Shown here in pieces: positions 1-64,000 of a stretch of 64,000 nt of DNA (position 1 is the first letter of the stretch; each line of letters starts with the position of its first letter). The DNA comes from Fibrobacter sp. UWB2. Lineage in GTDB: Bacteria > Fibrobacterota > Fibrobacteria > Fibrobacterales > Fibrobacteraceae. Where the stretch lies: positions 372,001-436,000 of the forward strand of contig NZ_MWQK01000002.1 in NCBI RefSeq assembly GCF_002210425.1, written 5' to 3'. A program made the position numbers and the translations under genes. The notes beneath the pieces were generated by a model. That model saw only the letters and a program-made list of their open reading frames with translations. It did not search any database and was not told the origin of the DNA.

Positions 1-1386
1 CGGTAGCGGATATTTCCTCAAGTTGAGCATGTCGTTGTAATGAATCAATGATTCTATGAATCCGAGAATTTCTACAGCGAGCAAAATGACGCTTCCTATT
101 ACGGCGATGTTTCCGAATGCAAATGGGATGGAACATGTCATTCGCCAGCAAAGGTAAATCAAGGTACAAATAGTTCCTATAATCAGTACGGCGTTTCTCC
201 AAAAACTTGGCTTGCGTACTTTATCTTCGGTGTGCCCGTATTTGTATAATTGCGTATAGGTCTTGATTTGGTTTCTTTTTAAATTTTTTAGAACGATTTT
301 TGTTACTGTTAATAATAAAACGATAATGAGCGCCGGTGCAGCAAATATAAGCCAAAGCATGTAGGGCTTCGTTCGTGACATCAACTTGAAATCGGAAGTG
401 ATGCTTTTGTCGGGTATAATCGAATCGACATCTTCTTTGCGTATAATTGCTCGTGCGAGTTTCCCGTAATATGTCAAATCTTTTTCGGTCAGGTGTTCTA
501 ATGCGCGAGAATCCGAATTGACAATGGCGCAAGTTTCATCTTTGTTGGATAAACTCCAAATTGTATAATTTAGATGTAATGAATCGACAAGGCTGTACCA
601 TTTTTTGACGCTTTCCAAGTCAATATGCCCATCGCCATCTTCTTCGCAGAGACCGCTTTCGGTAATGAAAATGGGCGTGCCTGAGGCTACGACTTTTCTA
701 AGCTTTTGGCGAAAATCATCTTTGTGCGAGGCCGCGTAAAAATGGAACACGTACATGACATTTTTAAATTCCAAAGGATCCTTGGCAGGGAATTGAATTT
801 CTCGACTGTAGTTCGGTGTTCCGACAAGAATCAATGCATCGGGATTGTATCTGCGGATGACGGGAATGATCAGATTTGAATATTCCTTGATGTCGTCCCA
901 AGTGGTATTGCCGTTGGGTTCGTTGCAGATTTCGAAAATGACATTGGGAATATTGGCGTATTTTTTTGCAATCTTGTTAAAAAAATCGATTGCTTCAGCA
1001 AGGTTTTCGTTGGGATTATTGTCTTGTAAAATGTGCCAGTCGATGATGACATACATGTCGTTTGCGATGGCGAGTTCGACACCTTTTTCGAGAATTTCCA
1101 AATTTTTCTTTTTGTTACCGTTGCAGTAGTCGTAAGAATACATGGCGAGTCGAATCAAGTTGGTGTTCCACTCGGAACTGATTTGGCGGAAAAGACCTTG
1201 ATTGACGTATTTAGGGAACCAAGTGAGCCCGTGTGTGCTGAATCCCTTGAGAACGGCTAGATTGCCTTTGTGGTCGTAGAGGTTTGAACCTACAACGTGG
1301 AGCTTCCCATGTGTGGATGGTCGGGCAACATTGGCGTTCGCAAAAACAGCAAATACGAATAAAAACGCTAAAATAAATCTCGCCAT
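1..1386 (-). CDS. GH5 endoglucanase-like domain fused to start of a GT2 (cellulose synthase-like) membrane protein, partial
   Basis: The frame is open from ATG 1386 to the window edge (462 codons), so the C-terminus is missing. Residues 1-20 look like a signal peptide ending in ANA. Residues 25-310 read as a GH5 (subfamily 2-like) domain: GFSTHGLTWFP at 48-58, acid/base Glu156 in CNEP, His215 in VFHFY, nucleophile Glu243 in FITESG, and TIWSLSNK at 275-282. Three hydrophobic segments follow (about 343-362, 397-417, 423-442), containing YLCWRMT and ending LRKYPLP, which resemble the N-terminal membrane region of GT2 beta-glucan synthases. Inference: a periplasmic glucanase tethered to a polysaccharide synthase. 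The GT2 catalytic motifs would lie outside the window and were not seen. An alternative is a membrane-anchored GH5 with an unrelated C-terminal part. Confidence 0.75.
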   Translation of the reverse strand, partial: MARFILAFLFVFAVFANANVARPSTHGKLHVVGSNLYDHKGNLAVLKGFSTHGLTWFPKYVNQGLFRQISSEWNTNLIRLAMYSYDYCNGNKKKNLEILEKGVELAIANDMYVIIDWHILQDNNPNENLAEAIDFFNKIAKKYANIPNVIFEICNEPNGNTTWDDIKEYSNLIIPVIRRYNPDALILVGTPNYSREIQFPAKDPLEFKNVMYVFHFYAASHKDDFRQKLRKVVASGTPIFITESGLCEEDGDGHIDLESVKKWYSLVDSLHLNYTIWSLSNKDETCAIVNSDSRALEHLTEKDLTYYGKLARAIIRKEDVDSIIPDKSITSDFKLMSRTKPYMLWLIFAAPALIIVLLLTVTKIVLKNLKRNQIKTYTQLYKYGHTEDKVRKPSFWRNAVLIIGTICTLIYLCWRMTCSIPFAFGNIAVIGSVILLAVEILGFIESLIHYNDMLNLRKYPLP

Positions 1387-1485
1387 AAAAATTCCCCTTC
1401 TTATAAAAATAAAGATAAGCAAAAAAAATAAAAATCGCACTCGCAAAGCGAGTGCTGCTGAAAAAAAAGGACTTTTTTTAATTTT

Positions 1486-2331
1486 TTACTTTATGAAAAT
1501 CAATCCCAATATACCGACTGCCCAGACGTACCAAGCGAAGTGCTGGAACTTGCCTTTCTGGACAAAGTTCATGAGCCACTTGAGGGCGATGATTCCGAAG
1601 ATAAATGCGACAATCATGCCGACTAAGAGTTCCGGGGTGAATCCGCCGGCGTCAACGCACTTCAAAGCCTTTTCCGGGTTGAGGAGCGCTTTTTCCGGAG
1701 TCATTGTCTGGCACTTGATCCACTTGATGCAATCGAGAAGTGCTGCACCGCCAACGGCCGGAATGCTCATGAGGAAGCTGAACTCGCCGGCGTACTTGCG
1801 GTTCACGCCCATGAACATCATAGCGCTGATGGTCGAACCGCTGCGGCTGATGCCCGGAATGCAAGCGATGCCCTGCACGGTGCCGGTCACGAGAGCGCGC
1901 CACCAGTTCATCTTGACGCCTTCGTTATCCGGGTGCTTGGCGCCGGTCGGGCCCCACTGCGATGTGAAAAGCAAAAGACCGGTGAAAAGTTCTGCAACGC
2001 AGACGGCGCGCGGATTTTCGAACAGGCTTTCGAGTGCGTCCTTGAAGCCGAGGCCGATGAGTGCTGTCGGGATGCTAGCGAGAATGATGTAGCCCGCTTC
2101 GCGGAGCTGGTCTCGGTCACGGCGGAGGCATCCGACGATGATGTCTGTAATCTTCTTGTGGAACACCACGAAGATTGAAAGCAGTGTGCCTGCGTGGAGC
2201 ATGATGTCGAAGAACATGCCTGCTTCGTTCATGCCTAAAAGTTCGTGCCCGAGCACTAAATGGCCGGAGCTAGAGATGGGGAGGAATTCGGCGAGGCCCT
2301 GCAACAGGCCGAGAATGATAGATTCGAACAT
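1486..2331 (-). CDS. uppP: Undecaprenyl-diphosphatase UppP (BacA)
   Basis: This is an integral inner-membrane phosphatase that dephosphorylates undecaprenyl pyrophosphate, recycling the lipid carrier for peptidoglycan and surface polysaccharides. The 281-residue length fits the family. Both family signatures are present: GLAEFLPISSSGHLVLG at residues 12-28 and GISRSGS at 160-166, which carry the catalytic Glu, Ser and Arg residues. Hydrophobic helices run through the whole protein. It lies just upstream of the GH5-GT2 gene on the same strand, about 100 bases away, but an operon is not proven. The gene for the next step of lipid carrier use, mraY, lies elsewhere in the window. Confidence 0.96.
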   Translation of the reverse strand: MFESIILGLLQGLAEFLPISSSGHLVLGHELLGMNEAGMFFDIMLHAGTLLSIFVVFHKKITDIIVGCLRRDRDQLREAGYIILASIPTALIGLGFKDALESLFENPRAVCVAELFTGLLLFTSQWGPTGAKHPDNEGVKMNWWRALVTGTVQGIACIPGISRSGSTISAMMFMGVNRKYAGEFSFLMSIPAVGGAALLDCIKWIKCQTMTPEKALLNPEKALKCVDAGGFTPELLVGMIVAFIFGIIALKWLMNFVQKGKFQHFAWYVWAVGILGLIFIK

Positions 2332-2384
2332 AGTAAGGTAAATGTAGTAAATTAGTTTTCCGAACTATTGCTATCTTCACAACC

Positions 2385-3110
2385 ATGTGCAAGCGTTTTC
2401 TCCTTTGTTTTCATGATTTAAGCATCTGGAACTACCAGAAAGTGACTCCGATTCTTGAAGAGCTCAAGGAATTGGCCGGAGGGCCTTTTAGCTTACTTGT
2501 AATTCCCGATACGGAGAACGCTACAGACGAAGCCATTGAAAATTTTCGCGCTGCTCTCGTGAAGCTCAAGTCCGAAGGATTTGAACTTGCGTTGCATGGC
2601 TTTAAGCATAAAGCCGAATTCAGCCAGGGCCGCAGCTATGCGGGGCTTGTGGGTATGAATCTCACGGGAGGCGAGGCTGAATTTGCGGGGCTTTCCGAAT
2701 ATGAATCGAGCCGCCTTTTGCAAGCGGCCCTAGAATCTTGGAAAAAGTTATTTGCTGATGAAAACGGAAATGCGGACGCGCCTGTGGCGTTTGTTCCGCC
2801 GACTTGGTTTAGCAACAAGTTCTTGCAAGGTCAAGTCCGTGCAGAAAAAATGTTGTACGAAGACCGCTTCTCGCTTACGACTGCTGAAGGTGTCCGCTAT
2901 GCATCGCCTGTGGCCAGTTTTGCGGGCATTCCGAAATCAACAGAAAAGGCTGCTTTTCTGTATGCCGAAGGCATTTTGAAAATCCCGTTCGGCGTTCCAC
3001 GTATTGCCGTCCATCCGGTGGATTTCCCGCGTCTGAACGACAAAATTCGTGACCTTATTCGGCTTGCGCTTGGCTGCAAGCGCCGCCTTACGCTTTACCG
3101 CGAACTTTAG
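2385..3110 (+). CDS. DUF2334 / polysaccharide deacetylase-like protein
   Basis: A 241-residue protein without signal peptide. The start CFHDLSIWN, the segment FSLLVIPD and the later FELALHGFKHK resemble the DUF2334 group of the carbohydrate esterase 4 / NodB-like fold, whose members are predicted deacetylases of polysaccharides or oligosaccharides. The Asp in FHD and the His in LHGFKHK would be the metal-binding residues if the assignment is right. It is divergent from uppP (54 bases between the starts) and convergent with the M23 peptidase gene, whose stop it overlaps by four bases. The substrate is unknown. Confidence 0.7.
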   Translation: MCKRFLLCFHDLSIWNYQKVTPILEELKELAGGPFSLLVIPDTENATDEAIENFRAALVKLKSEGFELALHGFKHKAEFSQGRSYAGLVGMNLTGGEAEFAGLSEYESSRLLQAALESWKKLFADENGNADAPVAFVPPTWFSNKFLQGQVRAEKMLYEDRFSLTTAEGVRYASPVASFAGIPKSTEKAAFLYAEGILKIPFGVPRIAVHPVDFPRLNDKIRDLIRLALGCKRRLTLYREL

Positions 3111-5113
3111 AATCCCGGAATTGTAATATCCCTCTTAGTCTTGCGTTTGGAATCGTCCGTGATTTCAACGGTGATTGTTTCGCCTGCGTCGGGGAGTGCG
3201 TCTCCGAGAAGGATGATTTCTCTAGGTTCGGAATCGTATTCTGCGGCAATCCACTTGTTCTTGTACTTGACGCTGATGGCGTTCCCGTCCGGGATGCCTG
3301 CGTATCTGGAGTAAAGCGGAATCTTCAATGCAGATTGGTACATGCCTGCGACAAGCGTTTCTGCCCAGTAGGGGAATCCGAGAGAGAATCCGTCTTCGTC
3401 TGTGATGTTGGCTAGGTCTCTAAGTTCGTTTGTTGTGGCGCAACGATTCTTCCCACCTGTCTGCTTTTCAAAGTAGAACCAGCGGCGTGACGTTTCGCCG
3501 AGCCAGTAGAGCGGGGCGGAGTTGTCGTCGTTTTCGATGCATACATTCCACTTGCCGTAGAATTGCAATCCCTTCGGGTGGAATTCGTAAAAGTCTACGC
3601 TATCTGTTTGATTGCGCGTGACGGCGAGGACTCTCTGCGATGTGTCGCCAACAACCGGAATGCCCGAAATCTTCTGGGAAATCTTCACGTTACCGACTTT
3701 GGTATACCAGTTGATGTTCGTTTTGTACTTGCCGTAAGGATAAATTGAAATCAGTTCGTTCACGCTGCGGCCTGTGCCTGTAGAGCCTGCATCGGCGCTG
3801 TAGCGGATGAATCTTGTTTCGGGGAATGTCTCGACGATTTTTCCTATCGGGAGCGGCTTGCTGTGATCGAAAATCTTGCAGAGGTCGTTGTTGATGGGCT
3901 GTTCGTCCTTGTTCAAAGCGGCGAACTTGTAGCCGGATTCGCAACGGTAAATGTCGAGCATGCTCTTACTCAAGAACGTGTAAAGAGGCGTGTTCTGGTT
4001 TTTAGTAAGAACGAGCTTGCCATTGTCCTTGCAAGACTGGTGGAAATTGAATTCGCGTCTGATAACGTGTCCACTAAAATCTTCGACTTCAAGCCTGTAG
4101 GTGGAAATGGGGCCGAGCTTTGCATCGATGTAGTGCCAATCGCCTGCGGTGTCGGCTTCTTCTGCCCAAAGAAGTTCGTTGCGGATGTCAAGCATCTTTT
4201 TATAGCTGAGGTTGTCCATAACTTTGCTATAAATCTTGTCGTCGTAGCGCCACAGTTCTAGACGGCGGATGGCCATCGGGTTATCTTTGGGTTCGCGGCT
4301 GTAGTCGGCAATCTTGATGGCCATGGACAAGTTGAACTCGTTCTTGACGGGTGTTTCGACACAACCGTTACGGAGGGATTCGTCAGTCGTGAGCGAAAGT
4401 TCGTTCCCTTGCCAAACGGCAACTCCGAAAATCTGCGGTGCAATCGTGTCGAGGCACTTGACACCGAGCTGGCATGGCGATGTAACGTCGTCTTTGTTCA
4501 GGCGGACTTCGAGGTGCAAGTGCGGATTTCCGATTCCGGTGCTTCCCGAGAAGGTAAGCGTATCGCCCTTGCGGAAACGGAGGTTCGGCTTGATGGAAAC
4601 GTCATTACTCTTGGTCGCGTACTGCTTTTGTTTGATCAGGTCTTCTACGGTCGAGGTAAAGCTACTTTGGTGGGCGAATACCCAGGTCTTTCCGCTTTCG
4701 CCTTCAAAGAACATGACTTTGCCATAACCGAATGGGGAGGTCTTGATTTCTTTGATGTAGCCGTTTTCGGGAGCGTAGATGGGCCAGCCTTCTTCCATTT
4801 GTGTGGAGAAGTCGATGCCGGCGTGGTAGCGGGTGCCACGGTTTTCGCCGAATGATGATGTGAGGTAGGCGTCGCGGTTGAACGGATCGTATTTAAAAGG
4901 CTCAACGTAAGATTCCGAAACCAGTTCGGCCGGCGGGGCTGCCCTTTCGGAAAAGTCCGTGTTGTCGAGTTTTGCACCTCGTTGGACGGCGATGCAGTCC
5001 TCATAAGCGAACGCGTCCATCTTGGATGCGTCGCAGACGGTGCTTGCGTTATCGGCGAAGCAGAGAGCTCCGGCGGTGAGTATGAATGACGAAATTTTTG
5101 TAAGCCTGACCAT
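3107..5113 (-). CDS. Secreted M23 (LytM-type) metallopeptidase
   Basis: A 668-residue exported protein with an N-terminal signal peptide (residues 1-20, ending CFA). The M23 domain lies at about 80-210: SSFGENRGTRYHAGID gives the zinc ligands His97 and Asp101, His148 sits in VFAHQS, and HLHLEVR gives His198 and His200. All expected ligand and catalytic positions are kept, so endopeptidase activity on peptidoglycan cross-links, or on other proteins, is likely. The remaining 450 residues form a large C-terminal region that I do not recognise; it is probably beta-rich and extracytoplasmic. The final codons overlap the convergent DUF2334 gene by four bases. Confidence 0.88.
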   Translation of the reverse strand: MVRLTKISSFILTAGALCFADNASTVCDASKMDAFAYEDCIAVQRGAKLDNTDFSERAAPPAELVSESYVEPFKYDPFNRDAYLTSSFGENRGTRYHAGIDFSTQMEEGWPIYAPENGYIKEIKTSPFGYGKVMFFEGESGKTWVFAHQSSFTSTVEDLIKQKQYATKSNDVSIKPNLRFRKGDTLTFSGSTGIGNPHLHLEVRLNKDDVTSPCQLGVKCLDTIAPQIFGVAVWQGNELSLTTDESLRNGCVETPVKNEFNLSMAIKIADYSREPKDNPMAIRRLELWRYDDKIYSKVMDNLSYKKMLDIRNELLWAEEADTAGDWHYIDAKLGPISTYRLEVEDFSGHVIRREFNFHQSCKDNGKLVLTKNQNTPLYTFLSKSMLDIYRCESGYKFAALNKDEQPINNDLCKIFDHSKPLPIGKIVETFPETRFIRYSADAGSTGTGRSVNELISIYPYGKYKTNINWYTKVGNVKISQKISGIPVVGDTSQRVLAVTRNQTDSVDFYEFHPKGLQFYGKWNVCIENDDNSAPLYWLGETSRRWFYFEKQTGGKNRCATTNELRDLANITDEDGFSLGFPYWAETLVAGMYQSALKIPLYSRYAGIPDGNAISVKYKNKWIAAEYDSEPREIILLGDALPDAGETITVEITDDSKRKTKRDITIPGF

Positions 5114-5233
5114 AATGTTGAATAAAATACAAAAATATTATTTTATAATGACAGGCCTACTGAAAAAAGTAATGGATTTTCGGGGTGTTTTTTCAACGTA
5201 TTTAATTTGGCTATAACTGGGTATACATTTTGA

Positions 5234-5270
5234 ACAAAAAAAAGAAAGACCCGCTTTTTAGCGAGTCTTT
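5234..5270 (-). terminator. Intrinsic terminator of tRNA-Ala
   Basis: Read on the minus strand, stem AAAGACTCGC pairs with GCGGGTCTTT around a TAAAAA loop and is followed by a run of T. It begins four bases after the tRNA 3' end. Confidence 0.85.
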
Positions 5271-5274
5271 TTAG

Positions 5275-5347
5275 TGGAGCTAAGGAGAGTCGAACTCCTG
5301 ACCTCCTGCATGCCATGCAGGCGCTCTACCAACTGAGCTATAACCCC
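5275..5347 (-). tRNA. tRNA-Ala (anticodon GGC)
   Basis: A 73-base cloverleaf on the minus strand. The acceptor GGGGTTA pairs with TAGCTCC (with G-T pairs), the D-arm contains AGCTCAGTTGGTAGAGC, the anticodon stem CCTGC/GCAGG holds loop ATGGCAT with anticodon GGC, and the T-arm has the TTCGA core. The discriminator base is A, and the CCA end is not encoded. A strong promoter lies just upstream and a terminator just downstream, so it is a monocistronic tRNA. Confidence 0.96.
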
Positions 5348-5360
5348 GAGGACGCGCACA

Positions 5361-5389
5361 AATATAGAATGAGTTGTTGTGCGTGTCAA
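5361..5389 (-). promoter_or_regulatory. Sigma-70 type promoter of tRNA-Ala
   Basis: On the minus strand, TTGACA (5389-5384) and TATATT (5366-5361) are separated by 17 bases. The ten bases after the -10 box read TGTGCGCGTC, and the identical string follows the -10 box of tRNA-Pro. A GC-rich discriminator of this kind is typical of stringently controlled stable-RNA promoters. Confidence 0.85.
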
Positions 5390-5439
5390 GGGTGCGTTTT
5401 GAAAAAACTGAAATTTTTTTCAAAATTGTTTTAAAAAAG

Positions 5440-5467
5440 AGATCCCCGCTCGGAGGCGGGGATGACA
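5440..5467. repeat. Dispersed palindromic repeat, copy 1
   Basis: AGATCCCCGC and GCGGGGATGACA arms flank a short loop. The same GAGATNCCCG...CGGGNATGACA layout recurs at 26737, 26778, 28177 and 30233. Confidence 0.8.
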
Positions 5468-5493
5468 TCGCGTAAAGACTGGCTTTTTGTCTA

Positions 5494-6042
5494 TTAAGCC
5501 TTTTCGATCGTGACGGATTCGATAATCACGTCGTCGTACGGGCGGTCCATACGGTCGGTATCGACACCGGCGATCTTGTCGAGCACATCGAAACCTTCGT
5601 AAAGCTGGCCGAATACGGAGTAGCCGTCAGCCGGGCCCGGACCGCACTGTTCGTGGTCGAGGAAGTGCACGTTGTTACCATGAACGATGAAGAACTGGCT
5701 GCCAATGGAGTGCGGCATGGAAGTCTTTGCCCAGCTGAGAGCGCCACGGACGTGGGTGAGGCGGCTGTCGTACTTGTCGCCGATGGTGGAACCCGGACCC
5801 TTTGCGGCGTGGCCACCGGTGCCGTTTTTACGTGTAAAGTCACCGCCCTGGATCATGAAGTCCTTGATGATGCGGTGGAACGGAGCGCCGTCGTACTTGC
5901 CCTGCTTTGCAAGTTCAATGAAGTTTGTGGCGCATTCGCCGACGATTTCTTCGAAAAGGCGGAGTTTCATGGTGCCATGGTTGGTTTTCATGATGGCGAT
6001 GGTTTCGCCTGCCTGCGGTTTGTCTAACTGATTAAATGCCAT
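5494..6042 (-). CDS. Cyclophilin-type peptidyl-prolyl cis-trans isomerase
   Basis: A 182-residue cytoplasmic cyclophilin that catalyses cis-trans isomerisation of X-Pro bonds. Family motifs are clear: PFHRIIKDFMIQGGDFT contains the catalytic Arg, then GSQFFIVHG, then a modified end VFGQLYEGFDVLDKIAGV. There is no signal peptide, so it resembles PpiB rather than periplasmic PpiA. An insertion rich in Gly and Lys (about residues 72-88) replaces the usual shorter loop. It is monocistronic, with tRNA-Ala downstream and the divergent pyr operon upstream. Confidence 0.94.
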   Translation of the reverse strand: MAFNQLDKPQAGETIAIMKTNHGTMKLRLFEEIVGECATNFIELAKQGKYDGAPFHRIIKDFMIQGGDFTRKNGTGGHAAKGPGSTIGDKYDSRLTHVRGALSWAKTSMPHSIGSQFFIVHGNNVHFLDHEQCGPGPADGYSVFGQLYEGFDVLDKIAGVDTDRMDRPYDDVIIESVTIEKA

Positions 6043-6172
6043 TTGGGGCTCCTGTAACTAGTGTTTTTTTGCCTATATATATAAAATTAAGGGGGTGTTT
6101 TACAACTAGCTAAGGCAAATAGCCCCTAAAAAAACTACATTCACCTAAAAATATGGTCAGGAAATTAAAAGA

Positions 6173-6196
6173 CTGAAGATTAACGATTAATAACTA
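6173..6196. repeat. Degenerate heptamer repeat upstream of pyrR
   Basis: Three consecutive 7-base units, CTGAAGA, TTAACGA and TTAATAA, followed by a partial CTAAGAC, fit the pattern YTRAYRA. They end about ten bases before the pyrR start. Similar heptamers are at 28234, 29430 and 58811. Confidence 0.5.
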
Positions 6197-6206
6197 AGAC
6201 TGTTTT

Positions 6207-6764
6207 ATGAACGATAACTGCAAAAAAGTAAGCGAGCTTCTTACGGCGCAGACGATGGAATTTGCGCTGGACGAAATGGCGGCGAAGATTGCGAAGATGC
6301 ATCCGTCCGCCGACAACATGATTGTGCTCGGCATGGCTAGCCGCGGAATTCCACTTGCCAAAAAGCTCACCGAGCGTCTTTCCCAGAAATTTGGCAAGCC
6401 CATTGAAATGGGCTGCCTCGATGCCACGTATTACCGTGACGACTTCCATTACCGCAAGAAGGTGGCGACCGAAATGCGCTTTACCGAAATGCCTGCTTCT
6501 GTGGAAGGCAAGACGGTCATTCTCGTGGATGACGTGCTCTACACGGGCCGTTCGGCTTTGGCTGCCATGCGCTCCATCTTGGACCTTGGCCGTCCGGCGG
6601 CGATTCGCCTTTGCGTGCTCGTGGACCGCGGACACCGCGAGCTCCCGATTGCGCCGGATTGTGCAGGCCTTACGGTCGAAACCGCTAGGAACCAGGAAGT
6701 CCGCGTGGCGATAGAACCTATTGATAAAGAAAATTCCGTTTATCTCGTAGAAGTGGAGGCGTAA
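6207..6764 (+). CDS. pyrR: PyrR, uracil phosphoribosyltransferase / pyr operon regulator
   Basis: A 185-residue type I phosphoribosyltransferase. The PRPP-binding loop VILVDDVLYTGRSA is at residues 104-117, and the following RPAAIRLCVLVDRGHRELPI is typical of PyrR rather than other PRTases. In many bacteria PyrR binds leader RNA in the presence of UMP to attenuate the pyr operon and also makes UMP from uracil and PRPP. It is the first gene of pyrR-pyrB-pyrC-like, with one base before the pyrB start. I could not draw a convincing attenuator in the 164-base leader, so the regulatory role here is inferred from family only. Confidence 0.93.
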   Translation: MNDNCKKVSELLTAQTMEFALDEMAAKIAKMHPSADNMIVLGMASRGIPLAKKLTERLSQKFGKPIEMGCLDATYYRDDFHYRKKVATEMRFTEMPASVEGKTVILVDDVLYTGRSALAAMRSILDLGRPAAIRLCVLVDRGHRELPIAPDCAGLTVETARNQEVRVAIEPIDKENSVYLVEVEA

Positions 6765-6765
6765 A

Positions 6766-7707
6766 GTGAGCGCTTTGGAAATTAAACACCTGTTTGGACT
6801 TCGTGGAGTGTCCAAGCATGATATCCGTCTGATTCTGGACCATGCAAAACAGTTCCGCGAAATTCTCGAACGTCCGGTCAAGAAAGTGCCGAGCCTCCGG
6901 GGCATGACGGTCGTGAACTTGTTCTTCGAGAACAGCACCCGTACGCGCACTAGCTTTGAACTTGCCGAAAAGCGCCTCTCTGCCGATACGGTGAACTTCG
7001 CAAGCTCGAATTCCAGCGTCAAGAAGGGCGAAACGCTCGTCGATACGCTCCGCAACATCGAAGCCATGAAGATTGACATCGTGGTCGTCCGTCACAAGGG
7101 GACGGGCGTGCCGAAGTTCCTTGCGGACAACAGCAACGCCATTATCGTGAACGCTGGCGACGGCGCCCATGAACACCCGACGCAGGCTCTCCTCGACATG
7201 CTTACAATCGAAGAAAAGCTTGGAACGCTCGAAGGCAAGAACGTCACGATCATTGGCGATATCCGCCATAGCCGTGTCGCCCGCAGTAACCTCTGGGGTA
7301 TGTCCACGATGGGCGCTCACGTGACGCTCTGTGGACCTTCGACACTTGTGCCGCGCAATACAGACCTCATGAACCATGTGACATGGGAACCGGATGTGAA
7401 GAAGGCTGTTGCAAACGCCGACGCTATCATTGCTCTCCGCTTGCAGAAAGAACGCATGGACGATGCTCTCCTCCCGAGCATGCGCGAATACCGCAATACG
7501 TTCGGCATCACGGAAGAACTCCTCGAATGCGCTAAGGACAAGGTCATCATCATGCACCCGGGTCCAATCAACCGCGGCGTGGAACTCGATTCCGACATCG
7601 CCGATGGCGAACATTCTGTAATTCTTGATCAGGTGACCAACGGTGTCGCCGTCCGTATGGCCGTTCTCTTCCTTTTGGCTGGAGGTCGCAACAATGAAAA
7701 TGCGTAA
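6766..7707 (+). CDS. pyrB: Aspartate carbamoyltransferase catalytic subunit
   Basis: This enzyme condenses carbamoyl phosphate and aspartate, the committed step of pyrimidine synthesis. Its 313 residues fit the family. The carbamoyl-phosphate signature FFENSTRTRTSFE spans residues 53-65, HPTQALLD follows in the middle, and HPGPINRG lies near the C-terminus. The start is GTG 6766, one base after the pyrR stop. The end overlaps the start of the dihydroorotase homologue by 14 bases, which suggests translational coupling and perhaps assembly of the two proteins. No pyrI regulatory-chain gene is adjacent. Confidence 0.96.
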   Translation: MSALEIKHLFGLRGVSKHDIRLILDHAKQFREILERPVKKVPSLRGMTVVNLFFENSTRTRTSFELAEKRLSADTVNFASSNSSVKKGETLVDTLRNIEAMKIDIVVVRHKGTGVPKFLADNSNAIIVNAGDGAHEHPTQALLDMLTIEEKLGTLEGKNVTIIGDIRHSRVARSNLWGMSTMGAHVTLCGPSTLVPRNTDLMNHVTWEPDVKKAVANADAIIALRLQKERMDDALLPSMREYRNTFGITEELLECAKDKVIIMHPGPINRGVELDSDIADGEHSVILDQVTNGVAVRMAVLFLLAGGRNNENA

Positions 7708-8953
7708 ACCTTGTAAAGGTCGTCTTGTGAATGTCGTTCTGAAAAATGCAAAGTTCTGGAACGGCAAGTCTTTTGAACTTCAGAACGAAGTTCGCCTGAA
7801 CGCTTGCGAAAATGCCGAAACGGTTGAATTTGACTGCAACGGCGCGCTTGTGATGCCGGCCCTCTTTGGCCTTGGCATTGACTTTATGGAACCGCTCCGC
7901 GATGACGTCTACACGTTTGCCGATGGCTTTGATGCCTTGCGCAAGGGCGGTTTCTACGGTGGCCTTTACGAAAGTGCCGCAAACCCGATTGACGATGCCG
8001 ACAAGTACACTGCAATGGTGAACCGCTTCAAGTCCGAAGAACGCGGCGAAGATGCTTTCGATATCAAGTTCCTCGGCGCTTACAGCAAGGGTTTTGGCTC
8101 GGATAGCTTGGCCGAAATGGTCGAACTTGCCGAAGCCGGTGTCGCTGGTTTTGGCGATGGTAACGGCGTGATTCCGCATTCCCGTTTCCTCCGCTTGGCG
8201 ATGGAATATGGCAAGATGACGGGCAAGCGCTTCTTCTTCCAGCCGATGGACAAGACGCTCCGCCACAGTGGTTGCGTTCACGAAGGTGCCTACTCCGACA
8301 TGCTCGGCATGAAGGGCATTCCTCGCATTGCCGAAACGATTGCCGCCTATACAGTTCTTGAAACGGCTCGATTCCTCCAGGTGCCGGTGCACTTCAAGCA
8401 GGTCACTTGCGGTGAAACTCTTGAACTCGTCCGTAACGCTCGCAAGAACGGTATCGATGTCACTTGCGATGTGAATTTGTACCACTTGCTCTTGGACGAT
8501 TCCTGCCTCGAAACGCTCGATTCCGCATACCACATTCTCCCGCCGATTCGCTCGGCTGCAGACCGCGAAGCCTTGTGGCAGGGTGTTGTCGATGGAACCG
8601 TCAATGCGATTAGCGTGAACCACACGCCGGTGCTCCGCCAGGATACGGTCGTGAACTTCGAAGATTCCGTGCCGGGCGCACTTTCCTTGGAAGTCGCACT
8701 CCCTGCTATTTGGAACAAACTTGTGGCAAGTGTTGGCGAAGCTCGTGCTATCGAACTCCTTTCGACTGCTCCTGCTCGTTTGGCTGGTGCAGAATCCGCC
8801 GGCGAAAGCGTGGTGGTGCTTGCTCCGGAAAAGACGCACACTGTTCTCGAAAGCGACTTTGCTGGCCACGTCTGCAATTCCCCGCTTACGGGGAAGGTTC
8901 TCCCGTCGTCCATCCTCGCAAGCTACATCAACGGGGTTTGGACAGAACTGTAG
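7694..8953 (+). CDS. Dihydroorotase homologue with degenerate active site (PyrC'/PyrX-like)
   Basis: A 419-residue amidohydrolase-fold protein starting at ATG 7694 with GGAGGT eight bases upstream. It aligns by eye with type I dihydroorotase, but the zinc-binding HxH of the usual PGLIDxHVHxRxPG is replaced by Gly61-Ile62-Asp63 in MPALFGLGIDFMEPL, and the catalytic DHAPH box reads NHTPV. Known precedent: in Pseudomonas and relatives an inactive dihydroorotase (PyrX/PyrC') is needed for assembly of the aspartate carbamoyltransferase. Overlap with pyrB supports that role here. An active dihydroorotase must then be encoded elsewhere. It could also be a diverged amidohydrolase of new function. Confidence 0.8.
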   Translation: MKMRKPCKGRLVNVVLKNAKFWNGKSFELQNEVRLNACENAETVEFDCNGALVMPALFGLGIDFMEPLRDDVYTFADGFDALRKGGFYGGLYESAANPIDDADKYTAMVNRFKSEERGEDAFDIKFLGAYSKGFGSDSLAEMVELAEAGVAGFGDGNGVIPHSRFLRLAMEYGKMTGKRFFFQPMDKTLRHSGCVHEGAYSDMLGMKGIPRIAETIAAYTVLETARFLQVPVHFKQVTCGETLELVRNARKNGIDVTCDVNLYHLLLDDSCLETLDSAYHILPPIRSAADREALWQGVVDGTVNAISVNHTPVLRQDTVVNFEDSVPGALSLEVALPAIWNKLVASVGEARAIELLSTAPARLAGAESAGESVVVLAPEKTHTVLESDFAGHVCNSPLTGKVLPSSILASYINGVWTEL

Positions 8954-8962
8954 TGAGGGCCG

Positions 8963-9994
8963 ATGGAAAGTAGTCTTCAAGAAGCCTGGAAAATTTTCCA
9001 GTACTATATTCTTCCTGTTCTTCCGTTTGTAGCGCTTGTGCTGATTGAAGTGCAGCTGATGTACAATCGTCGCGAAAATGAAGTGATGTTTGGTACAGAT
9101 GCGTTCAACGAGAAGATTAAGGCGTTTGAATTTACGCCCAAGGAAGTGCGTACTCTGGAAAAACTCGTTCGCTCGTCCAAGTTCGAAAACAAGGACGCCG
9201 TGCTCAATTCTTCTGGACTTTTTGAAGCTGCTGTCTCGGAATTTTATCGCATCCGTAATGTGTTCTCTGTCCGCGATGAAACTCTCGAAGCGATTGCGGG
9301 CTTGAGACGCAAGATGGATTTTACCGGTTCAAATCCTTTGGCCATGGTTAGCTCGACAAGGCAGTTCAATGTCGGCGATTCTGTGGACTTGGAATTTGAA
9401 AGCGGTCAAGTTTTTAGACGCGTGAAAATCGTTGAACGTTCCGAAAAGACCTGGAGCGTAAAGATTGATGGGTCTGTGGCGCTCGCCAAGTCGTTGCAGG
9501 GCTCGCGTGTGCTTATCCGTTGGACCCGTATGAACGATGCCGTTTATTCAAAACGATTGACGGTTTTTGCGGCTACTCCAGATAACGTAATTTTTACCCA
9601 TAGCGACCAGCTCGACAAGGAACAGTTGCGTAAGTGGGTCCGTGAGGTCGTTGATTTCCCGGTGACGGCGACGTTCCCGAACGGCGAGGTGCACTCGGGG
9701 GTCCTTTACGACCTTTCTGCTGGCGGTATTCTGCTTGGACTTGCCGAAGACGTGAAACCGGATCAGCAGATTTCCATTTCATTTGAACTTCCGACGTTTG
9801 GCGTTCAGAATGTCGATGTCAAGATTTTGAACAATTTGGGGCGCCGTAACCCCAATTTCCCGCTATTCAATTCCATCTCGGCGGTGTTCACTGGGTCGTA
9901 TGCTTGGACCCAGGAACGCGTCCTCCAGTACATTTTTGAGGTCACGCGCAAAACAAAGTCTAAGAAAAACGAGGTAAATGGCGTAACAACTTAG
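8963..9994 (+). CDS. Membrane-anchored PilZ domain protein (YcgR-like)
   Basis: A 343-residue protein with one N-terminal transmembrane helix (about residues 12-34, YYILPVLPFVALVLIE). The middle (about 130-215) resembles the YcgR N-terminal beta-domain, and the C-terminal part (about 225-335) carries the PilZ signature YDLSAGGILLGL. The upstream Arg-rich c-di-GMP motif (RxxxR) is weak; the sequence reads RKWVREVVDF, so ligand binding is uncertain. It starts 9 bases after the pyrimidine operon and lies just before the pilM promoter. A role in c-di-GMP control of the type IV pilus is an inference from position. Confidence 0.75.
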   Translation: MESSLQEAWKIFQYYILPVLPFVALVLIEVQLMYNRRENEVMFGTDAFNEKIKAFEFTPKEVRTLEKLVRSSKFENKDAVLNSSGLFEAAVSEFYRIRNVFSVRDETLEAIAGLRRKMDFTGSNPLAMVSSTRQFNVGDSVDLEFESGQVFRRVKIVERSEKTWSVKIDGSVALAKSLQGSRVLIRWTRMNDAVYSKRLTVFAATPDNVIFTHSDQLDKEQLRKWVREVVDFPVTATFPNGEVHSGVLYDLSAGGILLGLAEDVKPDQQISISFELPTFGVQNVDVKILNNLGRRNPNFPLFNSISAVFTGSYAWTQERVLQYIFEVTRKTKSKKNEVNGVTT

Positions 9995-10023
9995 ATTTAT
10001 GTGTTTTAGAGATGATTTTTCGC

Positions 10024-10052
10024 TTGACATTCGATGTTTATGAAAGTAAAAT
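10024..10052 (+). promoter_or_regulatory. Sigma-70 type promoter of the pilMNOPQ operon
   Basis: TTGACA (10024-10029) and TAAAAT (10047-10052) are separated by exactly 17 bases and lie 32 bases before the pilM start. This gives the pil operon its own start point separate from the PilZ gene. Confidence 0.75.
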
Positions 10053-10084
10053 TTACATAGTATTGTTTCCTATCGGAGTTTATT

Positions 10085-11233
10085 TTGGCTTTAGGGTTGA
10101 TTGCTAGAATTCGTGGAGAGCGCGAAACTGTTGGCATAGATGTTGGCCACTACAGCATCAAGTACGTTAAGGTCTATCATGATGCTAACGGTAAAAGAAT
10201 TGTGCGCGAAGTGGATTTGGAACCTGTTCCTGCAGGCTCCATCATCAATGGTCTTATCCAAAGACGTGATTCCGAAGATTTGACTGCTGAAAATGGCGCA
10301 AAGAAGGAGAAGGACGGCTTCGACAAGTTGGGCGAGGCTTTCTCCAAGTTGATGCTTCGCCACCCGATTGATGAAAATGTGGATGTTGTGGCATCGGTGA
10401 ACTGCGGTGCCGGCGAAGGTGGTGTGCTTGTCGACCGCCTCTCGATCAAGGTCCCCAAGAACGGAAACGAAGAAGCGATTATTGTTCAGACTGCTCAGTC
10501 CCGTCCGCCGTTCGACGACCAGGACAACGTTCTGGACTACGAGGTTGTCTCCCGCGAAGGCGATGAAGTCAAGGTGAACGTGGTGGCTGCAAAGAGCTCC
10601 ATGCTCGATTCCTGGGCGCAGTTCTTTACCCGCAAGGGCATTAGACTTTCGGCGCTGGATGTCGATATTTTCGGCCTTCTGAATGCATTCGCCATGACTG
10701 CAACCGATGAAGAACGCAAGAAGACAACGGCCATTTTTAATATTGGTGACAACAAGATGAGTGTGGGCTTTATGCAGGATGGCGCCTTCCACTCCGTGCG
10801 ATCCATGAATGGCGGTTCGTTGAATGTCATTATTAACAAACTGTCTTCTAGCCTTGATATTCCTGCCGAAAAATGTCATGAAATGTTCGAAAAGAACGAC
10901 CTGAAGGTTGTTGAAGGCGTTGCTATTTCTGTTCTCGAAGACGCCATGAAGGTCGCTTTCGAAGAACTCATGTCCCAGATTACCTTTGGTATCCGCTATC
11001 ATTCTTCTGCGGAAGATTCCCGTCCGCTCGAAAGAATCCTGATCGGTGGCGGTGGAGCTTCTGTTCCGGGTCTCTTGCAGTATATTGCAGACAAGACCGG
11101 GATTGAAACGGCGACTGTGAACCCCTTCCGCTCTGTGGAATGCGATTCTAGCGTGGTCGACAAGGAAGGCATGTCTGTTGCTCTCTCTAACATTTACGCC
11201 CCGGCTTTGGGACTTGCAATGAGGAAGTTCTAA
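10085..11233 (+). CDS. pilM: Type IV pilus inner-membrane platform ATPase-fold protein PilM
   Basis: A 382-residue cytoplasmic actin-fold protein. The N-terminal ETVGIDVGHYSIKYVKV corresponds to the phosphate-binding segment of the PilM/FtsA family, and ILIGGGGASVPGL near residue 318 is the second nucleotide-binding loop. PilM recruits PilN through the N-terminal peptide of the latter. The start is TTG at 10085, supported by CGGAG six to seven bases upstream; no ATG fits better. It is the first gene of pilMNOPQ, and its TAA stop overlaps the pilN ATG. Confidence 0.93.
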   Translation: MALGLIARIRGERETVGIDVGHYSIKYVKVYHDANGKRIVREVDLEPVPAGSIINGLIQRRDSEDLTAENGAKKEKDGFDKLGEAFSKLMLRHPIDENVDVVASVNCGAGEGGVLVDRLSIKVPKNGNEEAIIVQTAQSRPPFDDQDNVLDYEVVSREGDEVKVNVVAAKSSMLDSWAQFFTRKGIRLSALDVDIFGLLNAFAMTATDEERKKTTAIFNIGDNKMSVGFMQDGAFHSVRSMNGGSLNVIINKLSSSLDIPAEKCHEMFEKNDLKVVEGVAISVLEDAMKVAFEELMSQITFGIRYHSSAEDSRPLERILIGGGGASVPGLLQYIADKTGIETATVNPFRSVECDSSVVDKEGMSVALSNIYAPALGLAMRKF

Positions 11234-11844
11234 TGGCTACGAAGAAGAATAAGGGTGCCAACAAGGCGCTTGCAATTACAATCAACCTTTTGCCGGGTGA
11301 ACACCGCAAAAAGCAAAAGGACTTGACTTGGCTTACTGACCGCCGTGTCGTGTGGCCTACGGTGTTTTTCATTGTCTCTATTTTTGCGGCTTTGTTCATT
11401 TATGCTTACACGCTCGAAAAGATTTCTAGCAAGGAAGCTGAACTCCAGTCTACAAGAGCTGCTGTAGAACGTGAACGCCCGCTGCTCAAGAAAATCAGCG
11501 AACTCGAAAAGCACCAGTCCATTATCAATACCAAGATTAACGCGCTCAAGTCCATCCAGATTAGCAAAAAGCGCTGGGTCGTCCTGTTCGAGAATATTTC
11601 TTCGGTGCTGCCTCCGAACATGTGGCTTATGAGCGTGTCGCAGGTGAGCGAATTCAATCTCGAAATGAAGGGGACGACGTTTGACTTCTCCGAAGTCGCA
11701 GAATACATGGTCAAGCTCGAAAAGCAAGTCAGCGTAGAGAAGGTTTCGCTGGTATCCATTTCTACAACGAAGGTGGATGGCGACGAGGCCTATAGCTTTA
11801 CACTCAAGGTCGAACTCAAGAAAGACCTTGGAGAGGAGGGTTGA
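11233..11844 (+). CDS. pilN: Type IV pilus assembly protein PilN
   Basis: A bitopic inner-membrane protein of 203 residues. The N-terminal cytoplasmic segment ITINLLPGEHR matches the conserved INLLP motif that docks into PilM. One transmembrane helix follows (about residues 39-58), then a coiled coil (about 62-110) and a periplasmic ferredoxin-like domain that pairs with PilO. The ATG overlaps the pilM stop by one base. Confidence 0.92.
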   Translation: MATKKNKGANKALAITINLLPGEHRKKQKDLTWLTDRRVVWPTVFFIVSIFAALFIYAYTLEKISSKEAELQSTRAAVERERPLLKKISELEKHQSIINTKINALKSIQISKKRWVVLFENISSVLPPNMWLMSVSQVSEFNLEMKGTTFDFSEVAEYMVKLEKQVSVEKVSLVSISTTKVDGDEAYSFTLKVELKKDLGEEG

Positions 11845-11845
11845 T

Positions 11846-12451
11846 ATGGGCAACCTTAATATTGACTTTAAAGACAAAAAGAATATATACTGCATTGCGA
11901 TGATTGTTGTCATCTTGCTGGCGGCATATTCTGTCTATGAGTATGTATGGGTTCCGTTTGAGGAAGAACATACCGATCTTGTGCGTCAGCTAGATTCTGC
12001 AACGAACGAACTCAAGAAGATTGAATCCAAGAGAAACCGCGTTGCAGAACTCGAAATGCAATTGGCGCAGGCCGAAAAGGATTTCCAGAAGCTGAAGGAA
12101 ATGTTCCCGGAAGAAGAAAAGGTTCCTCTGCGCTTGCAGGACCTCTATTCTGTGCTTCGTAGCTCCGGCGTGCAAATCCAGAAGTTCAATCCGGAAGGTC
12201 GTTCCGAGAGGGAACACTACATCGAAAACCGCTATTCCATTGCGGTCAATTCCGGTTATCACATGCTCGGTTACCTGTTTGCTGAAATTGCAAACTTCAA
12301 TTACCCGACTGCGATTACGAACTTGAAACTTTCTCGCTATTCGGGCATCGCTGCCGAAGTGCAGAAGGCTGAAACTCACGGTTGGACGCCGATTACCATG
12401 TCGGTGAACTTCAACTTGACCACTTATACATCCAAGAAGGTTGGCAAATAA
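11846..12451 (+). CDS. pilO: Type IV pilus assembly protein PilO
   Basis: A 201-residue bitopic membrane protein: short cytoplasmic tail, transmembrane helix at about 13-33 (IYCIAMIVVILLAAYSVYEY), coiled coil at about 42-85, and a periplasmic domain with LQDLYSVLRSSGVQI typical of PilO. It forms the alignment subcomplex with PilN and the C-terminal PilP domain. The start was set at ATG 11846, one base after the pilN stop and preceded by GGAGAGGAGG; a longer frame upstream would overlap pilN. Confidence 0.92.
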   Translation: MGNLNIDFKDKKNIYCIAMIVVILLAAYSVYEYVWVPFEEEHTDLVRQLDSATNELKKIESKRNRVAELEMQLAQAEKDFQKLKEMFPEEEKVPLRLQDLYSVLRSSGVQIQKFNPEGRSEREHYIENRYSIAVNSGYHMLGYLFAEIANFNYPTAITNLKLSRYSGIAAEVQKAETHGWTPITMSVNFNLTTYTSKKVGK

Positions 12452-14229
12452 TGAAATGCAAGTTCCTTCTTATGCTGTTATCGAGTGCAGTTGCTTTGCA
12501 GGCTGCACTGATTAAGGATGTCCGCTTTGATTGTTCAAAGAATTGCCAGATGGTATTCCAGTTTGCCTCTGACAAGAATTTGCCGACATTCTTCCAGAAG
12601 TATGATAACGCTTCAAAAACTTTGACCGTCGGTTTCTCGGATGCCGACTTCGCCCTTGGCGTCGGTGATTTCGATGTCGACCAGTCTTCGCCGTATGTGC
12701 GTTCCATGAAGGTGTTCAAGGAACCGTATCGCGGTATGGACTTCTTGAAGATTGAAATGAAGGTGGGCGCTTCGGTCAATTCGGACAAGAACGCCATTGC
12801 CTTGAATAAGTCTAGCTTCCTCTTGAAGTTTGCTGGCAAGAATGGCAAGTCCTGGACGCTTTCGAAGCTATTTGCCAGTAAGATGGCAGCTGCCGAAAAG
12901 GCCGCTCGCGAAGAAGAAAAGCGCTTGGCTGCCGAACGCAAGGCTGCAGAGAAACAGGCTCTCCTGGACCGCAAGGCCGCAGAAAAACAAGCCGCACTCG
13001 ACCGCAAGGCTGCTGAAAAGCAGGCTGCTCTTGACCGTAAGGCCGCCCGCGAAGAAGAAAAGCGCATGGCCGCTGAACGCAAGGCCGCCGAAAAGGCTGC
13101 CCGCGAAAATATCGCACAGGCCGCTGCGGCTACGCCTGCTGGGGCATCGGCTTTGCTTCCGGGTTTAAAGGAAATGACGGTGCTTATCGGTTCTGGCATG
13201 GAACAGTTCCGCTTGGTGGCTAATTCCCGCTTGAGCATTGGCAACGTTTCTGACCCGAATGGTTCGTTCTTGATTACAGTTGCAATTCAGGGCCCGGATC
13301 GCTCTCCGGTGTTCAAGGTGAATGCGGGTTCTCTCGTGAAGTCTGTCTTCTGGGATCCGAATGGCCTCAATATCCAGCTTTCTGCTGGTGCCCGCCCGGC
13401 AATCCTTGTGCAGGATGGCGCCTTGATTTTGCAGACGTCTGAAAATGCAATCCGTCGCGAAGGCTTTGTATTCTGGAGTGCTCGCCCGAACGGTATCTAC
13501 GTTCGTGATTGGATGAAGTCTCCGGATGCTGTGCCGGAATTCTCGGATTTTGTGAAGACTTACGAAAAGGAAAGCAAGAAGGTCGTCTCTAGTACGCAGA
13601 CATTCCATTTGCGCCCGGTTGTGCGTGAATTGATTGTCGTCGCCGATGAAACGGAATTCTATGCTTCTCCGAGTGAAAAGTCCCAGGTCATGCAGCGTGT
13701 GGTCTTTGGTGACCGCCTTGTAAACATGGACTTGACTGGACTTTACCGCAAGGTGCAGGTGGGTAACAAGATTGGTTATGTGAACCGCCGCGCTGTGAGC
13801 TTTACCGATGAACTTTCTGCCGTGCAGATGGAACGCTTGAAGAAGGTGGACCAGGAACGCGGTGAATTGCTCACGCAGGGCATGAGACCTGGTGGAAGCG
13901 CTCTTGACGAACTTTATGAAGATCGTGTGACTTACAGTTCCTTCGGTCGCCGTGATCCGTTTGTCGAAATCAAGGGACTTGTTGAAGAAGGGATTAATAT
14001 TGACCAGGTGGAACTGGTGGGTATTATTTGGGAATCCGAGGAGCCGGTGGCAATCCTTGTTGACTCCAAAAATTCGGGCGTGTCTTATACGATTAAAGAA
14101 GGCGATAAGATCATGAACGGAAAAGTTCTTAAAATTACACAAACTGATGTGCTCTTCTTGATTCAGGAATTCGGGGTGAGCCGTCGCTACTCTATGGGTC
14201 TTCCCGATAAATTTGGGGGTCAAAAGTGA
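12451..14229 (+). CDS. pilP: PilP fused to AMIN-like, Ala/Lys-rich and SH3-like modules
   Basis: A 592-residue exported protein, much longer than classical PilP lipoproteins (about 170-180). Residues 1-19 are a signal peptide without a lipobox cysteine. Residues 20-130 read like an AMIN domain (IKDVRFDCSKNCQMVFQF). About 145-225 is a charged Ala/Lys/Glu helix with repeats of the form AAEKQAALDRK. A second AMIN-like stretch lies at about 240-370. Residues about 395-450 resemble a bacterial SH3 domain (VIADETEFYASPSEKSQ-type, ending GYVNRRAV). The last 110 residues, with FGRRDPFVEIKG and VELVGIIW, match PilP. It overlaps pilO (TAATG) and pilQ (GTGA). Domain borders are by eye. Confidence 0.78.
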   Translation: MKCKFLLMLLSSAVALQAALIKDVRFDCSKNCQMVFQFASDKNLPTFFQKYDNASKTLTVGFSDADFALGVGDFDVDQSSPYVRSMKVFKEPYRGMDFLKIEMKVGASVNSDKNAIALNKSSFLLKFAGKNGKSWTLSKLFASKMAAAEKAAREEEKRLAAERKAAEKQALLDRKAAEKQAALDRKAAEKQAALDRKAAREEEKRMAAERKAAEKAARENIAQAAAATPAGASALLPGLKEMTVLIGSGMEQFRLVANSRLSIGNVSDPNGSFLITVAIQGPDRSPVFKVNAGSLVKSVFWDPNGLNIQLSAGARPAILVQDGALILQTSENAIRREGFVFWSARPNGIYVRDWMKSPDAVPEFSDFVKTYEKESKKVVSSTQTFHLRPVVRELIVVADETEFYASPSEKSQVMQRVVFGDRLVNMDLTGLYRKVQVGNKIGYVNRRAVSFTDELSAVQMERLKKVDQERGELLTQGMRPGGSALDELYEDRVTYSSFGRRDPFVEIKGLVEEGINIDQVELVGIIWESEEPVAILVDSKNSGVSYTIKEGDKIMNGKVLKITQTDVLFLIQEFGVSRRYSMGLPDKFGGQK

Positions 14230-15686
14230 AAAAGCTGACTAAAATTCTGACGATTCTTATCATGGTTGCAAGTTTTGCGACCTCGTGGGCTGCTCCTGCC
14301 GAAGGTTCCGTTGCCCCGAATAAGAAGTTATATGACTTCAACTTCGTCAACATGGACTACGAAGCCATTTTCCGTTCCGTGTCGGTCATTGCCGGCGTGG
14401 ATATCTTGATTGCCCCCGATGTCAAGGGCAAGATCAGCTTGCGCGTGACCAAGAAGACCTGGCAGGAAACTTTGGACATTATTTGTAACATGAATGACCT
14501 CACGTGGGTGATTCAGGACAAGTACATTTCCATCCAGCGCTTGAGCACTTACCAGGCCAAACAGAAGAAGATTGCCGACGAAGAAAATCAGGCCGAACAG
14601 AATGCTCCTCTGGTCCGTAAGAACTTCCAGGTGCACCATGCCAAGGCTGATGAACTGGTCAAGGTGCTCGAAAGCATGAAGTCCAACCGTGGCAAGATTT
14701 CTGTGGTGGAACGCACGAACTCCATCATCGTTTACGATACCGAAAGCAAGATCGAACAGATGGGCAATGCCCTTACTGAACTTGACGTCGAAACGCTCCA
14801 GATCATGATTACGGCTAAGCTTGTTGTCGTGAACAGCGAACTTGCCCGTGAACTTGGTGTGGACTGGACGGCTGCTTTGGGTTCTGCATCTCTCACTCCG
14901 GGTACAGCAGCTGCAGCAACGGGTGCTACTGCCGGTTCTAGCCGAATCAGTGGTGCAATCCAGTCTTTCCCGAACGGTACTTCTCCGGCTGTGTCCAAGG
15001 CTAACACTGCTATTACGGCAAGCCTCCTCGACAACAATCTCCAGATTGCCATTTCGAACTTGATGGGTGACGCTTCTACGGAAGTGCTCGCTTCTCCGCA
15101 GGTTTCTACGCTCGACAACACCGAAGCTTTGGTGTTCATGGGTGACAAGGTCTCAATCCGCGTAATTGACGATAGTGGCGAATCTTCGACCAAGATGGTG
15201 GAAACGGGTATCAAGCTCACAGTGACGCCGCATGTTTCTGGCGACAACCGCATCTTGCTTGACCTCCATCCGGAAAACAACTCCTACGGCTATGACGAAA
15301 AGGGTGAAGTCGTGATTTCGACCCAGGAAGCAAAGACCAAGGTGGTTGTGGCTGACGGTGAAACGGTCGTGATCGGTGGCCTTACCCGTAACGAAAATAC
15401 GGAAAGCGAAAGCGGCATTCCGTTCCTCAAGGACATTCCGCTTTTGGGCAACCTCTTCAAGTATACCCGCAAGTCTATTACGAAGAAGGATCTCGTAATC
15501 TTTGTGACGCCGCGCATTATCCGCAATTACATCGGTAATGTCGATATTTCTGAAAAGTCTGAAGAAGTTTCTGGCACAGCACCGGAACTCAAGCCGGTCG
15601 ATGACAAGATTATGACATCTCCGGTAGTGACGGGTGAAACTCCGGAAGCTCCGGTTCCGGAAAACTCTCACGACGACTGGAATTAA
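14226..15686 (+). CDS. pilQ: Type IV pilus secretin PilQ (short form)
   Basis: A 486-residue outer-membrane secretin starting at GTG 14226, inside the pilP stop. A signal peptide (1-22) is followed by an STN/N0 domain (about 33-110), an N1/NolW domain (about 125-200) and the secretin core, recognised by IGGLTRNENTESESGIPFLKD-type and PLLGNLFKYT segments and the VIFVTPRII end. The C-terminal 45 residues are acidic and Pro-rich. Typical PilQ proteins carry one or more N-terminal AMIN domains for peptidoglycan binding; none is seen here, and the adjacent PilP fusion seems to carry them instead. A strong terminator follows. Confidence 0.93.
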   Translation: MKKLTKILTILIMVASFATSWAAPAEGSVAPNKKLYDFNFVNMDYEAIFRSVSVIAGVDILIAPDVKGKISLRVTKKTWQETLDIICNMNDLTWVIQDKYISIQRLSTYQAKQKKIADEENQAEQNAPLVRKNFQVHHAKADELVKVLESMKSNRGKISVVERTNSIIVYDTESKIEQMGNALTELDVETLQIMITAKLVVVNSELARELGVDWTAALGSASLTPGTAAAATGATAGSSRISGAIQSFPNGTSPAVSKANTAITASLLDNNLQIAISNLMGDASTEVLASPQVSTLDNTEALVFMGDKVSIRVIDDSGESSTKMVETGIKLTVTPHVSGDNRILLDLHPENNSYGYDEKGEVVISTQEAKTKVVVADGETVVIGGLTRNENTESESGIPFLKDIPLLGNLFKYTRKSITKKDLVIFVTPRIIRNYIGNVDISEKSEEVSGTAPELKPVDDKIMTSPVVTGETPEAPVPENSHDDWN

Positions 15687-15705
15687 TAATTAGTAAATTC
15701 GAAAA

Positions 15706-15728
15706 CCCTGGCTCTGCCAGGGCTTTTT
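15706..15728 (+). terminator. Intrinsic terminator of the pil operon
   Basis: CCCTGG pairs with CCAGGG around a five-base loop and is followed by CTTTTT. Confidence 0.85.
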
Positions 15729-15768
15729 CATTTGTAGTCCGCAAGCAAGCGTCCGTTCTATGTTCTAA

Positions 15769-16737
15769 TTAACGCACGACGAGGGCGGCGAGGGCGAGTT
15801 CCTGGCTCATGCGGGTCGGACACTTGCCACTCTTGATTTCGTAATTGAGGTCGGCGAGACGGCGAAGTACGCGCACGAGGAGCGGCTTACGCCAACGGCG
15901 GCAGCATTCGGCGGCTTGCCCTTTTTTGACGAACATGTAGTAGTTCTTGCCGATTTTTTTAGCGGCTTCTTCGGGCGAGACGCCCTTTGCGGTAAGCGAG
16001 CCGTAGTTCAAAAGCGAGAGCGCGTAGTTGTACAGCGTGTTCGAAATGCGGATGGCGTCGACGCCGCTGTTCAAGAGTTCGTTTAGCTTCTGGACGTATG
16101 CCTTGGCATTCTGCATGCCAAAGAATCCTTCAATCTCGTAGGTCGGGATATCGCGCTGGGAGACGACCATCGTTTTCACGAGGTCGAGCGTAATCTTTTT
16201 GCAGTCCGGAGCGTAGAGGATGATTTTCTCGACTTCTTCGCTCACGAGCTTGGTGTCGTTGCCGAGCGCTTCGGCGAGGTACTGCGATGCCGCAGGCTCA
16301 ATCGCTTTGTTAAAGTGTGTCGGGATGACTGCAGAAATCCAGTCTGCCATTTCGTATTGCTTCGGAACGTCGAACTTTTCGACCTTGCCAACCTTTGCGA
16401 GGGCCTTGTAGAGCTCGCTGGAGGCGAGAAGCGTTTCAAAATCGAAGAGCAACTTGCCACTTGCTGCATGGGGGAGCCACTTGGCGAGTGCTTTCATGTC
16501 GTCGGTCTTGAGGGCTTCTGCCTTGCGTACGACGATGACCTGTTCAGGCGAGAACATCGACACGGAATCGCATGCTTCGATGATGACATCGGAGATGGAA
16601 GCGATGTTTGTGTCTGTGGCGTACAGCACCTGCTTGGCCATCGGATCTGAAATCCGGTCGCCAAGAGTCTCGGACAGGAATTTTTCAATCCGCTTGTCCT
16701 TGCTGAACTGGTCTTTGCCGATGAGCGTTACGAACAT
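15769..16737 (-). CDS. holA: DNA polymerase III delta subunit
   Basis: The delta subunit of the clamp loader opens the beta sliding clamp. The 322-residue length, the start MFVTLIGKDQF, the segment ALAKWLPHAASGKLLFDFE in domain I/II and the C-terminal helical part with YNYALSLLNYG fit the HolA family. The helical region includes KIGKNYYMFVKKGQ, close to the conserved LG...PPF...K element. It follows greA directly (3 bases apart, same strand), so the two are probably co-transcribed. Confidence 0.88.
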   Translation of the reverse strand: MFVTLIGKDQFSKDKRIEKFLSETLGDRISDPMAKQVLYATDTNIASISDVIIEACDSVSMFSPEQVIVVRKAEALKTDDMKALAKWLPHAASGKLLFDFETLLASSELYKALAKVGKVEKFDVPKQYEMADWISAVIPTHFNKAIEPAASQYLAEALGNDTKLVSEEVEKIILYAPDCKKITLDLVKTMVVSQRDIPTYEIEGFFGMQNAKAYVQKLNELLNSGVDAIRISNTLYNYALSLLNYGSLTAKGVSPEEAAKKIGKNYYMFVKKGQAAECCRRWRKPLLVRVLRRLADLNYEIKSGKCPTRMSQELALAALVVR

Positions 16738-16740
16738 GGA

Positions 16741-17208
16741 TTACTTGAAATCGATGATTTCGAACTGGTTCTTGCCCTTGGGCGTTACGACTTCGACCGT
16801 ATCGCCGCGCTTCTTGCCCATAAGGGCTGCACCAATCGGGCTCTTGAAGCTAATCTTGCCATTGAGGGCGTCGGCTTCTTCGGGGGAGACGAGCTGGTAG
16901 ACGATTTCGCGCTTGGTCTTCAGGTTCTTGGCCGTGATGGTGGCGCCGAACTTGATGGTGTCGGAGTTCGCATCAAAAGCAATCACCTGGGCGCGGGCGA
17001 GTTGGTCCTGGAGCTTCGGCATTTCGATGTTGTCAATAGAGGCAAGGCGCTCCTTGGCAGCATGGTATTCTGCGTTTTCACTCAAATCGCCTTGTGCACG
17101 GGCATCAACTAATTCTTGAAGTACGCGGGGACGTTCAACATTTTTTAAATTTTCAAGGTCCTTAACGAGCTTGTCGTAAGCCTCTTGTGTAAACATGATC
17201 TTTTCCAT
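16741..17208 (-). CDS. greA: Transcription elongation factor GreA
   Basis: A 155-residue protein that rescues backtracked RNA polymerase by stimulating transcript cleavage. The N-terminal coiled coil carries the acidic tip in ARAQGDLSENAEYHAAKE, with the essential Asp and Glu of GDLSENAEY. The C-terminal FKBP-like domain contains SPIGAALMGKKRGDTVEV. ATG 17208 is taken as start because it gives the usual N-terminus and has GGAG just upstream; ATG 17196 is an alternative. Confidence 0.97.
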   Translation of the reverse strand: MEKIMFTQEAYDKLVKDLENLKNVERPRVLQELVDARAQGDLSENAEYHAAKERLASIDNIEMPKLQDQLARAQVIAFDANSDTIKFGATITAKNLKTKREIVYQLVSPEEADALNGKISFKSPIGAALMGKKRGDTVEVVTPKGKNQFEIIDFK

Positions 17209-17282
17209 GCTCCATAAGGTAAAAATTTTAACGGGCTTTGCGAGCCCAGAATCGCAAAGAAAGCTTCTTTTTAGGAGATACT

Positions 17283-18500
17283 ATGTACACTGTGTTGGAA
17301 AAAGGCGGCGTTTGCTCCCCCAAGGGCTTTACCGCATCTGGAATTTGCGCCGGAATCAAGGCCAGCGGCAATGCCGATATGGCTCTTCTCAAGAGCGAAA
17401 AGGCTGCCCGCTGCTTCGCCGTTTTTACCACCAATAAGGTGAAGGCTGCCCCGGTCCTTTACGACAAGGCCGCTTTGGAACATGCCCACTTTGCATCTGC
17501 TGTGATCGTGAACAGCGGTAACGCTAATGCTTGCACGGGCGAAAAGGGCTATGCCGATGCTGAACGCATGGCTGTGCTTACCGAAGAAGCTCTCAAGCTC
17601 ACGCCGAAGAGCGTGCTTGTTTGCAGCACGGGCGTGATTGGCCACTTGATGCCGATGGACAAGATCGAAGCCGGTATCCCGAAGCTCGTGGAAAAGCTCC
17701 ACGCTGATGCTTCCGAAGAATTCGGCCGCGCCATCCTCACGACGGACCTTGCTCTCAAGAGCCACGCTGTGGAAATCAAGACGGAAAAGGGTGTGGTGAC
17801 TATCGGTGGCGCCTGCAAGGGTTCTGGCATGATCCACCCGAACATGGCAACGATGCTCGCTTTCATCACGACTGACCTTGCTTTGCCGATTGACTTCTTT
17901 GCTGAATTTCGCGCTAACATCGCAGACTCCTTCAACGCTATTACGGTTGATGGTGACACTAGCACGAACGACACTTGCATCATGCTTGCTAACGGCATGA
18001 GCGGCATCAAGTACGAAGACCTCTCCCTCAGCGAACAGGGTGAATTCCGCGCAGCTTTGACGCTCGTGATGCAGAGCCTCGCCAAGGACATTGTCCGCGA
18101 CGGTGAAGGTGCAACGAAGCTCATCGAACTCCGCATTGAAAAGGCTGAAAGCCACGAAGAAGCACTCCGCATGGCCCGCTTCATCGGTACGTCGAACCTC
18201 GCCAAGTGCGCTATGTTCGGTGAAGACCCGAACTGGGGCCGCATCCTCAGCAGTGCTGGTTCTAGCGGCTGCAACATGGTTGCCGAACACACGGACCTCT
18301 ACTTCGGTGAAGTCAAGGTTCTCGAAGGTGGCCGTCCGGTACAGCTGGATGAAAAGCAGACGGCTGCACTGCATGCCGTGGTTCGTCAGCGTGAATACAA
18401 AGTAACGCTCGTGCTGAACATCGGCCAGGCATCTGCAAGCGCATTCACTTGCGACTTGAGCTACGGCTATGTGAAAATCAACGCAGAATATACAACGTAA
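17283..18500 (+). CDS. argJ: Bifunctional ornithine acetyltransferase / N-acetylglutamate synthase
   Basis: ArgJ transfers the acetyl group from N-acetylornithine to glutamate in the cyclic arginine pathway. Its 405 residues fit. The autocleavage site is ATMLAFITTD, with nucleophile Thr190 at the start of the beta chain. STGVIG at 115-120 helps form the oxyanion site. The start at ATG 17283 has TAGGAG eight bases upstream. It is divergent from greA and flanked downstream by a strong terminator, so it is a single-gene unit; other arg genes are not in the window. Confidence 0.96.
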   Translation: MYTVLEKGGVCSPKGFTASGICAGIKASGNADMALLKSEKAARCFAVFTTNKVKAAPVLYDKAALEHAHFASAVIVNSGNANACTGEKGYADAERMAVLTEEALKLTPKSVLVCSTGVIGHLMPMDKIEAGIPKLVEKLHADASEEFGRAILTTDLALKSHAVEIKTEKGVVTIGGACKGSGMIHPNMATMLAFITTDLALPIDFFAEFRANIADSFNAITVDGDTSTNDTCIMLANGMSGIKYEDLSLSEQGEFRAALTLVMQSLAKDIVRDGEGATKLIELRIEKAESHEEALRMARFIGTSNLAKCAMFGEDPNWGRILSSAGSSGCNMVAEHTDLYFGEVKVLEGGRPVQLDEKQTAALHAVVRQREYKVTLVLNIGQASASAFTCDLSYGYVKINAEYTT

Positions 18501-18516
18501 CTAGTTGCTAAAGTTG

Positions 18517-18549
18517 AAAAAACTCCTCGGTGATGCCGAGGAGTTTTTT
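18517..18549. terminator. Bidirectional intrinsic terminator after argJ
   Basis: AACTCCTCGG and CCGAGGAGTT form the stem, with A-runs and T-runs on the two sides, so it can serve both argJ and the convergent lipoprotein gene. Confidence 0.85.
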
Positions 18550-18570
18550 GTTATATAAAATTAATGACGA

Positions 18571-19485
18571 CTAGTCTTTCAAGCAGCGGAGACTTGCACC
18601 GAATTCGGGATTGAACTTTTCGAACTTGGCGATATCCTTGTCGTGGAAGAATACGAGGACGTCACCTTCGCTTGTCCAGAAGTATGCCTTTTTACCGGCT
18701 TCATCAAACTTGCGGTCCTTTATAGCGACATCGCTCTTGGCAAAGTGTGCGCCGCCAGCCTTTGCGCCAAATCCGAGTTCATCCTTGCCGTTTCCGAAAA
18801 TCGGGGATTCCGGCTTGATTGGATCCCAGCCGTATCCAGCCTTGAGCGCGACACCCGGCTTTTTGCCGGCGACTTTCAGGAGCTTTTGCCATTCGGCTTT
18901 GCTCGGCATGTGGAAACCTTCAAGGCAAGCTTTTTGTGCGTTTTGGAAATCGTAAAGGCGTCCCCAGTGGTTACATTGTGAACAAATTGCACCGGAGGCG
19001 GTGGCGAAGTTCATGTTTTCTGCAGTCCAGAGCTGGTCGCCAATGACAATCCATTCATAGGAGATGCCGTCACGCGGATCCTTGTAGCTGCCGCTTGTAG
19101 CTGGGCTGCCATCTTCGTTGTAAGTTTCACCGAATGCAACTTGCTTATTTTGCTTGTATTCGGCCTTTGTCGCAACCTTGCCGTTCTTGTGGTAACGGAT
19201 AACTGTTCCTTCGATGTAACCGTTCGCGTACGGGAGTTCGGCCTGGAGTGTACCGTCCTTGTAGTATTCCTTGGTCACACCTTCGCGGCGGTCATTCACG
19301 TAATTGGATTCTCGCTTGAGCGTACCGTCATCGTAGTATTCCTTTTCGATGCCTTCCTTCTTGTCGTTGACGTAGGTGGCTTCGAAGCGGACGTTCCCAT
19401 TCGGGTATTTTTCAACACGAACATCGTCGCAGGCGGTAAAAGCAATAGAGCTTGCCGCAATGAATAAGATGGCAGGTAGTTTCAT
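18571..19485 (-). CDS. FISUMP-type lipoprotein with MORN-like YwqK repeats
   Basis: A 304-residue lipoprotein: signal peptide with lipobox FTAC (Cys19). Residues 25-130 hold about five repeats of the form YYxDGTLxxExxYxNxxxEG, as in MORN-like/YwqK antitoxin-type repeat proteins. Residues about 133-304 match the Fibrobacter major paralogous domain: KDPRDGISYEWIVIGDQLW, AENMNF, GRLYDFQNAQKAC, GFHMPSKAEWQKLL, FWTSEG, and a closing SLRCLKD. This domain is related to the fibrobacter/Bacteroides family of exported beta-rich proteins of unknown function. Probably anchored in the envelope. Six bases before the GH8 gene on the same strand side; no functional link is proven. Confidence 0.82.
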   Translation of the reverse strand: MKLPAILFIAASSIAFTACDDVRVEKYPNGNVRFEATYVNDKKEGIEKEYYDDGTLKRESNYVNDRREGVTKEYYKDGTLQAELPYANGYIEGTVIRYHKNGKVATKAEYKQNKQVAFGETYNEDGSPATSGSYKDPRDGISYEWIVIGDQLWTAENMNFATASGAICSQCNHWGRLYDFQNAQKACLEGFHMPSKAEWQKLLKVAGKKPGVALKAGYGWDPIKPESPIFGNGKDELGFGAKAGGAHFAKSDVAIKDRKFDEAGKKAYFWTSEGDVLVFFHDKDIAKFEKFNPEFGASLRCLKD

Positions 19486-19495
19486 ACGATCCTCC

Positions 19496-20632
19496 TTAGA
19501 GTGTGATTTTTCCCGCGGTGGCGAGTAATCCGATTAAGTACAACATCCCGTCATAGTAACGCCAAAAACGATAGGGCACGGAGAGCGCTGCAAGACGTCT
19601 GACAAACGGCGTAATGCGTGGGTCATCGAACGGGAGCACTTGCGTGGCGGCCGCGTTCATGGCGATAAGCCCTGGCGTCGCGTTTCGGCCTTGGTGCGGG
19701 TACGGGCCTCCGTCGACGGAGTAGTCGGAGAGGTACGGCGTGCAGTTCTGGAAGAAGTGCAAGATGCGTTCGCAGATCTCTTTTTCGCTTTCGTGTCCGT
19801 GGAAGATGGCATAGTCGAGGCTCAAGTTGAGCGCAACGCGCCATGCGTCTCCGCTAAAGTTGTTGCTTTCGGGGAACCAGGGCATGGCCTTTGGTGTGCC
19901 GTCGTATTCGGCATAGTCAGCGCAAAGACCGGTGACCGGGTGGGCCGCCTTCTGCAAAAATTCAATGCTCGCCTGTGCGACTTCAAGCCAGGATTCATCG
20001 CCTGTTGCTTCGGCGAACATGCGGTAGAATGCCATTGTGTGGTAGCTTGGGTCGGTAAAGTCGTTGCCGAGAACGGGGGAGAACTTGATGAGCTTGCGTT
20101 CCGGATCGATAATCGGGCCTACAAGTTCGTTCTGCGGTTTGTACTTGATATCATGGATGAGCTCTTTGGCATCGTTGAGGAGGTCTTCGCGGTTGAATCT
20201 CTTTGCGGCGATAAGGAGGGCGGCGGCAAAGTATTCTTCGCTATCAGGAGCTGCGCCTGGGTCCATCATGGAAAAGTCGGTCGTGTTGACTTGCCATGAA
20301 AAATATCCTTTGTGCGGACCATCGTTGTTGCGGACAAAACGCTTGGAAAAGTTCCAGAGCTTGTCGAACGTGACTTCGTGGTCGGTTAGCGCGGCAATGA
20401 ACATGCCGTAGCTCATGCCTTCAGAACGGATGTCGTCGTGCCCAATGTCGATGATGTATGCCATGTCGTCGGACGCTTCGAAGTAGATGCGCTCGTCGAT
20501 CGGATCGCCCTCAAAAAGTTTGCTATAGGCATTCTGAATAAGCTGGTCCGCAAAATTGGGACCATATCCAGCTTCAACAAATAAATCTCGCGTCGGGTAG
20601 CGTTGCAACATCGTCCTGGTATCCAAAATCAT
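19496..20632 (-). CDS. Cytoplasmic GH8 exo-oligoxylanase-like enzyme, copy 1
   Basis: A 378-residue GH8 protein without signal peptide. HDDIRSEGMSYGM carries the proton-donor Glu, DFSMMDPGAAPDSEEYFAA is a core signature, and NFSGDAWRVALN holds the Asp expected as base in this subgroup. Overall size and motifs resemble reducing-end xylose-releasing exo-oligoxylanase (Rex), which trims imported xylo-oligosaccharides inside the cell; the exact substrate is inferred. A paralogue lies at 55627-56745. It sits just upstream of the FISUMP lipoprotein gene and divergent from the TrxB-like gene. Confidence 0.87.
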   Translation of the reverse strand: MILDTRTMLQRYPTRDLFVEAGYGPNFADQLIQNAYSKLFEGDPIDERIYFEASDDMAYIIDIGHDDIRSEGMSYGMFIAALTDHEVTFDKLWNFSKRFVRNNDGPHKGYFSWQVNTTDFSMMDPGAAPDSEEYFAAALLIAAKRFNREDLLNDAKELIHDIKYKPQNELVGPIIDPERKLIKFSPVLGNDFTDPSYHTMAFYRMFAEATGDESWLEVAQASIEFLQKAAHPVTGLCADYAEYDGTPKAMPWFPESNNFSGDAWRVALNLSLDYAIFHGHESEKEICERILHFFQNCTPYLSDYSVDGGPYPHQGRNATPGLIAMNAAATQVLPFDDPRITPFVRRLAALSVPYRFWRYYDGMLYLIGLLATAGKITL

Positions 20633-20686
20633 TAATTATTATGTGTTTTAAAATAAATAAAATCGTATATTGATGTTGAGGTTATT

Positions 20687-21553
20687 ATGGCTGATATATT
20701 GATTTTGGGGCATGGACCGGCCGGTGTCTCGGCTGCCCTTTATGGTCTTCGTGCTGGACTTGAGGTTCAGCTTGTGGGTAAGGATGTAGGCGCGCTTGCA
20801 AAGGCCCACAAAATTGAAAATTATTTTGGTCTTGAAAAACCGCTCACGGGGGCTGAACTTGCCGAAGTCGGCAAGAAACAGGCAATTGCTCTTGGTGCGC
20901 AAATCGTGGACGATGAGGTAACGGACCTCATGTTTGACGGTTTTGGTTTTGTGGCGACGGGCTTGAATGGTACGTATCGCGGAAAGGTTTGCGTGATGGC
21001 AACAGGCTCTGCCCGCAAGAAGACCCCGCTCCCAGGAATGGCGGAGATGGAAGGCCACGGCGTGAGCTATTGCGCTGTTTGCGATGCATTCTTTTATCGT
21101 AAAAAGGATGTGGCTGTGCTTGGTTCGGGCGAGTATGCGTTGCACGAAGCGACTGAACTTTTGTCTGTAGTCAACAGCGTAACACTCTTGACGAACGGTG
21201 CTGAGCTCACAGCGAAATTCCCTGAAAGCGTGAAGATTGAAACCCGCAAGATTACGGGGCTCAAGGGCGCTGGGCAATTTGAAGGCGTGAAGTTTGACGA
21301 TGGCCTTGAAGCCAATTTTGACGGCATGTTTGTGGCTATGGGTAGTGCGAATGCAACGGATCTGGCTTTGAAAGCTGGCGCTGCGTTCGATGCTGGAAAG
21401 CTCGTGCTTGATAAGGATTTCCAGACAACAGTTCCAGGACTCTTTGCTGCTGGCGACTGCACGGGTGGCACGCTCCAGGTGGCTGTAGCCGTTGGCGAAG
21501 GCGCTATTGCGGGACTTGCTGCAATTAAGTACCTTAGAGAACATAGAGAGTAA
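20687..21553 (+). CDS. Thioredoxin reductase-like FAD/NAD(P)-dependent oxidoreductase
   Basis: A 288-residue flavoprotein. The FAD dinucleotide motif is GHGPAG (8-13), the redox-active pair lies in CAVC (Cys129, Cys132), the NAD(P) motif region is VLGSGEYALHEA, and the C-terminal FAD motif is GLFAAGDCTGG. This is the low-molecular-weight thioredoxin reductase layout, slightly shorter than E. coli TrxB (about 320). The FAD loop begins GHGPAG, not GSGPAG, so it may be a divergent paralogue with another partner. It is followed 12 bases later by a radical SAM gene, likely in one operon. Confidence 0.85.
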   Translation: MADILILGHGPAGVSAALYGLRAGLEVQLVGKDVGALAKAHKIENYFGLEKPLTGAELAEVGKKQAIALGAQIVDDEVTDLMFDGFGFVATGLNGTYRGKVCVMATGSARKKTPLPGMAEMEGHGVSYCAVCDAFFYRKKDVAVLGSGEYALHEATELLSVVNSVTLLTNGAELTAKFPESVKIETRKITGLKGAGQFEGVKFDDGLEANFDGMFVAMGSANATDLALKAGAAFDAGKLVLDKDFQTTVPGLFAAGDCTGGTLQVAVAVGEGAIAGLAAIKYLREHRE

Positions 21554-21565
21554 GGCGCGCTGAAA

Positions 21566-22495
21566 ATGCGTCGCGTTACTTTACTTACAAATCCCGACGT
21601 TTGCAACTTGCATTGTCCGCTGTGTTTTTTGAACCAGCGGGCTTTGCGTAATTGTAATGCGCGGAGTGCTGAGAATGGTAACGGGGATTGCCCGCCGGAT
21701 AATGGTAGGGAACGCTTTTTTTATTGTAATAAGGAACGTCGCGCGTTTGGCATGGGCGAAATGAATTTTGAAATTGCACGGGCGGCGATTGAAAAGTATG
21801 CTGCGGAGCGGGATGTTTCGGGCAAACGTTTGTTACGAGAAGTGATTCCTTCGACGATGGGAGAACCGTTACTCTATTCGCATTTTGATGAACTGCTGAA
21901 ATTGTGCGATTCGCTTGGGCTTCCGCTGAACCTCACGACGAATGGGACGTTCCCTGGAAATTGGGGAAGTGATGCTGCGATGGAATTGCTGTTGCGCTCT
22001 TGCAGCGACATTAAGGTAAGCTATTTGGCATCGGAACAGTTTGATGGCTGGAAAGCGAACGTTGAAAAGTTGGTTCGGGTGCGCGACAAGTTGCGCGGGA
22101 ATGCGAGATGCGCGACGGTCTCGCTGCAAGTGACACTGCACAAGAAAAATTTGCAGGATGTGCCGGAGATTATGTCTTGGGCTTCTGCAATTGGGGTTGA
22201 TCGAATCAAGTGGAATAAAGTGGTGTTGCTGAGTTCCGCTTCGCAAGCGCTCCGTGAAATGTATGCGTTGGATGATGCGCCGCTAGAATCGTTGCGTAAT
22301 AATTTGCGGTCGGGAGCGTTTTCTGTTTCGAATGTGATGCATGAAGGAAGTCTATTCTTTAATAATAGCGCTGACATTTGTGCTGTTGGCGGTAAGTGCG
22401 AATCATGTCCGTTTGCAGATGAAGTTTGGGTTTGGCCAGACGGTCATGAGGACCATTGCCCGAATCCGGAAAAACGGTGGGGAGAGGCAGAATAG
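21566..22495 (+). CDS. Radical SAM protein with Cys-rich insertion
   Basis: A 309-residue radical SAM enzyme. The [4Fe-4S] motif CNLHCPLC (Cys13, Cys17, Cys20) lies at the N-terminus, and the C-terminus has several more cysteines (CAVGGKCESCPFADEVW, then DHCPNP) as in SPASM/twitch auxiliary-cluster regions. Between the cluster and STMGEPLLY is an odd insertion (about 24-65) rich in Asn, Arg and Cys. The substrate is unknown. Co-directional with the thioredoxin-reductase-like gene, so that flavoprotein could supply electrons; that is inference. Confidence 0.82.
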   Translation: MRRVTLLTNPDVCNLHCPLCFLNQRALRNCNARSAENGNGDCPPDNGRERFFYCNKERRAFGMGEMNFEIARAAIEKYAAERDVSGKRLLREVIPSTMGEPLLYSHFDELLKLCDSLGLPLNLTTNGTFPGNWGSDAAMELLLRSCSDIKVSYLASEQFDGWKANVEKLVRVRDKLRGNARCATVSLQVTLHKKNLQDVPEIMSWASAIGVDRIKWNKVVLLSSASQALREMYALDDAPLESLRNNLRSGAFSVSNVMHEGSLFFNNSADICAVGGKCESCPFADEVWVWPDGHEDHCPNPEKRWGEAE

Positions 22496-22709
22496 TGATT
22501 TTTCCCACTATTTAAATTATAAGCTTGATTTTTGATAATTTATACTATATTCTATCGTTTGTGTGAAGCGTGAAAAGTTGGCAATATTGCTTATTTTAAA
22601 CGAAATTTCGCGAAAATGAAGGAATTTTGTAGCTTTAAAATAACGTATTTTGTTGACTGTAAACGACTTACATAAACGAGTTGTAATGTATTAAAATTTG
22701 GAGATTAAA

Positions 22710-23015
22710 ATGTCCGAAGAAAAAAAAGTTGTTTCTAACGAACCTGAAGTCGTGTGGAACGACTCGAGCATGAAGAGCCTTTATGTGAATGCGACCAATG
22801 TTGTTGCCGGCCGCGAAGAAGTTATGGTGCTCATGGGAGTGAATCGCGCCTGGAAAATGAACCAGGAAAAGGTCGATGTTGATCTCGCCGAACGTGTGGT
22901 GATGACTCCGTTTACGGCTAAGCGCCTCGCCATTATGCTTGGTGCAACCCTCAAGGCTTACGAAGCCAAGTACGGAAAAATCGAAATCGGTATCCCAGAA
23001 GTCAATAAGGGTTAA
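22710..23015 (+). CDS. DUF3467 family protein
   Basis: A 101-residue acidic cytoplasmic protein. The central YVNATNVVAGREEVMVLMG and the late MTPFTAKRLAIMLGATLKAYE match the DUF3467 family, whose function is unknown. ATG 22710 has TTGGAG seven bases upstream, so the upstream TTG 22698 was rejected. The gene stands alone after a 214-base AT-rich spacer in which I saw no clear promoter. Confidence 0.85.
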   Translation: MSEEKKVVSNEPEVVWNDSSMKSLYVNATNVVAGREEVMVLMGVNRAWKMNQEKVDVDLAERVVMTPFTAKRLAIMLGATLKAYEAKYGKIEIGIPEVNKG

Positions 23016-23021
23016 TTCTTA

Positions 23022-23069
23022 CACCTCAAACGGGTTCTGTGGCCTATGGTCTCAGGACCTCTTGAGGTG
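23022..23069. repeat. Long imperfect hairpin after the DUF3467 gene
   Basis: CACCTCAA (23022-23029) pairs with TTGAGGTG (23062-23069). Inside, GGTTCTG pairs with CAGGACC (one G-T pair) and GGCC with GGTC. No T-run follows, so it is not a standard terminator; it may be an RNA element or a small palindromic repeat. Confidence 0.6.
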
Positions 23070-23161
23070 CTTAATAATAAATTTCTAATATTTATTGGGT
23101 ATATGGAAGAGGTCTGCGGCATGTGCTTGTTTTGCGCTTGCTGCTGAAAAAGGAGTACAGA

Positions 23162-24373
23162 ATGAGAAAGTTTGGAATGAATAGCGTCATTGCGAGCGTA
23201 GCGAAGCAATCCCTGCTAGCTCTTTTCTTGTCCATAGCCCTCATCGCTTGTGGCGGCGATAGCGGTACGTCACCCAATAGCGAAGAAAAAGATTCTTCCA
23301 GCAGTGTCCAAAAGGATGAATCTTCTTCCTCGGTCAAGAAGCTGTCTTCATCAAGTGTGACGAAGACATCTTCTTCTAGTAGTCAAAAGATTGCTTCGTC
23401 GTCTTCGACTCCTCGCAATGACGTGAAATCGTCATCCTCGAAGCGTAGCGAAGGGAATCCGTCAAGTTCTAGTCAAAAGATTACTTCCTCATCTTCTGTC
23501 AAGACTGTTTCTTCATCTTCTTCCGTTGTCCTGAGCAGCAGCGAAGTATCCAGTAGCAGTCAGCAATCCTCTTCTAGCAAAAAAGTAGAATCCAGTTCTA
23601 GCCAAAAGATTGTCTCGTCATCTTCTGTTGCTCCTGCATCGAGTTCAAGTAAAAAAGTGTCTAGCAGTAGCGAGTATGTTCCTTATGACCATAGTACTTG
23701 CTTGGCGTGGAACTGGAATATAGAGAAGGAAGTTTACAAACAGTTTACCGACCCGCGTAATGGCCGTAGTTACTACTACTATACCGCAGTTTCTTCAAAG
23801 ACTGGGGAAAAGGTGACCGTTATGGCTGAAAATCTGAATATCGGTGAAATGGTTCTTGGTGAAAATGATCAAAATGACGATACGAAGATTGAACGCTATT
23901 GCTACAATAACGATACCACGAATTGTGACAAGTATGGTGGCTTGTACCAGTGGGCCGAAATGATGCAGTTGCCTAGCCGTTGCAATACAGAAAGTTGTTC
24001 TGATTATATAAGGCGTAAACATCAAGGTATTTGTCCGGATGGTTGGCGCTTGTTTACTTGGAATGATTACGAGATAATTAGAGATTATAACGATCAATAC
24101 GGCGATGGAGTAAAAGGCCTTCGTTCGCAGTGTTTTCAAGGAAAAAATACAAGTGGATTCTCCTTAATTGGTGCTGGTCTGAGAAACGTAGATGGCGAAT
24201 TTGAAAAAATAGATGGATTTGCTGCGTGGTTCCGCCCAGAAGAATATGAAGAAGATAAGGAAATCCGTGCTCATCATGGTTTAATCTCTGCTTTAAATGA
24301 AAATCCTGTTTCTAAAAATCATCGAGAATTGAAGGCTAACGGCTTCTCGGTTAGATGTACGAAAATAGAATAG
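23162..24373 (+). CDS. FISUMP-type lipoprotein with long serine-rich linker
   Basis: A 403-residue lipoprotein: signal peptide with lipobox LIAC (Cys30), a Ser-rich linker (about 35-175) built from SSSS blocks, and a C-terminal FISUMP domain (about 180-403) with TDPRNGRSYYYYTAV, MAENLNIGE, GGLYQWAEMMQL, GICPDGWRLFTWNDYE and a final GFSVRCTKIE. ATG 23162 was chosen for AGGAG seven bases upstream. Part of the signal peptide (VIASVAKQSLL) and parts of the linker are encoded by copies of short dispersed genomic repeats, which suggests that the linker grew by repeat capture. Function unknown; location probably outer membrane or surface. Confidence 0.85.
   Translation: MRKFGMNSVIASVAKQSLLALFLSIALIACGGDSGTSPNSEEKDSSSSVQKDESSSSVKKLSSSSVTKTSSSSSQKIASSSSTPRNDVKSSSSKRSEGNPSSSSQKITSSSSVKTVSSSSSVVLSSSEVSSSSQQSSSSKKVESSSSQKIVSSSSVAPASSSSKKVSSSSEYVPYDHSTCLAWNWNIEKEVYKQFTDPRNGRSYYYYTAVSSKTGEKVTVMAENLNIGEMVLGENDQNDDTKIERYCYNNDTTNCDKYGGLYQWAEMMQLPSRCNTESCSDYIRRKHQGICPDGWRLFTWNDYEIIRDYNDQYGDGVKGLRSQCFQGKNTSGFSLIGAGLRNVDGEFEKIDGFAAWFRPEEYEEDKEIRAHHGLISALNENPVSKNHRELKANGFSVRCTKIE
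23185..23212. repeat. Dispersed GTCATTGCGAG-type repeat inside the signal peptide
   Basis: CGTCATTGCGAGCG joined to TAGCGAAGCAATCC is the layout of short palindromic repeats seen in many bacterial genomes. A related partial copy, CCTCGCAATGACG, lies at 23411-23423 in the linker. Confidence 0.65.
23431..23460. repeat. Dispersed GTCATCCTCG-type repeat inside the Ser-rich linker
   Basis: GTCATCCTCGAAGCGTAGCG followed by AAGGGAATCC is a variant of the same repeat class and is translated as part of the linker (SKRSEGNPS). Confidence 0.6.
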
Positions 24374-24390
24374 AGTCCTTATAAATATAA

Positions 24391-24414
24391 GGCGGATTGC
24401 ATCCGCCTTTCTTG
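24391..24414 (+). terminator. Intrinsic terminator of the FISUMP lipoprotein gene
   Basis: GGCGGAT pairs with ATCCGCC around TGC, followed by TTTCTTG. Confidence 0.75.
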
Positions 24415-24960
24415 TGTTTTTCCGACAAGGTGTCGGAATTACCCTCAAAAAAGTTTAATTAAAATCGGCGTACGTTGGTGCGTCAAAGGCAATCCTTATG
24501 TCAAAAATGAACAATAACTCCCATAAAAACTCCAAATCCTCTAAAAAGACGACAAAAAAGCCGACTCGTTCGAGATCAAGTTCTAAGAAGAATTTTAAGA
24601 TTAAAAATCTCGAGCCGAGATGGCTCTAAAGAGCCTCCCTTTATGGCTCGGAAATGAAAACAAACAAGTTTGTTTTCGCTTCACTCGCCTTGCTGGTAGT
24701 GATGGATGCTTCTGCGGGTTATGGCTTGACGTGTTATGAGTTTCTTTTAACGTCATTCCGGCCTCGAGCCGGAATCATATGAAATAGCGAGATAAGGGAA
24801 TAGCGAGATAAGATAAAATCCTCACTTGCGTTTCGTATTTTACCCTTCGGGTTACGCCTTGCGGCGTAATCTCTAAATCGCCCGTAGTTCGCTTCGCTCT
24901 CTGGGCAATTTAGTCGAACTCACTTTGTGAGTTCTCATTTGCTCTATGCTGTATAAAACA
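24415..24960. other. Repeat-rich spacer between FISUMP gene and tRNA-Pro
   Basis: About 550 bases with no convincing long gene. It holds one small basic frame (24498-24629), the palindrome GAAAACAAACAAGTTTGTTTTC at 24656-24677 (a close relative is at 51253), a GTCATTCCGG...CCGGAATCAT palindrome at 24751-24776, and a tandem pair of AATAGCGAGATAAG at 24783-24796 and 24799-24812 that matches 13 bases of the tRNA-Pro 3' end. It looks like accumulated remnants of small elements. Confidence 0.6.
24498..24629 (+). CDS. Possible small basic protein (43 aa)
   Basis: The frame begins MSKMNNNSHKNSKSSKK and ends NLEPRWL, with many Lys, Arg and Ser residues. Only a weak AAAGG lies upstream. It could be a real small nucleic-acid-binding protein or a chance frame in a repeat-rich spacer. 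Confidence 0.3.
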   Translation: MSKMNNNSHKNSKSSKKTTKKPTRSRSSSKKNFKIKNLEPRWL

Positions 24961-24990
24961 AAAAAGACTCCGTAAAGGAGTCTTTTTTTG
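24961..24990 (-). terminator. Intrinsic terminator of tRNA-Pro
   Basis: AAAGACTCC pairs with GGAGTCTTT around a four-base loop, with A/T runs on both sides. Confidence 0.8.
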
Positions 24991-24996
24991 TTTTAG

Positions 24997-25070
24997 TCGG
25001 AATAGCGAGATTCGAACTCACGACCTCTTGCTCCCGAAGCAAGCGCTCTACCAGGCTGAGCTATATTCCG
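24997..25070 (-). tRNA. tRNA-Pro (anticodon CGG)
   Basis: A 74-base cloverleaf on the minus strand starting CGGAATA, which pairs with TATTCCG; the discriminator is A. D-arm AGCTCAGCCTGGTAGAGC; anticodon stem CTTGC/GCAAG with loop TTCGGGA, anticodon CGG; T-arm with GTTCGAATC. CCA is not encoded. Confidence 0.96.
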
Positions 25071-25108
25071 TTTTGTTTTGTCTTGACGGTTCGTCGTTGA
25101 CGCGCACA

Positions 25109-25137
25109 ATTATAGTTAATTCTTATCGACTTTTAAA
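25109..25137 (-). promoter_or_regulatory. Promoter of tRNA-Pro
   Basis: On the minus strand a perfect TATAAT (25114-25109) follows a poor -35 box TTTAAA (25137-25132) with 17 bases between. TGTGCGCGTC follows the -10 box, identical to the tRNA-Ala leader. Confidence 0.7.
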
Positions 25138-25170
25138 GGGGTAAGGGCAAAAAAAGTGAAATTTTTTTCA

Positions 25171-25626
25171 TTATTTCTTCTTTTTTGCAACTTGCGGGCG
25201 CGGCTTGCCGATTTTCATGATGCTGGAACCGGCGTTGTCGGGTTCAACCTTGTAGAAAACGACTCGATTTTTCCATTCGGAACGGACTTTGCGGTCGATG
25301 ATGCGCTTGACGTTGCCGTATTCCGGGTTGCCTCCTCCGTGAATCACGCGCAGAACGCTGAGGCCTGCAATCAGGAGGTCGTCGATGCGGCGTTCGACGG
25401 CTTCGGCGGCTTCTTCGGAGGTGAGGCCGTGAAGGTCGATTTCATCTTCGGGGTTCGGCATTTCCCATGCAGCGGGATTGCGGCGCATTTTCTTGCCGCG
25501 TGTGGCGCGTTGCGGTCTTGCTTCGGCTTCTGCCTCGGCCTGGATTTCGGCAAGTTCGTCCTTGTCTTCCATTTGGTGGTTCTTGATCCACTCTAACTGA
25601 AATTCTTCTTCGGCATTTAAAGGCAT
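25171..25626 (-). CDS. Smr domain protein
   Basis: A 151-residue protein with a C-terminal Smr domain: DEIDLHGLTSEEA at about residues 61-73 and VIHGGGNPEYGNVKRII at about 94-110. The second motif reads HGGG where the classical form is HGKG. Smr domains are found alone in bacteria (for example YdaL type) and often have nuclease activity; the function of this one is unknown. The N-terminal 55 residues are charged (EIQAEAEAEARPQ), and the C-terminus is a run of Lys. Confidence 0.88.
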   Translation of the reverse strand: MPLNAEEEFQLEWIKNHQMEDKDELAEIQAEAEAEARPQRATRGKKMRRNPAAWEMPNPEDEIDLHGLTSEEAAEAVERRIDDLLIAGLSVLRVIHGGGNPEYGNVKRIIDRKVRSEWKNRVVFYKVEPDNAGSSIMKIGKPRPQVAKKKK

Positions 25627-25696
25627 TGTAAATCTCTTTTTGTGTTTAAATATAAAAAAGATTTAATTCACGAAATAAAAAAGCAAAAACTTTACT

Positions 25697-25723
25697 GGAT
25701 CCCTCACTTACGTTCGGGATGAC
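25697..25723. repeat. Dispersed palindromic repeat, weak copy
   Basis: GGATCCC and GGGATGAC arms flank TCACTTACGTTC. Same arm layout as the repeats at 5440 and 28177, but diverged. Confidence 0.5.
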
Positions 25724-25758
25724 GTAGAATCGAACTCGTGAATTGGGGTGTGATTGCT

Positions 25759-26742
25759 TTAGAGTGCGGTTGTGAAATTCCCGTGGTAATTCCAGCTCCA
25801 CTGTTCGGGGTGCTCGGCAATCCACGTTTCAACTTCGCGTGCGATTCCCGTGACGAGCGGGCTTTCTGATGGCGCGGCATTTTTTAAGCTTTGATCGTAT
25901 AATCTGGCGGACGTCTCGCGACCATGTTGTATATCGTACTTTGGCGGGTAATATTTTTCGAAGCGGATGACGATGCGCTTCTTTTCGCTCCACGTGCGGA
26001 ATGTAACGATTCCTGCTCCCATCTCGTTTATTTTTTTCGGGAGACGCAAGTAAAGCGTGCTTGGACGACCGAATAGCGAGACCGTGTTCCCTTTGGTATG
26101 CTTGCCTTGGTCGATGACCATCGCTAAAATGCCTTTAGTGCGGAATAGTTCGCGGATTAGGCGTCCTGTTTCGTCGGGATGGTATTCGGTCAGGTGCGGA
26201 TCACTGCGGAGGTCTTTGAGGACTTCGCGGAATGCGATGTCGCCGACGGAATCTGTAATGAGGTGTACGTGTTCGCTGTAGCGGCAAAGAGCGCGGTGCA
26301 AAAGTTCGAATGCGCCCTGGTGGATGCTGATGCCAGCGATGGGGGCGTTTTGTTTGGCGCAATCTGCGATGGCATCGCGAATGATGTGTTCGTTTTCGTA
26401 CACGATTCGTTTTTCAACGCTTTTGAAACGGGCGAGTCCGCGGTAGGATTCGAGTGCATTCCAGAAGATGCCTTTGAATGTGTCGCGCGCATTTATCTTT
26501 GCAATCGTGCTTATGTTCGGGCTTTTCATATTGCGCGGTATCTTGTTAGTGCCGTCGCTTTTCCGTATAACGTATTCCTTTGCGGCTGCCAAGTGCTTTT
26601 CAACGCGCCCGTAGGCGCGCTTCTTGTGCAAAGCTTTGTAAATTGGGAAAACGACTGTAAAAAATGCCGAATAGAATATGTTCGGCAAACATAATAAGGT
26701 ATGTAGAAAAATTTTATATAAAGTTTTTCTCACTAATGTCAT
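25759..26742 (-). CDS. LpxL/HtrB-type lysophospholipid acyltransferase
   Basis: A 327-residue protein of the lipid A / Kdo2-lipid acyltransferase group. The catalytic HX4E motif is HQGAFE in GISIHQGAFELLH. MVIDQGKHTKGNTVSLFGRP resembles the second conserved block (DQ...FFG.P). A hydrophobic N-terminal segment (LHTLLCLPNIFYSAFFTVVF) would anchor it at the inner membrane. The frame is open for 80 codons further upstream, but those codons translate two dispersed repeats (CHSRESGNL-type), so ATG 26742 or GTG 26733 is preferred; neither has a clear ribosome binding site. Likely role: secondary acylation of lipid A. Confidence 0.78.
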   Translation of the reverse strand: MTLVRKTLYKIFLHTLLCLPNIFYSAFFTVVFPIYKALHKKRAYGRVEKHLAAAKEYVIRKSDGTNKIPRNMKSPNISTIAKINARDTFKGIFWNALESYRGLARFKSVEKRIVYENEHIIRDAIADCAKQNAPIAGISIHQGAFELLHRALCRYSEHVHLITDSVGDIAFREVLKDLRSDPHLTEYHPDETGRLIRELFRTKGILAMVIDQGKHTKGNTVSLFGRPSTLYLRLPKKINEMGAGIVTFRTWSEKKRIVIRFEKYYPPKYDIQHGRETSARLYDQSLKNAAPSESPLVTGIAREVETWIAEHPEQWSWNYHGNFTTAL

Positions 26743-26765
26743 GCCCGATTTAGTCGGGCATCTCC
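26737..26765. repeat. Dispersed palindromic repeat, copy 2
   Basis: TGTCATGCCCGA and TCGGGCATCTCC arms (inverse orientation). It touches the start codon of the acyltransferase gene. Confidence 0.8.
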
Positions 26766-26777
26766 TTTTGCTGAAAT

Positions 26778-26805
26778 GGAGATTCCCGCTTTCGCGGGAA
26801 TGACA
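26778..26805. repeat. Dispersed palindromic repeat, copy 3
   Basis: GGAGATTCCCGC and GCGGGAATGACA arms, lying 13 bases after copy 2 in opposite orientation. Confidence 0.85.
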
Positions 26806-26818
26806 GGCTGACGCCTGG

Positions 26819-28156
26819 TTAATCCTCTTCAAATTCCAGGATGTTTCTTCCGAGTTCGCGGTCAAAGATGCTCTGCTTGAGACCTTCGCCAGCGTAGCTA
26901 ATCGTCGGCGAAATTTCGTACAACTTCTTCTCGTCAATCTTGACGTGCGCCTTGCGGAGCCATTCGCGGTGAAGCTTGCCAATCATGATGCGAGCTGTCT
27001 TCGGAGAATCGTTGCCTTCGGCATTCTTGACCGGGCTGAATTCTTCTTCGCGCACGACGCCGAACGGGAGCATGGAACCGAGCTGCGGGAAGGCGTCAAA
27101 GAGGAACTGTTCAAACTTGAAGCACTTTTCGATGCCGCAAACGGTTTTGCGTGCGGTGTGCCACGGAAGCTTGCTTGTCTGCAACTTGCGAAGTCCGCTG
27201 ATTTTAAACAAGTGAATAGCAATGTTGCCGCCGTCGAACGTGAGGCTGCCATCTGCATTCGTCATGTCGCGGAAGTTTTCCGGAAGGTCGCTGTATTCGA
27301 CAACGCCCGGCTTCTTGTTCTGGAATGCGAAAATGCCGACTTTTTCGTTTGGGCCGGCCTTGTGCACAACCTTCGATGCGCTGAGAATCGTGCCTTTTTC
27401 GGCGAGGGCACCAATGAATGCCGGGTCGCAAATGCGGCAGAGGGCGTTATCGACGCTGTAGAGGAACACGTATTGCACGCCGCGTTCCACAAGCCAAGCG
27501 AGCGTTCCGCTCTGGGCGAGAGCGCGGAAACAACCGCCGTTTCCATCGGGCACAAGAGCCAAATGGTCTTCACCATCGCGGACAGCCTTGCCGTCAGCGG
27601 TGAGGGCGCAAATCGTTCCCTGCTGGAAGAATCGAATGTCTTCGCGGTTCAGGCCAAAGAAATTGTTTTCAGTGAAAAAGTTGACGGTCGCTTCGTGGTT
27701 CAAGGGGCTCGTCATGATGCACCACGGGATGGCGTGACCCACGCGGGCACCCAAGTTGCGCAAACGTTCGGCCTGCAGCTGGAACAAACTTTTGTGGCTT
27801 GGGAGACCGATATCGAACATGCCCTTCGGACCATCGAAACCGAGACGAGAACCTTGACCGCCTGCTACGAGGAATGCGGCAACTTTGCCTTGACCGAGGA
27901 GAATTTCACCCGTTTCTTTCCAGAAGTCGTAACGGAGATCGTCGGTCGCGAGTTTCCACGGCATCGGAGTAAGGTCGGCAGAAACGTTATCGCTCAAGCT
28001 GGCTGCGGACTTTTCGGCATGCAAAGCCTTGAGCTCTTGCCAGTCCTGGCTCAAAATATCGCGTTCCAAATTTGCGCGGGCATCACCCGTCAAGGATTCC
28101 AAATGTTGGGCCAGTTCTTGCTGACCTGCGGCGTTCAAAGTTTCGATAATATTCAT
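26819..28156 (-). CDS. UTP-dependent UDP-N-acetylhexosamine/UDP-glucose pyrophosphorylase family protein
   Basis: A 445-residue nucleotidyltransferase of the eukaryote-type UDPGP family. The nucleotide-binding loop is LVAGGQGSRLGFDGPKGMF, and VPDGNGGCFRAL and YVFLYSVDNAL are further family blocks, with the metal-binding Asp in VDN. It probably makes UDP-GlcNAc, UDP-GalNAc or a related nucleotide sugar from the sugar 1-phosphate and UTP; the exact sugar cannot be told. The start was set to ATG 28156, because residues upstream come from a dispersed repeat. Downstream is the acyltransferase gene, 76 bases away. Confidence 0.85.
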   Translation of the reverse strand: MNIIETLNAAGQQELAQHLESLTGDARANLERDILSQDWQELKALHAEKSAASLSDNVSADLTPMPWKLATDDLRYDFWKETGEILLGQGKVAAFLVAGGQGSRLGFDGPKGMFDIGLPSHKSLFQLQAERLRNLGARVGHAIPWCIMTSPLNHEATVNFFTENNFFGLNREDIRFFQQGTICALTADGKAVRDGEDHLALVPDGNGGCFRALAQSGTLAWLVERGVQYVFLYSVDNALCRICDPAFIGALAEKGTILSASKVVHKAGPNEKVGIFAFQNKKPGVVEYSDLPENFRDMTNADGSLTFDGGNIAIHLFKISGLRKLQTSKLPWHTARKTVCGIEKCFKFEQFLFDAFPQLGSMLPFGVVREEEFSPVKNAEGNDSPKTARIMIGKLHREWLRKAHVKIDEKKLYEISPTISYAGEGLKQSIFDRELGRNILEFEED

Positions 28157-28176
28157 GCGATGTAATATAATAAAAA

Positions 28177-28206
28177 GGAGATGCCCGCTCGGTGGCGGGC
28201 ATGACA
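28177..28206. repeat. Dispersed palindromic repeat, copy 4
   Basis: GGAGATGCCCGC and GCGGGCATGACA arms around TCGGTG; upstream of the pyrophosphorylase gene. Confidence 0.85.
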
Positions 28207-28233
28207 AGTTTTGTATTTGCGGTTGGGGCTTTC

Positions 28234-28261
28234 CTAGTAACTATTAACTGATAACTAGTAA
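28234..28261. repeat. Tandem heptamer repeat (4 units)
   Basis: CTAGTAA, CTATTAA, CTGATAA and CTAGTAA in a row, ending 18 bases from the mraY stop codon. Confidence 0.7.
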
Positions 28262-28279
28262 CTGCGGCGAAGCCGCATA

Positions 28280-29428
28280 CTATCTAATACCAAAGAACAC
28301 AACCATGCTAAAGATGAGGGCGAAGATGCTCACGAGGTGCATGCGCCACACAATCTTGGAGTTCATGAGCGGCTTGCTCGGGAAGCGGCCATCCCATTTC
28401 TTTTGGTAGTGGTGGTGGAGCGGGGCGCAAAGGAAAATGCGCTTGCCGGTGCCGGTCGTTCTCTTGGTAATCTTGAACCATGTAATTTGCATCAACACGG
28501 AGCAAGCTTCGGCGATGATAATGATGCAAACGATGGGGAGGAAAAGCCCTGCCTGAACCAAGATGAACATGATGCCGATGGCTGCACCGAAGCCGACGGA
28601 GCCGGCGTCACCCATGTAGATTTCAGCCGGAGGGCTGTTGAACCACAGGTATGCGAGCAGTGCGCCTGCGATGGCGGTGGCGAGCGGGAAGAGTTCGTCG
28701 CAGCCGGGGAGGTACGGCACGCTCAAGTACTGGCTAAAGATGAAGTTTCCGCTCACGTAAGCGACGAGTCCAACGAACACCATGCTGGTGAGGATTGGTA
28801 CAGAAACAAGACTGTCGAGACCGTCCGTGAAGTTCGTTCCGTTAGCGGATGCGGCGATGACAAACGTCATGAAGGCAACGAAAATCCAGTTGGGAAGATG
28901 GATTTGGAAAACGTCAATCGGGCAGAACGGAATGGTCAAATCGCCCTTGAGTTCGGGAATGAACTTGTAGCAGAAAACGGCAACGACAAAGCTAAACAAG
29001 AAGTAGAGGAAAAGTCTAAGAGAGCTGGAAATGCCGTCCGCCTTGTCCATGTATTCGGCGGCTTTGAGCTTGCCTTGGTTCACGAGGCGTTTGGCGCGGA
29101 CCTTGGCCATATCGTCGGTGGCGCCCACGGCGCTGAACAGTGCCAAAATCACGAGAGTCGAGATGGTGTAGCCGTTCATCTGGCAAACGAGCAGTGAAAC
29201 AATTTCAACGACAATCACGAGGAGGAGGCCGCCCATAATCGGAGGAGATTTTGTCTTTCCGTCCTTGTCGAAATCGCTCGTGGCGTCCAATCTCTGCAAG
29301 AAGCGTATGTACTTCGGCATGAAGAAGAGCACCAGGATGATGGAAAGCATGGCGGCAACACCCGCACGGAACAGACGACCGTCAAAAAGGTCAATGTTTG
29401 TTGTTTGATATAGCCAGTGGCAAAGCAT
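28280..29428 (-). CDS. mraY: Phospho-N-acetylmuramoyl-pentapeptide-transferase
   Basis: MraY makes lipid I from UDP-MurNAc-pentapeptide and undecaprenyl phosphate. The 382-residue polytopic protein has the family blocks KTKSPPIMGG, NGTNFTDGLDSLVS with the catalytic Asp residues, MGDAGSVGFGAAIG and CAPLHHHYQKKW (HHH motif). All conserved residues that I can check are present. The gene stands outside a murein cluster, between the nucleotide-sugar gene and a divergent zinc-ribbon gene. Confidence 0.97.
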   Translation of the reverse strand: MLCHWLYQTTNIDLFDGRLFRAGVAAMLSIILVLFFMPKYIRFLQRLDATSDFDKDGKTKSPPIMGGLLLVIVVEIVSLLVCQMNGYTISTLVILALFSAVGATDDMAKVRAKRLVNQGKLKAAEYMDKADGISSSLRLFLYFLFSFVVAVFCYKFIPELKGDLTIPFCPIDVFQIHLPNWIFVAFMTFVIAASANGTNFTDGLDSLVSVPILTSMVFVGLVAYVSGNFIFSQYLSVPYLPGCDELFPLATAIAGALLAYLWFNSPPAEIYMGDAGSVGFGAAIGIMFILVQAGLFLPIVCIIIIAEACSVLMQITWFKITKRTTGTGKRIFLCAPLHHHYQKKWDGRFPSKPLMNSKIVWRMHLVSIFALIFSMVVFFGIR

Positions 29429-29429
29429 A

Positions 29430-29464
29430 GTTTAGGTTTTAGGTAATAGGTTTTAGGTAATAGG
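29430..29464. repeat. Tandem heptamer repeat (5 units) upstream of mraY
   Basis: GTTTAGG, TTTTAGG, TAATAGG, TTTTAGG, TAATAGG in perfect 7-base register, starting two bases before the mraY start codon (on the opposite strand CCTATTA/CCTAAAA). Confidence 0.8.
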
Positions 29465-29564
29465 GAAAAATATAGTGAGAGCACAAATCGAGATGGACTC
29501 CGTAAAGATAAAATATTGTTGCTGTATTTGGCTAGGAATTGTAAAAAATTCTACATTATGGTAT

Positions 29565-29945
29565 ATGAGTGAAATGGATATCGAATGCCCGCATTGCGGA
29601 ACGAAATTTAAGGTCCAGATAGACGGAGACTTCTCTAATATGATGGTGTTTCCGTGTGCTAGGTGCCAGACCCCCTTGATGTGCTATCATGGGGAAATAT
29701 CTGAGCTAGACCGCGAAGAGTTCTCGAAATTGCGTGAAAAACTTTCGAAGGTCTTGAACGTCGTGATGCGTCAGGATGGCACGGTGGGCGAGGTCGCCAA
29801 TGCACTCAAAAAGCTTGTCGATGTCTCGAATGCACGTGCCGACGAACGTGAGCAAAATCACACTGCAATTACGGATGATGAACTTGACGCATTGCAAAAA
29901 GACCTTGCAGACCTCGACGTGGACGCTTTCTTGAGTAAACTGTAA
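29565..29945 (+). CDS. Small zinc-ribbon protein
   Basis: A 126-residue protein with an N-terminal zinc ribbon (CPHC near residue 6 and CARC near 29) and an acidic, helical C-terminal half (ELDREEFSKLREKL, DELDALQKDLADL). It resembles MJ0042-type zinc-finger proteins but lacks their usual membrane segment. The start ATG 29565 is uncertain (ATG 29574 is equally possible; neither has a ribosome binding site). Its stop overlaps the LysE-type start (TAATG), so the two are likely co-translated. Function unknown. Confidence 0.7.
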   Translation: MSEMDIECPHCGTKFKVQIDGDFSNMMVFPCARCQTPLMCYHGEISELDREEFSKLREKLSKVLNVVMRQDGTVGEVANALKKLVDVSNARADEREQNHTAITDDELDALQKDLADLDVDAFLSKL

Positions 29946-30565
29946 TGCTTGAATTTTTCATTGCCGCGCTTGTCATTGGGATCGCTCCTGGACCAGATAA
30001 CCTTTTTGTGCTTGCCCAGAGCGCTACTTACGGGGCGCGTCTCGGTTTTTGCATTATCCTTGGACTTTGCACAGGAATTGCTATTCATACCTGTCTGCTT
30101 GTGGCGGGCGTTTCGGCGTTGATTGCGGCTAGCCCGACGGCGTTTTTTGTCATCCAGTGCCTCGGCGCGGCATATCTGCTCTATCTCGCGTACAAGAGTT
30201 TCGGTGTGAAGGCCGGCGTTGTTCAGATGAGTGGAGATTCCCGGTCGGAGCCGGGAATGACAAGTGCGCGTAGCCTTTACATGCGTGGCATTATCATGAA
30301 TCTCACGAATCCGAAGGTGATTCTTTTTGTGCTTTCGCTGATTCCGCCGGCGGTGCGCTTGGATCGTCCGATTCACCCGAGCTTGCAGATGGCTATTTTC
30401 GGCGGTGAATTTATTTTAGCGACAATGATTGTATTTGGGTGCATTGCGCTTTTAGCAGGGACTGTCAAGAAGTTCCTTTTGACGTCGCCGAAGGCGAACC
30501 GCAATCTGAACTGGTTCAGCGGTGCGGTGTTCGTCTTCTTGGCTGTCGCGCTGTTTTTTGTCTAA
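29945..30565 (+). CDS. LysE/RhtB family amino-acid exporter with repeat-encoded insertion
   Basis: A 206-residue inner-membrane protein with about six helices. The N-terminal IGIAPGPDNLFVLAQS and NLTNPKVILFVLSLIPP are LysE/RhtB signatures; such proteins export amino acids or derivatives. Residues 98-108 (SGDSRSEPGMT) are encoded by a complete dispersed palindromic repeat and sit in the cytoplasmic loop before the fourth helix. The frame continues correctly on both sides, so the protein is probably still made. The gene ends overlapping the convergent nrnA stop by four bases. Confidence 0.88.
   Translation: MLEFFIAALVIGIAPGPDNLFVLAQSATYGARLGFCIILGLCTGIAIHTCLLVAGVSALIAASPTAFFVIQCLGAAYLLYLAYKSFGVKAGVVQMSGDSRSEPGMTSARSLYMRGIIMNLTNPKVILFVLSLIPPAVRLDRPIHPSLQMAIFGGEFILATMIVFGCIALLAGTVKKFLLTSPKANRNLNWFSGAVFVFLAVALFFV
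30233..30262. repeat. Dispersed palindromic repeat, copy 5, inside the LysE-type gene
   Basis: GGAGATTCCCGG and CCGGGAATGACA arms around TCGGAG; 30 bases, so it keeps the reading frame. Confidence 0.9.
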
Positions 30566-31512
30566 AGTTGTTCCTGAATAACCTTCAATAGCTTTGCAAT
30601 CGTCTCTTCGGGCGAGTCCTTGGAACTTGCGCCAGCAGCACGGACGTGGCCGCCTCCGCCAAATACTCCTGCAACTTTGTTGACATCGACAACGTAATTG
30701 CTGCGCAGGCTAATCTTGTATTCGCCGTTGACCGGGTACAGGAATATGGCGACTTCGGTGCCGGTGACTTCGCGCAAGGTGTCGATGACGCTACTGAGTT
30801 CAACCGGAGTTACGGAATAGCGGTCCATGTCCTCGGGCGTGAGGTAGCTGTAGACGACCTTTCCGTCGAGAGCGAGTTTGCTGCTCATCATCACATAGCC
30901 TGTTACGAGCGTCTGGGTGTACGTTCTCGTGTAGTACGTCTCGTTGATAATGCGTGTGAAGTCAATGCCTTTTTCAAGCAGGTCGCCGATGACAGTCATC
31001 GTCTTATGCCCGGTGCTGCTGAACTTGAAGGCGCCTGTGTCATGCACGATGCCGAGGTACAAACATTCTGCGGTGGCCTTGCTGACTTTGCTTGGGTCCA
31101 TTAAAAAGTAAAGGACTTCACAAGCGGAACTTGCCTTTGCATCCACGTAATTGACGTCGCAGAGATTCAGCGGATTGCTGATGTGGTGGTCGATGTTGCA
31201 AGTCTTTTTAGCGGCCTTGATGCAACTTTCGCCGTTTGCGCCGACGCGATCGAATGTGGATGAATCCAAAAGGAATGCCAAATCGAACGAGCCGAATTCA
31301 TCGTTGTAAAATTCATTAATTTCGTTGGAATTGGAGAGAATCTTGTAGTTTTCCGGGAAGCGTTCCAAGAAAATGCGGACTTTCGTAGTCGGGTAGTTGT
31401 CGCAGATGTAGTTGTAAAGACCGAGCGTAGAACCCACGCAGTCTCCATCGGGGCGTACGTGCCCAAAAATGGCAACGCTTTTTGCTTCTTTCAGTAAATC
31501 ATCGATTTGCAT
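30562..31512 (-). CDS. nrnA: DHH/DHHA1 phosphoesterase, NrnA-like
   Basis: A 316-residue protein of the nano-RNase/pAp-phosphatase group. HVRPDGDCVGS near the N-terminus supplies the metal-binding Asp pair, DHHISNPL is the DHH motif, and GGGGHVRAAG is the DHHA1 substrate-binding end. NrnA degrades 2-5 nucleotide RNAs and dephosphorylates 3'-phosphoadenosine 5'-phosphate; c-di-nucleotide breakdown products are also substrates for relatives. It is convergent with the LysE-type gene and divergent from the HAD gene. Confidence 0.9.
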   Translation of the reverse strand: MQIDDLLKEAKSVAIFGHVRPDGDCVGSTLGLYNYICDNYPTTKVRIFLERFPENYKILSNSNEINEFYNDEFGSFDLAFLLDSSTFDRVGANGESCIKAAKKTCNIDHHISNPLNLCDVNYVDAKASSACEVLYFLMDPSKVSKATAECLYLGIVHDTGAFKFSSTGHKTMTVIGDLLEKGIDFTRIINETYYTRTYTQTLVTGYVMMSSKLALDGKVVYSYLTPEDMDRYSVTPVELSSVIDTLREVTGTEVAIFLYPVNGEYKISLRSNYVVDVNKVAGVFGGGGHVRAAGASSKDSPEETIAKLLKVIQEQL

Positions 31513-31587
31513 AAGGCTTTCCTTCTTTTTTGAAAAATGTAAATAAATATTTCGGATTGGCTAGACGGACTTTCTATATTTGGCTTG

Positions 31588-32445
31588 ATGAAACTTTTAT
31601 TTACTGATTTAGACGGCACGCTCCTCGACGACGAGAAGAATATTAGCCAGGCGGATATGGCTTCAATCCAGGCGATGATCGGGGCTGGTCACAAGTTCGT
31701 GATGACGACAGGGCGCCCGCTCACAAGCGTAAAGCACATTGCCGAAAAGTACGGCTTCTTGAAGCCGGGATATTTTCTGGTCAGCTTTAATGGCGGGCTC
31801 ATCTACGACTGCGGAACCGAACAGCCGATTTTAACACGCCGCATCGCTGTGGATCAGGTGAAGTTCATCATGGACGAAGCCCACAAACGTGGAATGCACG
31901 CACACACTTATGCGGGCGATTTGGTGGTCTCGGAATACGAGACGGAACAGCTCAAAACGTATTGCCGCTTGATGAAAATGGATTATGTTGTTGTAGATGA
32001 TATCCGCAATTATTATGGTGGGGTTAATTGCAATGATGGCCCCATCAATGTCGTGGTCAAGCCGCCGATTAAGGTAAACGTGATTACACCGTTTGAGCAT
32101 TCGAGTCTCGTGGATTTCCGCGCCGAGATGCGGACTGTTACGGCGGGCAAACTGTTCGATGTATTTAGCAAGCCCGAAATGCTTGAATTCTCGCACATGC
32201 TTTCGAACAAAGGTGCTGCCGTGCGCTACATGGCAGACTTCTATCACGAGCCGATTGAAAATACGATTGCCGTGGGCGATGAAGAAAATGATTGCCCGAT
32301 GATCGAAGCGGCTGGCGTTGGGGTGGCTATGGCGAATGCGTCACCGGCGGCAAAGGCTGTCGCCAATTACGTGACCGAGCACGACAACAACCACTCCGGG
32401 ATCACCGAAGTTATCGAGAAGTTTGTTTTGAATTCGTCAAACTGA
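31588..32445 (+). CDS. HAD-superfamily Cof-type phosphatase
   Basis: A 285-residue HAD subclass IIB protein. Motif I is FTDLDGTLLDD (nucleophile and general acid Asp), and motif IV is VGDEENDCPMIEAAG. The alpha/beta cap between them (about residues 85-195) is typical of Cof proteins, which act on sugar phosphates, pyridoxal phosphate or flavin phosphate; the substrate here is unknown. ATG 31588 is preferred to TTG 31585. The gene end overlaps the convergent DegT gene by 35 bases. Confidence 0.9.
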   Translation: MKLLFTDLDGTLLDDEKNISQADMASIQAMIGAGHKFVMTTGRPLTSVKHIAEKYGFLKPGYFLVSFNGGLIYDCGTEQPILTRRIAVDQVKFIMDEAHKRGMHAHTYAGDLVVSEYETEQLKTYCRLMKMDYVVVDDIRNYYGGVNCNDGPINVVVKPPIKVNVITPFEHSSLVDFRAEMRTVTAGKLFDVFSKPEMLEFSHMLSNKGAAVRYMADFYHEPIENTIAVGDEENDCPMIEAAGVGVAMANASPAAKAVANYVTEHDNNHSGITEVIEKFVLNSSN

Positions 32446-33520
32446 GTTGGAGCTTTTCTACAATCTCGTCCACGTCCGTGAAGGCGCACATGGGGAGGCT
32501 TACGACTTTTTGGCAGGCTTCAATGGCGTTGCTGTTTCCGAGCCCTTGATTGAGTCCCTTAAAGCATGGTTGCGTGTGCAAAGGCTGCGGGTAGTGGATG
32601 CAGTACGGAATTTCCGCGGCGTCTAGTTTTTCGATAAAGGATTTGCGGTCTTCAGCCAATACAGTGTATTGTGCGTACGTGCTTGTATTGCCGGTTGCGA
32701 TTTTTTGCGGGGTGATTCCTTGAACGGCGCCAAAAAACTCGTTATACTTGCTTGCGTTCTCGCTGCGTTTTTTCAACTCGTCCTTGAAATGGCGGAGCTT
32801 CACGCGCAGGACTGCTGCCTGGAGGGCATCTAGCCTGCTGTTCATGCCGCAGATTTCGTGAATGTATCGCGTCTGGCTGCCGTGGTTTGCGATGAGACGG
32901 ATTTTTTTCGCGAGTTCATCGTTTGCAGTGAAGAGCGCTCCGCCGTCGCCGTAGCAGCCGAGTGGCTTGGCGGGATAAAAGCTCGTGATGGAAATGTCGC
33001 CGAACGTGCAAGCGGGGACTCCGTCTTGCGTGGCCCCGAACGCCTGAGCGGAATCTTCGATCAGCCAAAGGTTGTTTGCGCGGGCGCATTTCCGGATTTT
33101 CTCATACGGGGCGCACTGCCCAAAGAGGTTTATGGCGATAATGCCTTTTGTCTTTGGCGTGATGAGATTTGCAATGCTTTCTGCGCTGACCTGGAGCGTT
33201 TCTGCGTCGATATCTGCAAATTTCGGGATGCCTCCGAGGCGCATCACGCATTCGGCGGGGGCGATAAAGGTAAAGTCTGGGACGATGACTTCGTCTCCCG
33301 GTTTAAGCCCGAGGGCGAGTAGTGCAATCGTCAAGGCGTCCGTACCGCTACCGCAGGTGATGGCATGCTTTGCACCTGTGAATTCCGCAAGTTCCGATTC
33401 CAATGCCTTGACCGCCGGACCTCCGATAAAGCAGCCGCTGTCGAGAACTTCTTGTTCGGCTTGCTTAAATTCGGATAAATAGGCTTCGCGCTGTGCACGT
33501 ACATTGATAAACGGAATCAT
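32411..33520 (-). CDS. DegT/DnrJ/EryC1/StrS sugar aminotransferase
   Basis: A 369-residue PLP enzyme of the sugar aminotransferase family. CGSGTDALTIALLALGLKPG and EVIVPDFTFIAPAE are the family blocks, EDSAQAFGA binds the cofactor, and SFYPAKPLGCYGDGG holds the Schiff-base Lys. It probably aminates a keto-sugar nucleotide for lipopolysaccharide or capsule; relatives include WbpE and ArnB. The longer upstream frame was not used because MIPFINVRAQ is the usual N-terminus. It stands alone, not within a recognisable polysaccharide operon. Confidence 0.9.
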   Translation of the reverse strand: MIPFINVRAQREAYLSEFKQAEQEVLDSGCFIGGPAVKALESELAEFTGAKHAITCGSGTDALTIALLALGLKPGDEVIVPDFTFIAPAECVMRLGGIPKFADIDAETLQVSAESIANLITPKTKGIIAINLFGQCAPYEKIRKCARANNLWLIEDSAQAFGATQDGVPACTFGDISITSFYPAKPLGCYGDGGALFTANDELAKKIRLIANHGSQTRYIHEICGMNSRLDALQAAVLRVKLRHFKDELKKRSENASKYNEFFGAVQGITPQKIATGNTSTYAQYTVLAEDRKSFIEKLDAAEIPYCIHYPQPLHTQPCFKGLNQGLGNSNAIEACQKVVSLPMCAFTDVDEIVEKLQLSLTNSKQTSR

Positions 33521-33548
33521 GGTGTGCAATTTAGCATTTTCCCGCCCC

Positions 33549-33576
33549 TTGACAACTTCCAAACTTTTACTATCTT
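33549..33576 (+). promoter_or_regulatory. Promoter of rpsT
   Basis: TTGACA (33549-33554) and TATCTT (33571-33576), 16 bases apart, 45 bases before the rpsT start. Confidence 0.75.
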
Positions 33577-33620
33577 TGTGCTAACATTTTTTAAGTAGGT
33601 TTTCACCCGGAGATTTTAAG

Positions 33621-33881
33621 GTGCCTCAACACAAGTCTTGCAAAAAGCGTTTGCTCCAGGCCGAAAAGGCCAACGCAATGAACCGTTCCACCCGTAGCGC
33701 TATCCGTGCTAGCCTCAAGGTTATCCGCACCGCTGCTACGAAAGCTGCTGCCCTCGAAGAAATGCCGAAGCTCTTCAGCATGCTCGACAAGGCTGCCGTT
33801 TCTCACCGCGCTGGTTTCTGCGCCAACCGTGCTGCCAACTACAAGGCCAAGGTTGCTAAGGTCATCAACGGCCTCGCTTAA
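33621..33881 (+). CDS. rpsT: 30S ribosomal protein S20
   Basis: An 86-residue basic primary 16S rRNA-binding protein. The start is GTG 33621, and the sequence begins MPQHKSCKKRLLQAEKANAM and contains NRSTRSAIRASLK, typical of S20. GGAG lies eight bases upstream. It is monocistronic between its own promoter and a terminator. Confidence 0.96.
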   Translation: MPQHKSCKKRLLQAEKANAMNRSTRSAIRASLKVIRTAATKAAALEEMPKLFSMLDKAAVSHRAGFCANRAANYKAKVAKVINGLA

Positions 33882-33913
33882 TTAGAGTCTTTTAAAGATT
33901 TTAAGCAAAATGA

Positions 33914-33944
33914 ACCGATACGCAAAAGTGTATCGGTCTGTTTT
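33914..33944 (+). terminator. Intrinsic terminator of rpsT
   Basis: ACCGATACGC pairs with GTGTATCGGT around AAAA, then TCTGTTTTG. Confidence 0.8.
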
Positions 33945-34115
33945 GTTATTTTGAACTTTTTGTGTGGTTACGGCAGGTGGGTTCTTGGGGGAGATTTCTT
34001 CTGCTAGTAGACGAAAAAATTGTGATTTTGATTAAAAAAGGGCAAAAATCGAAAAATTCTTTTTGGTTTAAAGAACTTTTTTACTAGATTAAGTACTGGG
34101 TTTCAAGGAATTATA

Positions 34116-35057
34116 ATGTCGTCTATTAATTTTGCTACAAGAGAAATTAGTTGTAAGGTCGTTTATTATGGTCCTGGTTTAAGTGGTAAAACCACGAATC
34201 TTCAGGTTATCCATCAGAAAATGCCTCAAGACAAGCGCACGGACATGGTTTCGCTCGCTACCGAAGGTGATCGTACCTTGTTCTTTGACTTTTTGCCTTT
34301 GAACTTGGGTGACATTAAGGGATTTAAGACCCGTTTCCAGCTTTATACCGTTCCTGGTCAGGTTTATTATAACAGCACCCGCAAGCTTGTGCTCCGTGGT
34401 GTCGATGGGATTGTCTTTGTAGCAGACTCCCAGCGCTCCCGTCAGGCCGAAAATCTGGAAAGCCTCCAGAACTTGCGCCAGAACTTGCAGGACTATGGCA
34501 TGAACCTGGACGATATTCCGTTTGTGTTGCAGTACAACAAGCGCGACATGGAAAACGTCTTTACTCTGGACGAGATGAACGAAATGCTCAATCCAGACAA
34601 GAAGATTCAGTTCTTCCCGGCGACTGCACATAACGGTAAGGGCGTCGTGACGACGCTTAAGACAATCGCCATGCTGGTGATTGAAAAGTTTAACGTGAAG
34701 CAGGGATTCTTGCGCAAGGCCGCCGTGAATGCGGGGGCCGCAGCTCCGGCTGCAAGCGAAGCACCTGCTGAAAATGCCGAGGCGGGCAAGCCGCAGGCCG
34801 AGGCTGCAACTCCACAGCAGCCGACGTCTCCTTTCCGCATGCCTTCGTTCGCGGCAAAGCCGCAGGTGAATGCGGGTAACTCTGGCGGTGCCGGTTCTGG
34901 CTTGTTCCAGAAGGGCGCCATGTCGTCGCCGTTCGCACGTCCGCGTGTATCGACTGCCGTGCCTAGAATGCCGACGTTTGGACGAACGGTCGATAAACCG
35001 GCTCAGACGGATGACGATGAAATCGTCTTGCGTCCGTACAAGCCGAAGGACAAGTAG
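34116..35057 (+). CDS. mglA: MglA-type small GTPase with long C-terminal tail
   Basis: A 313-residue Ras-like GTPase of the MglA class. The P-loop GPGLSGKT is at 19-26, the MglA-specific TVPGQ at 78-82 replaces the DxxG motif, and NKRD at 141-144 gives guanine specificity. MglA works with the roadblock protein MglB to set cell polarity and motility in Myxococcus and relatives. Unlike those (about 195 residues) this protein has a 113-residue tail rich in Ala, Pro and Gly, ending in acidic DDDEIVLRPYKPKDK. It opens the five-gene operon that follows with gaps of 24, 9, 6 and 1 bases. The tail's job is unknown. Confidence 0.93.
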   Translation: MSSINFATREISCKVVYYGPGLSGKTTNLQVIHQKMPQDKRTDMVSLATEGDRTLFFDFLPLNLGDIKGFKTRFQLYTVPGQVYYNSTRKLVLRGVDGIVFVADSQRSRQAENLESLQNLRQNLQDYGMNLDDIPFVLQYNKRDMENVFTLDEMNEMLNPDKKIQFFPATAHNGKGVVTTLKTIAMLVIEKFNVKQGFLRKAAVNAGAAAPAASEAPAENAEAGKPQAEAATPQQPTSPFRMPSFAAKPQVNAGNSGGAGSGLFQKGAMSSPFARPRVSTAVPRMPTFGRTVDKPAQTDDDEIVLRPYKPKDK

Positions 35058-35081
35058 TTCTGTAATTGTTTGTGGTGTAAT

Positions 35082-35507
35082 ATGAGCGATTATACAATTT
35101 ATTCTGATGATGCTAACAAGGTGCGTCGCTTGATGTCTGCTTATCAGGCGAGTGTCAAGTGCGAATATGTTGTTCTTTGCCATCGTGATGGAAACATCAT
35201 TGCCGAAGTCGGTTCCCTCGGTTCCGATCTCGATGCAACGCCTCTTGCTGTTTTGAGTATTGCTGCATTTGATTCCTCGCGCCAGATTGGTGTGATGCTG
35301 GGTGGCGAAAAGTTCCAGTCTGTCTCTTTTACGGGCGAGAACCGTTCCGTCTATATTTCTCCTGTAGACCAGTCCCTTTTGCTTGTGCAGGTCTTTAACG
35401 GGGGTAGGCTCCCGAACCGCATTGATGACTTTAACCGCTTGCTGGTCGAAAAGCTGGAGGACGCCGTTCCTGCGTTTACGCAGAATACGAGCAGTCTTGT
35501 CCGCTAG
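35082..35507 (+). CDS. Roadblock/LC7 protein, MglB-like
   Basis: A 141-residue protein with the roadblock fold pattern: N-terminal helix, then VVLCHRDGNIIAEVGS, then LSIAAFDSSRQIGVMLGGEKFQSVSFTGENRSVYISPV. Roadblock proteins next to MglA act as GTPase-activating partners (MglB). The neighbourhood supports that role. ATG 35082 is chosen over ATG 35070 because it gives the shortest gap consistent with the domain; no strong ribosome binding site is present. Confidence 0.85.
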   Translation: MSDYTIYSDDANKVRRLMSAYQASVKCEYVVLCHRDGNIIAEVGSLGSDLDATPLAVLSIAAFDSSRQIGVMLGGEKFQSVSFTGENRSVYISPVDQSLLLVQVFNGGRLPNRIDDFNRLLVEKLEDAVPAFTQNTSSLVR

Positions 35508-35516
35508 GAGGTGCTT

Positions 35517-35984
35517 GTGGCAGGCCGGTTTCCGCCACTGAGAAATTTGCGAAAGACGACTATCTTGGCGATGGTCTTCTTTTTGGGTTTCTTTGTCCAC
35601 CGCATGGTCTTGTTCTTCATCGATGATGAAGTCAGCTTTACCGATAATTCCGACATTGAACTTTCTCCGGCGAACAGTGTCGTTTGCCGCCACATTGTGA
35701 ATGGGGAACCTTTTGGTTCCGATAGCGTATTCGAAGAGAATACGAGACTTTACGTTTTTTCGTCTATTACAAATTCTGCACGTTATCAGGAAGACACGCT
35801 TTTCCATATCTGGTTCTTGGGGATTGATACGATTTTTGTAGAACCCTGTAACCTTACGGGTGATGTTTGCAGCTCGATGCTTGCTTCGGACTTGGTCGAA
35901 CTTGGCGAATGGAGTGTTGACTTGGTGGCGGGCCGCAAGTTGCTTGCGAGCAGGCAGTTCCGCGTGGTGACTCCTTCCCGGTAA
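35517..35984 (+). CDS. DUF2914 domain membrane protein
   Basis: A 155-residue protein starting at GTG 35517 with AGGAGG five bases upstream. One hydrophobic helix (about residues 17-35, ILAMVFFLGFFVHRMVLFF) is followed by a DUF2914-like domain: IELSPANSVVCRHIVNGEP and a closing VDLVAGRKLLASRQFRV. DUF2914 is of unknown function. The bulk of the protein would lie in the periplasm, a plausible link between the cytoplasmic GTPase pair and the outer-membrane barrel encoded next. Confidence 0.8.
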   Translation: MAGRFPPLRNLRKTTILAMVFFLGFFVHRMVLFFIDDEVSFTDNSDIELSPANSVVCRHIVNGEPFGSDSVFEENTRLYVFSSITNSARYQEDTLFHIWFLGIDTIFVEPCNLTGDVCSSMLASDLVELGEWSVDLVAGRKLLASRQFRVVTPSR

Positions 35985-35990
35985 TTCTGT

Positions 35991-38900
35991 ATGCGGTCTA
36001 TTCCTTGTCTGGGCCTGCTGTTAGTCAGCTTAGCCTTTGCGTTGGATGTGGACTCGCTCCCCGTTTGGGATCCTTCAATTCTTGCAAAAAATGCTTTGGA
36101 AAATACGCCGGGCGCAACGAATCTTGTTGCGACAATGAATGCGCCGCAGGCGGATGATTCGTCGCGTGCCGAAATCGAGACGCACGGTTATAAAACAATG
36201 CAAGTGACGGTGGGCGATGGGGGGACGCAGGTCGATCAGGAACTGCGACTTTCGATTCAGGGGCGCCTCACGGATAGCGTTTATATTGATGCTCTTTTGT
36301 CGGATGTGGACCGCAAGGCGGGGGACCAGACGACGGCAACGCTTCAGGAAGTGGACCAGATTTATTTCCGCGTGGAGTCTCCGTATGCGATGCTCCATTT
36401 GGGCGATTTGACGTGGACGGACAATTCTATGGGGCTCACGTCGTTTAGCCGTTCGACGCTTGGTGCGATGGCGACTTTGCGTTATCGCGGGTCCGAGGTG
36501 AGTGGTGCGTGGGGCACGGACGAGGTGACTCGTTATTCACGCTCGTTTAACGGTGTGCAGGGGCAGCGCGAGGGCTATTACTTGGATGAATCGGGGAGCT
36601 TTGTCTCCGTTGTTCCAAATTCTGAACGTGTCTGGCTGAACGGTGTTGAACTTGTCCGCGAACGCGATTACGAGGTGAATTACGCCGGCGGTCTTTTGAA
36701 CTTCAAGAACGGGATTATTCCAGGGACGGATGATGTGGTCTCGGTGGAGTATGATGCGTACTTGAGTGAAGATATCTATACGATGTACGCCTTTCGCGGG
36801 AGCCTGCGGCTAGAGAATGTATTCTTTGACGTGTCGGGATTCCACTTGGAAAATGATGTGGACCGCATGCGCAAAAGCACGCTCGACAGCGCCGATTACG
36901 AGCGATTAAAAAATGACCGCGGTGGCGAATTGCTTGATTCTTCGATGAATGTGCTGCACCGCCCGAAAATGTCGGAACGCTTGGGAGCACGCCTCCGCCT
37001 ACAGGCGGAACATCGGTTTTACGCCGATGTCGAACTCGGGCTCAATCGCATGGATTCGAATACAGTTTCTAAAGATGTCGGTGGCCCGAGTGGGCGTGCG
37101 TTCAGATGGCTTGTGACTACAGACTCGACGCAGAACATGAACGCGTTCCCGGTGGCGCTTTCGGTCTATGGCAATTACGTCCAGGAAGGCTTTGCAATAT
37201 CTGAATTTAGCGGTCGCGAGCGGGACTGGGATGCGTATGCGCTCCGCAATGAATGGGATTTGGACAGTGCGCTTTTGAAAGGCGACTTGCGCCATGACGA
37301 GCTTGCGCTCCGTATCCGCTTAGGAAAGGACTGGTTTGGTACTGCAAAATGGGGGTACCGCCGTGGCGATGATGAACGCTGGAATTCTTCGCGCTCGCAA
37401 CTTATGCTTGTGCATCGCGGTCTTGATGCGGCTAGTGAATTTACTGCTTCGTATGTCTCGAGCACGCAGGAGGTGGACCAGAAGCGTTACCAGGGTACGT
37501 TCTCGTCGGAATTTTTGCGCGGATTCTTGAGGCCGTTTGGCAGTGGCGATGTGCGCTATTCTGTGCGTGATTCTCTGGGGCATAAGTCAGAACGCGGTTA
37601 TGCAAAGACTATTGTTGGTGCGACTTTGAATGAAGACTTGTGGAATGTGAAGGAATCGGTCGGGACACTTACTGTACGTAAGCACGATTTGACGGACCGC
37701 GCGGATGGACAAACTCGTCACGAGGGCTGGCGCGATTCCGTGAATCTCGTGACTTGGACGCAGTCGGCTGAGGCGAACTTCCGCAAGTTTACCCTTTCGC
37801 ATTTGTTGCAGTATACGCATGCTGTGACGGATTCGCTTGGGGCTGTGGATTCCTGGGTGGGCGACTTGTCAACGAATTTTGGCGATGATGACTGGGGCGT
37901 GCAAGGCTCTGTGGCTTATAGCTTCGGGATGACTTCGGAACAGACTTATACGGCCATTTACAAGGCGGTCGCAAAGGGCACGGGCGATGTGCGCTACGAT
38001 AGCCTCACGGGTGCTTTTATCGAGGGCGTTGATAACGGTGACTTTGTCTATGAAGGCATGGGCCGTAACGATTCCGTGGGAGCCGTACTTTCGTCAAATG
38101 CAACGTTTGAAGCCTCTTTGGAATGGAATCCGGGCGTTTCGCTTGGAATTTCGCAGGGGCTGTTGCGCGATATAACGCTGAGTGCATCGTACCACTCCGA
38201 AGCCGAAGATACAACGGGCAAGAAGATTTATTTCCCTCCGGTTTATCCGGCGGCCTTGCGTCGCGTGACGGCGGGGACAGTTTCTTGGGATGCAAACCTT
38301 GCTTGGGACCATCCGTCGGGAATTTCGGCATCGTACAATCCGAGTGCAAGTTACGAGAAGAAGATGTCTTCTATCGGGTATTTCCAGGATATGTTTGATC
38401 ATCGTGTCAAGGCGGGGCTCAATATAAATGAAAATCACTTTGTCGGTGTTGAAAATACTTTTGAAAAAGTTCACTTGAGTGCATTGCAAAAACTGGACTG
38501 GAATATTTGGGAAATTACGGGGCGGTACACCTGGAAATTGCCTGCAGGCTTAAGCCTCTCGCCGCGAGTGCGCTATAGGGAAGGCTCGGGCGAAGACGAT
38601 ACGGATGAATCCTTTGGTGCGCATCTTTGGGAAGAAGAATTGCGTGTCGGTTTTGAAAAAGAGGGTATGGTCGATGCTCATGTCTCGTTTGCCTCAATCC
38701 AGATGGATACACATGAGGGGGCGATTCCGTACCAGATGATGTCCGGTTTTGGCGATGGCGTCACATATAGACTTGAGGCGATGGCATCGGTGGAGGTGAA
38801 TAACTTCTTGTCGCTTTCGCTCCGTTATATTTTGCGCTTTGGCAATGCCGAAGAAAACGTGTTCCAAAAACTTGCCACCGAGGCAAAGGCGTATTTCTAG
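35991..38900 (+). CDS. Giant outer-membrane beta-barrel-like protein
   Basis: A 969-residue exported protein with a signal peptide (1-17, ending AFA). Beyond residue 70 it alternates short beta-strand-like segments with many aromatic residues (for example WGYRRGDDERWN), ending with YLRFGNAE-type strands, as in large outer-membrane barrels. Near 215-260 the part VWLNGVELVRERDYEVNYAGG resembles a bacterial immunoglobulin-like or SprA-type N-terminal module. I do not recognise a named family. The very tight spacing to the Omp85-like gene (1 base) suggests that the two barrels work together. Confidence 0.7.
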   Translation: MRSIPCLGLLLVSLAFALDVDSLPVWDPSILAKNALENTPGATNLVATMNAPQADDSSRAEIETHGYKTMQVTVGDGGTQVDQELRLSIQGRLTDSVYIDALLSDVDRKAGDQTTATLQEVDQIYFRVESPYAMLHLGDLTWTDNSMGLTSFSRSTLGAMATLRYRGSEVSGAWGTDEVTRYSRSFNGVQGQREGYYLDESGSFVSVVPNSERVWLNGVELVRERDYEVNYAGGLLNFKNGIIPGTDDVVSVEYDAYLSEDIYTMYAFRGSLRLENVFFDVSGFHLENDVDRMRKSTLDSADYERLKNDRGGELLDSSMNVLHRPKMSERLGARLRLQAEHRFYADVELGLNRMDSNTVSKDVGGPSGRAFRWLVTTDSTQNMNAFPVALSVYGNYVQEGFAISEFSGRERDWDAYALRNEWDLDSALLKGDLRHDELALRIRLGKDWFGTAKWGYRRGDDERWNSSRSQLMLVHRGLDAASEFTASYVSSTQEVDQKRYQGTFSSEFLRGFLRPFGSGDVRYSVRDSLGHKSERGYAKTIVGATLNEDLWNVKESVGTLTVRKHDLTDRADGQTRHEGWRDSVNLVTWTQSAEANFRKFTLSHLLQYTHAVTDSLGAVDSWVGDLSTNFGDDDWGVQGSVAYSFGMTSEQTYTAIYKAVAKGTGDVRYDSLTGAFIEGVDNGDFVYEGMGRNDSVGAVLSSNATFEASLEWNPGVSLGISQGLLRDITLSASYHSEAEDTTGKKIYFPPVYPAALRRVTAGTVSWDANLAWDHPSGISASYNPSASYEKKMSSIGYFQDMFDHRVKAGLNINENHFVGVENTFEKVHLSALQKLDWNIWEITGRYTWKLPAGLSLSPRVRYREGSGEDDTDESFGAHLWEEELRVGFEKEGMVDAHVSFASIQMDTHEGAIPYQMMSGFGDGVTYRLEAMASVEVNNFLSLSLRYILRFGNAEENVFQKLATEAKAYF

Positions 38901-38901
38901 T

Positions 38902-40284
38902 ATGAAGTTGTGGTGGCGAAATATTTTGTGCGTAGTGGCGGTGCTCTTGTTTGGGGCGGTTTTGAGCCGTGCGTCCGAGTGTCGTATTGAACGCGTGGAA
39001 TGGGTTGGTGACCATAGCGAGTTTGATGAACTTTCGATGAACGTGATTGTCGGGGCGTCTTGTGATTCTTGGCGTGCGGCAAGGCAAAAGCTGTTGCGCT
39101 ATTACGAGGACCGAGGCTTTGTTGGTGCGTCACTGGATGTGCGTGTAGATAGTGCGGGTGTTGCGCATTGCGAGTTTGTGCGTGGTAGCGCTTGGGTGTG
39201 GGCAGAACCCGAAAATCTCGATTCTAATGCGACGGATATCGAAGTCTTTAGAATGCTGACGGGACTTGAAATCGGTGTGGAAGTTTCGCTTTCGGACCTG
39301 GAGCGCTCGGAACGCAGGCTTGCCCGATTGGGCTATTACGAAAAGACCGCCGATGTGCGCCTGTTCCGCGATCCGGTGCGCAATCGCATTATTCCAGCGT
39401 ATTCTATGCGGGCGGTCCCGATTTCTGCGGCCGAAGGTTTCCTCACGTATTCTAGCGATGAGAATGTCTGGGAAGGTAAAGTCAATCTCGACTTGTACAA
39501 CATCTTGGGGACGGGGCGCGATTTGCAGATGGAAGGCTATTCGCAGAGCGATTCTCGCAGGCTAGAAGGCTCGTACCGCGAACGCTTTATTTTTGGGACC
39601 GCCTGGGATGTGCTTGTGCGCGGGTTCTTTGAAGATGATTCGCTGTCGCGTGATTCCCGTTTGGAAATTGGCGTGTCACGGAATATCGGCTTTAGCTTTG
39701 ATGTTGCGGTATTTGTGGGCATTGGCAATGACGAGAAGAGTTCTTCGTTTGAACTTTCGTACGTGTCGTTTGACCGTAGCATTTTGCCTCGAAGCGGAAC
39801 GTCGTTTGATTTGTCGCTTGCGTGGATGATGGACCGCCCGGATTCGCTCGATAGCTATTTGCGCCTGGAGTCTTCGTTTGTGCATTATTTGCCGCTGTGG
39901 AAGAACTTTATTGTGCGCTACTCGGCAGCGGCGGGCGCGTTGCTTCCGTCGGGAGGCTCGTTTGCACGCGAGGACTTGTTTAGCCTGGGCGGCATCAATT
40001 CGTTCAAGGGAATGATGTATGGCTTTATGCGGACGCGCGCGTACGGTTTTTCGCAGGCCGCGTTCTTATGGCAGGATGGCTACGATTTGTCGATTGAGCT
40101 ATTCTACCAGCCGGGGCTTTACAGGCGGATGAAGCCGTTCCACGGGTGGGCGCGCGAACACGATTATGGCATCGGGTTTACGCAGTACCGTAAGTCTTGG
40201 AGCTTTAGCATTTACTATGCGCTCCGCAATGGGTGCGATTACCTGGACGGTGTGCTTGGCTTTGGCGTGAAGACGCTGTTCTAG
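38902..40284 (+). CDS. Omp85/BamA-TamA-like outer-membrane protein
   Basis: A 460-residue exported protein with signal peptide (1-24). About residues 25-190 hold POTRA-like modules (IERVEWVGDHSEFDELSMNV, KLLRYYEDRGFVGASLDVRV), fewer than in BamA, and the rest is a 16-strand-like barrel. The Omp85 hallmark SLGGINSFKGMMYGF is present near residue 375, and the protein ends in Phe. It is probably a dedicated assembly or secretion factor for the giant barrel upstream. Its last 51 bases are duplicated 243 bases further on. Confidence 0.85.
   Translation: MKLWWRNILCVVAVLLFGAVLSRASECRIERVEWVGDHSEFDELSMNVIVGASCDSWRAARQKLLRYYEDRGFVGASLDVRVDSAGVAHCEFVRGSAWVWAEPENLDSNATDIEVFRMLTGLEIGVEVSLSDLERSERRLARLGYYEKTADVRLFRDPVRNRIIPAYSMRAVPISAAEGFLTYSSDENVWEGKVNLDLYNILGTGRDLQMEGYSQSDSRRLEGSYRERFIFGTAWDVLVRGFFEDDSLSRDSRLEIGVSRNIGFSFDVAVFVGIGNDEKSSSFELSYVSFDRSILPRSGTSFDLSLAWMMDRPDSLDSYLRLESSFVHYLPLWKNFIVRYSAAAGALLPSGGSFAREDLFSLGGINSFKGMMYGFMRTRAYGFSQAAFLWQDGYDLSIELFYQPGLYRRMKPFHGWAREHDYGIGFTQYRKSWSFSIYYALRNGCDYLDGVLGFGVKTLF
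40234..40284 (+). repeat. Gene-end direct repeat, left copy (in Omp85-like gene)
   Basis: The last 51 bases of the Omp85-like gene, matching 40477-40527 with two mismatches. Confidence 0.9.
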
Positions 40285-40476
40285 AAAAATGCTTTTGAAA
40301 AAAGCAAAAAAAGTACGTCATGCGGGCGGGGCCCCAGCTCGGAGTTGCGAAGGCCGCACGGGCCCCTCCCTGCACCCTCCCCATCCTTGGCCGACGCTAT
40401 GTTCTCACTCTGTTAATCATTCGGTTCTTTTTTATAGAACATCTCACTAACAGCAATAATAATTGCATCCAATATG
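40285..40476. other. 192-base insert between duplicated Omp85 gene ends
   Basis: No gene is visible. Its left part is very GC-rich (CGGGCGGGGCCCCAGCTCGG and ACGGGCCCCTCCC), unlike the surroundings; the right part is AT-rich. It lies exactly between two copies of a gene 3' end, as expected of a small inserted element or of a duplication with added sequence. Confidence 0.5.
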
Positions 40477-40527
40477 TGCGATTACCTAGACGGTGTGCTT
40501 GGCTTTGGCGTGAAGACGCTTTTCTAG
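40477..40527 (+). repeat. Gene-end direct repeat, right copy
   Basis: Copy of 40234-40284 with only two substitutions; it contains the stop codon of the convergent LysM-like lipoprotein gene. Confidence 0.9.
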
Positions 40528-41108
40528 AGTCTCGGGACGCGGACTTTGTCGCCAGCGTTGAGGTGCTCGAGCATGACGCCCGGATTTACGGACTGGAGGG
40601 CCGAGAGCACGTAGAAGCGGGGGAGGTTTTGCGTGCCTGCGCCATACGTTCTGCGGAGGAGCTTGAACAGGTCTTCGCCGTCGTTAGCGGTAACGACCTT
40701 GTAAAGACCCTTGTTCGAGGGGTCGGACTGCAAGGCGGAGAGCGCGTTCGAAAACTTGGCGACGAAATTTTCGGCGTTGTTGCTCGGCTTCGTGGCTTCG
40801 GCGGCTTGCTTCACCTGTTTTGGCGGCTTGCTCAGCCCGGATTTGCGGCTCGTGCTTTTGCCCGTAACGGACGGCGGGAGCTTGAATACCGGTGCCTTGA
40901 AAGCGTTCATCTTGAGGCTCACGTCGGCGGTATCTTTGCCCTTTTTGACCGGTTCGAGTTTCAAGATGGAGTCCAGCGAGGCGATATAGTTGCTGTCGGG
41001 CCATTCTTCGAGCACCATGCGCTTGTTCACCTCGACTATTTTGGCGGTCGGGTGGTCTTTTTCGCAGGCAATCAAAAGCAATGGAATTAGCAACAGTGAT
41101 GGTTTCAT
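40524..41108 (-). CDS. Lipoprotein with LysM-like C-terminal region
   Basis: A 194-residue lipoprotein: start MKPSLLLIPLLLIAC with lipobox LIAC (Cys15). The middle is basic and Lys/Ser/Pro-rich. The C-terminal 60 residues, YKVVTANDGEDLFKLLRRTYG and GDKVRVP, resemble a LysM peptidoglycan-binding motif (VxxGDxLxxIAxxxxG...GxxLxIP), in a weak form. The stop codon (40524-40526) falls in the right copy of the duplicated Omp85 gene end. It is divergent from rpmE2. Confidence 0.72.
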   Translation of the reverse strand: MKPSLLLIPLLLIACEKDHPTAKIVEVNKRMVLEEWPDSNYIASLDSILKLEPVKKGKDTADVSLKMNAFKAPVFKLPPSVTGKSTSRKSGLSKPPKQVKQAAEATKPSNNAENFVAKFSNALSALQSDPSNKGLYKVVTANDGEDLFKLLRRTYGAGTQNLPRFYVLSALQSVNPGVMLEHLNAGDKVRVPRL

Positions 41109-41140
41109 GCTATAAAAAATACTAAAAATAGGGTTGCAAC

Positions 41141-41169
41141 TTGCCAAAATCCTAAAAAACAACTAAATT
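41141..41169 (+). promoter_or_regulatory. Promoter of rpmE2
   Basis: TTGCCA (41141-41146) and TAAATT (41164-41169), 17 bases apart, 36 bases before the start codon. Confidence 0.6.
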
Positions 41170-41205
41170 TTAGCTCTCAACAATTACTTCACAGGAAGTT
41201 TTATA

Positions 41206-41514
41206 ATGAAAGAAGGTATCCACCCTAATTATCAACCGGTCGTGTTCGTCGATGCGAATACGGGTAAAGAATACATCACCCGCTCCACGAAGTCTTCCGC
41301 CGAAAAGAAGACTATCGATGGTGTTGAATATAACGTGATTTCCTTGGAAATCACTGCTGATACCCATCCGTTCTGGACGGGCAAGCAGCATCGCGTGGAT
41401 ACGGCTGGCCGTATCGACAGCTTCAACAAGCGCTATGGCGGCGGTGCTAACATCACCTCTGCAAAGCGTAAGACTCGCAAGGCTGCTCCGGTCAAGGCTG
41501 AAGAAGAAGCTTAA
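41206..41514 (+). CDS. rpmE2: 50S ribosomal protein L31 type B
   Basis: A 102-residue ribosomal protein starting MKEGIHPNYQPVVFVDANTG. It lacks the zinc-binding cysteines of type A L31 and carries a Lys/Ala-rich C-terminal extension (KRKTRKAAPVKAEEEA). It is the zinc-independent form, which in other bacteria replaces the zinc form when zinc is scarce; whether it is the only L31 here is not known. Confidence 0.95.
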   Translation: MKEGIHPNYQPVVFVDANTGKEYITRSTKSSAEKKTIDGVEYNVISLEITADTHPFWTGKQHRVDTAGRIDSFNKRYGGGANITSAKRKTRKAAPVKAEEEA

Positions 41515-41531
41515 TCTTCTTAAATTTTGGG

Positions 41532-41556
41532 GCCTCCCTAACTAGGGAGGCTTTTC
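41532..41556 (+). terminator. Intrinsic terminator of rpmE2
   Basis: GCCTCCC pairs with GGGAGGC around TAACTA, followed by TTTTCT. Confidence 0.85.
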
Positions 41557-41581
41557 TCTTATTTAACCCTGAGGACGCAAA

Positions 41582-42487
41582 ATGAAAAAGAAACTTAGCA
41601 TTTGTGCCGCTGCCTTCATCGCTCTTGCTATGACTGGTTGCGATAACGGTAAGACTGGTACCATCGAAGGTGAAGTTCGTGATGCTTTCACCAACAAGCC
41701 GTTGGAAATGCCGACCGTCGGTATGGACTCCACGATTTACACCACTCTTTCCAAGAAGTACGAATTCAACCAGGAACTCCGCAAGGGCAAGTTCAAGTTC
41801 GTCAAGGTTCCGGTTGGCGCTTATAGAGTTTATGCAGGTCGTTCCAAGTACGTGAAGACCCGTATGAAGATTGAAACGACGGAACAGAATCCGAACGCTT
41901 CTCTCATTCTTTACATTTACAGCGCCCAGGTTGATCCGGGTCTGTACCAGGGTACTCCGGAAGGCCCGCTCAAGATCGATAACAAGTGGGTTGTCTACTC
42001 CACGAACTGCGATGAATCCATCGCTGGTTACCGCTTGACGATGCCGCAGCAGCAGGCTGGTGATGCAAAGACAAGCCTTGCTGAAAAGATTGGCGTCAAG
42101 AAGAAAGGCAAGAAGGGTAAGAAGGCTAAGAAGGCTGCTGCTCCGGCCGCTGTCGCTTCTGCTGTGACGAACCTCCCGGATCCGCGTGTTGTCGATGGCA
42201 AGCTCGAAGTGTTCTACCACAACTCTTCTTCCGTGTCTACCGCAATCACGGCTAAGACCTATCCGGCAGTTGTCGCTCCGATCGCTTCTCACAAGGACTG
42301 CAAGGGCTTTGGCGCAGGCGAAACGAAGGGCGTGTTCCCGGTCAAGGACAAGGCAACCGATCTCAAGGTCGAATACGTTGCTGAAAACCTCTTCAAGATT
42401 ACTGGCAACCTCCCGAAGGGCAAGCAGATTATCCAGCTCTCCCAGGACGGAAAGACTCTCCAGACTTACTATTTCGAAGCCAAGTAA
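41582..42487 (+). CDS. Lipoprotein with CarboxypepD_reg-like N-terminal domain
   Basis: A 301-residue lipoprotein: lipobox MTGC (Cys20). Residues about 24-115 (GTIEGEVRDAFTNKPLEMPT ... YIYSAQVDPG) resemble the carboxypeptidase-regulatory-like beta domain. A Lys/Gly stretch (KKKGKKGKKAKKAAA) lies at about 175-190. The C-terminal half is unrecognised. It follows the rpmE2 terminator and ends before its own, so it is a single unit. Function unknown; envelope location. Confidence 0.75.
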   Translation: MKKKLSICAAAFIALAMTGCDNGKTGTIEGEVRDAFTNKPLEMPTVGMDSTIYTTLSKKYEFNQELRKGKFKFVKVPVGAYRVYAGRSKYVKTRMKIETTEQNPNASLILYIYSAQVDPGLYQGTPEGPLKIDNKWVVYSTNCDESIAGYRLTMPQQQAGDAKTSLAEKIGVKKKGKKGKKAKKAAAPAAVASAVTNLPDPRVVDGKLEVFYHNSSSVSTAITAKTYPAVVAPIASHKDCKGFGAGETKGVFPVKDKATDLKVEYVAENLFKITGNLPKGKQIIQLSQDGKTLQTYYFEAK

Positions 42488-42510
42488 TTCGGAATACGTT
42501 TGAAATTAAA

Positions 42511-42543
42511 AGACGCTCGGTTCTTGGAACCGGGCGTTTTTTG
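42511..42543 (+). terminator. Intrinsic terminator of the 41582 lipoprotein gene
   Basis: ACGCTCGGTTC pairs with GAACCGGGCGT around TTG, followed by a T-run. Confidence 0.85.
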
Positions 42544-42580
42544 TTTTTATTGGTTATGGGGACGGGGAGACATTGTAATA

Positions 42581-43657
42581 TTATGCCCCAGCAGCCTCTA
42601 ATCGCTGCACATGGCAGTAGGCGAGTTCCTTCGTTTTTTCATCACGTAAATGCAGGCTGGAGCCTTCGCAGTAGCGCCAGTACTTGCAGGTCTTGCAGTC
42701 GCCGATTTTTGCCCAACTGCGGTCGCGCATCACTTGGTAGCGGTTCTGCCACACGTCCCAAATGTCGTCCTTGTAGATGTTTCCTTGGATGTAGTCGCCG
42801 CGCAAGCTCGGGCAAGCCGAGATACTTCCGTCGCAGAGCACGGAAGAGACGTTTACGCCGGCGCGGCAGAAGAACGGGTAGTTGCGTGCGTCTTTCTCGT
42901 AACTGCCGAGGAACCCTTCGCAGCCGTAGTTCACGTTGATGACGTTCATCGATTTTACTTCGCGGATGAAGTCGAACACCTGGCGGAATTCCTGGTTAGT
43001 AAGCTGGAACAGCGGATTGTCCTTGGCGCGGCCTTTGGGGAATACGGTCGCAACGCGCCAGCGCTTCACACCGATTTTCAAAAGCATGTCCAAGATTTTC
43101 GGGAGTTCCTTGAGGTTTTCGCGGTTCACACAGGTCATCACGTCGAAGGTGAGTCCTTGCGTGTGGGCGGCCATGTCGATGGCGCGCAGCGCGCGTTCAA
43201 AGCTATGCGGGTCGCCACGGAAATGGTTGTGGCTTGCTTCGAGACCGTCAAGGCTGATGGTAAGCGAGCGGAGCCCTGCGTTCAAAAGGCGCGTGTAGCG
43301 CTCGGGAGTCATTGCAAGTCCGTTTGTGACCATGCCCCAGGGGTAGCCGCGCTTCTTGATTTCTTGGCCACATTCTTCGAGGTCCGGGCGCATCAAAGGT
43401 TCGCCTCCGGTAATCACCACGATAAAGTGCTTCGGGTCAACGTGCGGGGCGAGCTTGTCGAGCACGGCCATAAAGTCTTCGCGGGGCATGTCGGGGATGG
43501 CGTCCTTGACGCAGTCGCTACCGCAGTGCAAGCAATGCAAGTTGCAGCGTAGCGTGCATTCCCAGAAAAAGTACGTGAGCGGGTGTGCCTTGATTTCGTT
43601 GTGGCGGTAAAGACGATAAGCTTCGAGAGCGAGTTTCTTTTTAAGCGAAAGTTGCAT
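42581..43657 (-). CDS. Radical SAM/SPASM enzyme of rSAM/lipoprotein type
   Basis: A 358-residue radical SAM protein. The [4Fe-4S] motif CNLHCLHC (Cys38, Cys42, Cys45) is flanked by CTLRC and GSDC. VVITGGEPLMRPD follows, and the C-terminal SPASM region has seven or more cysteines (FFCRAGVNVSSVLCDGSISACP ..., KIGDCKTCKYWRYCEGS). It resembles the enzyme of the rSAM/lipoprotein system known from Bacteroidetes (from memory: TIGR04133), and it is the last gene after three lipoprotein genes with a common N-terminus. Inference: it modifies those lipoproteins, or a Cys-containing part of them. The reaction is unknown. Confidence 0.85.
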   Translation of the reverse strand: MQLSLKKKLALEAYRLYRHNEIKAHPLTYFFWECTLRCNLHCLHCGSDCVKDAIPDMPREDFMAVLDKLAPHVDPKHFIVVITGGEPLMRPDLEECGQEIKKRGYPWGMVTNGLAMTPERYTRLLNAGLRSLTISLDGLEASHNHFRGDPHSFERALRAIDMAAHTQGLTFDVMTCVNRENLKELPKILDMLLKIGVKRWRVATVFPKGRAKDNPLFQLTNQEFRQVFDFIREVKSMNVINVNYGCEGFLGSYEKDARNYPFFCRAGVNVSSVLCDGSISACPSLRGDYIQGNIYKDDIWDVWQNRYQVMRDRSWAKIGDCKTCKYWRYCEGSSLHLRDEKTKELAYCHVQRLEAAGA

Positions 43658-43678
43658 AATAATAGGTGGTAGAAAAGG

Positions 43679-44083
43679 TTAGTGTTTCTCAGGGCAGTCG
43701 ATGGTGGATTCGCAATAATCGTATTCTACCTGAGTGCCTTCTAGGGTTGTATAGGATTCCTTGAAACAGTATTTAGGATCTTTAAAAGTGCAATTTTGAG
43801 CTCCGCATGAACCTGCTGGAGGAGTCGATGCTTCAACGCCCTTAGGTAAATTTTCTTGCAATTCTGGGTGCTCGTAATAAGGCCCCGGTTGTCTTAGGTA
43901 CTTGTATCCATCTTCACATTCGATGATGTCAAAGACTTCGCCTAAATCGTTTGTGGCCGTAGTGTTGTAGCATTGGGTCGGGAAACATCCATAACTAGCG
44001 ACTGCGTCGTCCTCGTTTTCACACCCGCTCCAGAAAAGTGCGAGTACCGAAAGTAAAAATTTTTTCCAGTGTTTGTATAACAT
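43679..44083 (-). CDS. Cys-rich lipoprotein A of the rSAM locus
   Basis: A 134-residue lipoprotein beginning MLYKHWKKFLLSVLALFWSGC, with lipobox Cys21. The N-terminus is nearly the same as in lipoproteins B and C. After it comes ASYGCFPTQCYN, with a YGxxP-like motif, and at least eight further cysteines (for example SCGAQNCTFKDPKYCF). There is no poly-Ser linker. The ORF ends 21 bases before the radical SAM gene. TACCACCTA lies three bases upstream of its start codon. No family fold recognised. Confidence 0.82.
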   Translation of the reverse strand: MLYKHWKKFLLSVLALFWSGCENEDDAVASYGCFPTQCYNTTATNDLGEVFDIIECEDGYKYLRQPGPYYEHPELQENLPKGVEASTPPAGSCGAQNCTFKDPKYCFKESYTTLEGTQVEYDYCESTIDCPEKH

Positions 44084-44098
44084 GATTAGGTGGTAAAA

Positions 44099-44953
44099 CT
44101 AATAATTTTCTTTGGTGTAATATTTCTTGTCGAAATCTTTTTTTGTGTAGGTTGTTTTTTCGCCTTGCTTGTCGGTGCAATTTATGTCGGTTGTGCCTTC
44201 GGTTCTGCGGCAAGTGACTCCGTCATTGCATTTGTACTTAAAAGTACATCTTGAATCTACGCCGTAGTCAGGGCACATGGCTTCAAGATCGCAGACCGTC
44301 AAATCGGTGGTGGGGTTTGATGTTGCAAGGCATTCGTTGATGGTCTGCTCAATTTCCTTTAACTTGTCTTCGTAAATCTTTTGGCATTCTGCGTCAAGCG
44401 CGGGCTTGTTCTTTTCCCATTCCTCTTTCATCTTGAGGTAATCGAGGTATTCCTGCGTGGGGCGAGTGGTGCCATCGCTACAAACTTCGTCTTTGTGGAA
44501 CTTCATCGGGGCGCCGTATAGCGCTACAAACATGTCGAGTTCTTGGCGCAAATCGGCGAGGCACTGCGGAACAGTTTTCAGTGTATTTTGGATGCTGTCA
44601 ATTTTGGCGACACCGCCGTGATTTGCTTTCTGTTCTGCATTTGATTTTGCCACGCTTTCTGAATAGCTCGGCGGGTAATACGATACGAGCGAATCACCTG
44701 GCGCGCATGTCACTTCGCTGGAACTGGATCCGTTTGCGCTACTGGAGCTTGCCGACTCGGAACTTGATGATGCAACGGCTTCGCTAGAACTAGAGCTCTC
44801 AACGCTTTCGCTGGAACTTGATGCTTCGGAACTTATCCCAGAACCGTTGTCGCATGGGCAACCTGATTCCGTGACGCTATCGCCATTACACCCTGCCCAA
44901 AAGAAGGCGGTTGTCGTGAGTAAAAGATTTTTCCAGTGCTTGCGAATGTTCAT
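44099..44953 (-). CDS. Cys-rich lipoprotein B of the rSAM locus
   Basis: A 284-residue lipoprotein beginning MNIRKHWKNLLLTTTAFFWA, lipobox Cys22. A Ser-rich linker (about 40-75) is followed by a helical middle (DLRQELDMFVALYGAP, LKMKEEWEKNKPALDAECQK) and a Cys-rich end (CDLEAMCPDYGVDSRCTF, YKCNDGVTCRRTEG). The final segment NCTDKQGEKTTYTKKDFDKK matches the end of lipoprotein C. Its start codon overlaps the stop of C (ATGA), so C and B are probably translationally coupled. Confidence 0.83.
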   Translation of the reverse strand: MNIRKHWKNLLLTTTAFFWAGCNGDSVTESGCPCDNGSGISSEASSSSESVESSSSSEAVASSSSESASSSSANGSSSSEVTCAPGDSLVSYYPPSYSESVAKSNAEQKANHGGVAKIDSIQNTLKTVPQCLADLRQELDMFVALYGAPMKFHKDEVCSDGTTRPTQEYLDYLKMKEEWEKNKPALDAECQKIYEDKLKEIEQTINECLATSNPTTDLTVCDLEAMCPDYGVDSRCTFKYKCNDGVTCRRTEGTTDINCTDKQGEKTTYTKKDFDKKYYTKENY

Positions 44954-45600
44954 TCTGGTTCCTTTACATCATATTTTGTTTTAAATTCGGCTTCGGTGTA
45001 AGTTATTTCGTTGCCTTGTGTGTCGATGCAATTGAAGGTTGTTTTTTCAGTTCCTTGTTCGGAATAACAGAAAGCCCCATCATTGCATTCATAGTCGCGA
45101 TATGCTTTTGGAGGAACTGTGTTTTCAATTTCGCTGCCTTTAAATGTGCAGGAAAGCGTCTTGTAGATTTTTTTGAAGTGAATCTCATCGTAGGTGAAAC
45201 CGTCGTTGCATTCGTATTTTTTTATAAAGACATCTGCGTCTACACCGTAAACGGGGCATATTGTTGTGCCGTTAAATGTTTCACATGCAGGGGCGGAAAC
45301 ATGGATAGTATCAGTTTTTGCTATGCAGGTGTATCCGTTTTCGCAAGTGACTGTAGAACCGTTTTCAGAGGTGACTTCGCAATCCATTTGCGGCACGCCG
45401 TAGGCGGGCATAGGCAATGGTTCGGAACTGCTAGATATATTATCTTCGCTGCTGGAGCTAGAATTTTGTGTTTCCGAACTACTGGAATACTGCGGAGGGG
45501 CTCCATAAAGAGGAGGTTCCGTGGTTGTGCCGCTATCGCAACTGGCCCAGAAAAATCCGGTAAGTGCAAGTGAAATCTTTTTCCAGTGTTTGTAAAACAT
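44950..45600 (-). CDS. Cys-rich lipoprotein C of the rSAM locus
   Basis: A 216-residue lipoprotein beginning MFYKHWKKISLALTGFFWAS, lipobox Cys21. The start at ATG 45600 has GAGGAG ten bases upstream; an upstream in-frame extension of 30 codons has no such signal. LYGAPPQY precedes a Ser-rich linker and AYGVPQMD follows it, so a YGxP motif occurs twice. Cys pairs follow (CPVYGVDADVF, YECNDGFT, YECNDGAFC), and the end NCIDTQGNEITYTEAEFK matches lipoprotein B. First gene of the operon. Confidence 0.83.
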   Translation of the reverse strand: MFYKHWKKISLALTGFFWASCDSGTTTEPPLYGAPPQYSSSSETQNSSSSSEDNISSSSEPLPMPAYGVPQMDCEVTSENGSTVTCENGYTCIAKTDTIHVSAPACETFNGTTICPVYGVDADVFIKKYECNDGFTYDEIHFKKIYKTLSCTFKGSEIENTVPPKAYRDYECNDGAFCYSEQGTEKTTFNCIDTQGNEITYTEAEFKTKYDVKEPE

Positions 45601-45805
45601 TTTTAACTCCTCACGCCCTATGGGGCTCACACTCCTATAAATATATACAAAATAAGTCCGAAAATGCTCCAAAAAGGCGATAAATCCCATGTGCCGAAAA
45701 GATTTTGTTGCATCTGTTGCATATAGGCTTCTCGTAGGGTGTTTTGGTCTAAAATTCTCCTTGTCGTGCTCGGTCTTTGCGTATAAAAGTTATATTTAAC
45801 GCACT

Positions 45806-48346
45806 ATGAAAAAAGAAACGTTAGGAAGGGACGGTGTAAAGTCTAAGTCTTTGCGTCAGTCCTTTATGGAATGGAAGAATTCCCTTCATTGGGATAAACC
45901 TCAGAATATCATGTTGGCGGTTACGATGTTCGTGCTCGTGGCTGCTTTCCTTATCTTTAACAATTTATCCGTGCCGTATGCGCGCCATTGGGATATCCAA
46001 TGGGGGTATTACTCGATTCTTGCCACGTTCCTGTTGCTCGTGGCGGGTGTTGTTGTCAATGCTCCGTTTGTGGCAAAATATGTGCGCGGGTTCTTGCCGA
46101 GTGGCAAGAGCTTTTGTGGGCTAGCCCTTTTACTCATCGTGTTCTCGGTGTTCATTTTCGGGAACATCGGCAATACGCACCGCGTCTTGAGTGACGAGAC
46201 GAGCTGGGAATCGATGGGCCTCCAGATGTATTTCCAGCACACGGGCGGTGTCTGTAACGAAGGCGTCTGGACAGATGGCGTTCTCGATTGCAAGACCGAA
46301 GTGAACAACTTCAAGGGCAAGGCGCTTGGCTTTGTCTATTCGCTTGTGTTCAACTTTATGGAACCGAATCGCGATTCTGCGCTGATGGTGAACTATCCGT
46401 TCTACATCTTGAGCTTGATTGCGTTCTTCCTTGCGCTTAGCAAGTGGTTCAAGAGCGATAAGCTTGCGCTTGCGGCGACGGCGTTCTTGGGCGGCATGCC
46501 GATATACTTGTTGCAGTCGCGCTCCGCATCGACCGAAGTCCTCTACATCCTCTTGCTTGCAGTGCTTATGGCGTGGTACGCGTTTGTGCCGACGAACAAG
46601 GTCACGTGGAAGCATTTCCTCTTGACGGTTCCGCTGCTTGGATTCTTTGCGCAGACCCGCCAGGAAACTGTATTTGCATTTATCCCGTTTGCGCTTTACT
46701 ATTACCGTTACTTCCTCGAAAAACCGTATCGTTTGCCTGCTTTTGTGGCGTCGGTGATTGCAGTGAGCTGGCCTTCGATCAACACGATGGCGGCATATCG
46801 CGGGTATGATTTCCAGGGTGGTACGCATGCGGCGCACTCGTTTGAAAACTTGTGGTACAACCTCAAGACGAATATCGAAGTCATGATGAACCTCAAGCCG
46901 GATTCTGCTTTTGGCGGTATCATGGAAAATCCGTTCTACACGACGTTTACCGTGATTTTGCTTTTGGCAACGGTTTGGCTCCTGTTCCGCATGATTTACT
47001 CTCGCCGTTACGTGCGCGGATTTATCTTGGGCATCACGTTCTGCGTGCAGATTTTTGTGATTCTCCTGAACGTGTCTGGAACGTTTACGATTGATATCAA
47101 CCAGCGCTATGTGCTTGTGGCGCTCCCGCTGTTTGCGCTCTTGATGGCGCTCGGCCTTTACGATGCGCTCGTGTTTACGACGAAGATGAAGAGCGATGCT
47201 GCCGCAAAGATTGTGGCGGGGTTTGCTTGCCTTTTGTCTATCGGGCTTATGCTTTACCATGCTCCGAGCTACAAGGCGAACATGCTCTATTACAAGAACA
47301 AGCTCTTGGCCGAAGAAGACTTCTTGAATACGGAACTGGCAAAGTATCCGAAGAACTCCGTGTTCATTTACGCTAGACCGTGGCAGATGCTGGCATCGGG
47401 CCATACTTCGTTTAGCGAAAGCTCCTTTAAGAGCTGGAGCACCGAAAAGTTTGCTGAATGGATGCAAAAGTCTGGAGGCAATATTTATCTTGTGCGCGGT
47501 CAGGATGGCTACGGCAAGGTGAATCGCAATAGCCGCGTGGTGGGCTTCAAGACGACCGACCAGATTGACGATATCTTGGGCGCATACAAGAACGAGCGCG
47601 TGCTGATGGAAGCCCGTCTGTTCGGTTATGGCCTAGCTATTTACAAGATTATCTCGAAGAAGGGCGTGTCGCATTATGCGCAGAACTTCATGGTGAGCGA
47701 AGAAACGAATGGCATGATTGTCGTGAACAAGCGCTTCCCGGAATCGATTGCTTGCGATTACAAGGTGAACGACAAGGACCAGGGCGAAATGCTCGTGTCG
47801 CAAAGCGCTGACACGCTGCAACTCGATTCTGCCAAGATTCGTGCGGGCTTGAACCGCGTTGTGCTGAGCTGCTACATGCCGGACGAAGATACGCTTGTGA
47901 CGTACCGCGATTTCTTTGTCGAGGGCGAGAATGTGGCGCTCCTTTCGAAGCTCAAGATGGGCAAGTACTTCCAGGAATGGGGTGAGCCGCAGATGAACGA
48001 GACTGTCGATCACCACAAGATTACGATTGACGGTGAACCGTTCCGCTATGGTATTGGTAGCCATGCAAACTCGGCGATTGAGTTCCCGCTTGCACGCAGC
48101 TATGATTGGTTGAACGTGGTCATTGGTCTTGATGACGAAAGTGCTTGTGGCGATGGAGCCTACTTTGCTGTTGAAGCAGATGGTCGCGAAATCTACCATT
48201 CCAAGAAACTTTATACGACAGACAAGGAGCGCTTGAAACTTGATATCAAGGGTGCCAAGTCGATTAACTTGCGCGTGTTGATGGGCAACGACAAGGACTG
48301 CGACCACGGCGACTGGGCTCATGCCTGGCTTGAGGCTGAAAAATGA
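45806..48346 (+). CDS. GT-C membrane glycosyltransferase-like protein with C-terminal NPCBM module
   Basis: An 846-residue protein. Residues about 35-490 contain around ten hydrophobic helices. The first large loop has SDETSWESMGLQMYF, which suits the acidic pair of GT-C enzymes (GT39/GT83 type, using a lipid-linked sugar donor). Residues about 715-846 match an NPCBM carbohydrate-binding module: ITIDGEPFRYGIGSHANSAI, FPLARSYDWLNVVIGLDDES and LRVLMGNDKDCDHGDWAHAW. Such modules are usually on secreted glycosidases, so a fusion to a membrane GT is unusual. Its last four bases overlap the next gene. First gene of a four-gene operon. Confidence 0.8.
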   Translation: MKKETLGRDGVKSKSLRQSFMEWKNSLHWDKPQNIMLAVTMFVLVAAFLIFNNLSVPYARHWDIQWGYYSILATFLLLVAGVVVNAPFVAKYVRGFLPSGKSFCGLALLLIVFSVFIFGNIGNTHRVLSDETSWESMGLQMYFQHTGGVCNEGVWTDGVLDCKTEVNNFKGKALGFVYSLVFNFMEPNRDSALMVNYPFYILSLIAFFLALSKWFKSDKLALAATAFLGGMPIYLLQSRSASTEVLYILLLAVLMAWYAFVPTNKVTWKHFLLTVPLLGFFAQTRQETVFAFIPFALYYYRYFLEKPYRLPAFVASVIAVSWPSINTMAAYRGYDFQGGTHAAHSFENLWYNLKTNIEVMMNLKPDSAFGGIMENPFYTTFTVILLLATVWLLFRMIYSRRYVRGFILGITFCVQIFVILLNVSGTFTIDINQRYVLVALPLFALLMALGLYDALVFTTKMKSDAAAKIVAGFACLLSIGLMLYHAPSYKANMLYYKNKLLAEEDFLNTELAKYPKNSVFIYARPWQMLASGHTSFSESSFKSWSTEKFAEWMQKSGGNIYLVRGQDGYGKVNRNSRVVGFKTTDQIDDILGAYKNERVLMEARLFGYGLAIYKIISKKGVSHYAQNFMVSEETNGMIVVNKRFPESIACDYKVNDKDQGEMLVSQSADTLQLDSAKIRAGLNRVVLSCYMPDEDTLVTYRDFFVEGENVALLSKLKMGKYFQEWGEPQMNETVDHHKITIDGEPFRYGIGSHANSAIEFPLARSYDWLNVVIGLDDESACGDGAYFAVEADGREIYHSKKLYTTDKERLKLDIKGAKSINLRVLMGNDKDCDHGDWAHAWLEAEK

Positions 48347-49584
48347 AAGTCCTTGTAGCTCCGCTAGATTGGGGACTTGGGCATGCGACTCGTTGCGTGC
48401 CTGTTGTTCGCGAATTCTTGCGGGCGGGTGCCGAGGTGGAACTGGCGGTAGTCAAGGCGAACGCCAATTTTTTCCGTGAAGTCTTCCCGGAATTGCGGCA
48501 GCGCTTGGCTCCGAGCTACAACATTGTCTACCCGAAGCACGGTTACAATATGGCGCTTTGGCTGCTCAAGAACAGCATGCACCTGAATGCCGTGATGCGT
48601 TACGAACACCACTTTGCCGAAGAAATGGTGGAACGCCACGGCTACGATGTGCTGTTCTCGGACAACCGATTCGCATTTTATTCTAAGAACGCGCTTAGCA
48701 TTTATATGACGCACCAACGCAGGATTGCGTTCCCGCGGGCTTTTGCTGCGTTTGAACGCATTGGCGTGATGTGGCATGCGAACATCATGCGCAAGTTCGA
48801 TGAAGTCTGGGTGCCGGATTTGGAAATTTATCCGGGCTATGCGGGCTCGCTTTCGCATTCGGGCGCGACGCCAGGCGATAAGCCGATGCGTTTCGTCGGG
48901 ACGCTTTCGAGATTCTCGGAGATGGGGAATGATGGAAACGCGCTTGGGAATGCGCCGGCGCCGGTCGACCTCGAACGAGAGGTGGACTTGATGAGCGTGT
49001 CGGAGTTTATGGCGCACTCGGCGAATGTAGAATGGGACGCTGCTCCTGAAAAGCGTACTTCTGGAAACCACTCTTTTGAAATGCGCGCAAACTACAAGGT
49101 CGTGGCGGTTGTTTCGGGTGTGGAGCCTGCACGTACGCAGTTCGAACAGCAGTTGCGAGATGCTTTGGCTCAGATCCCTGGCCAACACATGATGATTCTC
49201 GGGAAGCCTTCGGCGGAGCAAAAAACGTGGACTGAAGGAAATATCGAGTTCCACACGCATTTGGCGACGAACGATTTTGCAGAAGCTGTGAAAAGAGCCG
49301 ATTTTGTGGTGAGCCGAGGCGGTTACAGCACGGTGATGGACATGGCGGAACTTGGCGCAAAATGTATCTTTGTACCGACGCCAGGACAGTTTGAACAGAT
49401 TGTCCTCGCTCACGATTTGTCGAAGGCGGGCTATGCCGTTGAAATTCCAGCAGATGAACTCTCTGCTGAAACGCTTGCAATCGCTTTCGAAAAGTCCGTG
49501 AAAATGCCGAAGGTCGAAAAGCAAAACCTGCTTCACGATGCGGTTGAAAATGTTGTTCGAAGATTTAAAGAGAGGTCGATATGA
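48343..49584 (+). CDS. GT28/MurG-like glycosyltransferase family protein
   Basis: A 413-residue GT-B-fold protein. The N-terminal VLVAPLDWGLGHATRCVPVV has the GHA(T)R acceptor loop seen in MurG/GT28-like proteins, and the C-terminal part has VVSRGGYSTVMDMAELGAKC and VPTPGQFEQIVLA, the donor-binding region. It lacks the full MurG signatures and probably builds a surface glycan with its upstream neighbour. A region rich in Asp and Gly (about 195-220) is unusual. Overlaps both neighbours by four bases (ATGA). Confidence 0.83.
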   Translation: MKVLVAPLDWGLGHATRCVPVVREFLRAGAEVELAVVKANANFFREVFPELRQRLAPSYNIVYPKHGYNMALWLLKNSMHLNAVMRYEHHFAEEMVERHGYDVLFSDNRFAFYSKNALSIYMTHQRRIAFPRAFAAFERIGVMWHANIMRKFDEVWVPDLEIYPGYAGSLSHSGATPGDKPMRFVGTLSRFSEMGNDGNALGNAPAPVDLEREVDLMSVSEFMAHSANVEWDAAPEKRTSGNHSFEMRANYKVVAVVSGVEPARTQFEQQLRDALAQIPGQHMMILGKPSAEQKTWTEGNIEFHTHLATNDFAEAVKRADFVVSRGGYSTVMDMAELGAKCIFVPTPGQFEQIVLAHDLSKAGYAVEIPADELSAETLAIAFEKSVKMPKVEKQNLLHDAVENVVRRFKERSI

Positions 49585-50267
49585 ACCAGTTCGTTTTAGC
49601 TTTCCCGATTCCCGTTGCTGTCGATGAACCGTTTGCCATTACTGAAACGGTTCAGGTGAATGCTGATACCAAGACCTTGATGATTCCTGGTTGCAGCGTG
49701 CAGTTCAATGTTGTGCGTCAGGGCGCATCAGCTGACCTCTTGGAAATTTTTAAGGAACGCGATGAAATTTCTGCAGACGAAGAAAAGGCTATTGTTGATC
49801 ACAAGTCTCTCTTGTTCTTGCTCGGAAACGTCAAGACGATGGACGATGTTGAAATGGTGAATTCCGCCATTTTGAAGGTCCTCAACGCGAAGGCCGCGGG
49901 CGTTTATATGCAACAGTCTGGCACGGCCTGGACCGCGAAGGCTTTTGAAGAACAGTTTGGCGATTGCGATTATCCGATGGACCCGTGGATTAACATCCTT
50001 GATTCGGGTGACTCGCTTTATACGCTTGGCCTGGCTGTGTTTACGTTGCCGGACTTGTGCATCTCGAACACGATTGAAGACCCGGAAGAGGCTCTCTTGA
50101 TGGCGGCTGATAGCTTGTTTGGCGATGGTATCCCGGCTAAGTCTGGAAGCGTCATTGACTGGGGCGAGGGCGAAAAATACGTGCTCCGTCAAGAAACGAA
50201 GACGCTCTTCTCCAAGGATGCCCCTGAATTCAACAAACAGGGTGTTCTGAGAATCGTAAAGAAATAA
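49581..50267 (+). CDS. Protein of unknown function (possibly DUF4261-like)
   Basis: A 228-residue cytoplasmic, acidic protein. The centre reads AAGVYMQQSGTAWTAKAFEE, the later part DPWINILDSGDSLYTLGLAVF and PDLCISNTIEDPEEALLMAA. This pattern reminds me of the DUF4261 family, but I cannot confirm it. No catalytic motif is evident. It sits between a glycosyltransferase and a phosphatase gene, with overlapping start/stop to the first. Confidence 0.55.
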   Translation: MNQFVLAFPIPVAVDEPFAITETVQVNADTKTLMIPGCSVQFNVVRQGASADLLEIFKERDEISADEEKAIVDHKSLLFLLGNVKTMDDVEMVNSAILKVLNAKAAGVYMQQSGTAWTAKAFEEQFGDCDYPMDPWINILDSGDSLYTLGLAVFTLPDLCISNTIEDPEEALLMAADSLFGDGIPAKSGSVIDWGEGEKYVLRQETKTLFSKDAPEFNKQGVLRIVKK

Positions 50268-50305
50268 CGCGCTCGCGGGCGACGAAGTCAATAGAAGGGG
50301 AGCTT

Positions 50306-51115
50306 ATGGCTAATGTTTTAAAGTTTGAATCGATTGATAACGCGCGACAGCTCGGCGGGATTCCGGCGGGCGGTTCCCATGTCAAGCATAATTTGCTTTT
50401 TCGCAGTAGCAATTTGTCCAAAGCGACGGAACATGATTTGCACCGCCTGCGTGATGATTTTGGCGTTCATCTGGTGATTGATTTGCGTTCCGACTTTGAA
50501 TACATGCAAAAGCCGGATAAGCTCCTTGATGGAATGGATTCCGCTTTGATTCCTGTTTTGGATGATTCCATGCATGGCGATGCTTTCAACAAGGATCAGG
50601 TGGTGCCTGCAACGGGCGTGGACTTTATGGAATTCCTTTTTGGCATTGCCCGCCATCCGATTGCAAATACGTTAAAGGACAAACTCTATAATTACTTTGT
50701 GGATAGCGATTATGCGAGCTCGCAGTATGCGAAAGTCTTTGAAACGGTTCGTGCGCAAAAGGGTGCGCCGGTTTTGTGGCATTGCACTTCGGGCAAGGAC
50801 CGCTGTGGTTTTTGCTCAGCCTTGATGCTTGCCGCTCTCGGTGCTGATGATAACGCTATTTTAGATGATTATGCGGAATCCGAAAACTCGTACCGCAAGC
50901 CGCTAGAGGCGATGACTGCTAAAGGTCGTGAATCGGGAATGACGGACGAACAGCTCGACATTCTTCATTTTTTGGTGAGCGTCAAGCGCGAGTATCTTGA
51001 AATCCCGCTCAATCGCATTAATGCGGAATACGGTTCGCTACTGAACTTCGTCACGCAGCGCATGCACGTGCCTACAGCGACCATCGATGCGCTTCGGGAA
51101 TACTACCTAGAATAA
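50306..51115 (+). CDS. Tyrosine-protein phosphatase-like protein (CX5R)
   Basis: A 269-residue phosphatase of the bacterial Tyr_phosphatase3 type. The N-terminal NARQLGGIPAGG is the usual start of this group, and the signature loop HCTSGKDR has Cys160 and Arg166. Acidic general-acid candidates lie in DEQLDILHF or the preceding loop. Family members dephosphorylate phosphotyrosine or phosphoinositide-like substrates. Location downstream of glycan genes suggests a role in surface polysaccharide control, as with other tyrosine phosphatases, but this is inference. Confidence 0.85.
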   Translation: MANVLKFESIDNARQLGGIPAGGSHVKHNLLFRSSNLSKATEHDLHRLRDDFGVHLVIDLRSDFEYMQKPDKLLDGMDSALIPVLDDSMHGDAFNKDQVVPATGVDFMEFLFGIARHPIANTLKDKLYNYFVDSDYASSQYAKVFETVRAQKGAPVLWHCTSGKDRCGFCSALMLAALGADDNAILDDYAESENSYRKPLEAMTAKGRESGMTDEQLDILHFLVSVKREYLEIPLNRINAEYGSLLNFVTQRMHVPTATIDALREYYLE

Positions 51116-51125
51116 TTAAAAAAAA

Positions 51126-51152
51126 CGCAGGCCCGAAGGTCTGCGCATTTTT
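51126..51152 (+). terminator. Intrinsic terminator after the phosphatase gene
   Basis: CGCAGGCC pairs with GGTCTGCG (one G-T pair) around CGAA, then CATTTTTA. Confidence 0.8.
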
Positions 51153-51182
51153 ATTATCACATTCTTGTTTATGCGATAGAGT

Positions 51183-51364
51183 CGAGCGGTCTCCGTGAGC
51201 AACAAACGCCTCGTATTGCGATTTCATCGCATAAACCGGCGCCTCAACAATAGAAACAAGCAAGCTTGTTTCTGCTGTATTCGGCTTGGATTTATTTAAC
51301 GAGGCGTGGTTGCGAGAGCGAGGCGAAGACGGAGTCCCCGCCTTGCAAAGAGCCGAGCGGTCTC
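51183..51364. mobile_element. Small element bounded by 11-base direct repeats
   Basis: CGAGCGGTCTC occurs at 51183-51193 and 51354-51364. Between them, CAACAAACGCCTCG (about 51200-51213) is imperfectly inverted as CGAGGCGTGGTTG near 51300, and a palindrome GAAACAAGCAAGCTTGTTTC lies at 51253-51272. No gene fits. The layout is that of a decayed non-autonomous element with target duplication; it ends exactly at the purC stop. Confidence 0.4.
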
Positions 51365-52249
51365 TTACAATTCCGGCTGCTTGCCGGTGAGGCGCACGAA
51401 GATTTCTTCGTACTTGGCGAGCGTGTTCTTCACGACTTCAGGCGGAATTTCCGGACCCGGGTAGGTCTTGCCCCAGTCGAGAGTTTCGAGCCAGTCACGG
51501 ACGTACTGCTTGTCGAAGCTTTCCTGGTTCTTGCCAACCTGGTACTTGTCTGCCGGCCAGTAACGGCTGGAGTCTGGAGTGAGCACTTCGTCGATGAGGA
51601 TGGTTTCGCCATCGATTTCACCGAATTCGAACTTGGTGTCAGCGAGGATGATGCCCTTGGAGGCGGCGTAGTCGCGAGCCTTCGTGTAGATGTCGAGGGA
51701 CATATCGCGGAGAGTCGTTGCAACCTTTTCGCCAACGATATCGAAAGTCTGTTCGAAGCTGATGTTTTCGTCGTGGCCTACATCCGGCTTGGTGCTCGGC
51801 GTGTAGAGCGGCTTTTCGAGTTTTTGGCAGAGCTGGAGACCTTCCGGGAGAACGTGACCGCAGATCTTACCGGTCTTCTGATAGTCCTTCCAGCCGGAAC
51901 CGACGATGTATCCGCGCACGATGCATTCCACGGAATGGCGGTTAGCCTTTTTCACGATCATGGAACGGCCGCGGAGGTAATCGGCGTGCTTCTTGAGCAC
52001 TGCCGGATATTCATTCACGTCGGCGGTGATGAGGTGGTTCTTCATGCCAAGGTGCTTGAACCAGAAAAGAGAAAGCTGGTTCAGGATCTTGCCCTTGCCC
52101 GGAATCGGGGTCGGGAGAACCACGTCAAATGCGGAAAGACGGTCGCTAGCGACCATCAGGAAGCTGTCGCCGAGGTCGTACATGTCACGTACTTTACCCT
52201 GGTGGAACAGCGGAACTTCGGTAATGGGGGTTTCGAATTTTAAGCTCAT
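51365..52249 (-). CDS. purC: Phosphoribosylaminoimidazole-succinocarboxamide synthase
   Basis: PurC joins CAIR and aspartate (ATP-dependent) in purine synthesis. The 294-residue protein is the long SAICAR synthase form: FHQGKVRDMYDLGD, VASDRLSAFDVVLPTPIPGKG and RGYIVGSGWKDY are the signature blocks. DTKFEFGEIDG follows near the substrate site. The gene is single and convergent with the phosphatase operon. Confidence 0.97.
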   Translation of the reverse strand: MSLKFETPITEVPLFHQGKVRDMYDLGDSFLMVASDRLSAFDVVLPTPIPGKGKILNQLSLFWFKHLGMKNHLITADVNEYPAVLKKHADYLRGRSMIVKKANRHSVECIVRGYIVGSGWKDYQKTGKICGHVLPEGLQLCQKLEKPLYTPSTKPDVGHDENISFEQTFDIVGEKVATTLRDMSLDIYTKARDYAASKGIILADTKFEFGEIDGETILIDEVLTPDSSRYWPADKYQVGKNQESFDKQYVRDWLETLDWGKTYPGPEIPPEVVKNTLAKYEEIFVRLTGKQPEL

Positions 52250-52406
52250 AGTACCTCAAATTTAGCAATTTAGTGGCGGGTGGCTAGGGGGTGGAACCGT
52301 GTTTCGCTATATCAAACGCTTTGTTGCATATAGAAAATTATTTTGTGGAATTTTTTATAAAAACGTTTAAAATATTAAAAATTTAAATATTTTGTTGCGT
52401 GAAATG

Positions 52407-52435
52407 TTGACTTTGCAAAACAGAATGGTTATATT
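52407..52435 (+). promoter_or_regulatory. Promoter of the 52477 lipoprotein gene
   Basis: TTGACT (52407-52412) and TATATT (52430-52435), exactly 17 bases apart, 41 bases before the start codon. Confidence 0.75.
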
Positions 52436-52476
52436 GTGAATGAGAAAACTTGGTGGTTTCCTAAAAGGAGAAGATT

Positions 52477-53496
52477 ATGAAAAAGCTTTCGTTTGTTGCT
52501 TGCTCTGCGTATGTCGCACTGATGTTTGTTGCCTGTAGTGATGATCCGGTGACGGCTGCCGTTCCGCCTGCTGGGGGTGGCGCTGGTCAAGGGGTTGGAG
52601 TCGCGTTGGATTCCACACGCAATATATCTGTCGTGTTTAAGGGTTGTTTCGACTATTCATATAATGATGCCCTGAAGAAAACGGCTGCGGAAAATCCCAA
52701 AGCCTATTTGGTTACCGACGATGCGGGATATCATGTGGTTATTCCGGACATGGGAGGAGCTTGCGGTTACGAAAACATTGTATTCAATAACCAACGTGTA
52801 CTTGATACGCTAAAAATCAATTTTGAAGGGGATCCTGCAGAATGTAATTGTATTAATGATGTATGGTTCAATATCGATCCATTGGATGCCGATATCAAGT
52901 ATTTGGTATATCTGAATACTGTTTATGAAATCGTGGCGGAACCGCTTCTGGAAAGGAGTTCTTCAAGTGAACTTTTGATGCAGTCTTCTTCCTCGGATGT
53001 GGCCGAATCTTCGTCTTCTGTTGTTTCGTCTTCGTCTGAGGAGGACCCGTCTCGCGTAATTGTTACGGATGCTAATGTGCAATGCGAGGACCGTCGTACG
53101 TTTGACCCGATGCTTGATGGCAATTCAGTAGAATCGTTTACACGCGAAAAAAGCGATGCGGCGCTCCCGCCGGTCGCTTATCGCTATGTGTCAACGGAAA
53201 ATGTTGGCTTTACGATTAAAAATGTGACGGCAACTTGTGGTTCCACAATTGAAAGCCTGAATGTAGTGGCTTTGGACGGTACGCTCAAGGTCAATGTAGA
53301 ATATGGTTCTGCCTATGATTTGAATCAAAATTGCATTTGTCATTCGCAAATCACGTTCAGCGTAAAAATAGATCCTGTTTATTCTACCGCAGAATATCTT
53401 GTTCTGAATGACCATGGCTCCAATTTCAACAATAAAATGGAAATTGTCGATTTAGATGTTATTCGTACTGATGATATTCCTAACAATGATTTTTAA
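52477..53496 (+). CDS. Two-domain Cys-containing lipoprotein with Ser-rich linker
   Basis: A 339-residue lipoprotein: lipobox FVAC (Cys20). Two related domains of about 120 residues flank a Ser-rich linker (about 163-193). Each has an early Cys (in KGCF and VQCED), a central Cys (GGACGYENI and TATCGSTIESL) and a CxC near the end (CNCINDVWFNIDP and CICHSQITFSVKIDP), then a YLVY or YLVL strand. That suggests an ancient internal duplication. Function unknown; surface or outer-membrane location is likely. Start supported by AAGGAG nine bases upstream. Confidence 0.78.
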   Translation: MKKLSFVACSAYVALMFVACSDDPVTAAVPPAGGGAGQGVGVALDSTRNISVVFKGCFDYSYNDALKKTAAENPKAYLVTDDAGYHVVIPDMGGACGYENIVFNNQRVLDTLKINFEGDPAECNCINDVWFNIDPLDADIKYLVYLNTVYEIVAEPLLERSSSSELLMQSSSSDVAESSSSVVSSSSEEDPSRVIVTDANVQCEDRRTFDPMLDGNSVESFTREKSDAALPPVAYRYVSTENVGFTIKNVTATCGSTIESLNVVALDGTLKVNVEYGSAYDLNQNCICHSQITFSVKIDPVYSTAEYLVLNDHGSNFNNKMEIVDLDVIRTDDIPNNDF

Positions 53497-53511
53497 TCAA
53501 TGATAGCAACG

Positions 53512-53545
53512 TAAAAAAAGCCTCCCTTCGGGGAGGCTTCCTTTA
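53512..53545 (-). terminator. Intrinsic terminator of the 53559 FISUMP gene (also usable by the 52477 gene)
   Basis: GCCTCCC pairs with GGGAGGC around TTCG. On the minus strand the stem is followed by a T-run; on the plus strand by TTCCTTT. Confidence 0.85.
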
Positions 53546-53558
53546 ATTTATTTTGATT

Positions 53559-54170
53559 TTACTTTTGGATGCACCTGACAGAGAATGCGTTGTTCTCTTC
53601 GATGGCGCGTTCCGCATAACGTTCGTTGTAACCGCCAATGGTCACGAAGTTTGCGATGTAGGTCGTTTCTTCGGTGGCTGTCCAGAAGAATGCTGATTTG
53701 TCCATGTCTTCGTAAGCGAAATGTGTGTCGCTTTTGCCATCCGCGTTGAATGATGCTTTGGTTTCTTCGCAGTAAGGACTCCACATGTCGTTGTTGCCAA
53801 AGCAAATTCTCTGGCCGGCCTGCTTGACTCTAAAGCCGTTCTTCTTGCTGGACCCGAGATACTTGCTCAAGAAATTCCAGTCTTTGCGGTCGGGAAGTTT
53901 CCAGCCGGTGGGGCAGGCCTTCATGGCTGCTTTCCACGTGTAGAGGCGACCGTACTTGTGGCAGTTTTCCTTGTCGTCGTTGTAGCAGTAGCTGCCTTTT
54001 GTCGTCTTGTAGGTGAGGTTTTCGGCGAGCCAGTTGTGGTTGCCGATTTTCACAATCTTGTAGGTGTGGCCGTCACGCGGGTCCTTGAACTTTTTCGCGG
54101 AGGCCTTTTTGGAGGGGGCTGCTGCGGCGATGCAGGCGGCCAAAAGCATAAATACTAAACCAATTCTCAT
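53559..54170 (-). CDS. Secreted FISUMP-domain protein
   Basis: A 203-residue exported protein without a lipobox Cys: signal peptide 1-19 ending AAAA. The FISUMP domain covers nearly the rest: KDPRDGHTYKIVKIGNHNWL, AENLTYKTTKGSYCY, YGRLYTWKAAMKACPTGWKL, PDRKDWNFL, then AFFWTATEETTYIANFVTIG and a final FSVRCIQK. It is the smallest of the three FISUMP proteins in the window. It has ten or so cysteines, which probably form disulfides. Function unknown. Confidence 0.85.
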   Translation of the reverse strand: MRIGLVFMLLAACIAAAAPSKKASAKKFKDPRDGHTYKIVKIGNHNWLAENLTYKTTKGSYCYNDDKENCHKYGRLYTWKAAMKACPTGWKLPDRKDWNFLSKYLGSSKKNGFRVKQAGQRICFGNNDMWSPYCEETKASFNADGKSDTHFAYEDMDKSAFFWTATEETTYIANFVTIGGYNERYAERAIEENNAFSVRCIQK

Positions 54171-54231
54171 GGACAGAAATTTACAAATTTTCCGTTTGAG
54201 AAATTTTGTTATTTTGTGAAATGAAGAGGAT

Positions 54232-55563
54232 TTGAAGTTGCTAATTGAAGATGTAAAAAAATCGATAATCGATGCCGGTTTTCACGATGGCGAAAAGATG
54301 CCTTCTGTGCGTAAAATGGCGGAAAGGCTGAAACTTTCTGTCAATACTATTCACAAGGCGTATAAGCTTTTGGCAATCGAAGGACGTATCCAGCTTGTTC
54401 ATGGCAAGGGATGTTTTTGGGGGACCGCTCCATCGTTCGAGGTGAAGGCCGAGGAGAGTGTCTATTCTGTTGTGGAGCGCCTGTTCCAGAACGATTTGGA
54501 CAGCGGGTATCTGAATGCCTTTGATGAACTCCCTTCGTGCAAGGAACTTTCGAATCGTTACAATGTTTCGCTTTACATTGTCAAAAAGTTCCTGATGCAA
54601 AAGTGTTCGCAAGGAATTTTGCGCCATGTGGGGCATCGCTTTTTCTTTAGCGAAGAACGTCCTGTTGAAAAGTCGAATTTTATTTTATTTGTCCACCGCT
54701 CGGATGAATTCGGCCGCTTGAAGATTGAGTCCGAACGCGAATCCGATGTGTTCCGCACGTTTGCGCAGATTGCGGCAGAACAGAAAATTGCGGTGAAGTT
54801 TATCGGGTATCACGAAGCTTCGAACCTGTTCTATTTGTCATCGGGTGAAACGTTTGTTGTAAAGAACGATACTCACTGCTTGGGCGTGTTTCTTTCGACG
54901 TGGCTAGTGAATGATGCGGCGAAGTTGTTCGCACATTTTGCTTCGTTCAAAAATCCGATTTCGGTCTGGTGGGAATACGCTCCAGATGTGATTCCTGTGA
55001 TTGCACGTAATAAAAAGAAGTGGGCGTTCTACAATGTGGCTTTTGGCAAGGAAGCGGGCGTGATTGTCGGTCGTTACCTCAAGAGCAAGGATATGGGGCC
55101 GGTTCATTACCTCTCGCCGTACCACGCTAGTTTTTGGTCGAAGGCTCGCTTGCAGGGCTTGTTGGATGCGGGTACGGACGTTATTCCGCTTGTCGATGAA
55201 CGCTATGCCTCTCCGTTTGACTTGGCAGATGCTGCTGAGCACGAGGGCGTTGAGCGCCAGGTTCTTTTGGACAACATTTTGGAATCGCTTTTGAAAAACG
55301 CGACTTTGGATAAATTTGTGTGCTCAAATGACTGGGTGGCGGCTTCGCTGATTGATTACTTCAAGGCGAAAAAGTTACCTGCGCCGTACGTGGTAGGCTT
55401 TGACGATACGATTGAAAGTTACCGCTACGTGTTTGATTCGTTTGCATTCAATGTCGGGACGATGGTGAAAGAGGCAATTTACCACATTGTCGCACCGACC
55501 ATATATGCAGAACAGCGGCGCCAAATGCAGACGCCGCTTGGAAGAGTTGTCGAGAAACACTAA
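54232..55563 (+). CDS. GntR-type wHTH regulator with LacI-like ligand-binding domain
   Basis: A 443-residue transcription factor. The N-terminal winged helix (about 1-65: KMPSVRKMAERLKLSVNTIH, then KLLAIEGRIQLVHGKGCFWG) is GntR-like. A second helix-turn-helix-like stretch (about 90-140, LPSCKELSNRYNVSLYIVKK) follows. Residues about 145-430 resemble a LacI/periplasmic-binding-type sensor (VVGFDDTIESYRYVFDSF). ATG codons fail because of stops; TTG 54232 opens the frame, but TTG 54238 is better spaced from AGAGGA. It is convergent with the second GH8 gene and likely responds to a sugar; the target is inferred. Confidence 0.83.
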   Translation: MKLLIEDVKKSIIDAGFHDGEKMPSVRKMAERLKLSVNTIHKAYKLLAIEGRIQLVHGKGCFWGTAPSFEVKAEESVYSVVERLFQNDLDSGYLNAFDELPSCKELSNRYNVSLYIVKKFLMQKCSQGILRHVGHRFFFSEERPVEKSNFILFVHRSDEFGRLKIESERESDVFRTFAQIAAEQKIAVKFIGYHEASNLFYLSSGETFVVKNDTHCLGVFLSTWLVNDAAKLFAHFASFKNPISVWWEYAPDVIPVIARNKKKWAFYNVAFGKEAGVIVGRYLKSKDMGPVHYLSPYHASFWSKARLQGLLDAGTDVIPLVDERYASPFDLADAAEHEGVERQVLLDNILESLLKNATLDKFVCSNDWVAASLIDYFKAKKLPAPYVVGFDDTIESYRYVFDSFAFNVGTMVKEAIYHIVAPTIYAEQRRQMQTPLGRVVEKH

Positions 55564-55574
55564 TCGCGATTGTT

Positions 55575-55618
55575 ATCCCGGCCGCTTTGTCACTCCGGAT
55601 TTATTCCGGGGCGGGATC
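55575..55618. repeat. Compound palindrome between regulator and GH8 gene
   Basis: ATCCCG and CGGGAT form outer arms, and CTCCGGA and TTCCGGG inner arms, around ATTTA. It resembles the dispersed repeats elsewhere and may double as a terminator region. Confidence 0.5.
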
Positions 55619-55626
55619 TACTATGC

Positions 55627-56745
55627 TCAAACATTGAATTTCCCGGAGCAGGCGAGGAGCCCGAGCATATACAGGAGTCCGTCGTAGTAGCGCCAGAGTC
55701 CGGTTGGGATTTCCATATTCCAGAGGTCTTCGGCGAACGGCTTGATAAGCGGATCGCCAGCGGGGAGTGCGACAGTCGATGCTGCGTTCATGGCAATCAG
55801 GCCGCCCGTAGCAGGCCTTGCCTCGCGCGGGAACGCGCTCCCGTCGACACGCATGTCGGCGAGATACGGGCGACGCCCGTGGAGGTAACCGAGAATTTTG
55901 CGGACTGCAGAAACTTCCCATTCGCTCACGTCGGCACGTTTGCCCTTGTCTTGCAATTTCGCAGCGTCAAGACCGATGTTCCACACGACGCGCCAAGCGT
56001 CTCCGCAGAAGCAATCGCTTTCCGGGTGCCAAGGCGTTTTCTTCGGTGTGCCGTCAAATTCGCTGTAGTCGGCGGCAAGTCCCGTGACCGGGTGGCAAGC
56101 CTTTTTCAAGTAGGCAACGCTGTTGTCTGCAATCTTGTTCCAAATTGCATCATCGCTGGCTTCTCCGTACATTCTGTAGAATGCGACCGTGTTGTAGCTC
56201 GGGTCGGTGTAATCGTTCCCTTTCATGGGGGAGAATCGTACGAGGCCTGCGTTCACGTCCATCATCGTGTACACATCGCCAGCTTGCGGCTTGTGTGCCA
56301 TGTCGTTGATGAGCTCGACGGCGTCGCGCTTGTATTGTTCGTTTTTGAAAATCTTGGCGGCGTATAAGAGCGCTGCGGCAAAGTATTCTTCGCCATCCGG
56401 AGCGGCACCTGGGTCCATCATCGAAAAGTCAGCGGTCGAGACTTGCCAGGAGTAATAACCGGCAAGGTCGCCTTCGGTGTTTTTCATGTGCGTCTTGGCG
56501 AATTTCCAAAGTTTGTCGAAAAGGTCCTGCTTGCCGAGGAGTGCGGCAACCGTCATGCCGTAGCTCATGCCTTCGGAGCGGATGTCGTTGTGGCCGATAT
56601 CCACGATGTACGCCATGTCGTTGCCTTTGTCAAAGCAAATGCGTTCGTTTTCGTGGTCGCCCTCAAAGAGCTGGGCGAATGCCTTGTTGAGTTTTGCCTC
56701 GATTTCGGCGGGAGTCTTACCAATTTCTTCAAAAATGTTTCTCAT
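55627..56745 (-). CDS. Cytoplasmic GH8 exo-oligoxylanase-like enzyme, copy 2
   Basis: A 372-residue paralogue of the protein at 19496-20632, sharing its blocks: GHNDIRSEGMSYGM, DFSMMDPGAAPDGEEYFAA and CFCGDAWRVVWN, and the same N- and C-terminal layout (WRYYDGLLYMLGLLA). No signal peptide, so it acts in the cytoplasm. ATG 56745 was taken; the longer frame upstream reaches into AT-rich spacer. The GntR/LacI-type gene stands convergent beside it, a possible regulator. Likely function: trimming of imported oligosaccharides. Confidence 0.87.
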   Translation of the reverse strand: MRNIFEEIGKTPAEIEAKLNKAFAQLFEGDHENERICFDKGNDMAYIVDIGHNDIRSEGMSYGMTVAALLGKQDLFDKLWKFAKTHMKNTEGDLAGYYSWQVSTADFSMMDPGAAPDGEEYFAAALLYAAKIFKNEQYKRDAVELINDMAHKPQAGDVYTMMDVNAGLVRFSPMKGNDYTDPSYNTVAFYRMYGEASDDAIWNKIADNSVAYLKKACHPVTGLAADYSEFDGTPKKTPWHPESDCFCGDAWRVVWNIGLDAAKLQDKGKRADVSEWEVSAVRKILGYLHGRRPYLADMRVDGSAFPREARPATGGLIAMNAASTVALPAGDPLIKPFAEDLWNMEIPTGLWRYYDGLLYMLGLLACSGKFNV

Positions 56746-56811
56746 GGCATCTAAAATAGAAATGTATTGGGCTCCCGTCCTGTTTTGTAGATGAAATAAT
56801 TTAAAAGTGTT

Positions 56812-57201
56812 GTGAGTGTTTCTTGTGGAGTTATAAAAAAGGTGGTAAAAAAATTTGACCACCTTGGAAAGTTGAAATTTAGCCCTGTTAATCCAACTGC
56901 ATTTACAGAACGCGGTTTATATATGCTAGCTACGATATTAAGGGGAAAAATAGCTATCCAGACAACGATAAATATTATAGATACATTTGTTGAAATTAGA
57001 GAATTATCGCGTGCTGTAGCTAGTATTCCTCATGTCGTAGATGAATCGGAACGAAAGTCTTTGTTGAAGCGTAGTGGAGAAATAATTTCAAATGTTCTTA
57101 CGAATGATTTGGAAGAATCCGAAACAGAAACGGAAATAGAATTGAATTTGGCTATGCTTAAGATAAAACATAAAGTTAAAAAGGAACGTCAGCGAAAATA
57201 A
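56812..57201 (+). pseudogene. Truncated ORF6N-type DNA-binding protein remnant
   Basis: The frame codes for about 129 residues. LKFSPVNPTAFTERGLYMLATIL, IDTFVEIRELSRAV and NVLTNDLEESETETEIELN resemble the C-terminal half of ORF6N-domain proteins of phages and genomic islands, which normally have about 90 more residues N-terminally. No promoter or ribosome binding site was found, and the first residues (VSVSCGVIKKV) do not look like a native start. It is best read as a decayed fragment of a mobile element. A short functional version cannot be excluded. Confidence 0.6.
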
Positions 57202-57226
57202 AAACGCCCGCATTACTGCGAGCGTC
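57197..57226 (-). terminator. Intrinsic terminator of rpsD
   Basis: On the minus strand ACGCTCGCA pairs with TGCGGGCGT (one G-T pair), followed by TTTTATTT. Confidence 0.8.
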
Positions 57227-57263
57227 TTTAAAAGCTTGAGTCTTCTTGGCTCTAAGCGGTTTA

Positions 57264-57869
57264 CTACCTGGAGTAGTATTCCACGACGAGCTGTTCTTCG
57301 AGCTTGACCGGGATCTGGTCGCGGAGCGGAAGCTTCACGAGAGTACCCTGCATCTTGCCGAGATCGACAGACAAGTATTCCGGAGCGGCAGCTGCAGAAG
57401 CGATTGCTTCCTTGATCTGCACGTGTTCCTTGGACTGTTCACGAACAGCGATCACGTCGCCAGCCTTGATGAGGCGGCTCGGAGAGAAGCTACGAACACC
57501 GTTCACAGTGAAGTGACCGTGTGCAACGTACTGACGAGCAGCGAAGATCGTACGGGCAAAACCCATGCGGTAGACAACTGCGTCAAGACGAGTTTCGAGC
57601 AAGATCATCAGGTTGTCACCTGCAGAACCTTCACGACGGTTAGCTTCCTTGTATGCCTTGGCAAGCTGAGCTTCGGAAATGTTGTAGGTGAAACGAAGAC
57701 GCTGCTTTTCGACCAACTGCTGCTTGTAAACGGAAGCAGACTTCTTGCGGGTCTGACCATGCTGGCCAGGTGCGAAGTTGCGGCGGTCGAGAGCCTTTTG
57801 AGTCTTCTGAGAAACGGCAACGCCGAGAGAGCGTGCTACTTTACCTTTAGGTCCGCGGAAGGAGGACAT
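57264..57869 (-). CDS. rpsD: 30S ribosomal protein S4
   Basis: A 201-residue primary 16S rRNA-binding protein that starts 30S assembly and in many bacteria represses its own operon. The S4 domain VFAARQYVAHGHFTVNG-type and the N-terminal KGKVARSLGVAVSQKTQKAL fit; the N-terminal zinc-binding cysteines of some S4 proteins are absent. It stands alone instead of within the alpha operon with rpsM/rpsK/rpoA. Confidence 0.97.
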   Translation of the reverse strand: MSSFRGPKGKVARSLGVAVSQKTQKALDRRNFAPGQHGQTRKKSASVYKQQLVEKQRLRFTYNISEAQLAKAYKEANRREGSAGDNLMILLETRLDAVVYRMGFARTIFAARQYVAHGHFTVNGVRSFSPSRLIKAGDVIAVREQSKEHVQIKEAIASAAAAPEYLSVDLGKMQGTLVKLPLRDQIPVKLEEQLVVEYYSR

Positions 57870-57966
57870 ATTTACCTCTTTGAGGAAGCTCTTTGGTTAC
57901 GCTCGCAAGTTGGCAGAGCTTGGCACGACATGCGAGATTTGGACTTCAAATTTAGTCAAATGTTCA

Positions 57967-58710
57967 CTACTTGTCAACAGAATCTTGGCATTTCTCGAAG
58001 ACGAAGGGGTTGTGGTCGCCTTGGACCTTGAAAATGCGGCGGTCTCGTTCGCATTCGCGCTCGGTGACGGGGTACATCTTGTCCCAGGCTTCGAAAAGCT
58101 TGCGGTCCTGTTTGGAAATGTTGATGTTGTAGGTCTTTTCCATGTAGAAATGCACGCGGGCAATCAGGCCTCGGACTTCTTTGCGGGGTTGGACCTTCTT
58201 TTCCTTGAAATCGACGATGGTTTCGCACTCGCCGTACATGGGGGCTGGGTTGTTCGTCCACTGGCTGAACATGAAGTTGTTGCGGTCTCCGTTCACTTCG
58301 CCGATGGCGGGGTAGAGGTTGTGGAGGTCGCCTTCCATAATTTTGAAAGCGGAGTCGTTGGCACTGCAGTTCTTGCGGCCGCCGTCACGCCAGCAGGGGA
58401 GGTGCTTACCCATGTTGTGGGCGGTCACGATGTGTTCCCACTCGATGCGCTTGGTGCGTTCAAGGCTTTTGCGATTCGGGTTTTCGCGCGGCTTGTAGTT
58501 GCAGGTGCTAAAGTCCACGTGCTTTTTGTCGAGATAGCGGCAACCGCAGTAGATTGTCTCTTGGAGTTCACCGTAGTAGATGCGCCTCATTTGCTTGCCC
58601 GCATCGCGGTAGTTGTAGTGACGGGGGGCGGCCTCGGGATCGACTTTCGCAAACGAAAATGCTGCGAAAACGCAAAGAATCAAAGCGACAGCGCTTGCTG
58701 AAACTTTCAT
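57967..58710 (-). CDS. Secreted endonuclease I (EndA/Dns-like)
   Basis: A 247-residue exported nuclease: signal peptide (1-22, ending SFA). RIEWEHIVTAHNMG is the conserved catalytic EWEH motif, and GDLHNLYPAIGEVNGDRNN follows, the metal-binding Asn and His of the EndA family. At least seven cysteines (CGCRYLDK, STCNYK, LPCWRDGGRKNC, ECE, KC) suggest disulfides. It degrades DNA nonspecifically outside the cytoplasm, for nutrient use or defence. ATG 58710 is preferred, as the upstream frame has no signal peptide. Confidence 0.92.
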   Translation of the reverse strand: MKVSASAVALILCVFAAFSFAKVDPEAAPRHYNYRDAGKQMRRIYYGELQETIYCGCRYLDKKHVDFSTCNYKPRENPNRKSLERTKRIEWEHIVTAHNMGKHLPCWRDGGRKNCSANDSAFKIMEGDLHNLYPAIGEVNGDRNNFMFSQWTNNPAPMYGECETIVDFKEKKVQPRKEVRGLIARVHFYMEKTYNINISKQDRKLFEAWDKMYPVTERECERDRRIFKVQGDHNPFVFEKCQDSVDK

Positions 58711-58810
58711 ATAAACAAAACCTCTTGTTGTGTGTGATAGAAATGTAATCATTTTGGTCATTGGTCAATGGTTTGTAGTTTTTGTAATTAGTCTATGTAT
58801 GCTAAAATCG

Positions 58811-58859
58811 CTAATGACTAAAGACTAGTGACTAGTAACTAACGACTAATAACTAATGA
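58811..58859. repeat. Tandem heptamer repeat (7 units)
   Basis: CTAATGA, CTAAAGA, CTAGTGA, CTAGTAA, CTAACGA, CTAATAA, CTAATGA in perfect register, ending 29 bases before the folC start. Confidence 0.9.
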
Positions 58860-58888
58860 CGAACCTCTAACTTTCTATATTATTGACC

Positions 58889-60178
58889 ATGATTCAGAAC
58901 GGATTGGAATATTTGAATTCCCGCCTCATATTCGGGATGATGCCGGGTCTTGCTTCTACCCGTAAACTTTGCGAAGCTCTCGGAAATCCTCAAAAAAAGT
59001 TTAAGACGATTCATGTTGTTGGCACGAACGGCAAGGGCTCGACGAGCTATTACTTGTCGGGTGTTTTGCAGGCGCACGGCCTCAAGACGGGGCTTTATAC
59101 AAGCCCGCACTTGGTGAGTATGCGCGAACGCATCCGCGTGAACGATTTGCCGATTGATGATGAATCGCTAGACCGTTTGATTATGCAGGTCAAGGCGGCA
59201 GCCGAAGAAACGCAAGTGGAACCGACGTTCTTTGAAGTTTTGACGATTGTCGCATTCCTCTATTACGCTGAACAGAACATCGATGTGGCGGTCTTGGAAG
59301 CGGGTATGGGCGGTCGCTTGGATAGCACTGCCGTTGCCGATGGTGAACTGATTGTACTCACGAGCATTGGACTGGAACACACGGAAGTTCTCGGTAGCAC
59401 GGAATCGGCAATCCTCAAGGAAAAAATGGGGGTGGCGGGTTCTGCACAAAGTATTCTTTCGAATGGCCGTAGCAAGACTTTTGTTTTGGGAGGCTTGAAC
59501 GACGATTTGATTGCTGAAGCCAAAGTTTTTGCGGCGTCGCATGGTTGCTCTTGTGTCGTCCCTGAAATCCGTAATGATATTGAACTTCCAAATTTAGGAC
59601 AACATTATATCGAGAACGCAAGCCTTTCTCTTAAGGCGGCGGAATTGTTCTTGAATAAGTTTGATGACGCTCTTGCGCTCAAGACTCTTACGACTCGCTC
59701 CTGGGCGGGCCGTATGCAAAAGCTGATTGATGCAAATGGTGTGACGAAGTTTATTCTAGATGGCGCTCACAATTCCCACGCGGTTCGTCGCCTGGTCGAG
59801 ACTCTTGACAAGTATTACCCGAATCAGAAGTTCCATTGCGTATTTGGGGCGCTCCGCGACAAGGATGTGGGCGAGATGCTCAAGCTCATGGCTCCGCATG
59901 TGAGCGCTTGGCATATCACGCGTACGCCGTATCCGCGATTCCGCGAGCTCATTGATTTGCAGAGCGAGCTTGAAAAGCTTGGACTGAATGTCGCAAGTGC
60001 GGGCGAGTTTTCCCGCGAGTATCTCAATGAAGTTTGTGCAAACGTCACGGATGGTTCGCCTGTGCTCATTACGGGGAGCCTCTATATGATTGGGGCGACT
60101 GTGCAGGCGCTCAAGGACGATTTTGACGGGCTCGCGTTCTTCCGTGGGATGGAACCTACGACAAACGAACACCGTTAA
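58889..60178 (+). CDS. folC: Folylpolyglutamate synthase / dihydrofolate synthase
   Basis: A 429-residue Mur-ligase-fold enzyme that adds glutamate to folates (and to dihydropteroate). The ATP loop VVGTNGKGSTSYYLS is near residue 43, TSPHLVSMRERIRVN follows near 73, and EAGMGGRLDSTAV near 138 and DGAHNSHAVRRLVE near 291 are typical of FolC. ATG 58889 starts two codons after a TTG at 58883; no good ribosome binding site. It is monocistronic; heptamer repeats lie just upstream. Confidence 0.94.
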   Translation: MIQNGLEYLNSRLIFGMMPGLASTRKLCEALGNPQKKFKTIHVVGTNGKGSTSYYLSGVLQAHGLKTGLYTSPHLVSMRERIRVNDLPIDDESLDRLIMQVKAAAEETQVEPTFFEVLTIVAFLYYAEQNIDVAVLEAGMGGRLDSTAVADGELIVLTSIGLEHTEVLGSTESAILKEKMGVAGSAQSILSNGRSKTFVLGGLNDDLIAEAKVFAASHGCSCVVPEIRNDIELPNLGQHYIENASLSLKAAELFLNKFDDALALKTLTTRSWAGRMQKLIDANGVTKFILDGAHNSHAVRRLVETLDKYYPNQKFHCVFGALRDKDVGEMLKLMAPHVSAWHITRTPYPRFRELIDLQSELEKLGLNVASAGEFSREYLNEVCANVTDGSPVLITGSLYMIGATVQALKDDFDGLAFFRGMEPTTNEHR

Positions 60179-60210
60179 TTGGCGCGTACTAATGGGCGCG
60201 TAGCGCGATT

Positions 60211-60245
60211 AAAAAAAAGACATTGGCTTAGCCAATGTCTTTTTG
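60211..60245. terminator. Bidirectional intrinsic terminator between folC and the LPP20-like gene
   Basis: AAGACATTGGC pairs with GCCAATGTCTT around TTA, with A-run and T-run flanks. Confidence 0.85.
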
Positions 60246-60266
60246 CTTGAAATTTAAGTAGGATTA

Positions 60267-60806
60267 TTAGTCCATTTCATCAAGTTCAGCGTATGCCTTT
60301 TCAGCAGCGGCGCGAATCTTTTCAGCTTCTTCCTTCTTTTCCTGCTGTTCGAGCATCTTGATGTATTCGGAGACGAGGTCAGAATCGAGCGTCATCACGC
60401 CGTAGACCTTGAACTTGCCATCAGCAGTGGTTTCGACCTTGACGTCGTTGAGCGTTGCACCGTTGAGGCGCTGGTCCACTGCGGTCTTGGACGTGCTCTG
60501 GAAGTGTTCGGCAATTTCATCGCTAACTTCTTCCTTGAAGTTCTTGATAAGAGCCTTGGTCTGAGCGTCGATAGACTTGGCGAGGTCTACGCGAGCGTTC
60601 TGATCGGCCTTTTCGTAAGCGAGCTGTTCGTTAGCAGATTCGCCAATACCGATACCTGCCGGAATGTGCTGCTTGAGGTAGTTCTTCTTTTGCATCTGCA
60701 TTTCGACGAGAAGGCTTGCAGACTTTTCTTGCGGAGTCTGCGGCGGATTGCTGGAGCAACCTGCGAAAAGAGCTGCAAGAGCTAAGCATGCGATGAGTTT
60801 TTTCAT
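60267..60806 (-). CDS. LPP20-like lipoprotein
   Basis: A 179-residue lipoprotein: lipobox FAGC (Cys17), SNPPQTPQEK after it. The pattern GIGIGESANEQLAYEKADQNARVDLAKSI matches the LPP20 family, a group of outer-membrane lipoproteins of unknown function. A C-terminal helix (EYIKMLEQQEKKEEAEKIRA) is charged. It is divergent from the tol operon by 195 bases, in which no clear promoter is seen on this strand. Confidence 0.83.
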   Translation of the reverse strand: MKKLIACLALAALFAGCSSNPPQTPQEKSASLLVEMQMQKKNYLKQHIPAGIGIGESANEQLAYEKADQNARVDLAKSIDAQTKALIKNFKEEVSDEIAEHFQSTSKTAVDQRLNGATLNDVKVETTADGKFKVYGVMTLDSDLVSEYIKMLEQQEKKEEAEKIRAAAEKAYAELDEMD

Positions 60807-61001
60807 TTTTTTCTCCTTGGAATTAAAATCCAGATATATTGTTTTGTGATTTTAATATACAAAAAATATCATGCAAAGAAGTAGTTTTGCAGCATTTGTC
60901 AAAAAAAGTGTTGTTAAACGCATGGAATGCCACTTTCTATAGTGCTTTTTTGTATTATAATATAGTACGTATAATTTTGTAAAATTTTTTTGGAGGTTGT
61001 C

Positions 61002-61703
61002 TTGAACAATACAGTACCTGTCCTGCAAATGATTACGCAGTCCGATATTGTGACCATGATTATTCTCGGGATTCTCGCTTTTATGTCGCTGGGTTCCTGG
61101 GGCATCATCATCGTGAAATTCTTTAAGCATAAATCAAATTTGCGTGCCAATGCCAAGTTCTTTAAGGAATTTTGCAAGCTCAAGCATTTCTCTGAACTCC
61201 AAAAACTTTGCACGGTTTCGAACGATAGTGCGCTCCGCCTGTTGAGCGTCGAAGTCTTGAACGAAGTCTCCAAGTTCAAGGGTAAAGTAACTTACGAATC
61301 CATTCAGCACCGCTCCTCCCTGCTTGAAGACGCTATCCAGCGTTCAATTGAAGGCATCCGCATGGGTGAGGACCGCTATTTGACTTTCCTTGCCACGAGT
61401 TCTAACTTGGCTCCGTTCTTTGGCTTGCTTGGTACGGTTTGGGGCATCATGATTGCGTTCTTCCAGATTGGTCATCATGGCTCTGCGGATTTGACGGTTG
61501 TCGCTCCGGGTATTGCCATGGCTCTTATCACTACGGTGGCGGGCCTTTTGGTGGCTATCCCTGCCTCTGCCGGGTACAATTACTTTACCTCGAAGAATGG
61601 TTCTAACGAAACATCGTATTACAACTTTGGATCGCAAGTTTTGAGCTTGTTCAAGAGAGGTGACATGCTCGCTGTTGAAGGAGTTGCCGAGGAGGAAGCG
61701 TGA
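61002..61703 (+). CDS. tolQ: TolQ / ExbB-type proton channel subunit
   Basis: A 233-residue inner-membrane protein with three helices: about 18-37, 134-157 and 170-190. The MotA/TolQ/ExbB signature FFGLLGTVWGIMIAFFQIG and the later GIAMALITTVAGLLVAIPA are present. With TolR it forms the proton-driven motor of the Tol system. The start is TTG 61002, supported by TGGAGG six bases upstream. It opens tolQ-tolR-tolA/tonB-tolB. Confidence 0.93.
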   Translation: MNNTVPVLQMITQSDIVTMIILGILAFMSLGSWGIIIVKFFKHKSNLRANAKFFKEFCKLKHFSELQKLCTVSNDSALRLLSVEVLNEVSKFKGKVTYESIQHRSSLLEDAIQRSIEGIRMGEDRYLTFLATSSNLAPFFGLLGTVWGIMIAFFQIGHHGSADLTVVAPGIAMALITTVAGLLVAIPASAGYNYFTSKNGSNETSYYNFGSQVLSLFKRGDMLAVEGVAEEEA

Positions 61704-62116
61704 AACGCAGCCGCCGTAAGGACTTAAAGCAGGAACTCAACCTCACGAACATGATTGACATCGTGTTCGCCATCTTGATTGTGTTTATTTTGTGCGCACC
61801 GTTGATGAGCCAAGGCGTGAAGGTCAACCTCCCGCAGGTCAAGGCTCCGACGATGGAACAGCAGAAACTTTTGAAAGTTTCCATCACCAAGAATCTCGAA
61901 ATTTTCATCGCCGATATGCAGGTGGACATGGAAAGCTTCGAGAGTATTTTCAAGTCGCTGTGGAACGGCGAAATGGCTGTGGTCATCAATTCGGACGAAG
62001 CTGTAAGTTACGGCTTTGTGATGAAGGTCGTGACGCAGGTGCAAAAGCTCGGTGTAACGAAGCTTGGTTTCTTGACAATGACTCCAAAAGATGAACTGGT
62101 AAATGAAAAGAAATAG
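61700..62116 (+). CDS. tolR: TolR / ExbD-type protein
   Basis: A 138-residue bitopic inner-membrane protein: LNLTNMIDIVFAILIVFILCAPL carries the membrane Asp (in MIDIVF) needed for proton use. The periplasmic domain ends with TKLGFLTMTP. GTG 61700 overlaps the tolQ stop (GTGA). It overlaps the next gene by 14 bases. Confidence 0.93.
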   Translation: MKRSRRKDLKQELNLTNMIDIVFAILIVFILCAPLMSQGVKVNLPQVKAPTMEQQKLLKVSITKNLEIFIADMQVDMESFESIFKSLWNGEMAVVINSDEAVSYGFVMKVVTQVQKLGVTKLGFLTMTPKDELVNEKK

Positions 62117-62981
62117 GGACCATATCCAATATTTCGAGACGGAAAACGATGGATCTTTGTTCAAGATCATCGTGTGTGCTATCGTGTTTCATTTGGCGGT
62201 TGTCGGGACTTTGATCGCTCTCAACAACATTGATTTGAGCAAGCCTGCCGAAGAAATTCCCGTGTTCGAGATGGTGCAAGTCGATGAACCGATGAAAGCT
62301 CCTGCGGCTAAGACCGCTTTGCCGGAGCCTGAACCGCAGCAAGCGCCGAAGGTGGAACCTCCGCCTCCGCAACCGCCCGAGCCTGTGCCTGAAACGACTC
62401 CGGAACCGGAACCCGCTCCAGAGCCGACTCCTGTGAAAACGCTAGAGCCGGAAGCTCCGCAAGTTCCCGAAGAGCCCGCTCCCGAAGTGAAGCCGGAAGA
62501 AAAGGTCGAAAAACCGAAGCCCGTTGAGAAGCCTGTTGAAAAGCCGGTAGAAAAAGTCGCAAAGAAAACGGTTGAAAAGAAAAAGGTCGAGAAGAAGCCT
62601 GCGAAAAAGCCGAAGGACGACGACTTTGATATCGATGACTTGAATTTGCAGAAGTCGTTTGAAATGCCGAGCCTCAAGGCGGTAAATCCGATTGATATGG
62701 ACCCGCTGATGCAGGTTTTCTTGGAACGCGCAAAGGCGAAAATCATGAGCAATTTCAACCCGCCAAACGGACTAACGATTGATCGTGATGCAAAGACGAC
62801 GGTGCAGTTTACAGTTGAACGCTCGGGTGCGATAACTAGTGTGTTCCTCAAGCGTTCTTCGTCGAATAGTGCATGGGACCATTTGTCGATGCGAGCGGTG
62901 AAGATTTCGAAGTTGCCGGAACTCCCGCCGACGTACAAGGGATCAAGTCTTGTGTTACAGTTTAACTTTACGCCGAATTAG
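62103..62981 (+). CDS. TolA/TonB-like energy transducer
   Basis: A 292-residue protein: short cytoplasmic tail, one helix (about 20-40, IIVCAIVFHLAVVGTLIALN), then a Pro/Glu/Lys-rich stretch (about 55-175) with PEPxPxP and KPVEKPVEKV repeats that could span the periplasm. The C-terminal 90 residues (ERAKAKIMSNFNPPNGLTID, TVQFTVERSGAITSVFL) resemble a TonB-type C-terminal domain. Gene order gives the TolA role; the C-terminal fold could be either TonB or TolA type. Confidence 0.87.
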   Translation: MKRNRDHIQYFETENDGSLFKIIVCAIVFHLAVVGTLIALNNIDLSKPAEEIPVFEMVQVDEPMKAPAAKTALPEPEPQQAPKVEPPPPQPPEPVPETTPEPEPAPEPTPVKTLEPEAPQVPEEPAPEVKPEEKVEKPKPVEKPVEKPVEKVAKKTVEKKKVEKKPAKKPKDDDFDIDDLNLQKSFEMPSLKAVNPIDMDPLMQVFLERAKAKIMSNFNPPNGLTIDRDAKTTVQFTVERSGAITSVFLKRSSSNSAWDHLSMRAVKISKLPELPPTYKGSSLVLQFNFTPN

Positions 62982-62990
62982 AAAATAACT

Positions 62991-64000
62991 ATGAATAAAA
63001 TAAAATTGCTTTTTGTGTTTGTTGCGATGGCGCTTGCGGCGCCTGCTTTTGCGGCGATTGATACGATTGCTGTGGATGTGGGTATTTCGGTATTCCAGAC
63101 GATGCCGATTGGTGTTGTGCCTTTTGAAGAAGAAGGGACTATCAAGTGGGCAAACGAAGCTCCGCACTTGATTTTGACGCGCGATGCCAATCTCTCCGGA
63201 CGTTTTGAAGCCGTGAATTCGGACAAATTTGACTTGGTGCTTTTTAGCAAGAAGCGCGCTCGCCAGTATGTGACCGGTACAGCGACCAAGCTTTCGAACG
63301 GGAAAATCAAGCTCGATTGCTATCTGTATGCCGCTGAAACGAAGGACGTGTTGCTCGGTGAAAGCTATACCGTGAAGCCTTATGACGTGCGTCAGGCGGT
63401 GCATTCGTTCTTTGACAAGGTCGTTTATCGCTTGTTCGGGGAACGCGGTGTTGCATCGACAAAGCTTGCTTATGTCTCGAAAATTGATGGCGTGAAGCAG
63501 GTCGTGATTTCGGATTACGATGGTTTTTCTCGTCGCCAGATTACGCGCGATTCTTCGATTAATATGATGCCGGTTTGGCAGAAGGGCAACAAGGGCCTTG
63601 TGTATGTGAACTTCCGCAAGCAACGTCCGAACCTTTATGCCATCACGTTTGGCGGCAAGGAAACGCCGCTCTTTACGCAGTTCAAGCAGACGTTTAGCCC
63701 GGCTGTAAACCCGAAGACCGGAGAACTCCTTTTCTCGGTGACGGAAGGCGCAAAGACGGAACTTTATCGCGGCGATATGAAGACGGGTTCTGCGCAGAAG
63801 TTCTTGCACTTGAAATCGAATCAGGTGAGTCCCTCTTGGAGTCCGTTTGCAAGCGAAGTGCTCTTTACGAGTGACCGTGGCGGCTCTCCGCAGGTGTATG
63901 CGGTAGGGAAGGACGGCACGGACGTGCGCCGCATTACGTACATGGGCCATTACAATGAACGCGCTAGCTGGTCTCCAGAAGGGGATCGCATTGTCTACAC
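62991..64000 (+). CDS. tolB: Periplasmic protein TolB, partial
   Basis: 336 codons are visible before the right edge. A signal peptide (1-18, ending AFA) is followed by an N-terminal alpha/beta domain (TMPIGVVPFEEEGTIKWANE, LSGRFEAVNSDKFDLVLF) and the start of a WD40-like beta-propeller (SDYDGFSRRQITRDSSINMM, VSPSWSPFASEVLFTSDRGG). TolB binds Pal and, through its N-terminus, TolA. The rest of the propeller, and pal if present, lie outside. Confidence 0.95.
   Translation, partial: MNKIKLLFVFVAMALAAPAFAAIDTIAVDVGISVFQTMPIGVVPFEEEGTIKWANEAPHLILTRDANLSGRFEAVNSDKFDLVLFSKKRARQYVTGTATKLSNGKIKLDCYLYAAETKDVLLGESYTVKPYDVRQAVHSFFDKVVYRLFGERGVASTKLAYVSKIDGVKQVVISDYDGFSRRQITRDSSINMMPVWQKGNKGLVYVNFRKQRPNLYAITFGGKETPLFTQFKQTFSPAVNPKTGELLFSVTEGAKTELYRGDMKTGSAQKFLHLKSNQVSPSWSPFASEVLFTSDRGGSPQVYAVGKDGTDVRRITYMGHYNERASWSPEGDRIVY

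Follow-up and report, generated by a model that had tools for sequence, protein, structure and literature searches.

Known relatives of the TIGR04133 enzymes

Among the closest relatives of the radical SAM family TIGR04133 outside the family itself are the TIGR04103 (PlpX-type) enzymes, the GDL-motif maturases and an Agathobacter enzyme. PlpX, a member of TIGR04103 (IPR026482), is a tyramine-excising splicease that removes part of a tyrosine from the peptide backbone; the published splice tags of PlpA are PIRPLYGLPI and AVAAGYGVVF. The small precursors of these relatives contain IALYGLPP, MLYGGAM, KPYGVAI, QPYGAGI and VMYGTGV. TIGR04133 and the lipoprotein family TIGR04134 are classed as 'hypoth_equivalog' in NCBIfam (June 2026 release) and listed without function. 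Our literature search found no paper naming TIGR04133/TIGR04134 or tying spliceases to lipoproteins; the splicease survey of Scott et al. 2022 was outside the reach of this search.

Three lipoprotein genes and a radical SAM gene form one operon

We analyzed a window of 64,000 nt, meaning the whole stretch of DNA studied, from Fibrobacter sp. UWB2, a gut and rumen bacterium. A first-pass annotation had described a radical SAM (rSAM) enzyme paired with three Cys-rich lipoproteins that share one N-terminus, and all elements of this description were found to be present where it had placed them:

45600-42581, minus strand: operon A-B-C-rSAM
45601..45805, minus strand: intergenic region upstream of A, divergent from the plus-strand gene at 45806; presumed promoter, from its position only
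44950..45600, minus strand: lipoprotein A, 216 aa, MFYKHWKKISLALTGFFWASC..., three xYG sites, first operon gene
44099..44953, minus strand: lipoprotein B, 284 aa, MNIRKHWKNLLLTTTAFFWAGC..., Ser-rich linker, two xYG sites
43679..44083, minus strand: lipoprotein C, 134 aa, MLYKHWKKFLLSVLALFWSGC..., one xYG site
42581..43657, minus strand: TIGR04133-family radical SAM/SPASM enzyme, 358 aa, last operon gene (NCBIfam, Pfam, AF2 model)

The A and B genes overlap by 4 nt (ATGA) and the gaps amount to 15 nt between B and C and 21 nt between C and the rSAM gene, so that A-B-C-rSAM reads as one operon. Among the open reading frames of the window we found no further gene belonging to it, and a convergent gene lies 93 nt from the end of the rSAM gene. 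For lipoprotein A a longer reading frame starting at 45690 was considered and rejected in favor of the start MFYK. Beyond the lipobox Cys the mature parts contain 10 (A), 13 (B) and 8 (C) further Cys, and the motif NCxDxQGxxxTYT occurs near the C-terminus of both A and B, in agreement with the common end first described for two of the lipoproteins. A second TIGR04133 locus, likewise accompanied by a KHWKK lipoprotein of its own, is present in the same genome.

The annotation had proposed a search with models of both families, which gave a divided result. The enzyme reached 627 bits against TIGR04133 (cut-off 425), covering positions 1-350 of the 350 in the profile, which bears out the rSAM part of the proposed pair. 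Membership of A, B and C in TIGR04134 had to be rejected, as none of them has an NCBIfam match and the best score in the genome (20.5 bits against a cut-off of 39.8) falls at an unrelated place. The Pfam domains Radical_SAM (PF04055, 3.6e-22) and SPASM (PF13186, 1.3e-7) were both detected over their gathering scores. The rSAM motif is C38-x3-C42-x2-C45 with all three Cys invariant, and the SPASM cysteines lie toward the C-terminus. In the AF2 model of the enzyme (pLDDT 81) the nearest solved folds are the RiPP maturases SuiB and SkfB; a single helix precedes the core, and no RRE-like domain was found in the model.

Against TIGR04103 the enzyme scores 142 bits (cut-off 725), which is the best TIGR04103 match in this genome and barely higher than its scores against TIGR04053 (140 bits) and AhbD (136 bits). 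In a tree with PqqE and MftC as outgroups, TIGR04133 joins the TIGR04103, GDL and Agathobacter relatives against NirJ/NirJ2/TIGR04053/TIGR04347 with a support of 96/81, a rooting that rests on long branches. A second, unrooted tree of three groups says nothing on a sister relation between TIGR04133 and the spliceases. HCGS, a Trp, GxxGxYE-like, CPS and GNI residues are common to TIGR04133 and these relatives and absent from most enzymes on the other side of the tree.

A shared signal peptide marks the lipoproteins

The signal peptides of A, B and C are near-identical, as the first-pass annotation had stated:

45541..45600, minus strand: signal peptide of A (KHWKK...FWAS), proposed recognition leader; lipobox Cys codon 45538-45540 (profile A2, E=1.6e-13, whole genome)
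44891..44953, minus strand: signal peptide of B, proposed recognition leader; lipobox Cys codon 44888-44890 (profile A2, E=7.1e-14)
44024..44083, minus strand: signal peptide of C, proposed recognition leader; lipobox Cys codon 44021-44023 (profile A2, E=2.5e-13)

Searching the whole 3.53-Mb genome with a profile of 23 N-terminal positions gave four strong matches (E 7e-14 to 2e-11), namely the three lipoproteins of the window and one beside the second TIGR04133 gene, and we therefore regard the shared N-terminus as more than chance. Exact KHWKN patterns elsewhere in the genome were rejected, being internal to unrelated proteins. Across the genus we collected 125 distinct lipoproteins with this N-terminus near TIGR04133 genes, and all 125 have the residues H, W, W(-3) and C. 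One row of the search alignment A1 was a constructed Bacteroides-like probe, while all results rest on real sequences; a scan of viral contigs with this probe gave no match.

According to the annotation, its proposal would fall if many lipoproteins remote from rSAM genes bore this N-terminus. This is partly the case: a few dispersed lipoproteins bear a weaker version or, in other genomes, a strong one. Nearly all of these have the YG sites as well, which suggests that they are substrates encoded in trans.

Tyr-Gly sites are enriched and conserved

YG motifs had initially been described for A and C; both are confirmed, but B carries two as well, located further from the lipobox than those of A and C. 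Together the three proteins contain six XYG sites:

45502..45507, minus strand: Tyr-Gly of site A1 (PLYGAPPQ)
45397..45402, minus strand: Tyr-Gly of site A2 (PAYGVPQM)
45244..45249, minus strand: Tyr-Gly of site A3 (PVYGVDAD)
44513..44518, minus strand: Tyr-Gly of site B1 (ALYGAPMK)
44261..44266, minus strand: Tyr-Gly of site B2 (PDYGVDSR)
43988..43993, minus strand: Tyr-Gly of site C1 (ASYGCFPT), 10 residues downstream of the lipobox Cys

In the 125 mature Fibrobacter lipoproteins no other dipeptide is as enriched as YG, which occurs 353 times compared to a mean of 67 and a maximum of 89 in 500 shuffles. At least one YG is present in 123/125 of these KHWK-type proteins, up to eight xYG sites occur per protein, and two KHWK lipoproteins of one genome (L061) have none. 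The excess follows the type of signal peptide: lipoproteins with a Trp(-3) lipobox contain 493 YG (99 expected), distributed over 185/189 proteins, whereas lipoproteins of the same loci without this Trp, taken as a control, contain 46 (47.5 expected). Generic lipoprotein sorting is thus unlikely to be the reader of the N-terminus, as the YG excess is seen only with the Trp(-3) lipobox.

In comparisons of homologues, the Y and the G of the motif are conserved at 84% and 85%, compared to 61% for other Y, 50% for other G, 46% for all residues and 47% for the X before YG; Cys reaches 89%. In these alignments Tyr and Gly are thus fixed and X is free, which is the specificity published for PlpX. The X residues that occur are Leu, Lys, Glu, Asp, Ala and Val, and the residue after Gly varies as well (V, A, I, C, P, T). 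The flanks of the XYG sites are closer to the published PlpA tags than those of YG in other lipoproteins (p about 1e-9). Tandem cassettes such as IAAKYGVIKP-SSSS occur in bare Ser-rich linkers (L091, L097, L098), and in Fibrobacter proteins YG is often found just before a repeated Cys-containing unit.

The pair recurs in Fibrobacter, Bacteroidota and Treponema

The rSAM/lipoprotein pair co-occurs in 54/61 Fibrobacter genomes, as the annotation had anticipated. One regular expression detected an adjoining lipoprotein gene at 60/65 Fibrobacter rSAM genes; at least two of the five genes it missed (L096, L098) are in fact accompanied by one, and for the rSAM gene L094 no recognizable lipoprotein partner was found upstream. 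The Fibrobacter lipoprotein families reach about eight members per locus, in addition to dispersed copies. In Bacteroidota and Treponema the partners carry xYG[V/T/C/S]P just after the lipobox and, beyond the signal peptide and this motif, share little with the Fibrobacter lipoproteins. The enzymes of the Bacteroidota systems are 55-60% identical to that of the window. The mature part of the Bacteroidota and Treponema partners is often free of Cys, and most Bacteroidota partners contain no or one mature Cys. In Treponema and some Bacteroidota the position of X is taken by the lipobox Cys (CYGMPE, CYGTPQ). TIGR04133 is present in 11/11 genomes with TIGR04134 over cut-off, and within one Bacteroidota order 14/88 genomes have a TIGR04133 gene without a TIGR04134 match over cut-off.

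A possible splicing system for lipoproteins

From the sequence data we consider it moderately probable that this operon specifies a system in which lipoproteins undergo leader-guided protein splicing, with the YG segment as the likely target of the enzyme. The enzyme would act in the cytoplasm before export and would recognize the [K/R]-H-W-K-[K/N]...F-W-x-x-C signal peptide as leader, which fits the role of recognition element first suggested for the shared N-terminus; the spliced protein would then be exported, lipidated at Cys+1 and displayed at the cell surface or outer membrane. Since the nearest relatives of the enzyme act on peptides with the same Tyr-Gly site, and the known one excises part of the tyrosine, the products of the enzyme-lipoprotein pair are probably proteins whose backbones are unnatural and reactive. 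Counted against splicing are the 142 bits against TIGR04103, barely above TIGR04053 and AhbD, the long-branch rooting of the tree, the lack of a PlpY-like accessory gene, RRE or Nif11/NHLP leader, the lipoproteins of L061 without YG and the rSAM gene of L094 without upstream partner; moreover, where X is the lipobox Cys, the change would be put on the lipidated residue.

As the sequence data establish no more than the conservation of Y and G, a different chemistry at YG (a Tyr crosslink or cyclophane, epimerization, hydroxylation or an oxidative decarboxylation of the MftC type) keeps a minor but appreciable share of our confidence. SPASM enzymes of similar HMM score include crosslinkers and cofactor enzymes, and V/A/I/C/P after Gly could serve as the partner of a Tyr crosslink; however, this position is variable, Gly is as conserved as Tyr, a requirement not known for three-residue cyclophanes, and the TIGR04103 and GDL maturase relatives have the same xYG in their precursors. 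That YG is instead a structural or interaction motif, with the enzyme modifying something else or another protein, seems improbable. Its position before the repeated Cys-containing unit might make it part of a domain, and the 14/88 genomes would fit an enzyme acting elsewhere, but the cassettes in bare linkers, the presence of YG in unrelated Bacteroidota proteins just after the lipobox, its tracking of the signal-peptide type (185/189 versus chance level) and the 11/11 co-occurrence argue against it. The first-pass annotation had left the target between Cys and the YG segment, and here only the latter stood. A thioether or similar modification of Cys would agree with the many and well-conserved Cys of the Fibrobacter proteins, yet the enzyme is retained at 55-60% identity where most partners have no or one mature Cys, and Cys in the periplasm or at the surface are more simply explained as disulphides; we consider this reading very improbable.

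Returning to splicing, we regard it as an even call whether TIGR04133 enzymes are widespread, unrecognized protein spliceases, guided by signal peptides to many XYG sites of exported lipoproteins in Fibrobacter, gut Bacteroidota and Treponema, with further substrates elsewhere in the genome. The resulting surfaces would carry arrays of alpha-ketoamides that differ in their side chains and probably act as tethered baits for proteases. In itself, the suggestion that such ketoamides, anchored in the membrane, capture serine and cysteine proteases covalently, X taking the P1 position, is speculative and rather doubtful. If the XYG reading is true, a common orphan pair would gain a specific chemistry, protein splicing would no longer be confined to small secreted peptides but would reach large lipoproteins of the cell surface, and the signal peptide would serve a second purpose as leader. 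Abundant bacteria of the rumen and gut would then be expected to expose reactive electrophiles at their surface, protein labelling would gain enzymes guided by signal peptides, and the lipoproteins encoded in trans form a testable list of further substrates.

Comparison with known systems

The heme-type enzymes NirJ, NirJ2, AhbD and TIGR04053, whose known substrates are tetrapyrroles, have the same rSAM/SPASM architecture and similar HMM scores to the window enzyme, but they fall on a separate side of the tree and lack the HCGS, CPS and GNI residues. The GDL-motif peptide maturases (TIGR03913, with DUF1843 precursors) stand closest to TIGR04103, at 48% identity. Near the N-terminus their precursors have xYG or xY-small, but they are about 60 aa long and lack a signal peptide, and the enzyme has a Cys-rich C-terminal extension. 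With the TIGR04133/TIGR04134 system the locus shares a full-length member of the enzyme family, lipoprotein genes directly upstream and xYG after the lipobox; in contrast to TIGR04134, the Fibrobacter lipoproteins have no match to the model, are Cys-rich with Ser linkers and up to eight xYG sites, and start with KHWKK/FWxxC instead of K-x-Y-[D/G/N]-K. Compared to PlpXY, the putative Fibrobacter substrate is a lipoprotein with a signal peptide, a Nif11- or nitrile-hydratase-like leader was not found on A, B or C (neither NCBIfam nor Pfam gave a match), a PlpY or RRE gene is absent from the operon and the enzyme stays far below the TIGR04103 cut-off. Both systems combine a SPASM rSAM enzyme, here from a neighboring clade, with several XYG sites per substrate in which X is free, flanked by P/A before X and by V/L and P/V after Gly.

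The operon and its enzyme family

Four genes form one operon, in which the lipoproteins A, B and C precede a radical SAM/SPASM enzyme (rSAM) of 358 aa. The A and B genes share 4 nt, and gaps of 15 nt and 21 nt separate B from C and C from rSAM.

45600-42581, minus strand: operon A, B, C, rSAM
41582-42487, plus strand: lipoprotein MKKKLSICAAAFIALAMTGC...GTIEGEVRDAFTNKPLE, convergent with the rSAM gene

The convergent lipoprotein was found again at other Fibrobacter TIGR04133 loci (L055, L111, L100). By NCBIfam HMM search the enzyme matches TIGR04133 over its full length (627 bits, cut-off 425), which bears out on the enzyme side the rSAM/lipoprotein pairing proposed in the first-pass annotation; the Pfam domains Radical_SAM and SPASM are both present, and the closest named relative, from F. 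succinogenes, is 97% identical. For A, B and C no Pfam or NCBIfam model matched above curated cut-offs, and the HMM check suggested earlier ruled out their membership of TIGR04134, the lipoprotein family paired with TIGR04133. At C1:663248-664297 the UWB2 genome encodes another TIGR04133 enzyme, which has a lipoprotein of its own, MYKHWKKFLLALTTFLWNAC.

Applying a threshold of E below 1e-100 we found TIGR04133 in 54 of 61 genomes of the genus (28 of the 29 of good quality), with KHWK lipoproteins in its neighbourhoods, so that the anticipated co-occurrence holds. Sixty neighbourhoods gave 125 distinct lipoproteins with a KHWK...W-x-x-C start, in which H, W, the Trp three before the lipobox Cys (Trp(-3)) and Cys are invariant. 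Most Fibrobacter rSAM genes have a lipoprotein gene whose end lies no more than about 100 nt upstream; at one Fibrobacteraceae TIGR04133 gene (L094, G031:C44:10500-20000) no YG lipoprotein was recognisable in the 6 kb upstream.

Occurrence of the same N-terminus on many lipoproteins far from rSAM genes had been named as evidence against the pairing. Across the UWB2 genome an N-terminus profile gave only four strong matches, all adjoining the two rSAM genes; weaker dispersed matches do occur there (C1:766484, C4:114373, C4:117273, C1:575041), as do strong ones in other genomes. The weaker UWB2 matches are all lipoproteins and also bear YG sites (PVYGIVS, ALYGVLPD, CYYGVIV, PVYGVPE), as do the strong dispersed ones elsewhere (L214, L215, L218, L220), the exception being a weaker match, L210. 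These dispersed proteins look like substrates in trans. In the only good-quality genome lacking the enzyme (G009) the profile gave no strong match.

Tyr-Gly as the conserved feature

The conserved feature of the partner lipoproteins is Tyr-Gly. Mature parts of the 125 Fibrobacter proteins contain 353 YG compared to 67 in shuffles (maximum 89 in 500 shuffles), and 123 of them carry at least one; among Trp(-3) lipoproteins 493 were observed against 99 expected, while same-locus lipoproteins of other type gave 46 against 47.5. Between homologues Tyr and Gly are conserved in 84% and 85%, whereas the preceding residue X stays at background (47% versus 46% over all positions). Each protein has zero to eight sites, X being mainly Leu, Lys, Glu, Asp, Ala or Val in Fibrobacter and mainly Glu in other partners. 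Some sites are tandem cassettes within Ser-rich linkers (SSSSKGMIAPKYGVVM repeated in L097, SIAAKYGV in L091). In L097, L091 and L098, lipoprotein genes upstream of rSAM, KYG cassettes are identical or nearly so within one protein, which suggests recent duplication.

The pairing is conserved across phyla. A scan of genome contigs yielded enzymes 55-73% identical to the window rSAM in Bacteroidota, deep Fibrobacterota and one Neomarinimicrobiota, and further ones from Treponema, Parabacteroides and Phocaeicola came from plasmid records. Nearly all adjoin lipoproteins that carry xYG[V/T/C/S]P, in most cases no more than about 20 residues from the lipobox Cys, and the n-region of these lipoproteins, K-x-[Y/F]-[D/G/N]-K, reads as an echo of K-H-W-K-K. 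The first-pass annotation had considered Cys or the YGxP segment as target; Cys is not the target they share, because the mature parts of most of these partners contain at most one Cys. X coincides with the lipobox Cys in partners from Treponema and some Bacteroidota (TSCYGMPE, QACYGTPQ; L180 4622-5011, L260, L265). Within one Bacteroidota order (99 genomes), TIGR04133 occurs in 11 of 11 genomes with TIGR04134 over cut-off and 14 of the 88 others, counts that ignore relatedness.

Relatives of the enzyme

Outside TIGR04133 the best plasmid match by score was a Nostoc TIGR04103 enzyme (146 bits), followed by Aureibacter (138), Azospirillum GDL and Agathobacter (132-135), NirJ (111) and TIGR04053 (108). 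Score alone is weak evidence for kinship, because the TIGR04103, TIGR04053 and AhbD HMMs score 142, 140 and 136. In a tree with PqqE and MftC, TIGR04133 groups with the TIGR04103, GDL and Agathobacter enzymes (support 96/81, with long-branch warnings), and it shares with them HCGS after the rSAM cysteines, W200, G248, E254, C264, CPS and GNI. Best structural matches of an AF2 model (pLDDT 81) were SuiB and SkfB, and no RRE-like domain was found in it. The kinship has moderate support.

The Nostoc locus encodes a Nif11 precursor, the TIGR04103 enzyme, a small protein and an NHLP precursor; a precursor ends in GSIALYGLPPELF. This is the layout published for the splicease PlpX, which supports our assumption that IPR026482 equals TIGR04103. 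PlpX belongs to IPR026482 (PMC11002830). GDL enzymes share 48% identity with the Nostoc enzyme, and GDL-motif systems may also splice, because their DUF1843 precursors (L184 2028-2743, L185 3156-3869) bear xYG, xYA or xYM close to the N-terminus (MLYGGAM, KPYGVAI, PMYMATM, VLYAAGI, QPYGAGI). On an Agathobacter rectalis plasmid (L183, NZ_CP143948.1, 3701-5152) an rSAM/SPASM gene and an MFS transporter gene directly follow a tiny ORF that carries no annotation and ends in ISELKTSKNLFGPVMYGTGVRM (GPVMYGTGVRM); together they make a candidate spliceotide cluster.

Comparison with known splicing systems

We infer that the enzyme would splice the lipoproteins at XYG, probably before export and with the signal peptide as its leader. 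The product, X-CO-CO-NH-Gly, would put X at P1. Protease inhibition has been reported for spliceotides (PMC10373908, PMC11117315), which suggests that spliced lipoproteins might act as protease baits. Part of this picture may already be known. Unlike the PlpX system, the operon lacks the companion PlpY. Around Fibrobacter sites, APKYGVPI and TAKYGVVY among them, the flanks resemble the published PlpA tags PIRPLYGLPI and AVAAGYGVVF (an M-to-G change was engineered into the second), and they do so more closely than the flanks of YG sites from other lipoproteins (p 8e-10 and 6e-10).
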